Of a stretch of 64,000 nucleotides of DNA, positions 1 to 64,000 are shown piece after piece. Each line of letters opens with the position of its first letter. The first letter of the stretch is position 1. The DNA lies in assembly GCF_032362555.1 (NCBI RefSeq), contig NC_083511.1, positions 6,510,001 through 6,574,000 on the forward strand, written 5' to 3'. Origin of the DNA: Amyelois transitella. Lineage: Eukaryota; Arthropoda; Insecta; Lepidoptera; Pyralidae. The notes below the pieces were generated by a model that was not told the DNA's origin, ran no database searches, and saw only the letters and a list, made by a program, of their open reading frames with translations. Both the position numbers and the translations under genes were made by a program.

Positions 1-225
1 AAAAAAACCTAAAGTGAATGATGTGACTGAATGTAGTATGACCTTTTGCCGATCACGAAATCTGACTAAAATAAACTGGAATTTTAACAAGATAAAATAA
101 CATGACATGAATATAAAATTAATAGGCATACCCACGAAGGTTTATTCATATTTAAATACGCGTATGTAGTAGGTATCGTAATATTCGTAGTCTCCATCCA
201 ATCTTAAATTAATTGAAAAACAAAC

Positions 226-497
226 CTGTGTTCGAGGGCTCTCTTATCAAACCAAGTGCTATGCATAGTGGTCAGTGACTCTGCGAAGCTGTCCAATTCC
301 ACCTCGCTTTTATCGCTTCTCACTAACGGCTTGCTCACACCAACTAATGATTTGTCAGGTATTTCTACGGATTCATCGCCGGCGATGAACGCAACCACTG
401 GCCTCTTCTTTTTAGACGAAGAATTTGCGCGTGCGCGAATATCTTCCGGACTCACTGACGGCGACAACGGGTAAGCACTTTCAAACCCGTCAGGCAT
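226..497 (-). CDS. first coding exon of an unidentified gene (partial, runs off left edge)
   Basis: An open frame begins at the ATG at 497 and reads 90 codons, starting MPDGFESAYPLSPSVSPED. It stops at a donor, cacag|gtttgt, with the exon ending at 226 after two bases of a split codon (phase 2). The segment is polar, rich in Ser, Lys and acidic residues, with no membrane segment and no domain I recognise, so it reads like a disordered cytosolic N-terminus. The remaining exons lie left of position 1. It ends in Leu-Glu-His-(Arg), like the second candidate first exon at 1482-1561, and both leave the same phase. I infer two alternative starts of one gene. No function is assigned. Confidence 0.6.
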
Positions 498-897
498 TTT
501 TATTAGAATCTTTTATATTTTCTTTTTATGAAAAATCTTCAACAACGACCTCCTTGTAAATATTCTGTAATAGAACTGACGAGGACGACGCTCGCGCACG
601 CAAAACAAGCTAGTAACGCCTTGTGACCCCACACTGTGATAACTTTTGACTGGTCACATCTGATGTAAACAGTTTAACAAAAGCAATATGATATCTTATC
701 AAATAAATTTATTGTACGCATCTATTCAGTCCAGCTAAGCTATATCGACATTTCATAAGAAAATACATTTGTCTCCGTGACGAGTAGCCACTTGAGATAA
801 ACAATGTTATTTTTCAAAGTTTCAATAGCCAGAATCATAAATTGCATCTAAACAGATAATGAAATTTGGTGTTAAAATTGTAACCTATATATCCCAA

Positions 898-1135
898 TCC
901 CAACTAATATTATAAATGCCAAAGTTTGTTTGTGTGTTAGTGACTTAATATAAAGTTCCCGTGGGAACCTGTTGCGAAAAACTATTCTTTTATAGATGGC
1001 GCTAATTTCGCGCGGAAGCCGAAATTTGTCATGTATGGTTGAGAACCAACCAAGAGAACCAAGAGAGGATTTCGAAAAATTTCCGCGGGAATGGGAATTA
1101 TCGGGACTTTGGGCGGAGCCGCGCACGTCCTCTAG
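898..1135 (+). mobile_element. non-autonomous Helitron, diverged Lep1-like copy
   Basis: The copy begins TCCCAACTAATATTATAAAT after an A and ends CTAG before a T, as expected for Helitrons, which insert between A and T without target duplication. The 5' end matches the family start seen in the copies at 18603, 22892 and 35560, but the body is clearly older and different. It lies between the two alternative first exons of the left-hand gene. Confidence 0.7.
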
Positions 1136-1481
1136 TTAAACATAAACTAGAGCCAAACATTTCATATTTTGAGGGATTAAAGCCATGATTTAATTGAATA
1201 CTAGATATTTTTAAAATATGAGTACATTTTAAGTCTAAGGCCAATATAATAATTTAAGATTGACATAAATACCAAAAAGCTTTAAAACATACATATCTTG
1301 CCTTATGATGATGCGGGGTAGGCTGTTTATTTTACTGAATTTCTTTGTCTCTTGTGGCTTTATATTTGACAACATTAAAGTAGTGATGAAAAAAGGTCCT
1401 CTAATCAATAACTGCAGATGAACTACATGAGTGATTAAGCTAAGATTAAGATGTTTATGAACTAAAATTTCACGAACTTAC

Positions 1482-1561
1482 CTATGTTCAGCACGCCGAT
1501 AGTATTTCTTATAGACATATGAGTTGTCTTGATTCATCAGTGCCGAAATTGTGTTCTCCAT
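1482..1561 (-). CDS. alternative first coding exon of the same unidentified gene
   Basis: From the ATG at 1561 the frame reads 26 codons (MENTISALMNQDNSYVYKKY and onward to RAEH) plus two bases, ending at a strong donor, catag|gtaagt, at 1482. The frame is also open upstream to 1660, so a longer start is possible. The donor phase (2) and the last residues (Ala-Glu-His-Arg) match the exon at 226-497, so either exon could splice to the same downstream exon outside the window. That makes an alternative-promoter arrangement likely, though a chance ATG plus donor cannot be excluded. Confidence 0.45.
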
Positions 1562-2754
1562 TTCGAAAAACCTTTGATGTCTTCTTCGTTTAGAAATTAA
1601 ATAGAAACAAAAATGTTTTGTGCTTATCTGTTTACTCAGAATTCCTGATAACCTAAACATGCACTATCTTGTTATCTCCGAGTGTCAATATCTGTAAAGA
1701 TGAAATACTATCAGAGGTAACTAAAATAGTAAGAGTATTACTTAATTACATTTTAAGTGCAATTACTTCTGCCTTAGAACTCCAAATGGTTATGAAACAC
1801 TGCTGAAAAATCTCAACATTTTATGAGTTTTTAAAAAAAAATTATTGTTGGGCCACAACAACAAACTAAAACAATGAAATCTGCAGAAAAATCTTATTTG
1901 TTTTCAATATTTATGGGCGTACACACTGGGTAGTGCACACTTTGTATGATGATAAACGGCTCTCTATCATTCCATTCAACATACAAGTAATGTTATAAAG
2001 AGAAAGTCGAGTTTGTTTTCTGTCATTGCTACATGTTTCTTCTCAGAAAAATAGCACTATTCTATTTGGCCCTGAAAAAAGTACTGATCCCTTAGGGTTT
2101 TTAAAAATGAAAATGGAGTGTATTTGACCTCAATTTTACTGATGGTCAAGATAACTAAGGTTATACAGACAAGGTCAAATAATGCATTGCACTTGCTCTC
2201 CTTGTATTTAAGAAAATGCCAACAGAAGAGAAGCCACAGTAAAAAGAATATAATATGAACTGAACTCAAAAATGTGATTAATAAATTCTTTGTCTGCTTT
2301 TTGTACAATAATCATCGAAAACCCCTACAGCCACACAGTTTTTATTTTTTATCACAGCAAAACATACATAATATGTACACAATAATGCGCGCGAGCAAAA
2401 CCGCGGAGTAAACCTAATTGGTATTATAAGTACAGCTACATATTTGTCAAAGAGAATATAACCACTACGTTTTTAATAATTGTATTCATAACATAAGCGA
2501 TGATATAACAGAGACACTTATTTTATTGCTAGAAGTAGACAAACTTATTGTTTTGCTATGTTACCTAGTAGGTACTTATACTAAATAATTCAGTATGTAT
2601 TTGTGTCTTACCAATTTTCTTCGCAAGCTTTATAATTAAAACACATAAATATTGAAATCACATACGCATATTCACGAATTAAAATAGCACGAATTGATGA
2701 AATAGGTTTATTTAACTGAATCTGCACTGCAGTGTACTTAAAGGGTAAAAAGGT

Positions 2755-3040
2755 TATCGATATTAAATAACACTGTGTATTTCTAATTTTGTCACCAACG
2801 CAAATGGATGGAATAATTAAAAAAATCCCAAATAATTGTATGTATCTTACTATCTCTTGAAAACTGACTAAACTAAAATTACTAAGGTACTTTCAGAAAA
2901 AAAACAGAACGGATTCGAGATGTGAACCTTCTTTTTGTACAATCAAGTAAAACGTCAACGAAGAGAAGTGTCAACCAACCAAGTGTCAAAACATTAGTGT
3001 TGCTACCCGAGGTTTCCGTTTGATAGACTTCTTATCGATA
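2755..3040. promoter_or_regulatory. two perfect DRE-type TATCGATA sites
   Basis: TATCGATA occurs at 2755-2762 and 3033-3040, between the minus-strand gene on the left and the plus-strand Abraxas gene. In Drosophila this octamer binds DREF (and overlaps the BEAF-32 core) at housekeeping promoters. The role here is inferred from the motif alone. The rest of 1562-4028 is AT-rich and holds no exon I can support. Confidence 0.3.
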
Positions 3041-3420
3041 AAAGACTAATCAAATCTATTATCACGAGAAATAACCAATTAAATATAAAACTACTTATAA
3101 AAAAGATGATTACAACTTAAATAAAAACTAGGGCACTTTACGTCAAGACTATGTGGCGACATGTTTACGCTTGGCGTAATCTTCCGTGATCTTCCGTGGC
3201 GGTCGAGCCGAAACATCGCTTCCGCTTCAACTCCGTCCGAAGATAATCTGCCGGGACTTGCATTTTTTAATAAAGTGTTAGTTTTATATTTAGGCTTTTT
3301 TCGTTTTATTAAGATTTATTTTAGTTTTATTAAGGTTACTATCACTTATTACTAATAACTACTTACAAATTTTAATAATTAATCATAATTATAATATTAG
3401 ATGTATTTATTATTAAAATT

Positions 3421-3512
3421 AAATTTACAAATTGTATAGTCCCTGCATAGTATCAATCTGCGGGAGTGTGCCCAGAAGGCTGGCAGCATTGCCATTTCGA
3501 ATGGCAATGCTG
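3421..3512 (+). repeat. dispersed repeat fragment with a short hairpin
   Basis: The segment, which includes gagtgtgcccagaaggctgg, is closely similar to 17474-17556. Here it ends in a 13-bp perfect hairpin (cagcattgccatt, loop tcg, reverse complement) at 3484-3512. It looks like the tail of an interspersed repeat, possibly a retroelement 3' end. The family was not identified. Confidence 0.5.
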
Positions 3513-4028
3513 ATTCTCTGCGCCAGATCATTTCCAGCCCTCCGGTCTCGAGATACCTTAATCAGCTTTTTTTGACAATTGTCGGAAAAGACATTATTTT
3601 AAGTCAATATCATCTAACAAAACAGTGATGTGATACAAGGGAATTAAAAAAAAACTAACTAGAACTATTGGATGGCTTCGAATTAAACATTTTTTGTTAT
3701 GTAGCTATTGGGCCTGGATAACATTATAGACTTAAAACTATTGATAGTGATATCTATTGTTTACCTTATATAGCACAGCAGCAATAGTATCGTTACTATC
3801 AAATTGGTTAAGGACAATGATCGATAGGTCATCAGTAGTGGATGGACTTTCGTCGTAAACAATCGAGGGACAACACTAATTATACAAAAAAAAATGTGTC
3901 AGTATCTCAAGATTGGCCGAATATTGTCGAAAATTACTAATAATCAGGTGTTTCTAACAATTTTTAAGTTCTGTTAACTTAGTTTTATAAGATAAGATAT
4001 CTTTGTCGCATCAGTTTTTAGTAAAACA

Positions 4029-5927
4029 ATGGCATACACGGAAAAAGTGTCACTAAGTGGCACTGCGCTGTCGTTTTTGTTATACGAATGTGCAAATTCT
4101 GTGAACAGCCAGGTAAATATTTAAATAATAATATATAAACCTATATTCAGCTATACTTACATAGTCATTATATTTCCGGCGAGCTCCACTCTACTCCAGG
4201 CAGGTAAGGCAAACTGCCTCAACCCGAGCCATGTGATCGCGATCCTGGATTAGGTAAATCAGGTGTTTATACTAGACGACTTCCTTGTAACTGTAACCTT
4301 TACTGGTGAATTTTCACCATAAAAAATTATATTATGAATGATTTTACATCCTGTTGATTAAATGTGCAGGAGTCCACACTATATTTTTACTCAGTATAAG
4401 TTAACTCAGAAAGTGTTTTGTACATGATAGTAATGGAACAGGTGCAAATGCAATGTTTCCATTGGAGATTACATTAAGTCACAATAATGTTATATTGGTT
4501 TCAGGAAGGATTTCTCATTGGTGATATAACTTCTGAAATAACTAACCACATATCAGACTCACAAAGTGATAATGCCCGACTTGATACTCAAATAGTTATA
4601 AGGACTGTATTGCCATTACCTTCAGTTTCATTATTTTATCTGCCAACTGGCAGGATAAAAGAGGATATTTTATCTGGTTTTCTTTCTAATACAGCAAGCG
4701 AAGTGGTTGGATGGTACAAATACAGAAAGAATACTAATATAAAACCTACTTTTCGAGATAAATTAATATCTAAAGGGCTTCAAAAATATTTTGAAAGACA
4801 TCACGGAAAGAAGACATTTGTGACATGTCATTTATCCAACAAAAGTTCTTCATCAGGATCAACTCATACATTTACATATAGATTTGGAAAAATAAATTGT
4901 TATGATATGTATGAGTACATTGAGGATGTGACTGCTAATTTAGGTGAAAAATTAGCTGGGTATAAAAAGCCCCATAGATTGCCACCTCATTGTGTATTTA
5001 ATAAGATTGTAAAGGAAAGCTTACAAGAAAGTTGTGGTTCAGATGCTATATTACATATTCAGGAAGCTGTAGATGTCAGATTAATAAAAGAAGCCAAAAT
5101 TGCTGCCAAGAATGAGAACATAATTAGGGATTTAGAAGCTGAAATCAAACAAATGACTGCTATATTGGCTGAAAAGCAAGCTGTAGATTTACAGTCTGCA
5201 TACAATAAAGCAATGGAGGAGAGCATCAAAAACAGAGAGGCAGCAATGGCAGAAGCTTGTATTGATGCCCTGAAAACAGTGCATGAAGTAAATATACTGG
5301 ATGTTCCTGACCTAGTACTGAATAGCAACCATGTGTCATCATTTAGAGAAAACATGGAATTTACAAATGAAAGTGGTTTAAAGGAGAGTCCTATTCTTAT
5401 GCCATCCACCTCCAGTGAACCTGTCAAATATGCTTCTGTTTTAAAGAATAAGAAGGAAGTTGCATCTACCAGTGTAAGTATCAAATACTTGAGTATATAT
5501 TATTCATGAACATACTTTGCATAATTCAGTTTCTTCTTCAGACTAGTTAGAATCTCCATGGAATCCTCACGGATGCAACCTAGATTACCACCAAAAGGAT
5601 GATGATGTATGTAGGATAATCAATATCACAGCCACATTGTATACAATTGATTGGTTTTATAACAATAATAACCTTAAAGATAATAGTAGAGTGTTTGCTG
5701 TATTTTTTTCTACACTACACCAATAAATGAAAACAGTGGTAAACTAATATTAAAATTAGTATTTGATGTCGATATATGTATGTATGAAATCAAAAATGTC
5801 TTAACTTCTTTTCCAGAAACAGAACCATTGTGATGACTTGATTTGTTTTTATGTGGAAGACAAGAAAGTGAAGAAGCTAAATGTTGTGAATGACAATTGT
5901 TTAGGAGACAGTTCACCAGAATATTGA
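4029..5927 (+). CDS. ABRAXAS: Abraxas, MPN-minus scaffold of the BRISC/BRCA1-A deubiquitinase complex
   Basis: Exons are 4029-4112, 4505-5473 and 5817-5927, all joined in phase 0 with donors gtaaat and gtaagt, giving 387 aa (human homologues are just over 400). The start MAYTEKVSLSGTALSFLLYE and the EGFLIGD segment match the Abraxas/ABRO1 (FAM175) family. The MPN-like domain covers about residues 1-190 and lacks a JAMM zinc motif, as expected for the scaffold that pairs with BRCC36. VVGWYKYR sits near residue 93. A long coiled coil follows at about 209-292, then a Ser-rich tail. The family recruits BRCC36, BRCC45 and MERIT40 and cleaves K63-linked ubiquitin. The protein ends Gly-Asp-Ser-Ser-Pro-Glu-Tyr, discussed in the findings. 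Assignment to ABRAXAS1 or ABRAXAS2 is not possible here. Confidence 0.9.
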
Positions 5928-6005
5928 TAAGTGCCTTAAGAGACCATTTAAGTTACCATAATTTGGGATATTAACATACTTTCTGACCACTTTGTTATCT
6001 ATGTA

Positions 6006-6011
6006 AATAAA
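6006..6011 (+). terminator. poly(A) signal of Abraxas
   Basis: AATAAA lies 79 bp after the Abraxas stop codon, which gives a short 3' UTR. Confidence 0.6.
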
Positions 6012-7958
6012 ATTTGTTATATTACTTTTTGAAATGTACTGTTCATATCTTTCTATATAGCAAACGTTTCTGAACTCTTATGTAAAGATAAAATCATTGT
6101 TATAGTTAAAAAATTAAACACAAATAACTACAAGGTATTTTGAGTGCATATTTGTTAATCTGTACTTTAAGTTCAAATTCAAAATAATTGTGTCATGCTC
6201 AATCTAGACTAAAGATGACTATGTTGGGTTATTTTATTTGAAAGTTTTAAACTGAAGTTTCATTGGTTGGTAGGTACTTAGTACTGCTTGTTTTCAATTC
6301 AACGAAACTCGTCACATAGTTTAGATTTCCTAGTCTACCACTTGAACTAACATGAAGATTGGATTTTGATATAACTTATATTTGATTTCGCCGTACTTGT
6401 CACATACTCCCAGCAGATTTTAGTACCTGCCTTTTCTAACAGCCACTGACTAAATAAGTAATTTGCCTTAAGCATTTCATTTCACAAGTTTTGATTGAAT
6501 TGAAAGTTTTACTAAATAAAACCTACTTGATACTACACAATTATTTATTATATAAAATATTTAGGATTTCCAAAATAAACTTTTTTTTTAAATTGCCGAT
6601 TGAAGTAAGAGGTATTGAAAAAGATTAAGAGATTAGTAACTTAAAGGCCCCGTTCAACTTAATGATGGATTTATCTTCAAGAAATAAAATGGAAAAAGTT
6701 CTGTATAATAATTGAAAGTATGAGAAGTGTTTTGATGCTTATTCTCAATTTTTCTTAACGTTCCCCCGTAGCACGGCATGCTTTTATTATGACGTGATAC
6801 ACAGCAGCAGTTAATATAATTTCTACTTTATTATAATAATGGCTTATTTAGACAAAATTACCAATAGACAAACTTTTACAAAACGTACCATTACACATCC
6901 ATATGATTGTACCAAAAGGCTTTGTCTAGTTAATCTTTAGTCTATGCTCCCCGCCCATTCATGTTTTAATTTAAAATAATTACAAAATATTATTATAGTA
7001 TTTTTCACTAAGATGTTATTAAATCTCAATTCTTTCTCTGTTATAATGGTAAGAATAATTATATTTTTGTAATTACTAATATTAAACATACTCTGCAAAT
7101 AAAATATGTTTAAAATAAAGGTTTTTTTTTATTATTTGTTAATTACAATTTTCTTAACATAATGTACAAACATTATTAACAATATGACAATAAATTAGTA
7201 ATTTAACCATACTTAACAAATACAATAAAATATAAAATAAAAAAAAATATAACTGTATTTCAGTGCAAATATAGATATAGATGAAATATATAAATAGCAA
7301 ACTTCATTCATTATAAGCATTTAATAAGTACTTACGCCTACGGAACATACTTATCTAGATAGGGAAATATCTGTGGAAAATATTGTTATTTTTAATCGAG
7401 ATCCTGACGGAATTTGAGCAAAAAAAGAAAACAAAAATCTTTATACATTTCTACTTAAATTCTCTATTTACTTAAACTTGTATTTTTGGCAAGAAAACAT
7501 AGGGAGCTGCTCCTAATACCAATAAAAGGTTTATATTAATAAACCATTAATCCACACTCATAAAAAATATTTCATAATTTAGTCAAGTCATTTTGTCACC
7601 TTAGTCAAACTGCTTATATTTATCCTCGCCACATGTCCATAATTACTAAGCTTATCTTTTCTCTCCAAAACATCTCGCTCTTCCTTACTCTCTCTGTTAC
7701 TGTTACTGCCTATTCTACCGCGTTTATTACGGCTTTTCTTTATTGTAAAGTGCCAACCTCATAGGGAACTTCAAAGAGCTGTCATCTCGCAAAGAGTAAC
7801 GCTCCTTGATACATCTCCACAACAAAAAAAATAATTTTGCCCTCTGTTAAAATGGCTCACTCAACGTAATGTCAAGTTCTCCATTACCCAGAGGGATCCA
7901 GTTCTCCATTATTCAGAGGGATCCTGGGTAGAAGTTTGTTAATTAGATCTTTGTGTCT
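6012..7958. other. intergenic, between convergent Abraxas and HPS1
   Basis: AT-rich sequence without an exon I can support. The only structure noticed is a tandem pair of about 26 bp containing cagagggatcc at 7872-7922. Confidence 0.5.
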
Positions 7959-7964
7959 TTTATT
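7959..7964 (-). terminator. poly(A) signal of HPS1
   Basis: AATAAA on the minus strand, 33 bp after the HPS1 stop codon. Confidence 0.55.
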
Positions 7965-7996
7965 ATATTTTTATAAGTATTATTGTAACTGCAGTT

Positions 7997-10900
7997 CTAT
8001 AGCAGTGTCGCAGCAGCGGGGTTGTCGTGCGCGAGTTCGAGCACGGCGTGCGCCAGGCGCCGCGCTTGCTGCACGGCCGTGGCGGCCGGCAGCAGCCCGA
8101 GGTGCACGCAAATTAACTCCTTCAGGCTGACTCCCGTGTCCCCGGGGAACGATAGTTCCGTTAGTTGCCTGCAATTACAGATTTATTAGCGTGTCAAGAA
8201 AGCGTAGAATACAACCGAAAATAAAAAAATATCGATTCGAAAGAGATGGCGGAGTACGGAATTTACACAACTTTGATCAGCAAAACAAAAGGATTTCCCG
8301 CACTACTCCCGCCCGCGCAGGTAGCTACACACATGGAACAAGTATGTGACAATACGATCAGACCTGTAGAAAGCCCCCCGTATATCTCCGGGCGGCGGCA
8401 GCGCCCGCACGGCGGCGGGGTGCGGCGGGCAGGCGGGCCGGAGCGCCGCGCCGCGCCGCTCCCACCACCACACGCAGCACACGTGCAGCGCGCCGCGCCG
8501 CCACGTGGCCGCCGTGTAGCCCTCGCGGCACACCGACAGGCTGCGCGACACTATCTGCTTCACCTGCGACGATTGTATTGTAGGCTTCAGTCGATAAACG
8601 TCACCGCGCCGCACGCACGCAATATATAGCGCGGTGCGCGAGGTTGCATACAACTTCATTCATGTCAACTGTGGTGCGTGCAGCGCGGCCAAATGTAGGT
8701 AATTAAATAAAAAAAAAATCATCAAATGCCAAAAATTAGATCAGAATCAGAATATCTTGCTTTCTGTTCTTCCTTTCTTAAATCCTTTATTAATCTTACA
8801 TTTATTTTCTTTTGTTTACATAAATAAATAAAAAAAAAGTTTTCTCAACTAAAATTTTTTGTTGTCTTGCTTTTAATTATTATAATATTTACATATATTA
8901 TATTGTTTGGTAGATCGCTATATAGTTTTGACCCCAACACATTACTCACTATCATCCAATATATCTGTTCACTCACCGTTTGTGGTGACAGCATGTCCAC
9001 GCAGTCGGCCATATCAGGCGCGAGGAAGCGGCCCGCCGTGCGGTCCACGTGTATGAAGTGCACGAGCCCCGGGAACTCCTCCACATACTTGTGCAGCGTT
9101 AGGGAACTCACGTCTGTGTCGCCCGTGCATCCACATACCCACATTAAGCGAAATAATTTGTTCCATGACTTGTTACATTGGTGAGATGATACAAATAACC
9201 CGCGTTCGTAAAACAATATTATGTAATTTCTTTTATAATAATTAATATATAAACAAGTTCTTTAAAAACTGTGTAATACAGGGAAAACACGATTAGTTTT
9301 ATCACAGGCAATTGTAACTTCCATATATGACATCATAACAAATGTTTAAAAAGCACATGAACAAAACAATGTAATGATTATTGTGATCTGATATTAAAGT
9401 GATGATGAACTTTTACCATACCATAACAAAATTTAGATGCATTTTGATGCATCTTCCCAGATTTCAAAGCAGTAAAATATTTTCTGTCATCATTCCAAAT
9501 TATTATCGTGACCATATTAAGTTCAGAGATTTAAATTAATTCATACATCCATGTATAAAATCGCGCCCGTTTCCAGAAAGTGTAAGGAGATACTTCATCT
9601 TTCCACTTGCCTCGATCTCTTATAATTAACCCTTTCCATGCGGAAGCATTATTTCAATTTCGCCGTCTCTGTACGGGCGGTTTTGTATTAAGGCCCTTCT
9701 ATAAAACGATGGGCGAGATATTACGTCCTAACAAAACTGGTTCTACTGTACGGAAGGCGTATTATTGCGTCCTGTAATTTTTTTCGCTAGACGCGGATGG
9801 CGTATTATTTCGTTTTCAAAATTATATAGACAATTTTGGTGTTGCCATACCTTGAAACAATAACGTCTTTATAAGCAGAAATGAGCAAATTGAATTATGA
9901 TTAAGAATAATGAACATTTGCTGCAAAAATACAAAAAGAATATCAAATATTTATATAAAATTACTTGCATATATATTTTTTTTATAAAAAACTGAAATAT
10001 GTAGTAAATTGAAATCAAATTTTTATTAATCATAATAATTTTTTGGGCAACTGGGTATGAGCAAGCATATAAGCAAATTAACACTCAGTTTTTTACATAC
10101 TCATTTTACATTTTTTTTATATTACTTTATCATGCTTTTAAAAAAAATCTATGGTTATAATAAAATGTAACGAGGGTAGCTTAAAATTTAATTTATGAGG
10201 GTACAATAAGTAACTGGCTAGTTGACATATCTTGTACATTGTATCGTGTTTTTATTGGACATGGTGTTATCGGATTTGGAGAGTCATCATAACATTTCAC
10301 TTTATTTTGTAAAATTCGTTGCGGTATGTTAAATACTTGAGATTCTTTGACCTCGTCAATAGTTTCGTGAGAAATTTCATTGTTTCTTCCTCGTTTTCTA
10401 AATAAAATACTTTGCGACATCTCATCATCGTCGATAAAATTTGGTTGCGAATATGGTTCATGCTCGTCAATTTGAGTCTCATCTGAAGATTTATCTTTAA
10501 AAATATTATCGTCGAGGTAAAACACATTATTAAGAATTATAAGTAATAGACTTACCATTTATATTATTCTCCTTTTATTAGACTTTTGATATAAAAAGCT
10601 TACAACACTATCGGCGTAAACCATGCACTCGTATCTACATAATAATAAGTAAGTATTTTTCCACCGTTTCACGTAAGGTTGTTGAGTTTATAACTACAGT
10701 ACAGGGGAACCAACTTTCATATTGGTCTAATCGTTTAACACAAGGATTTGTTTTTGACGCAATAATACGCCCACCGTGTGGCCAACGGTTTTTAGTTATA
10801 CGTGATATTACGCCAGCCGCATGGAAAGGGTATGATCCTGAATTCCCATTTTCTCATGACAATAGTTAGTGAGAAATATAAAATTCGGCCACAACTTATT

Positions 10901-13900
10901 TGGCAAACTACTGATTGACAAAGCAGTCGAAGACTAAGACATCACGCTAAGTCATAGATACATCTGTCATATACTAACCTTACCTTTTAACCAAGCAAAT
11001 TAATTGAAAAGGATATGATCCCAGGCTGAAGTATCTCATCGCTTTCACTCGGAGGAAATCCACGTACGGGTCCATAGCTGCAGCGAGGCCCTTCAGCGGT
11101 TGTGTCAACTTAATACTAGGTATATCCGGCTTTAGTTGTTCTATGACAGCTTCTAATGCGGTGTGCATCGCTGTGGCGGTGGTTTCGGGAGTGAGGGGCG
11201 TGGTGGTGGTGCACGACTTGCGCAGTTCTAGCATTCGTGAAGTGACGCGCGCGCATAGAGCAGTGTTCGCTTTGTTTTTGCGAAGCGCGTCGGTTGTCTG
11301 AAAGAGATGGATATCTTTATTTTTTAATGAAGCCTAAAATATTTATACTCAAATTCATACTTATGTTGTTTTACCTTTGTCCTTCCTACACCATAATCAT
11401 ATAGTTGTCGTGCTTTTAAGCTAATCAATTATGAAGTGTTTTTAAAGAACTGAACAACAATAGGTACCTACACACCTTTTTCAATGAAGCCTCCAGAGCG
11501 TCCAAAGTACTTGGAAGCATTTCCAGATTTCTTTGGAGCAAAAGCCTGCGTAGATTCGAAAGGATTTGACTGGACATATAAGTAGAAACTCCAATTTCCC
11601 TGAAAGAATACGCCAGAAAATAATAAAGTTACGTGCGTTATTAGTTCAACAAAATTTACTGTCATTTCATAAAAAATCATCCTATTGGTGTTTTATTCCA
11701 GTTTGCTTCTCCAGGATTTTTATTCTTGGAGAAACATTAAGTCTCGTTATGACTTTCATACTGGAGTGGTTAAGACGGCAAATTTTCATAAATTTACATC
11801 ACTGCAAAAGTAGCTTTTGCGTGAAAAGTGATCAGCAGGATGGACTGCGGCATTTCTGTCGAAAGTTTCAAACTTGAAATCAGAGTTAGCTAAAATTCAA
11901 GAACCTGGCAACTTAATACCAATAATGTTTTGATAATTACAATATGTCTATACCTCAAGTCCATATCGATAAGCATCGCGAAGGTGACCCTGGGCGCGAG
12001 CTCGGCCACGTGCAGCGAGTGCGGCGCGCACGGCGCCCCGCCCGCCGCGCCCAGCAGCTCCACCACCGCGCTGTTCTCGCACGACAGCCCTAATCACATT
12101 CTATATTCTAGTTGCAACATTTATTTTTAAGTACAAAGCAAAGTTATTTAGCGACTATGTGCACTTTTCGTTATGGGTTAAAAATAAAAATAATGATATA
12201 ACATTTTGTAGCATGCGCTGCCAGTCTATGACCATAATCCAGGAGGGATTTAATTACTTAATTTATCATCGTAACTTAGGCAATTCATTCAAGTGGCTGC
12301 TGTCTTTCTCGCTGACCAAACTTAATCTTTTTGGAACATGGTTATTTGTGCTACTATCATAGTCATATTTTAAAAAATCTGCGATAACTTACAAGGCAAC
12401 CTGCTATTGGATTCTTCAGTATCTTTCCAGTACTCTTGAGCAGCAATACACTGAATACTTAACAGTTTAAGATCTGGCGGCGTCAAATCTTCACTGCCAC
12501 GACTGTAACATTTTATGAACATATAAGATTACTTTATTTTAAGTATATGCTAAAATCAAAACTAATATTAACCCCAAGATAGATACTTATCTAACATTAG
12601 GAATATATCCTACATCGATGATATGCAACATACAAAATATTTTTTTTCACCACACACATCTTATAGAATCTTTTCCACATATGTGCTGTGATACATGAAA
12701 AGTATTTTTTTGTACATTTATCCAAAATATATAAATATATATAAACTTGCCTCGAATAAAGTGCTAAGATTTTGTCGCCAACAATAAGCATCAGATGATA
12801 GTGTTGATACGGCGACGTCTTGATGTCCTTAGCAGTTGCTTTTAAAGCGTTGAGCGCGGCTGTGGAAGCGCCACTCTCACCTATGAGACCAATGGCACCG
12901 GCGATAGAATCTCCTTTAGTTCGGCTCTCTAACAGCACTGACAACCAGTCTTGATACACTGGCGATTGAAGACTGTAACATAGTACATATAATCACTCCA
13001 CTACTCTGAAATAGGCAGAGACAACATATTTTAATCCCGGCTAGTCTGCTCTTCAGAGAAGTGTCGTTGAACCAGGATAATTGACGGCCTCTGTGGCTCA
13101 GCGGTAGTATGCTTGTCTGTGACACCGGAGGTCCCGGGTTCGAATCCCGGCCAGGGCATGATGAGAAAAGAACTTTTTCTGATTGGCCTGGGTCTTAGAT
13201 GTTTATCTATATAAGTATTTATTATAAAATATAGTATCGTTAGTATCTCGTAACACAAGTTTCGAACTTACTTCGAGGCTAACTCAATCAGTGTAATTTG
13301 TCCCGTATTTATTTATTTATTATTTATAAGTCCAGGACAGGTAAAAAGAAGACAGGGAATATGGCATCATATATTTTTTCATTCAAAATTGTACCATTAT
13401 TTTTAAACATATGATATGATGAGGCTACTTAAAAAAATACTGAATATGTACTTAAAAAATACATATATTTTGAGTAACAACTAATAATTTGGAGTTTGAT
13501 AAATGTACTTTGATTTTCATGATTTACAGTCAGCCAATTCAAGTAGCTACTTACTAATTTAAAGTATTTTATAAATAAAACAAAATGATCAAATTAATTG
13601 ATGGAAAAATTTTACTTACAGATTGATGTTTTGTCCACATATGTGTTGCAAAAAAGTCTTGCAATCCATTAACTCTCTATGAGCTTCATCCACACTATCT
13701 TCGCAGATAATCATGAAAACATGATCTAACCACTGAAATCATTATAAGGATATCTGGCCTTTCAGTCTTTTTAAGGCTGTTGGCTCTGTCTACACCGCAA
13801 GGGATATAGACGTGATTATATGTATATATTAAGGGTTCTTGGGAACTTCAAAAACAAAAGAACATTCACGTAGACATAAAATTTTCAGCACTTTTCAAAA

Positions 13901-16900
13901 TGCCAAAATGTTAATGTTAATATGTATGCACTAAAAAGGGTTCTAATATGCATAATAAAAACCATTTGTAATTAGAATTTATGTTTAATTATTCATAATT
14001 AGCATTTTGCACAGGCTAGCGTTCTGTGGAAAGTTCAAAAAAAAGGTAGCCTATTTTATTCCTGAAAGGTCTGTTGTATATTTGTGCCAAATTTCGTGAA
14101 AATCATTGCAGTAGTTTTTTAATTCAATTGCGATAAACATAAGAAATACGAATCTTTTCGTTTTTTAATCAGTGTGGATTTATTCTACTATTATCTTATA
14201 CATGTGAAAGGTTGTGAGTAAGTATGTATGGAAAGGGTTCAGCCCGATACGTATGACGAATCGGCCCCCAAATGTATATGGGTAATGGAGCACACAAAGG
14301 AGCATAACATATATTATTTTTGTGATTGTAAGTCACAGAGAACTCAGAAAAAAAATTGATATTTTTAATTTTTAATGTAATTTTTTTATTCTAAAATATA
14401 TAAAAAAATATATGTTATATACTCTGTAATGTAACCTAACACCTCGCGTTAGTTTCACATCTCTATCTTAATTAGCTTCAGAGATATATATCACATTCAG
14501 TAATAGTCAAGCATACGGATATTTTGCTCTCTATCTCAATTTGCTCTCTATCTCAAGGTCAAAGCGGAAGTCGGTCGCGAAAAGTACATAAATCGTGTTT
14601 TAACATCAAGTTGATATTAAAACAAAAGTTTCGATATCGATTCCCATTTGGGGGCTGACTCGTCATAAGTATCCCGCTAAAACCTTTGTCTGTGTGTTGT
14701 GGATATTTGTACTCTTTCACACAAAATAAATATAAATGAACCAATTACAATGAAATTTGTTATGTATGTAACTGAAGACCTAGAATAACACAACATACAT
14801 ACATACATACCGTCACGTCTATATCCCTTGCGGGGTAGACAGAGCCAACAGTCTTGAAAAGACTGAATGGCCACGTTCAGCTATTTGGCTTAACGATAGA
14901 ATTGAGATTCAACTAGTGACAGGTTGCTAGCCCATCGCCTAAAAAAGAATCCCAAGTTTGTAAGCCTATCCCTTAGTCGCCTTTTACGACATCCATGGGA
15001 AAGAGATGGAGTGGTCCTATTCTTTTTTGTAATGGTGCCGGGAACCACACGGCACTAACACAAAGGCTACTTATTATTCTAAAGTTCCTGGGTGATTGTT
15101 ATGATAAGGTTTCCACACAGACGAAGTCATGGGTGGCCCTGTGTAAGTTATATTAACATAACTAATTAATTATAATTTTTGTGACACACAAACACAAATA
15201 TATTTTCCCAGGTTTTCTACAGAAAAGTTGTACATTTGTCACTTAATATCAATTTATAGGCTGAAAATGACATATCAACATCAAGTGCAACTGATATTAC
15301 CAAACACGATTTATGTACTTTTCGCGACCGACTTCCGCTTTGACCTTGAGATAGAGAGCAAATTGAGATAGAGAGCAAAATATCCGTATGCTTGACTATT
15401 ACTGAATGTGATATATATCTCTGAAGCTAATTAAGATAGAGATGTGAAACTAACGCGAGGTGTTAGGTTACATTACAGAGTATCACTACATAGTATAAAA
15501 CAAAGTCGCCCATTTTGTCTGTAGTCCCTTCGTATGCATAAAACTTTAAAACTACGCAACGGATTTTGATGCGGTTTTCACTAATAGAAAGAGTATTTTC
15601 TCCGACAGGTTTTTATATATAATTGAAATACATTGAAACTATATTAGCTGAGTTATAGCGATTTATGTCCAAGAAGTCAGAAAAAAATCTAATTGAAGAT
15701 TGCATTTGTGCGTGCGCCGCTTATACCGTTGGATACAAGTAAGAACAATGTATAGCAAAAACATTGGTCTTTATTAGTTCTACAAAAAAGTCCGCGATGA
15801 CATATATCCAGCTTTTTTATTTAAGTCACAAAAACTACTTTTCTGTATTAAAAAAACATTTAATTCGTTGGGTGATGTTTAACTGGTGATATAACCAATA
15901 ATACATATATCCTTATCAAAATAAGTAAGTTCATCATCACGAGCATTTAATTTAGATTATTTTTGCAGTTTACAGTGTGTTATTTAGACATATAGTTTAG
16001 GAGATATCACGATATTAGTATTGCGGCACGGTACGGGCCGGCCGCGGCGGCGGGGGCAGCGTCCCTATAAATAGCGCGTCGGCGGCAGGACTTTGATCTA
16101 TACATATAAGACAAAAAAAAAATCTGTACATTACTTAAATATTTTTTCCAAAAACTGATAGGGGGGGCGATCAAAGAAGAGTCACAGAAACCAAAACACA
16201 TTTTAATATTTTAAACGCGGTTAAGGGAAAGAGAAGTTATTGTGAAATGAAAATTAGTATCCAATATGTGTTGGTGCGTTGACTGTATTTGTCGAAGTAG
16301 CGGGGCGGGATACACGCAAACGAAGTTGCGCGGGTCAGCTAGTATAACATATATTTTTTTATATATTTTAGAATAAAAAAATTACATTAAAAATTAAAAA
16401 TATCAATTTTTTTTCTGAGTTCTCTGTGACTTACAATCACAAAAATAATATATTTTATGCTCCTTTGTGTGCTCCATTACCCATATACATTTGGGGGCCG
16501 AACTTGAAATTTGGCACCATTCTTCACCATTCTTAGGTAGATAACTACCTACTGAAATAAACACTGCATATAAGCACTGTTTTATTTGCATATAAAGCAG
16601 ACAAAGTTCCATGAAAAATGATAAGAATGTGGATGAAACAAAAGAAGTATACAGGGATTGTAGCAACTGTAAAGATGTAGTCTGCCTACCCCTCCAGGTA
16701 ATAGGAGTGATTTTATGTAGATACCTATGTAGATTTAAATAAATATGAAGATACCTCGTCAAATACAATAGTTGTATTGTCTTTGCATTGCATGGAAGAA
16801 TATGTATTTCCAAATTGAGCAGCCATAACTCTTTGGGAAGTTATAATTGGAGACAAAAGCTGCGACACAATGTGGCTATCCGTAAGACATTCAGTATCCT

Positions 16901-17131
16901 GCAAGCATCAAATTAGATTTCTAATTTTATTATGAAATATTATCATAAACATGAATGTGTGGAATTCTTTGTTATAATTTTAATTCTATTTTCTATTTTT
17001 TATCTTAAAAGACCTATTCTATTTTCAAGACTGACCTGTTCGTTTAAAGATTTCAGACGCTGTATAAATAATTCATCCCATTTATAAAACAACAAATTGT
17101 TTACACTGTCGAATATCAAAGCAGCTTTCAT
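7997..17131 (-). CDS. HPS1: HPS1, subunit of BLOC-3 (Rab32/38 exchange factor)
   Basis: Eleven coding exons on the minus strand: 17131-17036, 16898-16755, 13732-13620, 12972-12751, 12502-12393, 12089-11954, 11599-11476, 11297-10984, 9106-8977, 8563-8364, 8168-7997. Every junction keeps phase, giving 586 aa (human about 700). Family matches include MKAALIFDSVNNLLFYKWDE at the start, LIVGDKILALYSSRGSEDL in the middle, EEFPGLVHFIHVDRTAGRF, and the C-terminal DIRGAFYRQL with LLPAATAVQQARRLAH. With HPS4 it forms BLOC-3, which activates Rab32/38 for lysosome-related organelles such as pigment granules. The intron after exon 4 uses a GC donor (AG|GCAAGT). The exon 9 acceptor was chosen by phase and has a poor pyrimidine tract. 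Exons 6 and 9-11 are strikingly GC-rich against AT-rich introns. Introns 2, 3 and 8 carry transposons. Confidence 0.9.
9630..10830. mobile_element. piggyBac-like element, internally deleted, in an HPS1 intron
   Basis: The 14-bp ends are perfect inverted repeats (CCCTTTCCATGCGG at 9630, its complement ending at 10830). A 16-bp subterminal inverted repeat, GGCGTATTATTGCGTC, lies at 9756-9771 and, inverted, at 10756-10771, and a partial third copy is at 9799. The left flank is TTAA, the piggyBac target. The right flank reads TATG, so the second TTAA has mutated or the ends were rearranged. At 1.2 kb it is too short for a full transposase. It holds the transposase relic described in the next entry. 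Confidence 0.75.
10193..10558 (-). pseudogene. N-terminal remnant of a piggyBac-type transposase
   Basis: The frame has an acidic N-terminal half and then Ile-Pro-Gln-Arg-Ile-Leu, which recalls the region after the acidic leader of piggyBac transposases. The catalytic DDD domain and the C-terminal zinc finger are absent. The ATG is followed at once by gtaagt, and a cag lies at the start of the acidic part, so a small intron could be present. It cannot be an active transposase. Confidence 0.45.
13087..13328 (+). mobile_element. tRNA-derived SINE in HPS1 intron 3
   Basis: The head has an A box (TGGCTCAGCGG, 13094-13104) and a perfect B box (GGTTCGAATCC, 13137-13147) for RNA polymerase III. A body of about 170 bp follows, containing gtgtaatttgtcccg, and a tail of ATTT repeats. 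The acceptor stem pairs poorly (two mismatches of seven) and no CCA-ready end exists, so it is a SINE, not a tRNA gene. It is inserted antisense to HPS1. Confidence 0.8.
14232..14687. mobile_element. MITE, complete copy with 43-bp inverted ends
   Basis: The ends at 14232-14274 and 14645-14687 are inverted repeats that match at 36 of 43 positions and share GCCCCCAAATG at the inner edge. The interior is AT-rich and includes a direct duplication of gctctctatctcaa. No coding capacity and no clear target duplication were found, so the superfamily is unknown. A second copy in opposite orientation lies at 15302-16501. Confidence 0.65.
14812..15054 (+). repeat. dispersed foldback-type repeat, copy 1
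   Basis: Runs from tcacgtctatatcccttgcg to gggaaccacacggca. Closely similar copies lie at 36808-37054 and 58775-59016 (minus), and weaker ones at 47314-47628 and 53070-53295. Isolated arms lie near 13755-13825 and 27590-27655. It follows a run of ACAT repeats. The family is common in Lepidoptera; I cannot name it. Confidence 0.7.
15302..16501. mobile_element. second MITE copy, inverted and split by a Helitron
   Basis: 15302-15482 plus 16343-16501 is the reverse complement of the interior of the MITE at 14232-14687; I saw one mismatch over about 340 bp. Both terminal repeats are lost or truncated (the right end stops at ggggggcc-type sequence near 16501). The Helitron at 15483-16342 sits inside. 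Confidence 0.75.
15483..16342 (+). mobile_element. 860-bp non-autonomous Helitron nested in the MITE
   Basis: Starts TCACTACATAG after an A and ends GGGTCAGCTAG before a T. The boundaries are confirmed by the uninterrupted MITE copy, which reads straight across the site with no duplication. It contains the common element phrase acgcaacggattttgatgcg and a GC-rich block at 16024-16090 with cctataaatagcg. The minus-strand frame inside it is not treated as a gene. Confidence 0.85.
16612..16720 (+). mobile_element. LINE 3' fragment (RTE-like)
   Basis: Similar to 26586-26700. In translation both resemble a degraded reverse transcriptase C-terminus (a Val-Val-Ser-Ala-Tyr-Pro type motif) followed by a short 3' end. 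Assignment to the RTE clade is from memory and tentative. Confidence 0.4.
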
Positions 17132-17473
17132 TTTGTTTCGGATTATATTATAATCGGTCAGTCCGATAATATATCTAATATGTATTTGTAGAAGACTGAA
17201 ACAAACAACAAGTCTTATTTAAAAACCAAATTGTTAGAATTTGATTAATTACAAATAGCAAATTATTTTAATTTACCGAGTTCTCCGGTTCCAATAGTAA
17301 CAATCAATAAGGGACATATACGTCAAAAGTATTTGACTTTGACAGACAGCCATTGTCAGTCATACATGCCTTTTCTCAATTTTTAAGGCTATTTAACAAA
17401 GTTTATCTTATAAAATTTTGGAATAAACAAAATTAAAACTACTCATAAAAATAAAATAAGATATTATTATATA

Positions 17474-17556
17474 ATTTGCAAATTGTACAGTCCTTCGCTG
17501 CATAGCATCAAGTTGTGGTGTGGGAGTGTGCTCAGAAGGCTAGAAGCATTGCCATT
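17474..17556 (+). repeat. dispersed repeat fragment, second copy
   Basis: Matches 3421-3496, including gagtgtgctcagaaggcta and gcattgccatt, but without the hairpin. It lies just upstream of the HPS1 start. Confidence 0.5.
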
Positions 17557-18018
17557 TTTACTACGCTTTTATTAGCTTGGGTTGTATCTATGTATGTAAC
17601 GGAATCTTTGAGCTTAATTTTCACTGGTTTCTAAACGTCTGATCAACTTGGAACTTTGCACACGTATCAAGGACCGATGACAATGCAATATTTTGATAAG
17701 AGTTTCTCATTATCCTTATTGAAACTGCCAGGATTAATAAATTCATTTTTAGATAGCTCTGTCTCTACGCTTTTTACTCCGATTTAAATTGTTTTGTTTA
17801 TAATTTAATTTTGTTATAATTTTAATCGGAGGTAATTGACTATAACTGATTGTTCGACTTGCTACTACTGTTTTATAATTCCTTTGTCATTAATTTTTAT
17901 TTTCTATTTTTTAGTTTGATTAGCAATAAAAGCGTAGATTTTTAGTTTTTTTATTAAGGCAAATTTCCTCTTTGCGCCAAATAACAACATGGAAGTCAGC
18001 TATTTTTAGGAATGTGAA

Positions 18019-18550
18019 ATCGATTTTATTAAAGTAAAAATCGATTTTTATAATCATACAATAAATGCACTCTGACATTACGTTTTTGTCTTCTGGCTTG
18101 GAGCCCGGAACGCGAACTGCCAAAGAATACTATCATAGCTCCATAATATTACATTAACGCCATCTGTGCATTTTTTCTGTGCTCTTAAAACAGTTTAGAT
18201 GATTAATTTAATCAAACATTCTCTAGATGGAATTAGTCGATGAATAGTATTTCACCGACATTCGGTTGATATTTTATTTATTACCTATTCGTTGCTGAAA
18301 CTTCATTTTTCAAACTTGATTGTTAAAAACTTTAATTTGCGTTGATTATATAAGAACTTACTGTTTCTGTTGTTTATTTTTAATGAATAAATCTATTGAT
18401 ATAATGTATATGGCGTTTATTTTGACATAAATTGAAAAATTAGGAAAAATTCTATCAATATAATAAAATCGATTATTTTCTTAAGAAAAATCGATTATTT
18501 GTTAATCCATTTTTCATACTTAAAAATATATCGATTATATAAAAATCGAT
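18019..18550. promoter_or_regulatory. cluster of six ATCGATT-type sites upstream of DHODH
   Basis: ATCGAT followed by T occurs at 18019, 18040, 18468, 18490, 18530 and 18545 in the space between the divergent HPS1 and DHODH genes. The core overlaps DREF, BEAF-32 and Onecut/Cut-type recognition sequences. Function is inferred only from density. The surrounding 17132-19186 holds no gene. Confidence 0.25.
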
Positions 18551-18602
18551 TTTTTATCAGCAATGTCACATCTCTAGCTATTTTTAAGAGTTTTATAAAG
18601 AA

Positions 18603-18807
18603 CTAGAGGCCGCCCGCGACTTCGTCCGCATGGAAACCCTATCAATCCCGCGGGAACTCTGGGATAAAAAGTAGCCTATGTGTTATTCTGGGTCTTCAGC
18701 TACCTACATACCAAATTTCATGGTAATCGGTTCAGTAGTTTTTGCGTGAAAGAGTAACAAACATCCATACATCCATACAAACTTTCGCCTTTATAATAGT
18801 AGTAGGA
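18603..18807 (-). mobile_element. Lep1-like Helitron, 205 bp, young copy A
   Basis: Read on the minus strand it begins TCCTACTACTATTATAAAGG after an A and ends GGCCTCTAG before a T. It is identical over all 205 positions to the copy at 35560-35764. It has no coding capacity. Confidence 0.85.
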
Positions 18808-19186
18808 TATTATTAATTAAAAGGCTGAGAAACAACACGCGAGGCATCGACGTAGATGAAGATGCGACGTTGGCGAAGAACGAAGAACGCGACGAAAATC
18901 CTTGTATTCATGCTGAGTTTTGGTACAATTTCTATATTTCACAGTAGAACCTTTCATAATCTAAATTGTTACTGTCATTCATAGTAACAAAAACAATTGT
19001 CTGTCACAACGGTTAAATAAATTGATTGCATGCAACATTGCGGGCAGGCAATCAGCAGATTTGTTTGTATTTGTTTGATAGAATTGAGAAGTAATATTTT
19101 TATCTTACGACTATAGTTTTATGCATTCTATGTAATACATTATATTTTGTGCGTTGGAAGCTTTATATTTAATTAAAACAAGTAAA

Positions 19187-20739
19187 ATGAGCTCCAAAAC
19201 TCAAGCATTGGTATCAGAATTTCTAAATTTTGTATTCAAGAACCTAATTATTTGTTCTATCTAAGATTAAAATTGTTAAATTTCCGCAGAAGAAAATCAA
19301 ATCCCTATGTTATTTAACGATTGGTGGATCTGTGGCCTACCAGTTTACATACATGAAAAAAGATTTTAATGGTTACTATCAATCATTTCTGCAGCCTGCT
19401 ATCCAGTATTTAAGCCCTGAATTAGCACACAGACTTGGAGTATCGGCTGTAAAGTATGGTTTCTTTCCACCAGAAAAATATAATGACCCAAATATACTTG
19501 TAAGTACATATTATTTCCATAGAAAAGGTTCAATCTGAACGTGAAGTTATATATATGAAACAAAAATATCAAGCATCTGCTACATCAGACTTCTTGCATA
19601 ATACATATCTAAGTACCTATTATTACTTTTTTTTACAGACAACCAAATTTTTAGGATTTGACCTTAGCAATCCAATTGGTATTGCAGCAGGTTTTGATAA
19701 ACATGGGGATGCCATAGTTGGTCTACGAAATATTGGATTTTCTATAATTGAAATAGGGTCTGTTACACCAGAACCTCAACCTGGAAATCCAAAACCTCGT
19801 GTTTTCCGTTTACCAGAAGATCTGGCTGTGATCAACAGATATGGGTTCAATAGCGAAGGCCATAATGAGGTTTATAGCAAAATCAAAGATATTGATAAAA
19901 CCATTTTGTCAAGAGGAGTATTGGGAGTTAACTTAGGAAAGAACAAAGAGTCTAATGATGCAATTAAAGATTACACTTTGGGAATTAAGAAGTTTTATGA
20001 TATAGCTGATTACTTTGTTATTAATATCAGCAGGTAGGACTATATATGTAAGAAGAATAGTGCTTTTATTTCAATCTTACAATGTTAAATTTCACTATTG
20101 TAATTTTTTTACAGTCCTAACACACCCGGCCTGAGATCATTACAACAAAGAGGAGAACTAGAGAAACTTTTAACTGAAATAAATAAGGAAAGAAACTCTA
20201 TTCAAGCTAAAACTAAACCTCCATTGCTCTTGAAACTAGCTCCAGACCTCACAAATGATGAACTGAAAGATATCATTGCTGTTGTTTCTAAGAAAGAATG
20301 CAAAGTAGATGGTCTTATAATATCTAACACAACAATAGATAGATCTTCTCTAGTGAATCAAGAGTTTTCAAATGAAACAGGGGGACTTAGTGGGAAACCA
20401 TTGACCAAGAAATCAACAGAAATGGTGAAACAAGTGTATAAATTAACTAAAGGTATGTATTTTATTTTTACTTTGTTTTATTAAAATTTTATATTTTTTT
20501 ATATGTTAATCATAATCATTATTTAAGGAAAAATACCAATAGTTGGTGTTGGAGGGGTATTCACTGGCCAGGATGCCTATGAAAAGATATTAGCTGGTGC
20601 AAATGCAATTCAGATCTACACATCATTTATTTACGAAGGACCACCTGTAATCACTAAAATAAAATCAGAACTTGCTGAATTACTGCAGAGAGATGGCTAC
20701 AAGAGTGTCAACGAAGCAATAGGAAAGGCAGTGAAATGA
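19187..20739 (+). CDS. DHODH: dihydroorotate dehydrogenase (quinone), mitochondrial
   Basis: Exons 19187-19210, 19290-19499, 19639-20033, 20115-20452 and 20528-20739 give 392 aa, close to human DHODH (395). The first exon has only eight codons (MSSKTQAL), followed by Lys-rich sequence and a hydrophobic stretch (SLCYLTIGGSVAYQF) that fits a mitochondrial leader and inner-membrane anchor. Class 2 family motifs follow: NPIGIAAGFDKHG, NRYGFNSEGH, INISSPNTPGLR with the catalytic serine, KLAPDL, ISNTT, GGLSGKPL and the FMN-phosphate loop IVGVGGVFTGQDAYEKI. The enzyme oxidises dihydroorotate to orotate in pyrimidine synthesis and passes electrons to ubiquinone. AATAAA follows at 20812. The gene is convergent with DMAC2L; the two stop codons are 93 bp apart. 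Confidence 0.95.
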
Positions 20740-20749
20740 TGCACACTCA

Positions 20750-20755
20750 TTTATT
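20750..20755 (-). terminator. poly(A) signal of DMAC2L
   Basis: AATAAA on the minus strand, inside the 3' UTR of DHODH. Together with the DHODH signal at 20812 it implies overlapping convergent transcripts. Confidence 0.5.
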
Positions 20756-20811
20756 TAGATACATAAAACATTTCTCAATACAGGATTATTCTAAAGTAAT
20801 TATTTCTGTAC

Positions 20812-20817
20812 AATAAA
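20812..20817 (+). terminator. poly(A) signal of DHODH
   Basis: AATAAA, 73 bp after the DHODH stop codon and 16 bp before the DMAC2L stop codon on the other strand. Confidence 0.6.
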
Positions 20818-20832
20818 AATATTATCTTTTGT

Positions 20833-21865
20833 TTATCTTTCATATTTAATTTGTTCAGCATCATCTGAAATTTCATCAAGTTTTGGTAAGTAATTTAACA
20901 TAAAACATGAGATTATTTTGTGAATATATGGAAATGTTTATTGATGAAATCAGTTTTCAGTAGATTAGTACTTTTATACCTAATTCATAACTAATCTACC
21001 TCATATTAACTATGTGTCATAGTAAAAGTTTTAATAAAAGTGTTAGAAGTACTAAAACATTGTCTTTTCAGAGGTATTGTAATTAATATTTTTATGACCC
21101 ATTGAGGTTTATGGATATAATTGTAAAAGGCAAGTCAAAAATATGAAAAAAAATTTAGGACCTACCTTGTATTTTACAATTTGGCAGTTGTGTTTGAAGG
21201 AATTGTTTACATTCATTAAGATTTGATACATTTTCTAAATCAAAAAGTATTAATGTCTCCAGCTTATCCAGTATCTTTATCTCTTTGACCCCAGCATCAG
21301 TGACACTTCCACACTTAGATACTTGGACATGAGTGAGCGTGCTTTTTCCATATGACAAACCTTTCATGGCTCTATCATCTATGTAGTTATCATTGTGTAG
21401 TATAATTCTCTTCAATTTTGTACATCCACCTGTAATATATGCAACAGCCTCAATAATTAATACATAGCTCAATACTCAATATTCAATTGCATTTCATTAA
21501 GCTCACAATGTAAATAAAAAGAGTAAAAAGCAATTAACAAACATACTTAGGTGTGGAAACCCATAGTGTGATATAGAAGAGTCTGATCCATCAATTTCTA
21601 AAAGTTTAGGTACAGTTTCCTCCTCAGGTGGTAAACTATTGTAATCAGCCAACTTTCTCCCATCTTCCCAGACAACACGGCCACCATTTCTAAGCACCCA
21701 TTCAGCACAAGCTCGATCCGGGCCCAATAATTCAATTCTTTTTGGGTCAGGTTTATTAAACATCATGTTCACATATTCCCAAAAGTGCCGTACTTGGTAA
21801 TTAAATGAAAAACCAGTTTTCGTAATTGCAGATTTATTCTGTAACAAAAATGGGGAACTAGACAT
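20833..21865 (-). CDS. DMAC2L: DMAC2L / ATP synthase subunit s (coupling factor B), mitochondrial
   Basis: Minus-strand exons 21865-21547, 21429-21166 and 20864-20833 join in phase to give 204 aa (human about 200-215). Recognisable segments are FWEYVNMMFNKPDPKRIE, LLGPDRACAEWVLRNGG, DYNSLPPEE and ISHYGFPHL, then leucine-rich-repeat-like sequence (CTKLKRIILHN, CGSVTDAGVKEI, LDKLETLILFDL). The N-terminus has no acidic residue in its first 29 positions and fits a mitochondrial presequence. The protein is reported to regulate coupling of the ATP synthase and is related to the complex I assembly factor DMAC2. A cag lies just before the ATG, so a 5' non-coding exon upstream (around 21890-22050) is likely. 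The last exon encodes only ten residues or so and was chosen by phase, so it is less sure. Confidence 0.88.
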
Positions 21866-22216
21866 CTGGTATTTATGTAAATCAAACTATCTTTTTTTGA
21901 GGACCAGTTTTCTTTGGATCTTCATTAGTTGAATCATCCCAGATGAGAAGCCTTGCCTATGGAGTCTAGTAGATATCACTAAAGGTTCCTGGATTTCCCT
22001 CATAGATGCAGCACCTCTAGTAGGAGATGGTTGTAGTTTCGTCAATCTCATGCAAAATATTGCGACCAGTATTTTTTTATTTACTACGACTAAAACTTAC
22101 GTGACGTAAATTCGTAATTAGTGACATATCAAATTATTATCAATCAATGTTTATTCGGGACAAAATTTTATCAACATTCCAATTTCCACAATCAGCCAAT
22201 TGATAAGGTCGCCAGT

Positions 22217-22269
22217 CGCCACTTTGACAGTTGCCGACTTCACCGGGTTTGGCAACTGTCAAAGTGGCG
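22217..22269. repeat. 19-bp perfect hairpin, 15-nt loop
   Basis: cgccactttgacagttgcc at 22217-22235 is followed by a 15-nt loop and its exact reverse complement at 22251-22269. It lies just upstream of the DMAC2L gene. Confidence 0.8.
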
Positions 22270-22683
22270 CTATACCTATAATAGATTTATTTTCAAAATT
22301 CAATATCATCATTAAAATTCATCATCATTCATATCATCTAATATAACTACTACCGCTTCCAAAGCGCATGTGTAGAAGAAGCGGCGGAACAAACTACACT
22401 ATCTATACTGCAGCATTTTCACCGAATGTCAATTTCCAAAAATAGATCTCTTAAATCTAAATCGTGGACGAATGCACATTGTCTTCATTAAAAAACATGA
22501 ATGAATGTAAAACTAATTATTTCAATACGATTATTTCGTCAAAATACTAAGGTCATCATCATCAAAGTAAGCTCTGAAGAACTATCCTAGAGAAGTGCCC
22601 TATGCAGGTAATTTTCCTGTATACCTAAATAAACAAACCGGAATACTAACATGGCGGACTAGAGTCGATAGTCGATAATATTT

Positions 22684-22691
22684 TATCGATA
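22684..22691. promoter_or_regulatory. DRE-type TATCGATA site
   Basis: Perfect DREF octamer between DMAC2L and Rab4, about 0.8 kb upstream of the DMAC2L ATG. Activity is inferred from the motif only. Confidence 0.25.
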
Positions 22692-22891
22692 GATAAGGGA
22701 TTTAAGATTGTTCATTGCCAATCACAGTTGTAAATATAAAGTTAAATACGTCTGTGATTTGGTTCTACATCGGGAATCCTAACTATCCTGGCTATAATCT
22801 ATGGTCCAACAATATTTTATCTATCACCTATCTATGATTTAACTGGGAATATTGATTAATTATTCTACAATTTTAATTCATATATGTTGTA

Positions 22892-23125
22892 CTAGATGCC
22901 GCCCGCGACTTCGTCCGCATGGAAACCCTATCAATCCCGCGGGCACTCCGGGATAAAAAGTAGCCTATATGTTATTCTGGGTCTTCAGCTACCTACATAC
23001 CAAATTTCATCGTAATCGGTTCCTACTGAACCTACTGAACTTTTTTGCGTGAAAGAGTAACAAACATCCATACCGACAACCTGACACACTCACAAATTTT
23101 CGCATTTATAATATTAATAATAGGA
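22892..23125 (-). mobile_element. Lep1-like Helitron copy B
   Basis: Same family as the copies at 18603 and 35560, with CTAG at its 3' end (22892-22895 on the plus strand). It differs by scattered changes and an internal direct repeat of ctactgaac. The 5' end has drifted. Confidence 0.75.
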
Positions 23126-23359
23126 ATTACATATTTTTGTGCGCCTTATGTACTGAAATTATTAATTATTCATTATATGTTTCATAATAAGTCTGAAAAT
23201 AATTATAATGGGCACAAAATGTTTGTCGGATGACTCCGACATTCACGTATAAGGGTTAAGAGATAAATGATATCAATAAATAATAGAAATTGTTCGTGTG
23301 TTCTTTGAAATATTTATGTTCTTTTGAATCTTCGTGATTTCGTTTTGACTAATTTATAA

Positions 23360-23626
23360 AAACTTTATGATAAGCGATTGCCAAAAGATTGTTGTAAAGT
23401 CGAGTGCTCTTTCGTGGCCCTTAAAGAGACCTTTAGCGGGAGCGATGATTCGGGCTTGCCCGCCACCAAAGGGAAGATCTCCCGCCAGGCAAGGTATAAT
23501 GCCTGGAGAACCACGGCACACATGGATATGTTTTGTTCCTGGCCAGATATTTTCTATGCCAATCATTTATATTCCCTTCGCCAAGATTCGTTCCTTTGTA
23601 AACTAAAACGAGAAAAAATACGTTAA
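23360..23626 (+). CDS. unidentified compact open frame (possible exon or repeat relic)
   Basis: A frame opens after a stop near 23356 and runs to TAA at 23624-23626, reading KLYDKRLPKDCCKVECSFVA and, near its end, HMDMFCSWPDIFYANHLYSL. The stretch is richer in GC than its flanks, and two other frames (23367-23606 plus, 23354-23566 minus) are open too. I do not recognise the protein, there is no in-frame ATG near its start, and no splice partner was found. It could be an old transposon piece. Coding status is doubtful. Confidence 0.2.
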   Translation, partial: KLYDKRLPKDCCKVECSFVALKETFSGSDDSGLPATKGKISRQARYNAWRTTAHMDMFCSWPDIFYANHLYSLRQDSFLCKLKREKIR

Positions 23627-25223
23627 CATTACAAAGACCCTAATTTCGATAAGATTTTATGTTCGATGATGTTCATGTTTATGTTTTCGATGTGAATGAA
23701 ATATTGAGATTGTTACAAGTTTCTAAAGCTCACAACAAAGGAGATACACTTTATGATAGACAATAATTTAACGAAATATTTACCACTTACCGGTGAAAGG
23801 TTAGGTTCGGCCTATTTTTGCTTTGGCATAGGCCACAATATGCTATAGAATACTTCATCCTATAGTTTATTTTTTATTAATATTACCACAGCTTCGTACA
23901 AAGTCTAAAAACACGGGAAAACGTAAAAACATCACGATGACAACTTTCCACATGTAAACAAAGCGGTAAAGTTCGATGGCGTCAGCGGCAGTAAAAGCAC
24001 ATCGAAGTCAATGAAGAGGGTGCTGATAAAAGAGTGTAAATGTTTTTTCTCCCGTAAAACCACTGTTGTGAGAAAGAGACAGATATATCATTGTTATTTC
24101 TGAGTCAAGTTGAACAATTACGGCATTTCCTTATGATAGTTATTCATTGACCAGAAGCCTATAACAAAGCACATTTTTCAAGTAGCAAGAATTTTTCTTT
24201 AATATAGCGAAGTAACACTGAAAAATGTTACAGATTAACAGAAATGTTACCTTAATTTTGTAAACGAAATTTTCGCGAAGGAACGTCGAGAAAATAGAAA
24301 TTACGGCGACCTCTGATGTGCAGTCAGTTGTATCGATCACTAAGTTTCGAAATATGATCGTATTTACGGAGACCGAAAATATATCTAATTCAAACATTTG
24401 TAAACAGTCCAGTTTATTGAGAAGCTCTTCAGACGGATCCAAATAGACTATACCCTAGTTATCAAGATGAGGTAGTAAGTGAGCTAGCCAGCTTCATATT
24501 TCAAGGCGTGTAACGAGTAGAAAATCTTTTGACTTATGTCATTGATCTGAGGGACCTAGGACAAAGTCTGATTAATAAAAGCTTAATTTTTTTACTTAAT
24601 CAGTAAATGGGATAATTACACCATTTAGTAGTACAGTCAGATGTTGAGTACCAAGGATTAATAATTCAATCTACTAATAAATTTTTACCGATAACAATTG
24701 CCTGAGGTTTGTACGCGTTTATCGTAAGTTCAAAACTCCGATCCTAATTCACATTGTTAACGCCGACGGCGTTAAACTACTTCTTTTGAACTACAACAAA
24801 CCTCAAAACAAACAAGAGAACAAGTTATAAGAGCGCCATCTACTTTTATCACCGGCCGGCCCCGTTGTAGTCGAAAATAGGCACACGAAAATAGAAACCG
24901 CTTTTGAGGAGTTTGTGCTTGTGATATAAGTAACACTTATATAACTACTAACTTTAAGCTATGAGATGAGAGTGAGTGGAATGGATGGATTTTAAAATTT
25001 TTATGATTTTATCAAAGACAATTTGGAAAAATTAAAACTTATTAGTTTTAGGCAGGGCTTGATAACGTTACCAATATAACAATAACGGTAAATAATGTTA
25101 TTTAAAAATCGGTAATGTAATCTTAAAACGTGAAAAAATGACATTAAATTACGTTATTATATCGTTATCAATTCATCCAAAGATTTGCCAAAATTATTTC
25201 GAGAAATCTCGCGTGTGTGGTGT

Positions 25224-25284
25224 GACAAACTGTCATTAAGAACTTTAAGCCCGCTCGGCTTAAAGTTCTTAATGTCAGTTTGTC
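25224..25284. repeat. 27-bp hairpin, 7-nt loop, upstream of Rab4
   Basis: The arm 25224-25250 pairs with 25258-25284 over 27 positions with one mismatch; the loop is ccgctcg. It lies 247 bp before the Rab4 ATG. Confidence 0.8.
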
Positions 25285-25530
25285 TTGTCCATGTCTTGTC
25301 ACGTCAAATGAAAATCAATGAAATGTTGATATTTTTTGTTTATTGTTGACGTTAGTTTAATTCCTCCACTTTTTAACATTAATACCAACTTATTAAGTCA
25401 TCAAATTTCGGAATACGATTTTCTTTTTTCTGCGTATCTGAATTTGATATAGTCATTTGTGCTAAATTTACTGTACTGTTATAAGCTATTTTTCTGCGAC
25501 CTTTTCGTCTGTGGTGAATTTTACGCAACC

Positions 25531-27410
<1,880 letters not shown>

Positions 27411-27589
27411 GGTAATAACATTAATATTTTTAAGTATTCAAAGGATCTGTTTTATATTAGTTATTATTTCCTCCAAATTGAGTTCTTTTTATTCTTATAA
27501 TAGATGTGATAAATATTAAAAGATCAAGTTTACTCTATATATTTTTGGTATACTCTAAGTTTGTTTTATTTATGTATGAATGAATATAG

Positions 27590-27655
27590 TCTTTTTAAGA
27601 CTGTTGGCTCTGTCTACCCCATAAGGGATAAAGACCTGATCATATGTATGTTTGT
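27590..27655 (-). repeat. isolated arm of the foldback repeat
   Basis: agactgttggctctgtctac and the following cgggatata-like part match the terminal arm of the repeat at 14812. Only the arm is present. A second isolated arm lies at about 13755-13825. Confidence 0.55.
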
Positions 27656-30600
27656 ATGAATATATACTGATACTCGTATAAACAGAATAATGATTTTTTT
27701 TAATCTTATTTGGATTCAATTTATGTGTAATATGTTAAATATATCCATACCAGTGAGCATCTGAATAATTTTGTAAGTAAAGTCAACATAGACGTGGAAA
27801 ATTACTTAGATAACAATATGAATTGGGAATATTACATAAAAAGAACCAAAAAATATTGTTCATTCATTTTCCGTGATACACACAAAATTTGCTTTATGTA
27901 TGTAAGTATGGTAGTTACCTATGTCTTAATAAAAATGATGTATATATTGAATTTCATTTATTATTAGAAATGATCACTTGACTCAATTAATTTCTAGAAT
28001 GATCTCAATTAACAATACATTTTTAAATTGATGTCTCTCTATATTTTTTATTTTATTATGTCCAGTATGTATATGGTAACAGTTATTGATTATTGTTTTC
28101 CTTTAACTACTGTAAATGATATTGATATAAAGTTCATTTATGCAACTTATTTTTTTACTTCCTGATTATGTGGTTAATTGGAATATTGTGGTCTGGTTAT
28201 CATGTTTTTATGATTGTAATTTTTTGGATCTTCAGAAGCTATTTTTTACATTATTTTGGTTAGTGTCACAATAAGTAAGTGGATCATCAGCTATCACCAA
28301 CATTTGTATAAACTCACTAGCACTACTCATAAGTGTAAAAGTGGTGTAAAATTTGTAATTATAATGGTAAAATGAATTTGTTTGAAACTAAGTATTCAAG
28401 CAATTTTTAGAGTTTATTATCACGACGATCTATAGCCGCACTTTAAGAGTACCTAAGTGTGACAATAAAGTCTTGCAATGTTTGTTGGTATTTTAATATA
28501 TGTCCCACAAATTAATAAAACAATTAGTTCAGACTAGACATAATTTTGACGTCATGATTTCCTAGGAGTTTTATTCATTTTATATTTATTGAGTTTAATT
28601 TGGCGAAATTGTACGCGTATGTAAGCGTTGTGGTAAAGGGTTTTAGAAATAAAATATGGTAACATTCTCAATATAAATTTATTCATGATTAAGTAACATT
28701 GCTAATAGCTTTACAAGGGTAGAGCTACATTAGTTTTTGCAATAAACTTCCTAAAGTTACTCAATAAAAATCTTTCCAGTTGAATTATATATAAAACTTA
28801 AAAATAACATTCAATTTCACTATGAGTGATAATATCTGCAGCTTTAGGCTATATCTGTGGATCGACGTTTCAACTACTTGGACTTACTGTTTTCAAAATC
28901 ATAGGAGTATAATATTCTGATATGTACTGTAAGTTTTGTTGAACTTACTACTTAGTAATTTACCCGTGAATTATTTCAGACATACATTTATTTGTATATT
29001 TTCATATTATCAGTGCCGACCCTCTTGCGCTCTGAGCAGACTAATAATCCATAATCAGTACACTGACTGACTGACAGCTCTATACTTTTGAATTCATAAC
29101 AATTACAACAATATTTTTCAATGTCAAATATTTCGTATGTATGGTAGGTACTCCATTTCCACCTCAATTTGAGCAAATAAAAGTTTGTATGTCAATAATA
29201 AAATATATATTTTTCGGACTAAATATTGTTATTTCTCTTATCTCATTAATCTTTCAAAGATGGTCTTAATCATTTTGAACTTTGAATAATAATAGGGTTT
29301 TAACATTCATCAAATAATATATATTCAGATTCATAAGAAATAATATAAAACAATAATATCTATGAATTATAAATATAATGTAAATAATATCTAAAACTAT
29401 GCTTAATTTTAACTGTTACATACATACATAAAATAGCATGCAACAAAGAAATATTGACAAACAGATTAATTAAACAAAATGCACCTATTAATAAAATCTA
29501 GGAACTATACATATTCTTGTGTGGGATGTAACTTACAGTAATTTCAAATGACTAATATTTGTCCGACATGAAGTAAAAGAACATTTAGGATGAATTTGTG
29601 TGTAAAATAAATACACGTAGCAAGAACCAAATAAAACTTGCGTGTACTTTCCTATTTCCGTTAATATTTTTAACCGATAAATGATAATGTCGTAGGAAAA
29701 AAATATCATTATAAGAGAAAAAGTTTTTTTCCATCATAAATATAGTCCTAGTTCTATCACAGTAAAATATCAAAACACTTAGATAACAACAATCTTAGAT
29801 TCCAATAATTTATTTTAAACGATTCTATATTTCCACTTCGCGAACTTTCGAGAATGGTGATATCAAACTGTTTCCGTAAAAGCTACAAATTATACTAAAA
29901 CTTTGTGATCCATAAATGGAATGATCAAAATGATACACTACATGCATACCTAATGTGATTTTAAAGAGGAACCACCTAACACGAACAGGTTCCTACATGG
30001 TTGTTATTTTTTATTAGCGTAAGATATTTCAGAGTGATTTTGCTGCAAGGTTTCACTCGAGATATTTGGCATCATTTTCTGTTGTTTTGAATATCAGCAC
30101 CGGTGCTGCAGAACTACCCAATGGACATAGGATTTTATTTACTTGAACTAATTTTTACACACCACAGGTGATTCGTGTTATTGTGGTAGAACTTGAATAA
30201 AAATCACGCGTATAATGCTACAGTCAAAATATAGTGGCGTATTTATGTGCCGTTTTCTGTGCATAATAATGTAACTTATTATTATTAATACAAATAGCTG
30301 TGTATAAAAATTAATTACATTTTACCTCTTTGCTATATTTTAATCTAGGTAGATAAATAATAAGTTTTCCAAAAACAATCGTCGTTTTCGTTTTCACATT
30401 TTGTACATTTAGTGTATACAGAAAAACAATCGTGCTTTTATTTTTATTGCAAATAGCAAATGTTTGTCCACGTGTATTAATTACTGTAGGTATCTCTTCT
30501 AAGTACATACGTATATTTTATTGTTTAAAAATAACAAGATCTTTCTATTATTAATTAAAATTAAAACAACTTATTGCTAAATATCGCAACAATGTAGTCA

Positions 30601-31529
30601 CTGAAAGCTATTGAAGGATTTAGCCAAATACCTACTTTTGTTGGCTAAGATAGGCACTCGAATCGCGAAAGATGCGTATTTGCATTTTTACCGACATAAA
30701 AATTTGAAATCTATAGTGTTTTCATTGTTTTACTTTTATTTGTGAATGATTATTTTTAAAAATGATCAAAAATCAGTCTTGTTTGTATACCAGATTAAGT
30801 ATGTAACGGGACAAAATATATGAAAACGTCTATAGACAGAAGTATATATCAATAATTAAGTAGCAAACTCCTATAACCTTTTTGTGACTAGACAGGTTTT
30901 CATATGTAAGTACACCTGAACCCTAATTTGATATAAAAGACGTCGACCAAGTTACTGTAACTCAGTGCCTATCTCCATTAGCATTACTATGTATAAAAGT
31001 AACCTTTGGATTTCCCTGAGAAGAGAAGGTACCTGTACTTTGTTTTCAAATAAAAATGTACAAGCCATACCGTTGTTGTATGACTACAACTAGTTCTACG
31101 CCCAATTAGTTACGCGATTACTTGCACGAATCGTGACACCATTTCAGAGTATCAATACAAACGAACTAATATTATCAACCTAAAAGCAAACTATTAAAGC
31201 AACTAACCAATCAATCATCGTGGAACCCGGAAATATCAAATTTTGGGCCATTATTCACGGTTACTTATTCTCACCAAAATAGTATAAATATAAAATAGTA
31301 CGTAATAAGTAACATTTCACAAAAGAAGGAATAATCCGTAATTGGCTGATGTAATACTTTCTAGTGTCACGATAATAAAATTAAAAGCTTAGAAGAAATT
31401 CGGCTTTTACGGCATATGTAACGTAACTCGTGAACATATATACATACATATATCACCAAAATAATAACACTAATGCATTTCACTACGCCATTGCTTGCAG
31501 CTGTTCAAATTTAAAGTAGGTGTGCCTAT
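27656..31529. other. intergenic, Rab4 to hexokinase
   Basis: AT-rich sequence. No exon, RNA gene or full repeat could be supported. Possible Rab4 poly(A) signals (AATAAA) occur near 28463 and 28647, but none is clearly the one used. Confidence 0.4.
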
Positions 31530-31535
31530 TTTATT
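31530..31535 (-). terminator. poly(A) signal of hexokinase
   Basis: AATAAA on the minus strand, 112 bp after the hexokinase stop codon. Confidence 0.5.
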
Positions 31536-31646
31536 ATAGATTACTCATTTCTGGTGCAATTGGCGTAGTGAAGGTGCGTTTCGTGTCTCGTGTGACATTT
31601 TTGGTTCACAGAAATGGGTCGTCTCGATGAAATGTTGTTGGAGAGC

Positions 31647-34600
31647 CTACGCGCATCCTAGGCTCTCGCGACAAGCCACCGCCGCTACCAGCGCGGCGCC
31701 ACGCCCGCTGCCGTCTTCTGACAGCATCAGATCAAACTGAAACAACAAAATGATGCAAGTGAGGACAAAGTAGTTGTAGTAGCTATAATAAAATTTTGGG
31801 TGACTTTATGAGCGTCATGTTTTAATATAAATCTTTCAAAGCATTTCAAATTTAATTTACCTGTAGTGTGGTGCTCAAAAGGTCAAAAGTAGATCCTAGT
31901 ATGTCTGAGTAGTGAATATATGTATGTACCTAGCAAACTAGACAAATAATCGTTTAATATTCATAGGATATTTGAAGAATAAGTTAAAAAAAATCAATAG
32001 AGTATCAACTCTAAATAGAGTAATAAATAGTAAGTACTTAGTCTGCATGTATACTTATAGCTTAAATAAGCCAGAGTTTGATTGTATAAATGAGCTTGTC
32101 CGTGATTCTAAACTTGACATACTTTTCTAAAAGGCAGCGGCTACGCCACAATTACGCTAATACCAAAATCACGTGGAAGAAACCGCAGGTAGCTAGTACT
32201 CGATAGAACTGTACTGTAATTTGATGAATTGTATTCCTGTTTTTGGCAAATACGAGCTTATGTTAGTTATATTACTTAGGTATTTGATCTACATCACGTT
32301 TTACCTTTATTAAACTCATTAATGATTGCTGGTGCGTCAGTGGCGAACATGATGCAATCCATTCTAGTAGGTAGGTATAGAACTTTTATAATTGACTTGT
32401 AAAAAGTAAGTTTGCCGTTCATGTTTATAAGGAAGCTCTACATTTTCTGTTTATTATATGTACCTACTTTAACATACTCTATCAGTCATTCTATACCTAG
32501 ACTGAAAGGGGATGTCAGCATACCATCACAATACTTCTTTACATATTTTAAAGAACCAAGAATAGTTTTATTTTACATAGGTACATATACAAATGTATCA
32601 CGTTATTTATCTCTTGTGGGGTTAGGCAGAGCTAACACTATGATCAGCAGCATAGCTTAAACGATGGAATTCCAAGTTTTCATTACACTACCAGTTTTTG
32701 CATTATCTTAAACAACAACCAATGTGTTTAAATTTGTATCTATTTCTTTTAAATAAATTAACGAGGGTGTGTCATGATACCGAGACAAGATCCGCCTGCT
32801 AAGACGTCAACAAGATAAAAATTGTTTTGAACTTGATAAACGACAAAGTTCAACATGTCATCGAACCAATTTCATACAAACAATGTATTATCTGTAGTTT
32901 GTACTGGCCAGCAAGGACTTGCAAAGAAGGGGGCTCGCCTTTGATATGTACATATTATCTGTAACGCAACTTAAATATTAATTGATGTACCTACCTACTT
33001 ACAAAATATCTTTGATAACATAAGCGGTATGATATTTCTACAATAATGTTTTTAGCATAATTTTTTATGATCATTAAAATAAGCTTAGCACTATGTGGGA
33101 TGTTTCAAATTTCTACATTGACGTGATTGATATAGTATATTCAAGTATGATTTTGTTTTATTAGGTACTACAAAAATCATATTTTTAGGTAAGTAGGTAC
33201 AAGCTACCTTTAGACACCTCCAATTCTTACTCCAATTGTACCTATATCTAATCATTTTATTGATACTAAATGTGCAATTTATTAAAACCATAAAGTCACG
33301 GTGACGTGATGTGCGATGTGGCTAAATAGATATCTATAGTCAAGTGGTGCTACTGCCACACATGATGTGGCAGACCTTGAACTTTGTTCGTGGTGTCGTT
33401 GACTGAACAAATCTGTTCTTTATTAAAGTTAAATCTATGTACTTTGTACCGGACAATAAATATAAAACAAGTTTTATTTGATTACCGAATTGAAAACCCT
33501 ATAAATGTACCTAATATAAATATGTAGCTAGGAGAAACCATTTTATATAATGCTTATTTATGTTTATAAAATAATATTAAATACCTAGGTATAAGTTAGT
33601 GTTTTTAAATCGATCAAAAAGTTGTTAATATACCTATATATTCTTATTACGCTGTCACTTGAAAATTTCCAATTGCGCTATAAAAAAAAAAAAATGGGTC
33701 TATTAAGAAAAAGTACTTACTGAAATACCAGGTTGGACCAACTGCGCTATCTTTTCGCACATGAGCGTGTGGAAATGTGGGTGGAAGCGGTAGACAGAGC
33801 CATCAATGCCTACGGTGACTCTAGGTTCGTTCATCTTGTTGAGCAGGGTGGCGATTCCGGCCGACACCAAGTGAGCGGCGCGACGCGACACGCACTCGCA
33901 CACGTGTCGCACCGCGGCCATGTCCGCCTCCGTCGCGTGTGATAACCCTGCAATGTAAACATTGGTGTTGAGCAGAAACCCTGGCTTGGCCTCGGCAGAA
34001 ATGATATACAGTTTTACGTAATAGGATGTATAGATATAAAAATATTATTAGCATAAAGAAAACCGGACTAGATGGAAAGATAAATATCGCAAACTGTAGC
34101 TTGGGCCCCGATGGCTCAGAAGCATAGCAGAGGAGGGTACAAATAATAATAATAATAATATATATTTTAATTTACTGATCATCGCGAGGTTTCGTAGACC
34201 TAACTTCTTTTACAAAATATGGTAATCTTAACGATTAAGGGGCACTTAATTGGAACGGACTCTGATTTAGGTATGTACTTAATAATTACAATAGGTGATA
34301 GAGCACATGATAAACTTAAACATATAAGCATTCGCTGGCTATGGTAGGTAGATTAAATGTACCAACCGAAAACAATTTGCATGCTTAAGTAATAACACAT
34401 TTTGAGCTGCAGATTATTTTAATTAGAGCTATATTTAGATCTTAGGAGCAATAACTATTTGGTTAAACAGTCTGTCATGAGATGTCGAATTTTGTAACAT
34501 AATTGCCAATGACCATATTCGAAAAGGTAAATGATCGGGTTTCTTTGAACATCACCTAGAGTAGGTGGCAGGTAATACCTATTATGGGGCCCGTCATTGA

Positions 34601-37600
34601 GTTACACGTATGAAGGTTACTGGAAGCACGTGTCTCTACACTATCGTTGTTTATGGTATTGTTATGGTCAATTTAGGTTTTATCAAAATTTTAGATGCCG
34701 ATTGTTTAAAAAATACGAGTCTACCTATATGTTGCACAAAGCGTATTCCATTTTAATTGCATAAAATTTTCAATATATTGTTATTTGTTAGCACGTGATA
34801 CATGCATTGCATACACACGAGGAAAGTAAAGTTTACTGCAAACGTGAATGTGAATAAAAATAAACAGTAACTTCTTGTATGTTAACAATGTATGTTCTAT
34901 GCGATACGGAATGATTATTCGGATATTGGTTGATTGTAATAGTGAACGCACCCTTATTAGCCTTATAGTTTATGAGTAATATAGTTAATGAGCTGTAGGT
35001 ATAAAATATACTGAAAGTAAAATAATTTCATAAATATTTTACTTGATTATCTTATACACAATTATATAGCTGTAGGTATACTCCATTTACGGAAATCAGT
35101 CTCAGTCATAAAAGTAAATAAAATAATATATGATATCGAACTATAAAACTATAAGTACATTAATTAATTGCAGTCAAAGATCAAATGCAAATTGAACTGT
35201 CACCTCATTATATGATTTCTCTTAGATAGGTATGTTTCAGCAACACCAGCATATAAGTAAATTGTAATTTTTATTGTAAGTGCTTTTTCATTTGCCCAAT
35301 TCATATCAAAATAATATACGAACTATCAAAATTGTAGTTCCTTTCTTATTTTTTTTCGGTTTTTATCTATGTTGCCAAAAAAACGAAAGGAATATTTTCT
35401 TACGATTTGACAGTCTGACCCGTTTTTAGAGTGGTTCACATTTGATAAGTCCCATTTATTAGCTTCAATAAAACCAATTACTACTTAAAGACAGGGACAA
35501 ACAGACAAAATATGTACGTAAAATGGTTGCCGTTGGCTTATTTCCTCTTTCATCGCTTATCCTACTACTATTATAAAGGCGAAAGTTTGTATGGATGTAT
35601 GGATGTTTGTTACTCTTTCACGCAAAAACTACTGAACCGATTACCATGAAATTTGGTATGTAGGTAGCTGAAGACCCAGAATAACACATAGGCTACTTTT
35701 TATCCCAGAGTTCCCGCGGGATTGATAGGGTTTCCATGCGGACGAAGTCGCGGGCGGCCTCTAGTATTTAATACTTTTGTGATGATTCATTTTACAGGGT
35801 AAATCGTGTTGAGAAAACTAATATTTCTTCTGGTATGAATCTTTACTACGATCAGATGTATAAAATTATTTATTATAGAAGGGTTATGCAATGTACAAAG
35901 TATGTGTTCTATGCGACGATCAGGTTGCGCGTTCAGTTTATTATCATACAGTGTCGTCATGATTGATGAAAGTTTGGGTGTCTGAGTGATGGAACTAATT
36001 TACGTTTTTTTTTGCCAAGCTATCATTATGATAAGATATCAAATTTAGACGCCATTGCCCGAGCACGTTGAAGTCTTTTATAGGTTTTTTTGCGATCAAC
36101 CACATTGCATCATTCGGGTATAAATTCGAAGTTTTGATAATTATGATATCTTGTAAATAATTATTTGATTTCTTAATTTAAATCAACTTTTTTTAATTAT
36201 CTGAAAAACAGAACTGATTACTTATCTTTTCATAAATTCTAAGATCGGTTCGGATTTCATCAGTTTTAATAAACTAGGTACTCATTGTTAAATAATAAAA
36301 TGTGTCATGTGGGCCAAACTGTATGCACAACTAGCGTGTAACGTGTTCATATTTAAAAAGATATCATAAAAATAGTCATTATTATTTTTTAGAAAGATAC
36401 TTATATAAATTGCAATTACCGAGTTCCTCCAGTACATCCATACAGCTGGTAAAGTCTCCGGGTTTGTCGGACTCGATCTCAGATACATATTTGGTGTAGA
36501 AGCTGTTCCTCTGGAACAGAAGGTCGGACCCTCGTCCCCCGAAGAGCAAACCCATCCTGGTGAATTTGACCAGCGCCAGTCGTACCAACTCCCCCATGTA
36601 CATTCCTGATATCATTTTTTCTTGGCTGAAATAGAAAATTTTAGAGCTCTCAATTAAAATTTCAACGAGTTTATCGTTGGCATAAAAAAAACTTATTCCG
36701 CAATACTTTGGATGGGTACCATAACTATAACACACGAAGTAGGGCAAAATTATGTGTTATCACTTCTTGAAAAACATTATACCTACATACATACATACAT
36801 ACATATGGTCACGTCTATATCCCTTGCGGGGTAGAGAAAGCCATCAGTCTTGAAAAGACTGAATGGCCATTTCATTTCAGCTATTTGGCTTAATGATAGA
36901 ATTGAGATTCCAATAGTGACAGGTTGCTAACCCAACACCTAAAAAAGAATCCCAAGTTTGTAAGCCTATCCCTTAGTCGCCTTTTACGACATCCATGGGA
37001 AAGAGATGGAGTGGTCCTATTCTTTTTTGTATTGGTGCCGGGAACCACACGGCATATCATGAAAAACATCATTATTTTAAAATTTATAAATTTTGGAAAA
37101 TCCAATCTTCAGTATCTACTCTCAGAAAATTTCATAAGTACTTAATTTCAATACGCGTAGGTATAAAATTATGTAAATCAGTACTAAACTGAATATGTAA
37201 AACACTACAGAATGAACATGTATAGATACCTACCGATCCACCTTACAGTCATTGAAATGTAAATATTGGTACCAAGATATTTTAAATATCAAATTACTAT
37301 TAAAAATTATAAATTAAACTAATATTTTCAAAAGTCTCACTTGTTCAACGTTAGCAAAATGTTTATGCTGGAGTAACTTAAGGTCATTTTTGCTGATAGA
37401 GACGCTGCAAGTAAACTGCATCATTTCGTTCTATAGCGATTGTTATCGATCCACTGACCTTGTTGTTGTTTGGTCGTAACAAGTACCTTCAATTAATTAG
37501 TTAAGCTAATTGTTCAAACAACAGTTAAAATTGTATGATTAATTGTAAATCTGTGTTTTCGCAAAAAATGCTGCTGCAATTAATTGTTTTTAAACTATGA

Positions 37601-40600
37601 CCTTTTTATCATGATTCTGTTACGTGCAGTTTAATTGTCATTTTATTACGCAAAACAAATATATTTTATGTGACATTATATTTATTTTTATTATAATTAC
37701 CTTTTTAATTACTTATAACAAAAAACGGGTAATTTTTACAGTAGTTAAGGTGGTTTTAGGTAATTTGACTTAACAATCCTCATTTTATAAAAATAATTTA
37801 TAAGTTTTTACATACCATACGCATATACGCTTTATTCCTTACGAGTTAGACAGCCAGTAGTCTTAAAAAGATTGAAAAGCCCACATTCAGAAGATGGCTA
37901 GCGATAGCGATGAAGAGATTCAAACAGTTTAAATCGTAAATTAAAAAAAATAAGATCACTTACATCTGTTTTCCAGGGTTGATGGAGTTGGAGTCGACCT
38001 CCCTATCGAACTCGGTTCTTACGAAGTCTAGAGCACCGTCGTCTCCAAAAGCGCCCCATTCCGTGTTGATCAGCATATCCGACTTGGACATGTCGCCTTC
38101 AAACAATTCGCACTGGCCTGTCTTCTCCACGTAGCAGGCGTTGCTTCCAGTACCTTCGGAATTAAGGTAAGGTTAACCACTGAATCTTTTCATGACTTGA
38201 ATAAACACAACTTGTTATGACAGAAGACATAGCGATACGCTTTAGTTAAAAAATATTAAAAAGAGTTTGTCAAGAAAGTTCAAAAGTAGCACAGGCATTT
38301 ATAGTATAATTAAAATATTAAAAATACATTGAAAATAATAATATTAATAAGGATGCAGAAGATCGTAGCAATTACAGCAGAAATAGTTCGTGATGGTCAT
38401 TCAAATGAAAAATGTTGTTTCAGGATGACTTTAAGCCTTTTAATAAAGTCATATTGAGTTCTTTGTGTTCATAAAGAAGATTATACTTTTTATATATATT
38501 ATAATGAAGTCAATTAAATATCAGACATGCAATTTTAAGAGTGTAGTTAAATAACAAAAACAAAACACGCCCAACAACACAAAATGTAAGTAAACAAATT
38601 AAGTATTTCTTGGTGTTCAACAACAGCAAATTTATGATTTTATGATAAAATTAAAACAAATATTTATATAAGACCTACTGACTTCAGTTGGCGAGGTATT
38701 TCCCAACGAGAAATCAGCTGCAGTAAGCTCATAATAACACCAACACCACTTGCGATTGAGATCACAATAGCCCACAACCGAACACAAAAGCCGGATAAAC
38801 CAAAAATTATTATTACCAACACACAATTATGAAATAAACTAAACAGCAAAAGCTACACAGCAGCAATAACCAATGAAACCTACCAACGATGAGTCCTATT
38901 TTGCAGTTGTGGTTTTTCCACGCGCAGGACATTAGAGTTCCCGTCGTGTCATTGAGAATAGCGCAAATGTCAATCTGTACATCCTACAAGATTGAAAACA
39001 TGCTATCAGTTTATGATGAAGTTCTAGATTTATTCCAGATGTTTAGTGTGATTAGACCAGCGATACGTTGATGATGATAAGAGGCTTTCGTGATCTAGGT
39101 GGCACTTTCGTCAGTAAATTTTATGTTCATTTTTGTAACATAGTCTACTCTTACCATCAAATCAAGTATGATCTGATACCTTATATTTATTACGATTGGT
39201 ATTAATGACAAAATTGTTACGCTGGTAATAAATATGGAAGTATTTATCCGTTCTTTTTTGTAAAAAAAAAAACAACTTTACTGAATAAAGAAGAAAATAA
39301 GCATTGGTTTTCTTGACGAACTATTGAAAATAATTAAGAATTTTACAAATGCTTTTCGAAAATAGAAAATAATAGTCACTTTAATACTTACATCCAAGCG
39401 CGTAAATTTACGATAAATTAAAGTATACTAATAGAACTTTCAAAATCAAGCCCGTAATATTTGTCCGTAATGAAAAATCTAGTAAATGTGTGACAATGTT
39501 AGAATGAAAAAAAAAATGTTTACCCTTTAAATGAATACCTTTGGAAATTGTGATACTAGAGTTAAGAAGTTTATCTAAGTAAGTAATTATATGAGAAAAA
39601 AAAAGATCGTCATGATCGATTTTTTTATTGTTATTTTGTTTATAATGTGCTCTTTCTTCAATTAAACCATAAAGATCACTGACTAAGAAATGAAAGCGAA
39701 AGCCTCTTTCTTTGCTCTCATTAAATCTTAAGAAGACGCATGCCTTAGTTTTCTAGAAGAGAGCTCTATCATCGTCAACTCACCAATAATAACCCCTACT
39801 CGGCAATTTTTTTCTTTGTGTGCACATGACATAAGGGTACCAGTAGCATCATTAAGAATACCCGTCACTGATAATTTAAGGTCCTGTAAAATCACTATAA
39901 CTTATTCTTGTAATAAAAAAAAAACTGCAAGTTCATTCAGTAGTCAAGTACGAATTTTTACCAATATTTGTCAAGTGTGCCTGTATTGTATTCTTTTAAC
40001 TTATATAGTAAAAGAAGGAAAACTTACTCCTCTCCTTGCAATAGCATCTTTTAATCCTTGAACAACGTCTTCTCCAATAGCGCCGCTGCATGAGAAGCCT
40101 TTGGTCCAACGTTGCAGGATTCCTTTCGTGAGACCCATTTGTTTTAGAGGAAAACTAAAAGTGAATCCAAGAGCCAACCTTTCTTCATATACATTATGTT
40201 CCTATAAAAGATGAACACAATTAATAGAATCGAATAATGTATGAAAAATTAAAAGATGTAATAAAATTAAACTTAGCAAATTACCTTCATGAAATTAGCT
40301 AAGCACTCTGCTATATGATCAAATAAAGCGATGCCTGTTCCGGTCATGATGTGATTAGGTATGGCATAAATTTTCGACTGCATATCGAAATGATTTTCTC
40401 CCAAGTTTATTATAAGAACTCTGAAGTTTGTGCCCCCTAGATCTAATGCGAGGAATTTTCCACGTTCTGCAAAAAAGAAAAATATATTTTACCATATGTT
40501 TTAGTATATACCTAGTAGGTATAAATGATATAATTTGTTGTTCGATATTTGAAATATTTACCTTTTCCATTTGGCAAGTCTTGTATGTAAGTTAACCAAC

Positions 40601-41171
40601 ATTTTACAGTCGCCGTAGGATGAGTATCTTTACTAAGTCCTTTTACTAGATCGTTATGTAGTCTAGTCATAATTTCTCTGAGCTGCTTGTCTGTCATATG
40701 TAGTATTTCGCATTCTTCGCGAATCTGCAACAAAAATGTTACATAAATAAATAGCATGGCACTCGAACCACACTGCTATTGACGTTTGAAAACAAGACAG
40801 TATCTAATAATAGATTTCGTTAGGAAGCCTGTGATGTAGGAGCGCTGTGATAAAAAAAAGGAATGTACGAACCTAAAAAAAATTTTTTCCGCTGTCCTGC
40901 TCTGTAATTCAAGTCAATAGTTATAAAGAATTTGCTACCTTTATTTATTTTTGTTAAATGGCTTGACATTGATGCTAGTGCAATATCCTTACATATAAAA
41001 CTAGTAGTACCTAGTATGCAACCCGTTCATTATCGCCAACGAGTTTCACAAGGTCAAAGCGGTCATTACAACACTACCGTTGCTTTCCAATTTAATGCCG
41101 GTTTTGAATATTGAAATTGTTAAAAATATTACTGTACTCACCAAAGGCAAATTATTGATAGCCATACCCAT
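31647..41171 (-). CDS. Hex: hexokinase
   Basis: Minus-strand exons for one isoform: 41171-41142, 40724-40562, 40466-40285, 40201-40028, then either 39883-39784 or 38983-38884, then 38153-37964, 36625-36420, 33947-33721, 31736-31647. This gives 453 aa, the usual single-domain insect size of about 50 kDa. Motifs: THPTATVK, the phosphate loop [12 protein letters not shown] (about 70), LGFTFSFP and WTKGF (Thr158, Lys159), the catalytic Asn194-Asp195 in [31 protein letters not shown] (Glu248), [14 protein letters not shown] (Glu282) and the C-terminal [19 protein letters not shown]. It phosphorylates glucose at the head of glycolysis and trehalose or glycogen use. The exon at 36625 gives Ile-Gln-Glu-Lys where most relatives have Phe-Glu-Lys. 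The acceptor at 38153 has a weak pyrimidine tract. Introns hold a Helitron and a foldback repeat. Confidence 0.93.
34139..34164. repeat. (AAT)n microsatellite
   Basis: Uninterrupted aat triplets in a hexokinase intron. Confidence 0.8.
35560..35764 (+). mobile_element. Lep1-like Helitron, 205 bp, young copy C
   Basis: Starts TCCTACTACTATTATAAAGG after an A and ends GCGGCCT-like sequence plus CTAG before a T. It is identical to copy A at 18603-18807 and lies in a hexokinase intron. Confidence 0.88.
36808..37054 (+). repeat. foldback-type repeat, copy 2, in a hexokinase intron
   Basis: Closely similar to 14812-15054 over nearly its whole length, again preceded by an ACAT microsatellite (36782-36804). 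Confidence 0.7.
38884..38983 (-). CDS. Hex: hexokinase mutually exclusive exon, version b (proximal to 3' part)
   Basis: A 100-bp exon reading [20 protein letters not shown] and on to GLIVG, with acceptor tgtag and donor gtaggt. It starts in phase 0 and ends in phase 1, exactly like the exon at 39784-39883, and encodes the same part of the enzyme, including the catalytic Asn-Asp pair. The two encoded segments share 18 of 33 residues. Confidence 0.85.
39784..39883 (-). CDS. Hex: hexokinase mutually exclusive exon, version a
   Basis: A 100-bp exon reading [20 protein letters not shown] and on to GVIIG, with acceptor tacag and donor gtgagt. Length and phases equal those of the exon at 38884-38983. 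Using both would add 100 bp and shift the frame, so only one can be used per productive transcript. Confidence 0.85.
41142..41171 (-). CDS. Hex: hexokinase first coding exon, isoform 1 ([10 protein letters not shown])
   Basis: ATG in good context (caaaATGG), ten codons, then the strong donor gtgagt in phase 0, matching the acceptor of the exon at 40724. It is the first exon nearest to the body of the gene. Its promoter region (41599-41631) holds an inverted CCAAT box and a CRE. Confidence 0.6.
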
Positions 41172-41598
41172 TTTGTTATTGTTTATTTTACAACACTTTA
41201 ACAACTATAAAAATTTTTGTTTAATAAATACACTGCATGAGTTGCAAGATTTGCCACACGTCTTGCCAATGCCACCAGTAAATGAGGAATACGGCCACGA
41301 TCGGCGAGCGCGGTATAATACTAACACGCTCTTTTTCATTCATGATAATAAACTGTTGTTGTCTCGTTTCTATGAGCACACGTACGCATTTGACAGAACG
41401 GACAAGCTATAGAGGATGAGACAAGCTAAATAAATAAGGAGATTGTCAAAAAACTTTGAACTTTGAATAAAAAAGTTTGAGCATGTTAAAGATTCCCATT
41501 ATTCAATCTTGTATTAATAATCATGGTTTTGAAATTCTAGAATAGATATACTGACAAAATAGTTTATGATTTGCCAAGCCTCTCGACGTAGGGTTCTG

Positions 41599-41631
41599 AT
41601 TGGATGACGCGTGGGCTCGCTTATGACGTCA
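41599..41631 (-). promoter_or_regulatory. putative hexokinase promoter elements: CCAAT box and CRE
   Basis: ATTGG (inverted CCAAT) at 41599-41603 and the full palindromic CRE TGACGTCA at 41624-41631, about 450 bp upstream of the isoform 1 ATG. Inferred from motifs and position. Confidence 0.4.
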
Positions 41632-44600
41632 TGAACATTCTTCGATTCCTATAATTACCTACAACTGCATTCGTGCCTGTGATTTTTATAAATATAAAGT
41701 ACGAGTAGCTATGAGTGCGTGAGTTGGGTGGCTCACATTAGTGTTATTAACGCGTATTATTAAATAACATGAATAACGTGTAGTAAGCTATTGAAATGAT
41801 TTAGGGTCAATATAAGTCTTATGTACTACAGGAATAATTTCGTTAACTTTTATTAAAGTTCTGTTTAATTTTGTTGTCTTGGTTATCCTTTTCACATTTT
41901 TAGTAAATTTTAGTATTTAGTAGACAAAACTCAACTATGATTTTCTTTTTAATTTTAATTTATATTTCAGTACATTGTCATTTTACTTCAATTAGGAGTA
42001 TCCCCACTTTTTCTTGGCAATATGTGTTGTTTGTTTCTGCTATAGATTAAGGTTTTATTTGACGCAGACAGGACGCAATAGATTTGCGTTTAAAAATAGG
42101 TTATAATATACCCCATATAGGTTTCGTCCCACGGAAAATAAAAAACCGATATTTGCCATTTCTGCAGGAATTTTGGGAATCTTTTAGATCGACAATATAG
42201 GTACTTATAGACTAGCATAGAGAAAAAAATCTGAGCGATGAAATGAGAAGTGAGCTTAAATGATAGAGATATTACAAAGTTTAATTGTCAATACTGGGCT
42301 AAGCATGTGAATTGCCTTTTTGCTACGCTGCTTTAACTTAAAAAGTTAGTATCATGCCACTTCAGCGTAAAGTATCGCGATAAGTTTCGTTCATTTGTAT
42401 GAGTTTCCAGATAATATCAACTTTATTGCGATTGTATCTGATACGGACACCAAACCCTGTGCTAATCTAACAATTACTATCCTATTTACTGACATTGTAA
42501 TATTTTTGTTTTATTTGCTAGATTGCGATTATTATGGATATATTTTTTATTAAGGTGTCATTTTGAATTAAAATTTATTGCACCAAAAAAACCATACAAT
42601 AGGGGTTAAATTATGATATATTATATTATTTGTATGTATAATAGATATAGATAGACCGTACAAATATTATTAACTTGACTTATCTATTTTGGTACTACAT
42701 TTCGTATTGTTTTTTTAATGATGAGCCAAATAAACAAAATAATTTTTAATGAAAGGAAAATATATTTGATTATTCTATAAAGCCTCAACAGGATATAATC
42801 TATTTTGTATTGATCAAAATTATGAAAACATGATAGTTATCATGCCAAATAAAGAAAATGTCTTTATGTGTGGGATGTCAACTATCATGTCCAGCAACAC
42901 AACACTTGTATAAATCAGTATGTATATTACTCGTTGTCATTTAATTTTCATAGTTTTGCTAATGACGGACTACTAGATTATCGTATGAACACCAAGTAGC
43001 GTCATAAAGTAAACATTGTAACTGGTTATATCCCGCGCGTGTACGCTCTAACTGATATGTTAATTGGAGTATATAAAGACATCGTGAAATCAAAATCAGA
43101 AGACAATTATTATTTTGTGGCAAAAAGTCTGTTCAACAATACACGCAATTTTATTTAGTACGATCTTGTAGAAAATCATGTCATGGAAATTTTGTTAAGT
43201 ACTTCAATTCCAAGACTTGGAATCAATCAATTGGAGTCAATTAATAGCGACATCGAATTTTAAGTAGTACTCATGAATATTTCAGAATATTACATAATGT
43301 TTTGTAATTTATTGTATATTGTCTTGTAGGTATTTACGAGTAGTCCAAAAGATTTTTAATCATTTAAGCCACCGAAGTTCTTAGGCATTATTTATACATT
43401 ACTTGACATTTTTGTTTGATAAGGAAAAAATCCAAGGAATTTAATAAAAAAATCTAACCTAAGAGCATTGGCAGTTTTTCATGGTAGATACCTGGCACGT
43501 AATGAATGTATATAATATTAATAATCACAATGTGTGTGTCTCTGTATTATTATTATATATATATATACAAGGAATTTACTACAGGCAGTCCTTCTCTATT
43601 TGTCACAAACTGAACTGTAGTGACCAATGGAAGTGACAAAGACCTATGAAGTTACTGCTAAAATTTACTTTCAAATGCTAAAAATGCCTTTAGCCTTAAA
43701 TGTCAGGGCTAAACAAGGAGATTTTGACGCCCTGAATTATCAATAGCCGAGCTATCGATCCGAGCAATCTTCGTATGTTTATAATTTAGATCTGAATGCC
43801 ACCAAACATTTTTATTTTAAATATATCGTATACAAGGTACACAAAACAACTTGTCCGGTAATGTGAAGTGATTACAAATAAAAATTATATTTATAACCCA
43901 ACAATTTTTAGTTTAAAAATCCTAAGCCTGAATATTGTCATCAGATTATTGTAATCCACCGATCCTGTGGTGTGTTTAAAATTTCTATATCATTATTATC
44001 TTTTTATTTGTTTTCAATGGTGCAGCTAGTGCAACTAGGAAAACAAATGGAACAATCGGGGGCTCTTTAAGATGTTTCATGTATGTGTGGCCTCTAACGA
44101 TAATGGGACCTTGTCTGACCTTGTGATAACTGTGATCAATGAATATATTTTGTTATGTCTATTTATCCTTAGATCAATTCAAATTGACAGACGTAATAAC
44201 GTTTAATTTTTGAACCTACTAAAGAAATATTTTGTCCCGGGTTAGCACACCAAAGGACCTACGGTTATTTTTTTTCAGCAAATCCTTTGCTGGATGGGAA
44301 TGATCACCTATAGATAATGAGTTTTTGAAGTGCTTTAATAATGATGAAAATCCATTATTGTCACGTTACTGGGCATAAGTACCTATACTGAATTAAATTT
44401 TATATTGCATTGTGTTGTTGAAATGCAACAAATAGTAAAACTAAATAATCAATTATTTTATTACAACAAATATTAAAACATTATTTTGATCGACCCTAGT
44501 AGAAATAAGATTTTTTAAATATTTTTCATCTTTATTTTTACTTATGAGGGAATCCCATATAATCATGGCCTTGTATTATAGTGTTTTGTGTGTAACCTCT

Positions 44601-44831
44601 AGCCGACATAACCTAAGTAGTTTCCTACAAGGAGCACTAACGACTACCTTCATTCTTGCCGCCAAACGAATATGCGCAGAATGACAGCAACTGCCTCGTA
44701 TCAGCCACATTGTGACGAACTTTATGTTATAATGAAGTATGTATCGGCAACGGCATCACCGTTTTTATACTGTATTGAGTTGAAAGGAAATTTTGTAATT
44801 AATGCAAATATTTGATGTGATATGTACTCAC

Positions 44832-44852
44832 AATATCTCTCGCTTGACGCAT
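44832..44852 (-). CDS. Hex: hexokinase alternative first coding exon, isoform 2 (MRQARDI)
   Basis: ATG, seven codons, then the donor gtgagt in phase 0, compatible with the hexokinase acceptor at 40724. It is preceded by the only CpG-rich promoter-like stretch of the region (about 44940-45240). It is short, so chance occurrence is possible. Confidence 0.45.
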
Positions 44853-45039
44853 ATCGATTTGTCTTGTCAGTCGCGACGACTGAGATAAAAGGTGATGAAC
44901 GAGTAACGTTGGCGTCCACAGCGTGCTGGCATATAGTAACACTGGTTTAGCGAAGATATCCGCGTTCTCGCGAATACCGGTATCGGAAGCCGTGCGAAGT
45001 GAAAGGTATACGATGTGGTATGAGTTGCGACTGTCTGAA

Positions 45040-45240
45040 ACACGCGGGGCACTCGTTAGGCGAGTCGCGTTGAGGTCACCTTGAGACTACGCGGCTGGCG
45101 CATGTGCACCACACCCTCAGACCGTCCCTCCCCTTCGCCTCGGTGCCGTGACGTCACGACCCCTGCCTGGCCCGGCCCGCGTCGGCAGTCGGCACCGCTC
45201 ACGTGATGCCCTTCACGCACGCAACCGACCAACGATGTAC
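45040..45240 (-). promoter_or_regulatory. CpG-rich putative promoter with CRE and E-box
   Basis: GC- and CpG-rich block in AT-rich surroundings, with TGACGTCA at 45149-45156 and TCACGTGA at 45199-45206 (E-box of the USF/TFE3/Mondo type). It lies upstream of the isoform 2 ATG on the same strand. Inferred. Confidence 0.4.
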
Positions 45241-46816
45241 GAAATACTTGTGCAAAACTGAAAGATATAGCGAAAAAACCACGATCGATCTTTAAAATAT
45301 CAAATGCAATGAAATTCTCCTATAAAGATGATCAAAATTCTAACGACAATTCGTGGATAAGGAAAAGTCTCGAAATCCATTGTCATATAATTTTCCTCGT
45401 AAATGGGTACTTTTAAAAACCACGACCGCACTATACAAAGCAAAGAACATTGTTTTATACGTTTCTAATATTTTTATTTTTCTGATTCATCAATAAATTT
45501 CCTTATACAATCGATATTTCGGAATTAAACAATACATGTAATAACGGACTGATGCCCTCTATTGCAATTACTAAATTAAAAAAGGCACTTGTGTCTTACT
45601 ATTTCTTTTACAATATTTTGGTTGAAATTGTTCCAATATCTTCACCAGTTTTAACTGGATCATATCTAAGAACAAAATTCGACGTATTTATGGACGATAG
45701 TAGTTGATAGGATTATAAATTTAGCTTCGGTTAGAGCCTCCTCAAGGTTGTTCACATTCTTACAGCGTATTATGGTTTATGCATGCAAAGTACTAAATAA
45801 ACCGAAGCTATGTTGACAAAATGTCAACTGACCAAAGTAGGTGGTGTTTTTTTTTTCTTTAAATTGGAATTAATTCTAATATTTCAAAAAAAAATATGAT
45901 CATAAAGTTTCCACTGTCGACCCATAACCATGTCCGATTAGATAAGTACTTATTTGAGTACGGAATAGTACAGGGATGTCCACAATTAAGTTTTCTTTCC
46001 TTTAGTAAAACCTTTACATATAAAGAAACACATTAGTTCTAGTAAGTATCTCCAATATTGAATATATTACAGTGCGCAGGTTAAACTAATACAAATTCTA
46101 CATACGTGCAGCATTTCAACATGGACTTAGATCAACTCTGCAACTGGTAGTTGGTAACTGACCGGTCCAGTCCAGTGGGATGATGTCATGGGACGTGCCC
46201 CCAAGCATGTAGATAACTGGTGTTGGTCGTGGTGTGTGAATCAGTAGGCGTATTACTCACAGCTGTTTAATGCTTAGCAATCTCGTACAGTCTGTAGGCA
46301 AGGTCCATTTCCATAACACGCATACTGCGTTTTCCATGAACGTTGCTAGTCATTTCATCAGATTTAAAGAGGTTCATTTGTTAGGGATTTTACAAATTTT
46401 TGAGTCAGTCCATTTTTTATCAAGTCATAGAAAACCTGAATGCTTTCCGAATTACACTGTATCACTGTTAAAAATTGCATCAGTTTTTTTTATTATGATA
46501 GTAGGAGAAATGAGCCATCAGATAATTTCAGCTTCAGCTGCGCATTCTGATGAATAATCCATATTCCATATTAATAATTTATGTAATCAGATGATTATTT
46601 TCAGTAATTATGTCAAAATATGTTATTACCTTTCATCAGCTACCTATCTGAAAGTTTACTCTTAAACAATAGTAAAACTGCATATTCAAGATTTAATGAC
46701 ATATTTTTGAAAATGCGTTATTTTCTTATTTAAATGAGAACATAAACTTTTTTAATTTAAAAGTTCATGGATCAACTGAAAACTGAAATTTACAAAAGGA
46801 TTGACGCAATGACAAA

Positions 46817-46830
46817 ACGCGCATGCGCGT
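46817..46830. promoter_or_regulatory. NRF-1/Ewg-like palindrome
   Basis: ACGCGCATGCGCGT contains the NRF-1 core GCGCATGCGC and is followed by more alternating GC sequence. A donor-like site lies at 46262 on the minus strand, so a 5' non-coding exon of hexokinase could start here. Speculative. Confidence 0.25.
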
Positions 46831-47313
46831 CTTTGAACCGTCCATGTGCGCACGCGCGTATTGTTTCATATAGGTAATTATCTGAAATTCACTTATACCT
46901 AAAATAAACTTCAATATATAATATTCAGTAGTTATTTCTTCTTTTTATATAATCGTTCTATAGAATGCAGGAACATAATTGTAAACCATCGCAGAAGCAT
47001 AACCTGTGTAGTATATTTTATTTATATTTTTATTATAGGTACTTGATTGATATGTAATTATCGTGTTTGTAAATTATTTCATTATTACAAGGAAAATGAA
47101 TTTTACCTGCTAATGACTCATACATACTGCATATCAAAGACCGAGATAATTTTCTTGGGGATTCCCTTTAATCATATCATATTTTGAAAGGTTATTATAT
47201 TAAATTTATCTTCCTTCGGGTTCTCTAGGATGTATGGAATTAGGGAGAAAGGAAATATTGTATGCCTATTCAACAATAAAAAAATAAAAATATAAATTTG
47301 TATACATACATAG

Positions 47314-47628
47314 AATCACGTCTTTATCCCTTACCGGGTAGATAGAAACTCTACACAGTCTTGAAAGACTGAAAAGCCACGTCATACATCACCATGATGG
47401 AGTTGAGATTCAGATGTGCCCTGTACGCATGTTCACCAATAAGAAAAAGAATAGGACCTCTCCATCTCTTTCATGGATGTCGTAAAAGGCGACTAAGGGA
47501 TTCCTCTTTTAGGCGATAGGCTAGCAACCTGTCACTATTTGAATTCAATTCCAACCAGCTGAACGTGGCCTTTCAGTCTTTTGATGACTGTTGGGTCTGT
47601 CTACCCCGCAGGGGATATAGACGTGATT
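47314..47628. repeat. foldback repeat with both inverted arms
   Basis: The left arm (47314-47382, aatcacgtctttatccc) and the right arm (about 47563-47628, ending gatatagacgtgatt) are inverted copies of each other. The centre holds the same core as the other copies (shared phrase gtcgtaaaaggcgactaagg), in the minus orientation. This copy shows the family can have two ends. Confidence 0.65.
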
Positions 47629-48107
47629 ATATGTTATGAGATTCAGATACAGATTGCAGATACAGTAACAGGTTAGAATCTAAAGCTTATTAGCCTTTTA
47701 CTTTATTGATTTAAAAAATATATCTAAGTACGTATTATTTGTGTAAGAACATTGTTTTTACTAATTCTATGAAAATGTTGTTATCTGACTATTTATGTAT
47801 CATATCCTATATCTTTATTACATTCGACTAATAAGTCGAGAAACAATGTCGGAGATAGCCAAACAAAAATATGATACTCTTGTCATGCAGCGTAGTGTTT
47901 TCAAATTCTTAAGTTCTAAACTAGTCGTAGTGATTGTATTTTTTCAGTTCGACTGTTCGATGCAGTTTCGAACTTTGAGGCCTCGAGTATAGCTTCTAAA
48001 CCTAAGCTGGATACAATACATCGGATTATATTTTTTTTATTATAATTTATTTTTTATATATACCTTTACCTTACGAAAATTTTATTTATGAAATACTAGG
48101 CCTGTTG

Positions 48108-48345
48108 CTAGCGACTTCGTTCGCCGTTAAAGTTCACTGACAAACTTCCATCTCCCTCTTTTAGTCCTTTATCCTACTTTTTTGTCCCATTATTAAAAAA
48201 ACCTTTGCCCTTCCTCAGGGTTAACTCTAAACTCTATCTCTGTAATAAAATTCATCAAAATCGATTCAGTGGTTTAGGCGTGAAAGCATAAAAGACAGAC
48301 ATAGATGTTATATACAATTAAAATATAAGGATAAAATATATAAAA
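48108..48345 (-). repeat. degraded Helitron-like repeat
   Basis: The layout resembles the Lep1-like copies (ctag near gcgacttcgttcgcc at one end, an A/T-rich end near atataaggat at the other, and a 'cgattcagtggtt' phrase) but it is strongly diverged. Confidence 0.35.
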
Positions 48346-49203
48346 CCTAAGTTTTGAATGTGGAACACAATAAGAACAACATACATATATAAGGAACCTT
48401 GCTTTCATAATTGTACGGAAATGTCATTCAGCGGAAACGTATATTCTGATAGATATTGCCAAAATTAGATAAGAAAAATTAAAAGGAATCCACATTTCCA
48501 AATCTGGGTTTGGATTATTGTAAAGTTGACGTTCTGAAGAAAATTCTGCAGTGCAGTTAGTTACCGCACTGTTTTAGCACTGGTGCTTTGGACGCAGATA
48601 ACTAAACTTTGCTTGAATTTATTTATTCGACGTTGACCAATGTGATAACTATCAAGTGATGTTCTCAAATGTCCCATAATAATGATTTAAACAAAAATAA
48701 CGATTTGAATACGATAAGAAGAAGACTGCAGATAAGAAAAAGAAACTTGAAAAATTAAACATGAACAACAATTGCTGTAAATAATCTAAAATCTATCTGC
48801 CGCTTACTAAAAGCGATGATACACTTCAATGATTATTTTTTTTTAACAAGGGGTTTACCTTAATCAAAGATTACAAAAAAAAAATCAAAAATAAATCGAA
48901 CTAGTAAATATAAAATGGCAAAATTTTCAAGAACAGCTGTTTTATTTTATTCGCACAAGTTTTATTTTCAAACCTACTCCAGATATGCTATGTCAATCAT
49001 TCAGAAAATCATCTAGTGAAGTCTTATTTTCTTTTGTAATATATACACCTATATTATATCTTTATAAATTGTAGTTTATTTTAATTTTCATTCAGTTACT
49101 TAATACATTCAGGTACATACCTACATATATGATATGTTACCTACCTGCGTTTGATGACACCTGAATATGTCGTGTGTGGTAGAAAAGTTTAAGAGTAATT
49201 TAC

Positions 49204-49230
49204 CTTAGAAGGCACCATGTCGTCGGCCAT
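49204..49230 (-). CDS. Hex: possible hexokinase alternative first coding exon, isoform 3 (MADDMVPSK)
   Basis: ATG, nine codons, then the donor gtaaat in phase 0, which would splice to the exon at 40724. Upstream on the minus strand lies ttatttatt, a loose TATA-like stretch. Supported by phase and sense strand only. Confidence 0.35.
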
Positions 49231-50238
49231 ACTATCCAAGTGACGAGCGAAGCACCCAATAAATAACACAAGCAAACGCGAAATGAGCTATGTAATATGC
49301 CGTCACTTATATTCTAAGAAACTCTTATCATTACCACAATAATACCTATCTTTATCTAAAAACAAACTGAGCCAATTACAAAGGCGCCGTTGTAATTTAA
49401 TATAATGGAAATAAATGTTTTATAGGTAATAATAAACTCATTCACTTTAATATAATGTTATAAATGATGACCGTTGTTTAATGGTCAGTGGAGTACTGGA
49501 TATGATGCATGTTGTTGACTGACGTTGGTGGTGGTATTTGGCACGTGGTTCAGGCAAATTTGGATATGTACCAAACAACCGTTTAGATAGGTCACATCTC
49601 ATTTACTCAAGGGTTTAATGCCTGCCTGCATTCGGAGTTTCCATTCCCTTTCAATGTTCGTTCTTTATATGTTCCTATCGTAAGCCTAGCGTTTTAGTTA
49701 AATGTTGATTCGTGCAATTAGCCAAGGTCTTGCATATCTCTCTTTGACGATAATATCCAACAAAGTAGTTATTTAGAATCTATCTAGTAATGCTGTTCTT
49801 ACAAAGTGAGCAGAATAATTATAAATCCTTAATATGATTTTTTATTTTGTTTTTTAAGTCATTAAGACTTTAAATTAAAAGACACTATATTAAAATCAAT
49901 AAATTAAAAAAACCTATTGTATTCACCTATAAAATAACCAATTTGTTAATCTTATCCGCAGTTACTAATTTAATTGATTTTCTTTGAAATGAATTAGGTA
50001 AATAAATTACATAAGACTACCAACATTGATGTATAAAAAACAAGAAAATTACGAATTGTTTATATATCTTCAAAATATATAAAAGCGCACACTGACTGAA
50101 AATTACATCCCTTCTGAAGTGGTGGGGTACTCATAAGAGGGTTTCCTGAAATTTTTGTGAGATCGGTTTATAAGTAGTTTTATGCGGACGGATCCGCAAG
50201 TGTAGTCTAGTACATAATAATATTTTGTAATTGCTCCC

Positions 50239-50305
50239 CTCCTGCCGAGACCAGTTCATGGACATATCGTTTATTGATATGCCCGGGAACGGGTTTTGGC
50301 AGGAG
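50239..50305. repeat. imperfect 30-bp hairpin, 7-nt loop
   Basis: Arms 50239-50268 and 50276-50305 pair at 24 of 30 positions around the loop gtttatt. It lies inside a longer, moderately GC-rich stretch (50100-50400) that may be an unrecognised repeat. Confidence 0.6.
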
Positions 50306-50809
50306 AACAACATAACATCAACTTCTCCAAAGGGCCTCTACGTGTTGGATTTATATCCCCACGCAAGCCTCCCAAAAATCCGGATTGTATAGACCTGTGA
50401 CATCCAAGAGGAGAAATTAATACTTAATAAGTAATATCTATTTGCATGCATAGACTCTGGATGCATTTCTGCCAAATAAGTAGGTATTTCTGGTATTTAA
50501 AAAGTAAAAAAAAAAGAATTAAAGCGCAGAAAATCTAAGTAGGTAAATAATTAAATCTATGAATAATCAAACATAACAATAAATTGAGGTGATTGGAGAG
50601 GGGCCATTTTTTATCGCATAAATTATTTGTCCTATTGTTTTTTAGCATGATGATTTCGGCATAAAAGTTCTATGGCAAAATAGGCTTACATATTTTGGCA
50701 TAAATGTGACACAAAACTAAAAAGGCGAAGTAGACTTTTTGTTAACTACCACAAAGCGGAGCGAGCGAAACGAGCGAAGCTTCAAACTTTGCTAATAAAA
50801 GAAACTAGG

Positions 50810-50866
50810 ATCAAACAACAATATTAAACATAGGAACCTTACCTAGGTTTTATATTGTTGTTTGAT
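50810..50866. repeat. 20-bp hairpin with one mismatch
   Basis: Arms 50810-50829 (atcaaacaacaatattaaac) and 50847-50866 pair at 19 of 20 positions; further pairs (tagg/ccta) extend into the 17-nt loop. Confidence 0.75.
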
Positions 50867-51092
50867 TACGCTTGGATATTATGCTTCAAATAGTTTTGCG
50901 AAAACCGTTGTGCAAAAGAAAGTTATGCTTATAAATCATTATGCCCTTAATCGGTATGCTACATTACACTATGGCTTATTTTTATGCTAATAGATAGAAC
51001 ATAGAGAGACACTTGCTCAACAGTAAGTTACAAAACCATGAAGCCATATGTATAAAATAAATGATTTAAAAAAATTGGGAATTCAAACGTAC

Positions 51093-51101
51093 CTTAGCCA
51101 T
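51093..51101 (-). CDS. Hex: possible hexokinase alternative first coding exon, isoform 4 (MAK)
   Basis: ATG GCT AAG followed by the donor gtacgt in phase 0. Three codons are too few to carry weight by themselves, so this is a candidate only. Confidence 0.2.
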
Positions 51102-51690
51102 AGTTATTTTCCACTTCCGTTACCCTCCACCAAATGCTATAAAGATTCAGAGTCAAGTGTCGTATATCGAGATAATGTTTCGTGATAATGTTTCATGTAG
51201 GTATCAGAATGTGTATGATAATTTTAAAATGTTATATAGATTTACTTAACTTCATTATCACCATTTCCGCAAACCTAAATCCTGTTAATCCAAGTCCCAT
51301 ACGTCCACAAATGATCATGTAACAATTTTCATTGTTCAGTAAAATCACTGAAAAGTTATTATAAAAATGTTGAGACTAATAAAACCTATTCCATTTCCAC
51401 TATAAAACTTTATTACATTGCGTAAGTTTAAATAAAATTTATATGGTCGACCCCAAAGAGCATGGCACGTCACATCACCTTTTCAACCGATTACCAAAAA
51501 AGGAGGCTCAATTAAACTAAGTAATTCCTTTTTTCCTTAAACGGTACCTTTGTGTGATTTAGAGTCAACACTTATTCTGTTATAGAAGTAATTCCATCAG
51601 CTTCCATTTCTACATTCTTAATACCAGCTTTGGTGCGGGATTAGCGCCCGTGGTAATTTTCAGAAAAAAAAATTGCTTATTTATATAAAA

Positions 51691-51866
51691 TTAGAGGCCG
51701 CCCGCGACTTCGTCCGCGTGTAAAAAAGTATTATTATGGGTCATCAGCTACCTTCATACCAAATTTCATCGTAATCGGTTCAGTAATTTTCGCGTGAAAG
51801 AGAAACATCCATACTGACATCCTGACATACCTACTCACAAACTTTTGCATTTATAATATTAGTATG
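51691..51866 (-). mobile_element. Lep1-like Helitron, degraded copy D
   Basis: Carries gaggccgcccgcgacttcgt and the family phrase taccaaatttcatcgtaatc. The CTAG end reads TTAG and part of the interior is deleted. Confidence 0.7.
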
Positions 51867-52313
51867 ATGTAATATGTAATCACACCTCCACAGAAGTGTT
51901 TCGGGGCCCGGGGTCTGCGTTCAGACTTTTCTCTCTCCACTTGGTCCGGTTTTCTGTGTCCTCGGATTTCAGTCCATTGACTCGCATATAATGTTCTGGG
52001 CTTTAAAACTTCAATAGTAAAAATATAAAAAGGAATACTATTTCATAAAATTGTGCTAGTGTTTGTTCTTGGAAGATGTAGCGTCTATAGTACGGACATA
52101 GTAGAAGTATGACTACGTCGGATTACGGCTAACTAAATTGTGACTAACAATTGTCGCAAAATAAAAAGAATCAATTTTCAATGGTAAGGGGGGACAATCG
52201 CAGGAGGGTGACAATCTTATATAGGTAATATAATATTATGATATTAGATAATATAATGTTATTAGATAATTACTATTAAAAAAAAATTAAAAAGTTTTAA
52301 GTTTCTATGAAAA

Positions 52314-52360
52314 ACCTATAAATAACTAAAAACAACTGAAATTTTTAGTTATTTATAGGT
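52314..52360. repeat. 19-bp perfect hairpin, 9-nt loop
   Basis: acctataaataactaaaaa at 52314-52332 and its exact reverse complement at 52342-52360. Confidence 0.85.
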
Positions 52361-52749
52361 AATACCAGGATTGCCATCTCTTGTACAGTTTGGAATTTAT
52401 TTATTGCTGTCATACTGGATAACGTACAAATCTTAAGCGTACGTAGCGCCATCTTTCCATCTTGTGGCAAAATATGAACCAAATTAAAGACCGTGCTTCT
52501 TTTGCCTTTATAAGATTGTTGTAAAATAACAGATAGAGCTACGTGTATGTTCGGCGCTGTTATAATTAACTAATTACTTTAAAGAATTTCTTTGTCAAAT
52601 TAACGAAAGGAACACTAGTTTCGACATGCCCGTCTGTCCATCTGTACGCGTCAAGCGCTACTATAAGGTAGAATTTGGGGAGGTATCTACCTAAGTACCT
52701 ATTATTGAACCGATATAAATTACCCTACATGCTAGCTGCCACACTCAAA

Positions 52750-52915
52750 ACTACAAAACGTCGCGGCTCCGCACGTGTAAAACGAAAAATCACCATAATT
52801 CCCGTTTCCTCGGGAATTTAGAGAAATCCTCTCTTAGTGCACATCTAGACCATATAAACAACCTATACGCCAAATTTCAAGTCTCTAAATCCAGCGGTTT
52901 GGGCTGACCGTTGAT
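52750..52915 (-). mobile_element. diverged Helitron relative
   Basis: Holds gcggctccgcacgtg, a cccg..cgggaa block and the caaatttcaagtct phrase in the same order as the copy at 898-1135, read on the minus strand. The ends are not clear. Confidence 0.4.
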
Positions 52916-53069
52916 ATGATGTCAGTCATTCACTTTCTTCTTTAAAATAAGAACCTTAATAATTGAGTGGGATGCGAAATATAAGCCGAAAACTGATTTG
53001 CCCAAAATCACTTAGTTCATTTATGAGATATGCAATCGTTGCGATACAAACGCATACAATCATCTCATA

Positions 53070-53295
53070 TCCGTTACAAGGTTGATAGAACCAACAGTCT
53101 CGCAAAGACTGAAAAGCTACGTTCAGTTGTATGGCTTAATTCTGGAATTGAGATTTATATAGTGACAGCTTGCTAGCTTATCATTTAAATGAAAAATCCC
53201 TACCCAAGCTAGCCTTTCCCTTAGTCGCCTTTTTATATCCATAGGAAAGAGAGGTAGTGGCTCTTTTCTAAAATGCTGGGAACCATACAGGACTT
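53070..53295 (+). repeat. foldback-type repeat, degraded copy
   Basis: Shares ttgatagaaccaacagtctc, cttagtcgcctttt and gctgggaaccata with the copy at 14812, with many changes. Confidence 0.6.
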
Positions 53296-53771
53296 ATGCC
53301 AGTAGGAAGAAGAATAATTCTATATCAGTATAATCTTATTTCCGGCCATTAAGACAAGGCTGTACAGACAGTTCACATTATCAAAGCTTATATTTAATTT
53401 TGTAACTTATTTGTAGCGCGTTCGTTGCGGCTCTACGGAATAGGTCTTCATTACGATAATAGATTACCTCATCAAGACATTGTAGAACTTTACTAATCAA
53501 ATATTTCAACACAAGCATCTGCCCTCTCTTTAGTGTTGATTGTAGGTAGTCTTTGTGTTATTTTGATGTATGTATTTATGAGTAGGTATTATAGCTTTTA
53601 TCAGGAGATTTCCATGATAGGGTAACTAATGTTCTCACAATCATTACAATTTATATAGAGTTTTACAATAATTATACCTAGAATGATGCATTCAATATCC
53701 TTCTTGCAAATCTTTACAATTAAAAAATTTAGTTATATGTACTCCTTAAGTGGTTCGATTCCATCTAGTCC

Positions 53772-53779
53772 TATCGATA
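53772..53779. promoter_or_regulatory. DRE-type TATCGATA site
   Basis: Perfect octamer about 0.85 kb upstream of the gene at 54623. Function inferred. Confidence 0.2.
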
Positions 53780-54444
53780 GTTCGATAGTCGAACTCGGCT
53801 ATTTTTTATAATAATCTTTTTAAACAAGTGTTTTATCTTTGAGCCAGTCTTCTCCCGTCGACACCATCGCAGTTAACCTCTTTGATCCTAATGTTCGGTT
53901 TATGGCGCCGTTTATTACAGCCAACAAGGTCGCAATGATACCGAGATCTCTGCTCCTACGGCGGTACTAGCTCATTCAATTTAACTGCACCAACAAGATA
54001 TAACTTCCCACGTCTTTACAGCATTCCACTGAGCAGATGATTTCATCTACTTTCATGTAGCGTTATTCTATGTCCTTTATAACATTTGCAAAAGGGATGC
54101 TATTCTATCTGTTTAATGAATTTCTGTGTAAAACAAACGCCAGATTTTTGGTCACTTTTATTGATATATTTCTATACAAATGAGATATTTTGAATTGCAA
54201 CTATTACATACAAAGGCTAGTAAACCTAAATCGAATGTACCTCTTAGTACCTACGTGGAAGTAAGTTTTGTAAAAACATGTTCGTTGGCAAAGTGATTTT
54301 TAAAATGAACGTACAAAAAATAACCAGTAACGACAGAGTGTAACAAGAGCAATATACAGGTATTGGGTCATAATAGCCGTAGCGCCCAACCGTAGCAAGG
54401 CTTGTAGCGCGTGCGGGCTGTGGCGGCGGGCGGATGCGCACGAT

Positions 54445-54449
54445 TCAGT
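54445..54449 (+). promoter_or_regulatory. possible initiator (TCAGT) of the gene at 54623
   Basis: TCAGT, the arthropod initiator, lies in a GC-rich block (54405-54510) about 175 bp upstream of the first ATG. No TATA box is visible. Confidence 0.3.
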
Positions 54450-54622
54450 CCGCCACTAACTTTCGGTGCGTATGCGCAGGGTCCGCGGAATAATACCCGC
54501 GCTCTTTCAAATACGTTACGCCGACTCGTATACCGCAATTTAACACCCCTTGAGTGGAACACTGATTATGTTGTGATGTTATCTGACTTAATGAATGTGG
54601 ACATGTGTGGTGATTTACGTGG

Positions 54623-57600
54623 ATGACGGTGCGCAGTGATCGCCTCTGGCTGAGCACAATGAGCGAGCTGAATTGGCACAAATGGCTAGTGTTGTCGGTA
54701 CTCGGATTGGCTTTGTCCGCCTGGCCAATTGCCTGCGATTACAGTTCCATCACTGAGAAATTTGGAACGGAAGCTGTCGCTCGATGCTATGAAAAATGTC
54801 CATTTCAGGTTAGCTGCATGCTTAATTATCAAATAATCCTTATGATACACCTACTCAATAAGAACAACATTGTTTGTACCAATGTTGTTTTCGACAATCC
54901 CAACTATTACTACAAATGCGAAGGTAAGTTTGTTGGTCATCTCATAGTTAAACCACTGAACCGATTTTTGATGAAACTTGGTACTTAGAAATATAGTTTA
55001 TCTGAAGTTGGTCCACTCAAAAGGGCAGTGAGAGCGGCTCAATTGCGGATACACTAAGTCCTCGAGGAAGGCAGGAGAATAAAAGTACATTTTACAACTT
55101 GGAAAAAGACATGCTCGAAGCTGCGGGCTAGAACTAGTCGATTAAATATTTTAAAATAAACAAGATAGGCACCCATAAGTGAAAAGATAAAAATTCATTT
55201 TAGTATTATGCACAATTTTCTGTGTCACTATGCGTCGCGAAATATTTTTTTAACGTTTATCAATATTATTTTAAAGCTATATATTGATATGTTTTTGCTT
55301 CAAGATGTTCTCGCTAACCATACGCGACGTTTATGATAATAAGTAGGCTATCGTTGTTTGATAAGCTGATCTTTATGACCGAGGTATCATTAATTTTTAA
55401 AGTTAATATAAAACATAATTGTTAAACCATTGAACTTACTTGATATTTAATTTTTATACTTTAATTAATTATTTTTCAAATCGCGGACAGGATTTAAAAA
55501 GTATTTAAGATGATATGAAAACGATCAACGTATGTTGAACGATATGAACATGGATAATCGCGGTTTTTATTATTTGTTTGCGGCGCCCGCGCAGGTTCAA
55601 TGCACATCTAAGCAATTGTGAACAATTAGCCATCTTTTAATCAACAGTACGCTAAATATAGAGTGTCACTATACTACACCCACTAGGTTTGAATTATTTT
55701 GTGGATCTTTCGAAGCCCCGGAGCTAATCTGTTTCTCTATGCGGAATTGGCCCTTGAATTAACAAATAATTCAAAGCTCAAATATCTTTTACATGGTTCA
55801 CTACACTAAAGAGTATTTAGTATATAGTCCGCTATTGTTTTATATCCGCAGATATTTTGATTTGACCTGTGGATGCATACTTATATATTGGGTACGTACG
55901 TATTTTTTGTTTTTGGATTCATAGGACTCGCCCCACAATAGGCGCGTATTGTAGACATAACATATTTTGGTCATGGTACCTTATGAGGTTGGTTTTACAC
56001 TGTGAAATTCTGTATCCGTGGTTTTGTTGTTGATCCGTCAATCTCCATTATATTGGGTATAAAATCCAAAACGCTGGACCGCAGGGGATCACATTTCGGC
56101 GTGAAGCCCCGAGTGTGCGGCCAGACCAGTCGGGATCCGGTCGCACGCTCGCAAAAACTACCATACCAATGAATCATATCGATCGAAACTGACAGATTTT
56201 GTGTTCACGAGACTTACCCCCTCATTTACGAACGTTGAAAGGTATACATATGTCATTTTTCTAATTCTACCACTCCCGTTACCCTCAAAGTTAAAACGAG
56301 AGGGAATTTAAGTGTTTTAAAGTTCTTGTATAAGTCCCCAGGTTGATTTTTTTGGCACAGAAAGAAATCTTGGAGATTCTGAGAGATCTGTATTGGAATT
56401 AGTATCAAGCTAACACAAGCAAATGTAATAGATGTGAATCGATAGCTTTACTAATATATTTATATATTATTATACCTTCGCTTTATTTGCAAATGATTTT
56501 TACTTCGACATCAAAGTCGATAAGAACATTCAACTCACTTAATTTTAATTGTATTTGATGATATCTACCAGATGTAAATTTCTTATAGATTAATAGTTAT
56601 TCTTATATTAAAACAACTGTTTTAATAAACTATGTAGCATTTATAATATACTATGGATAGAAAATTTTTAAAAATGATTTCTCCAATCTTGACGTGATGA
56701 ATATGGGGCCACATTTAAACCACAGTTCTAATTTATGGATTGACTTATTAGTACAAACATACTCATTTTAACAATATCTTTAGTCGATTTTGTTATACAT
56801 ATAACCCTTTCTTCAATAGTTAAGTAAAAATTAAAACATGTAGAGCCGCAGACCGCAATACCTACCACCAAAAACACTTGGTATTGCCGCTTGGGACAAA
56901 ATGGCGCGAAATAGTAAATCAGTTATTTATTTCTACATATTCGTTCCATCGGTATTTATCTATTTTAATTAGGAAGGTAAGTTACCTTACCAAGTACCAA
57001 CAGCCATCCCCTCGACAGCTTTGTTGGACATTCGTAACAGTGAACGTCGAAATATCCGGGAATATTGATATGTCGATATATTTATTTTTACCTTGACGTG
57101 CATTAATTTAGTTTGGGCTACAATAATATGAAGATAAACCACTAATTAATTACTTTTTGTTACGTGTAGTTAGGTACTTATTTAATAAGTGCATATAAGA
57201 TAGAGCTTTTGGAAGCGAACGAATAATGTTAATACAGCATGAAGTGACTTTTACCCTTAGATAGCAGACATAAAGCAATGTTCAAGACTAGTGAAAGCAA
57301 TGTTCAAGACTTAGTTTTAGGGTTTTGTACCTAAAAGGTTAAAACAGGACTCTCTTACTAAGCCTCTGCAGTCGTCCGTCCGTCTGTCTGTAACCAGGCT
57401 ATATCTTATAAACCGTGGTATAATTTTTTTTTATTGAGGGGATACATACAATATACGTGTATTATTCGTATTTTTTGCTCAATATTAATAACAGGTAGAC
57501 GCTTAAAATTTTCACAAAATATTTACATGTACAATGTAAAGTACTTTAAAAAAATACAATTTAGTAAAAAATATATGTACTTAATTACAACTAATCTAAG

Positions 57601-58333
57601 GTTCTACTTATGTAGATTTAATAGTTATAAAACTATTAGGTTTTTATTAGATATTTATCAATAAAATACCTTGATATTGTAAGTTAAATAGAGTACTTCG
57701 CAAATAAACAGTTTGCAGTTTCACGCACCGTAAGCACCTATGGTACACAGAGTCTAGTTTGACTTTAAATAGGTTTAACCCAACAATATTTTTACATACT
57801 TTCTTTTCTACTGTGAAGCCTTTATCAACCTAAATCATAATTATATCCTAAAATACTGGGGAAAAAATGTTCTTGCGGCCATTAGAGCAGGTAGAGTCAG
57901 GGGGTCTGCCTTGATTGCTACGCTTCGCTTCGGTGCGCACGCGCGTCGCACCGGAAGCAACCAGATCAAACCCCGGTGGCGCATCCTATGACCAAAGCGA
58001 AAAAACATTACACCTTCATTTGATGAAACGGCGTTTAAAATCTGTCTTTAGGGTAATCAGTATATCATGCGGAAGGAGACCGCGTCTTTCTCTCAATTTC
58101 AACTTAATATGTTTTATTATTTACAAACGACAATCAGATTTTAAATAAAAAACATTATAAAACAGCAAACGTTCGAACAGAAAACATAAGTTGCCGTGTT
58201 AGGCTAAAAGTATTATTTAGTCAGTCGGTGTGTGTGAAAGCTTTTTATTAAATTAAATTTTATTTTGTTTCAGAATCGAACTGGCGAAGGACATTTTGAT
58301 GTCAATTGTGGTTCCGTGTGCAGTGTTCAGCAG
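54623..58333 (+). CDS. unidentified secreted or membrane protein, first two coding exons (partial)
   Basis: Exon 54623-54808 (62 codons) and exon 58274-58333 (20 codons) join in phase 0 (donors cag|gttagc and cag|gttagt). Translation starts at 54623 or, giving a tidier signal peptide, at the second ATG, 54659 (MSELNWHKWLVLSVLGLALS). Cleavage is likely near AWPIA-C. The mature start has regularly spaced cysteines (ARCYEKCPFQ, then NRTGEGHFDVNCGSVCSVQQ) with one N-glycosylation site at the exon junction. No further exon could be found up to 64000, so the gene probably continues beyond the window. The Cys pattern loosely recalls the N-terminus of anosmin/KAL1-like proteins or a receptor ectodomain, but I cannot assign it. 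The 3.5-kb intron has a Helitron fragment at 54893-54990. Confidence 0.55.
54893..54990 (+). mobile_element. 5' fragment of a Helitron
   Basis: tcccaactattactacaaat and the phrase aaaccactgaaccgattttt follow the family layout; the 3' end is missing or unrecognisable. Confidence 0.45.
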
Positions 58334-58774
58334 GTTAGTGTTGCCACGTAAGAAGTTTTAGCAATGTAACATTCGTGTATTTTTTTTTCACGAATGGTAA
58401 TGTTATGGTTTACATTTATTTATATAAGTAAAAGTGTATGTTTCCAATTAATCACATTTTACACTTCCTATAATAAACATTACAATAACAACTGGAGATC
58501 TTTAGCTGATGTCATACTACGGATGCAAATTACGGATTATGTAGTATTTCATATCAATGTAAACATTTTTTACGCTGTGCCGAAAGTCGTCGTAAAGAGT
58601 ACCTCGTGTCGATAAGGATTTTATATTTTAATATTTATTTTATTACCAGTTTCCCAACTGAAATAACTTAAGTTTTATTGTCATGTCCATACATAGCGCT
58701 TCCGGTAGTTGGCTTATTATGTTTTTATTTTAAATATCCGCTGTCTAATGTTTCAATTTTAAAGAAATTAATTT

Positions 58775-59016
58775 CCGTGTGGTTCCCGACACCAATATAA
58801 TAAAGAATAGAACCACTCCATCTCTTTTCCATGGATGTCGTAAAAGGCGACTAAGGGATAGGCTTACAAACTTGGGATTCTTTTTTAGGCGATGGGCTAG
58901 CCACCTGTCCCTATATGAATCTCAATTCTATCATTAAGCCAAATAGCTGAACGTGGTCATACAGTCTTTTCAAGACTGTTGGCTCTGTCTACCCCGCAAG
59001 GGATATAGACGTGACC
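58775..59016 (-). repeat. foldback-type repeat, copy 3
   Basis: Reverse-complement copy of 14812-15054 with few differences. Confidence 0.7.
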
Positions 59017-59762
59017 ATATGTAAACCCCATAGTTATTAATATTCTTATTTTCCTTTCTGACTCTCTCAATCTCTCTCCCTCTCTCAAAATATAAAATTT
59101 TTGGCATTTGATTTTTACTTAGTTCACAATTACTACCAGTAAAACGCAATAATATATAAATATTAGAGCTCAACCCCGAGGCTTCGATCCAGCTCAGTTA
59201 GTAATCAAGAACGTATGTAGTATAAACAACATTTTGACTTAGAACTCGACGCAGTATTTATTTTCTATTTTACCAGATTGAATAACATATGCTCAATTTT
59301 TTAAAGGGTCCTCCAATATTCTTTTTCACTTATCTCACTTACATTGTCCGTCAATATTTCGTAAAGTACTTACACGTGTATTCAAAACATATAAAATAAT
59401 CTCAGTAGGTGATAGAAATAATTGTTTTGGTATTTCTTTTTTATACAAAGAGATAAGTAAATTGCACATTTCAACTGCGACCTGTTAGCGACGCCATATT
59501 TCGCATTTAATGAAGTCTGATACAAAAACAATGAGATAAATTACACATTAAGATATCGTGGTACCTAACTAAATATCAATACTTAGTTGCGGAATTAACG
59601 TGATGTGACTGACTTGACTTCCCTGAAATATAGTAACAGATTTATTTTGTACCATGATGTACTACAAACAAATGCCTGCCTACAAATTTAAAATATATTT
59701 TGGATATATATTTTGGATTATTTATAAAATTAAACCCATAACAGAATGAAGAAAGGGATTTA

Positions 59763-59824
59763 GTGATTTCCTGAAATTCCCGCAGGAATTGTGGTTATTT
59801 TTGTTTTACGCGGGCGCCCTCTAG
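59763..59824 (+). mobile_element. 3' end of a Helitron-like element
   Basis: gaaattcccgcaggaatt followed by acgcgggcgccctCTAG before a T matches the 3' end of the family. The 5' end was not located. Confidence 0.45.
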
Positions 59825-62800
59825 TTATTATTAAAAAATAAAACAAATAATACAATCTGAAAAAAAAAACAACCCTGAAAAAGCTCATTTTATTTAGTTT
59901 GCCCGTTGAAAAATAACGTCTAGCTTCGCAACCAAGAGTAGCTGTGGTGATAATAATATTATCTTTGTTATCGATCACCCAAAAGCACAAAAACTGACAT
60001 AAACCGTTTGGTTCCCGCCAAACTCTGACAGTTACTGCTGTTTAATGTCAAAATTATCAGTTATGTCCAATTTACGCCACTGTGCGTGCGGCGCAAAAAA
60101 TTGAAGTGGCCAGACAAGGCGGGCGGCGCGCACCCCTCGACTCAAATTTAGAATAAATGAAGTCAATTGACTTGTTACCATTATTATTATTACTGCCACC
60201 ATTTCAATATTTCAGATGCTTTTGTTACAACGGACACATTTATACAATAATTACGACATTTCACATTTTATTTACTCATACCAGTCTGATTTAATAGGTA
60301 CTGATACCACCTACGTTGCGTTTATCTTCAGGAGATAGCTAGGTATGTTCTATGTGTAGGTACTAGGTATACTCATTTGTTTTTAAAAGCAGAGATAGTA
60401 AAGCTTTGGAAAATTAATTAATTACGAATACAATGTTTTTATTATGCTTATGATAATTTCATTATCATTGAAAAGCAAGGTAGTACTTTAATTAGTTTGT
60501 TTTTTCCATTTCCAGTCGCCACATAAATATGATGGCACAAGTTAATGCTTAAACACGGACTACAAGTAAAACGTCTAAAATTTTATAACTTTATATCCCA
60601 ACATAAAGTAGGTACAAGCTTTTATTCAGAACTTACTACTCTGACTGAGTATTAAAATAAATACTTATATAAAAACCTTCAACTGTCATGTTAAATTCTA
60701 GATTATTACGTTAATTTGTTTGGGAGTGTATCGATTAATATCTCAGTCACCTTTTCCTTTTACATATACAAAATCATCAGTCTATATTTTACGGAAACAG
60801 ATCAAGGAGATAGTTTGTTAGGGTGTTGGTAACATCACTCGTCGGCTTGCAAAGGTGTGGCGTTGCAGTGTTCTGTTCTGCGCCCCTACAAACTTGCCCG
60901 TGATGCTTGTTGCATCTCAACTTGTTTACGCTGTTGCAGTTCCTGTGAAGTGTTCCTATATTTTAACATTCACCTTCGTTTAAACAGGTTATTTTTAAAA
61001 GTTACTTCTGTAGTAAAATTATTTCAACTCAGTTAACTTTACAAAGTATACTATAGGCGAAAGAATTAAAATAATATATTTGTAGGCAACCTTCATTTAA
61101 TATCTTAATTATTTATTGTAAATAAATATAAACAAGCAAAGCCAGCTGGCATACATATGCATATGTATGCCATGGCATCACTTGCCATGACTTGTTTGGT
61201 GAGAAAAGAATACCTACCAGATTTTTATTGTTAAATATTTTTATTTGATTGCCAAAAATATAGAGCTTTTCATTTCATTATTTTTCACCAGATTCACTGT
61301 ACTGTATATTTCCGATATTTCCACTATACGTACAACAATATTTTTAATTTTTAGGTCAGTTGTAATAAACAGGTTGAAACAATAATATAAAAAATAAATA
61401 TTTAAGTAACCAACGTGACGATGGTACGGAACCCTTCGTGAGCGAAACTCACGATTACGATTTAACATTAATTATTGAATTTGTTTTAGTAATAAATTAA
61501 ATTGATAAAAATTAATTAATTATAATTGTATTGTTATTATGTAGGGAAATTAATAATGTGTTCGGGTTAATAAACTTAATAAACCATTGGGATACACTAA
61601 CGAACATTCCTCTACAACTGCCAAAATTACAGGGATTTACTTGGTCTAGGTCATGCGAATAGTGTAACTGTGTGCATCTGTGTGTATAGCGCATGTATGT
61701 ATGTATGTTCCCCAGGAGGTAGGTCCGTGGTGTCGCCACTCACCAACGGCTTCGCCACAAGCGGAGTCGACTGCACTGGGAAAGAAACCCTGCCTATTAT
61801 TATTATAATTATTTATTCTTTACTAAAACAAATTCTCATTTATCAGTATTTTATTTATAATTATCTAAACATTATGATTCAATTATTATTTTTTTGATTA
61901 GGTACAATTATATTATTAATATCATTTTACTTCAAATTTTTCAATCGGTTGCGTTGTGGGGTTAAATAAAAAAAAAAGATAGATAAATAGAATGATTTCA
62001 ATTACCAGCCGTTAGTACTGCCCATTTATGCATATCGCAAGTGGGATCGATTGAACTATTGCGTTTACCCTTTAATCCATTGGTACATCCTGGTGGTGGT
62101 CATCCACCATCGCTATGGCACGGGTCGCGTGAGACCCGCCGGCCGGATGGGCGCAGGAAGGAAGCTGCTAGTTGCCAGCACGCTCCCCTCGAATCTATTT
62201 TAGAGTTCGTTTATTTCACTCCATTATTTTATAGATAGCTTTATTTGCATATATCGATACTAGCAGATAAAAAATACACCTTGTGACTAGGCGTCTGTTC
62301 TACTTTTAGCCTTTGAGAAGTTTCGAGAAACTTTCTTTATAATTATAAGCAGTTACTAATTATTTCCTTTATGCAGTCTCATTTTTAGACCTCAGACGGT
62401 ACTTACCACTACTTAAATTATACATGTATCTCTATTTAAAGTGTTCCTAAAAATGTACATTGTGACGAGTTGTCCGATCAGATTTCTACTGTTTGTCCTT
62501 TAAAAGCCTTTTCAAAAACTTTCCAAAATAGTATTTTTTACGGTGGCGAGCATCGTTTAATATGTAGTTCCCCATTGAAATCAGTCATGTAAAGGAATTC
62601 GGTCCCCATCGCGCTCCGCTGCACTGTATTAGGAAATGGACAATCACACATCGGAACTAAGGTTAAACGGCTCCATAATTTATGTGTGAAAAAAGTAACG
62701 TTCCTTTTTATATTTTAAAGGTATTTGCCTTTGTTTGGTAATAGTGTTAACAAATACTTATAAAATGTGTTATAGATATGCCTGGACATACATTATAGAG

Positions 62801-64000
62801 TGATCCCTGTATTATATCACTACGTGTGTGTACTCTATGGAAAACATAACAGTTGAGGCTGTATTTAAACCCGTACTAGTGAAGTACGGAAAAAGACAAG
62901 TGTGGCTTTATTAAGTGGAAATTTGATTTAAAAATATTGATAAAGCACAAAGAAATCTTACTACATAAATTGGGTGTGTATACTGGTAATACTATTTATA
63001 TTGCAATAAAATTTCGTAATATGGAGTAAATTTTATTAAATTGGATCTTTTTAAAAATGCATATGAGACAGTTATGAATATGTAACTAGAAGGTAGTGTG
63101 GGAAATATGATAACATATTCAAATGTCGGAGCGATTATAGTAATTTATTCGTCAAGCCAGTAGAGCAAAACCATCAAAACAACGTTCAGCATTGGCCTAA
63201 TGAGAGCAGCAAATGCGTCAGGTGAATTCATGAATATTCCAATACTACCATATTGTAACGCAGATTGTATTGTAATGCAGATCCATTCTGTTTACATTAT
63301 TGTTATTATTAGAAACAATATTATATGATATTTTTAGAAAGTTTCTGAAAAACTAAATTACTACCTTTATCTATAAAAATACCAAAAAATATATTAAAGA
63401 ATAATTAAAAGAAATACAATAATCAAATCACCAATAGTTGTAAATTTTTGAGCTACTGAATGTAGAGCCAATACTCCTACTACTACTACTACTACTACCC
63501 TAAAATTTGGCATTTTCATTCTTAGTGAGAAAAGTAGCACTAAAGAAGGATATCATGTAATTAACAAGGGATCGGGAAAGTTCGAACTCTATCCTGTCCT
63601 GTCTGTTCGAAGTCCAGTTGTACATGCATGTTCAATAAGTAGATTTAAATAAATAGTATTTTTGTTAATAAATAATTACTTTTTTGCAACTTTTAATTAA
63701 GAGAAATGATAATATATTAATTTCTTAACTAAGTACTTAAGAGATAGTGGAATTAAATAAAATTACGGCATAGATGCAGCCTGTTTCAAATGACAAGCGA
63801 CGACGGGTCAAATCTTATGAAGTTATGATCGTTTTCTTTCACACGAGAACTTTCACCAATGAAGCGTACAATGCGCAGCGCGTGAGCCCTTCAATTATGC
63901 TGCTAATTGAAATATACGCGATATTAAAGGACTCGATGGCCCTTACGAACGCTGATTACATTTAGTTATTTTTAGTTAAACTGACAGACAATTGCCAGTG
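59825..64000. other. no gene found; presumed intron or intergenic
   Basis: AT-rich sequence with a few GC-rich islands (60090-60135, 60840-60960, 62060-62195) in which no splice-consistent exon was found, and a (CTA)n run at 63477-63497. The block at 62060-62195 (contains ggtggtggtcatccaccat) may be a repeat fragment. Confidence 0.35.

What the first reader, a model, noticed from the sequence alone, without database searches (positions are those of the whole stretch)
38884..39883. Hexokinase has two mutually exclusive exons over the catalytic base
Two minus-strand exons, 39784-39883 and 38983-38884, both have exactly 100 bp, start in phase 0, end in phase 1 and encode the same 33 residues plus a split Gly. 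They share 18 of 33 residues, and all differences lie around, not in, [12 protein letters not shown]. Including both shifts the frame by 100 bp, so one copy per mRNA is enforced. By homology to glucokinase (Asn204-Asp205) the pair holds the catalytic base, so the choice could tune glucose affinity, inhibition or tissue use of one enzyme.
Basis: partly seen in the sequence, partly recalled or inferred. Interest (0 to 1): 0.8.

Follow-up and report, generated by a model that had tools for sequence, protein, structure and literature searches.

The report
Hexokinase with two swappable active-site exons
This hexokinase gene carries two old, different copies of the exon that holds the catalytic residue, so alternative splicing could make two versions of the enzyme that takes the first step of sugar use, probably differing in how they bind glucose.

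Summary
On the minus strand, exons 39883-39784 (5a) and 38983-38884 (5b) are each 100 nt, with the same phases, GT-AG borders and 18 of 33 shared residues, inside a hexokinase gene of nine coding positions (41171-31647). Either copy gives an intact 453-residue enzyme; both or neither gives an early stop. Third codon positions are at random identity (9 of 33), second positions keep 28 of 33; pS 0.90, pN 0.30: both copies have long been kept as protein. A genome search with the 5a segment found no further copy; the second hexokinase gene shows no such pair. 5b is the human-like copy, 5a the derived one.

Corrections: one difference lies inside the motif, Thr to Ala directly after the catalytic Asp. 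Another (Trp/His) falls on glucokinase position 215, where Y215A speeds glucose binding. Frame makes wrong products fail; it does not choose the exon. An unusually GU-rich tract follows 5b.

No transcripts or related insects could be examined. Most likely: mutually exclusive exons that tune glucose affinity or regulation. New member of a known kind (PKM, KHK); no report seen in the listings of eight searches of open papers.

The parts
39784..39883 (-). Alternative exon 5a: 33 residues ([33 protein letters not shown]) plus first base of a split Gly; the derived copy
38884..38983 (-). Alternative exon 5b: 33 residues ([33 protein letters not shown]) plus first base of a split Gly; the human-like copy
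41142..41171 (-). Coding exon 1 (start codon)
40562..40724 (-). Coding exon 2
40285..40466 (-). Coding exon 3
40028..40201 (-). Coding exon 4, common upstream partner
37964..38153 (-). Coding exon 6, common downstream partner
36420..36625 (-). Coding exon 7
33721..33947 (-). Coding exon 8
31647..31736 (-). Coding exon 9 (stop codon)
38702..38883 (-). GU-rich intronic tract directly after the 5b donor; candidate splicing element (inference)
   Evidence: test made on 38883-38734

Best explanation
Exons 5a and 5b are an old tandem exon duplication used as mutually exclusive alternatives in one hexokinase gene. Each mRNA takes one copy between exons 4 and 6, giving two 453-residue hexokinases that are identical except for 15 residues around the catalytic Asn-Asp. 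Both should be catalytic. They should differ in glucose affinity, ease of domain closure or sensitivity to regulators, because they differ at the residue after the catalytic Asp (Thr in 5b, Ala in 5a) and at the helix alpha-5 position that is Tyr215 in human glucokinase (Trp in 5b, His in 5a). mRNAs with both or neither exon end early and should decay. The choice is probably made by trans-acting splicing factors, with the GU-rich tract after 5b as the best candidate site. Shown here: the anatomy, the open frames, long protein constraint on the pair, and which copy is derived. Inferred: that both are spliced in, exclusivity, kinetics, regulation.
For: Equal length, phases and GT-AG borders; 453 aa with either copy, 220 aa with both and 210 with none. 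Identity by codon position 19, 28 and 9 of 33; third positions at random level (0.27 against 0.24 expected); pS 0.90, pN 0.30; second against third position P = 4e-6. Both isoforms pass Pfam PF00349 (236.1 bits with 5a, 244.3 with 5b) and PF03727 (280.4 and 281.4). 5b matches 20 of 33 residues of the human HK2 N half and 14 of the C half, 5a 11 and 12; at 6 positions only 5b keeps an HK2 residue, at 0 only 5a does. D205H is dead in human glucokinase and Y215A mainly accelerates glucose binding (passages of PMC10131484); Met210, Tyr214 and Tyr215 belong to the activator site (section of PMC4370448). The G+T content of the 150 nt after the 5b donor is reached by 0 of 78,800 sampled windows. In human tandem-duplicated exons ligand-binding residues are mostly kept while others change (section of PMC9741552), the pattern seen here.
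Against: No transcript was seen for either exon and no other insect species could be compared. The GU-rich tract was spotted by eye before it was tested, and several motifs were looked at. Pairing between the introns, one known route to exclusivity, was not clearly above shuffled sequence. Position 215 is known from glucokinase, a cooperative enzyme; whether it matters in this hexokinase is unknown, and 5a's large distance from human HK2 would also fit relaxed constraint on 5a.
Confidence: 0.75

Rival explanations
1. Both exons are real, but the pair serves mainly as an off switch: a share of transcripts takes both or neither exon and is degraded, so splicing sets the amount of hexokinase more than its kind.
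For: Both-in and none-in mRNAs have early stops followed by further exon junctions.
Against: Long constraint on the protein sequence of both copies is not needed for an off switch.
Confidence: 0.1
2. 5a makes a catalytically weak hexokinase that acts as a glucose sensor or binding partner rather than as an enzyme.
For: 5a has Ala directly after the catalytic Asp and is the less human-like copy; Thr is found there in the HK1 and HK2 halves displayed, in the second gene of this genome and in 65 of 69 scored bacterial relatives.
Against: Asn-Asp is kept; 4 of the 69 scored bacterial relatives also have Ala there; the 5a isoform still scores 236.1 bits in PF00349. Activity of those relatives was not tested.
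Confidence: 0.1
3. 5a is an unused or decaying copy and the gene makes only the 5b form.
For: No transcripts seen here; 5a is farther from human HK2.
Against: Open frame, exact length and phase, intact borders, random third positions with 28 of 33 second positions kept.
Confidence: 0.05

Closest known systems
PKM and PFKP tandem-duplicated exon substitutions
   Same: A glycolytic gene with one of two homologous exons per mRNA; [quoted passage not shown]
   Different: There the difference named is in an allosteric site; here the exon carries the catalytic base, and the enzyme is hexokinase.
Ketohexokinase KHK-A / KHK-C (exons 3A / 3C)
   Same: A sugar kinase with two exclusive exons beside the active site, the catalytic residue kept in both, KHK-C with the greater fructose affinity, and tissue-exclusive use (passages of PMC6464065).
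   Different: An unrelated kinase family (recalled) and so an independent duplication; here kinetics and tissue use are unknown.
Human glucokinase, helix alpha-5 activator site
   Same: Homologous enzyme; its position 215, which differs between 5a and 5b, affects glucose binding.
   Different: The glucokinase effects seen are from drugs and point mutations, not from alternative exons.
Cnaphalocrocis medinalis hexokinase (CmHK)
   Same: Single-domain moth hexokinase of 452 aa (passages of PMC7693289), against 453 aa here.
   Different: The terms isoform, splice and exon do not occur in that paper's main text.

Membership tests
Hexokinase (Pfam PF00349 + PF03727) | Both Pfam domains above their cut-offs in either isoform | tested here: met
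   236.1 and 280.4 bits with 5a, 244.3 and 281.4 with 5b; cut-offs 24.3 and 24
Hexokinase (Pfam PF00349 + PF03727) | Catalytic Asn-Asp kept | tested here: met
   ILND in both exons, aligned to HK1 and HK2
Hexokinase (Pfam PF00349 + PF03727) | Phosphorylates glucose with ATP | not testable with these tools
   needs an enzyme assay
Mutually exclusive tandem-duplicated exons | Two adjacent homologous exons with matching length and phases | tested here: met
Mutually exclusive tandem-duplicated exons | Either exon alone keeps the frame; both or none breaks it | tested here: met
Mutually exclusive tandem-duplicated exons | Both copies under protein constraint | tested here: met
   one species, 33 codons
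Mutually exclusive tandem-duplicated exons | Both are found in mRNA, one at a time | not testable with these tools
Exclusivity by competing intron RNA structures | Pairing between introns beyond chance, with covariation in relatives | tested here: inconclusive
   shuffles at least as good: 9, 4 and 20 of 60 (whole-intron duplex energy); 131, 158 and 53 of 200 (best ungapped stem), in the order 5a/5b intron with 5b/6, intron 4 with 5a/5b, intron 4 with 5b/6; no relatives for covariation
Exclusivity by steric block | Intron between the two exons too short to splice | tested here: not met
   that intron is 800 nt
Exclusivity by U2/U12 mismatch | Mixed U2 and U12 splice-site types | tested here: not met
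   borders listed read as U2 type by eye; no scoring program was run

The most novel reading that the evidence does not exclude
One hexokinase gene makes, by swapping the exon over the catalytic base, a standard enzyme (5b) and a retuned enzyme (5a), using the same helix alpha-5 position that affects glucose binding in vertebrate glucokinase; splicing would then stand in for the separate high- and low-affinity hexokinase genes of vertebrates.
Probability: 0.2. Interest if true: 0.75.

Novelty: new member of a known kind. Interest (0 to 1): 0.55.

Why it matters
Hexokinase controls the entry of sugar into metabolism. A gene that changes its own catalytic segment by splicing would let one locus serve tissues with different sugar supply. 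It also offers a natural pair of active-site variants, identical elsewhere, for testing what sets glucose affinity in this fold, and would add hexokinase to the glycolytic and sugar kinases (PKM, PFKP, KHK) known to be tuned by exclusive exons.

Tried and rejected
Chance or artefact: rejected (shuffles and cassette scan; 57 of 100 nt identity is too low for an assembly duplication).

Relic 5a: judged unlikely from the codon-position pattern. In that call the library NG86 gave dN 0.39 and no dS (saturated), and YN00 failed; pS and pN are from my own count in the same script.

A further copy: none seen by tblastn of the exons against the window, by tblastn of the 5b protein against 14 kb around the C24 gene, or by a genome search with a 5a segment (three matches, 5a, 5b and a weak C24 piece at E 0.5; that tool scores only its best candidates).

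Intron pairing as the switch: not clearly beyond chance (lowest share 4 of 60 for intron 4 with the 5a/5b intron; one search measures whole introns, not local stems). The inverted repeat 39309-39335 / 38251-38277, which would loop out 5b, is a weak lead. No tandem repeats were found at 38100-40100.

GCATG (recalled Rbfox core) about 40 nt after 5a and about 15 nt before 5b: about 3% per 60-nt window of this strand. Three YGCY in the 40 nt after 5b: 1.2% of windows. Leads only. A bacterial promoter scan has no bearing.

Related insect loci: two single-protein scans confirmed none (19 pattern matches; 0). The alignment scan of genome contigs gave 70 bacterial relatives, used only for the residue after Asn-Asp (65 Thr, 4 Ala, and L014, where the script took a wrong Asn-Asp, not counted). 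The alignment scan of viral contigs had 14 pattern matches, none confirmed. Structure prediction was not run, because a spliced protein is not read letter for letter from the window's DNA.

Literature: ten searches of open PMC papers. Eight sought hexokinase with exclusive exons or isoforms; for these I saw listings with titles and the starts of abstracts, and none was about such a pair. Two listings were capped (20 of 743, 15 of 1,063), and one search listed 15 of 16. A Lepidoptera workshop volume (PMC2999431) is listed as holding 'hexokinase gene', 'alternative splicing', 'Bombyx mori' and 'isoform', but the text I could open had 1,439 characters and no hexokinase, so it is unread. Subscription papers and genome annotations were not searchable; predicted isoforms may already be in databases.

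Full report
WHAT IS THERE. The minus strand of the window carries a hexokinase gene with coding exons 41171-41142, 40724-40562, 40466-40285, 40201-40028, then 39883-39784 (5a) and 38983-38884 (5b), then 38153-37964, 36625-36420, 33947-33721 and 31736-31647, each border GT-AG. Either 5a or 5b between exons 4 and 6 gives an open frame of 453 residues from start to stop. With both, the protein has 220 residues (four past 5a); with neither, 210. Both isoforms pass the two Pfam hexokinase models, and the best-scoring solved structures are human HK2 and HK1. The window is G000:C7:6510001-6574000 of an assembly of 327 Mb in 33 contigs.

IS IT MORE THAN CHANCE. Yes. The two exons have the same length and phases and share 18 of 33 residues; 0 of 200,000 shuffles reach 18 (maximum 12). 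Of 339 AG-100 nt-GT cassettes in the window on both strands, the best after these two matches at 7 positions and contains stops. A search of the genome with a 46-residue 5a segment gives three matches: 5a, 5b and one weak piece (E 0.5) of a second hexokinase gene on C24 (the tool scores only its best candidates).

BOTH COPIES ARE KEPT AS PROTEIN. Nucleotide identity is 57 of 100; by codon position it is 19, 28 and 9 of 33. Third positions are at the level expected from base composition (0.27 against 0.24), so synonymous change is saturated (pS 0.90), while pN is 0.30; second against third positions differ with P = 4e-6. If one copy had drifted freely for a large share of that time, its second positions would have changed as well. 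This argues against a relic, but it rests on one species and 33 codons.

WHICH COPY IS OLD-STYLE. Against human HK2, 5b matches 20 (N half) and 14 (C half) of 33 residues, 5a 11 and 12. At six positions 5b keeps a residue of HK2 and 5a does not; the reverse occurs at none. At seven positions 5a and 5b share a residue that neither HK2 half has. Flanking exons match the N half at 28 of 59 (exon 4), 38 of 61 (exon 6) and 38 of 69 (exon 7), so 5b is in their range and 5a is below it. The simplest reading is a duplication after the split from the vertebrate lineage, with 5a as the changed copy. The second hexokinase gene of this genome (C24, about 103.4-107.9 kb) shows one copy of this region, reads LNDTTGTL there, and has an exon border inside the stretch that corresponds to exon 5.

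WHAT DIFFERS IN THE ENZYME. The catalytic Asn-Asp is the same in both. Thr stands there in the HK1 and HK2 halves displayed. Of 70 bacterial relatives, 65 have Thr, 4 have Ala and one was mis-parsed and not counted, so Ala is unusual but occurs. The residue at +10 (the 215 position) is Trp in 5b and His in 5a; it is Tyr or Phe in the HK1 and HK2 halves displayed. Positions 210, 214 and 215 belong to the activator site of human glucokinase (section of PMC4370448; passages of PMC6661843). Positions 210 and 214 are the same in 5a and 5b (Leu, Ala), so 215 is the one of these three that exon choice alters. In glucokinase Y215A mainly accelerates glucose binding (passages of PMC10131484). Most other differences lie before Asn-Asp and after the helix motif. 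Tuning of glucose affinity or of domain closure is therefore the most likely effect; it is inferred from homology, not measured.

HOW THE CHOICE MIGHT BE MADE. Steric exclusion is unlikely (800-nt intron), as is a U2/U12 mismatch (borders look U2 by eye). Pairing between the introns is not clearly stronger than in shuffles: 9, 4 and 20 of 60 for whole introns, 158, 53 and 131 of 200 for the best ungapped stem. An inverted repeat that would loop out 5b is a weak lead. The clearest signal is compositional: the 150 nt after the 5b donor are 74.7% G+T, with a GT/TG step density of 0.293. Of 78,800 overlapping windows sampled from 200 kb of the same genome on both strands, 0 reach the first value and 167 (in 4 bins of 300 nt) the second. 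The GT/TG density after 5a is ordinary (0.093, reached by 74% of windows). I noticed the tract by eye before testing it, so its rarity is somewhat overstated. GU-rich tracts are bound by CELF/Bruno-type and TDP-43-type factors (recalled, from no call). I take it as the best candidate element for choosing 5b. Double or no inclusion would then be cleaned up by early stops.

COMPARISON WITH WHAT IS KNOWN. Exclusive exons are known in PKM and PFKP, where an allosteric residue changes, and in ketohexokinase, where the exon lies beside the active site and the catalytic residue is kept (PMC9741552, section read; PMC6464065, passages). The pattern here, catalytic residues kept and neighbours changed, is the general pattern reported for that class. 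So this works like those pairs and by anatomy belongs to the mutually exclusive tandem exons; proof by transcripts is missing. Eight searches of open papers sought a hexokinase case, and their listings, some capped, showed none. One moth hexokinase paper (PMC7693289) does not use the words isoform, splice or exon in its main text. One Lepidoptera workshop volume that may bear on it could not be read. Genome annotation databases could not be searched.

VERDICT. A real, long-kept exon pair over the catalytic base; most likely mutually exclusive and functional; the effect on the enzyme is plausible and testable. New member of a known kind.

Noticed in passing
window 31647-41171 (-): Third-position G+C of the gene jumps between the two alternative exons: 0.24-0.39 for exons 2 to 5a, 0.55-0.71 for 5b to 9 (exon 1, ten codons, 0.50). 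Unexplained.
   Followed up: partly
window 38552-38600 (-): A second GU-rich patch further into the intron after 5b (G+T 0.82 in the 50 nt from 38600).
   Followed up: no
L076/L077 (G000:C24, about 103.4-107.9 kb, -): A second, more divergent hexokinase gene with a different exon border here and no duplicated exon seen.
   Followed up: partly
window 39309-39335 and 38251-38277: 27-nt inverted repeat, 78% complementary, that would loop out exon 5b; stems of this strength are not beyond chance.
   Followed up: partly
window 4487-5506 (+), 19555-20034 (+), 25698-26156 (+): Of seven other reading frames scanned, three match Pfam: an Abraxas-type MPN domain, dihydroorotate dehydrogenase and a Ras-family GTPase; four match nothing.
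   Followed up: no
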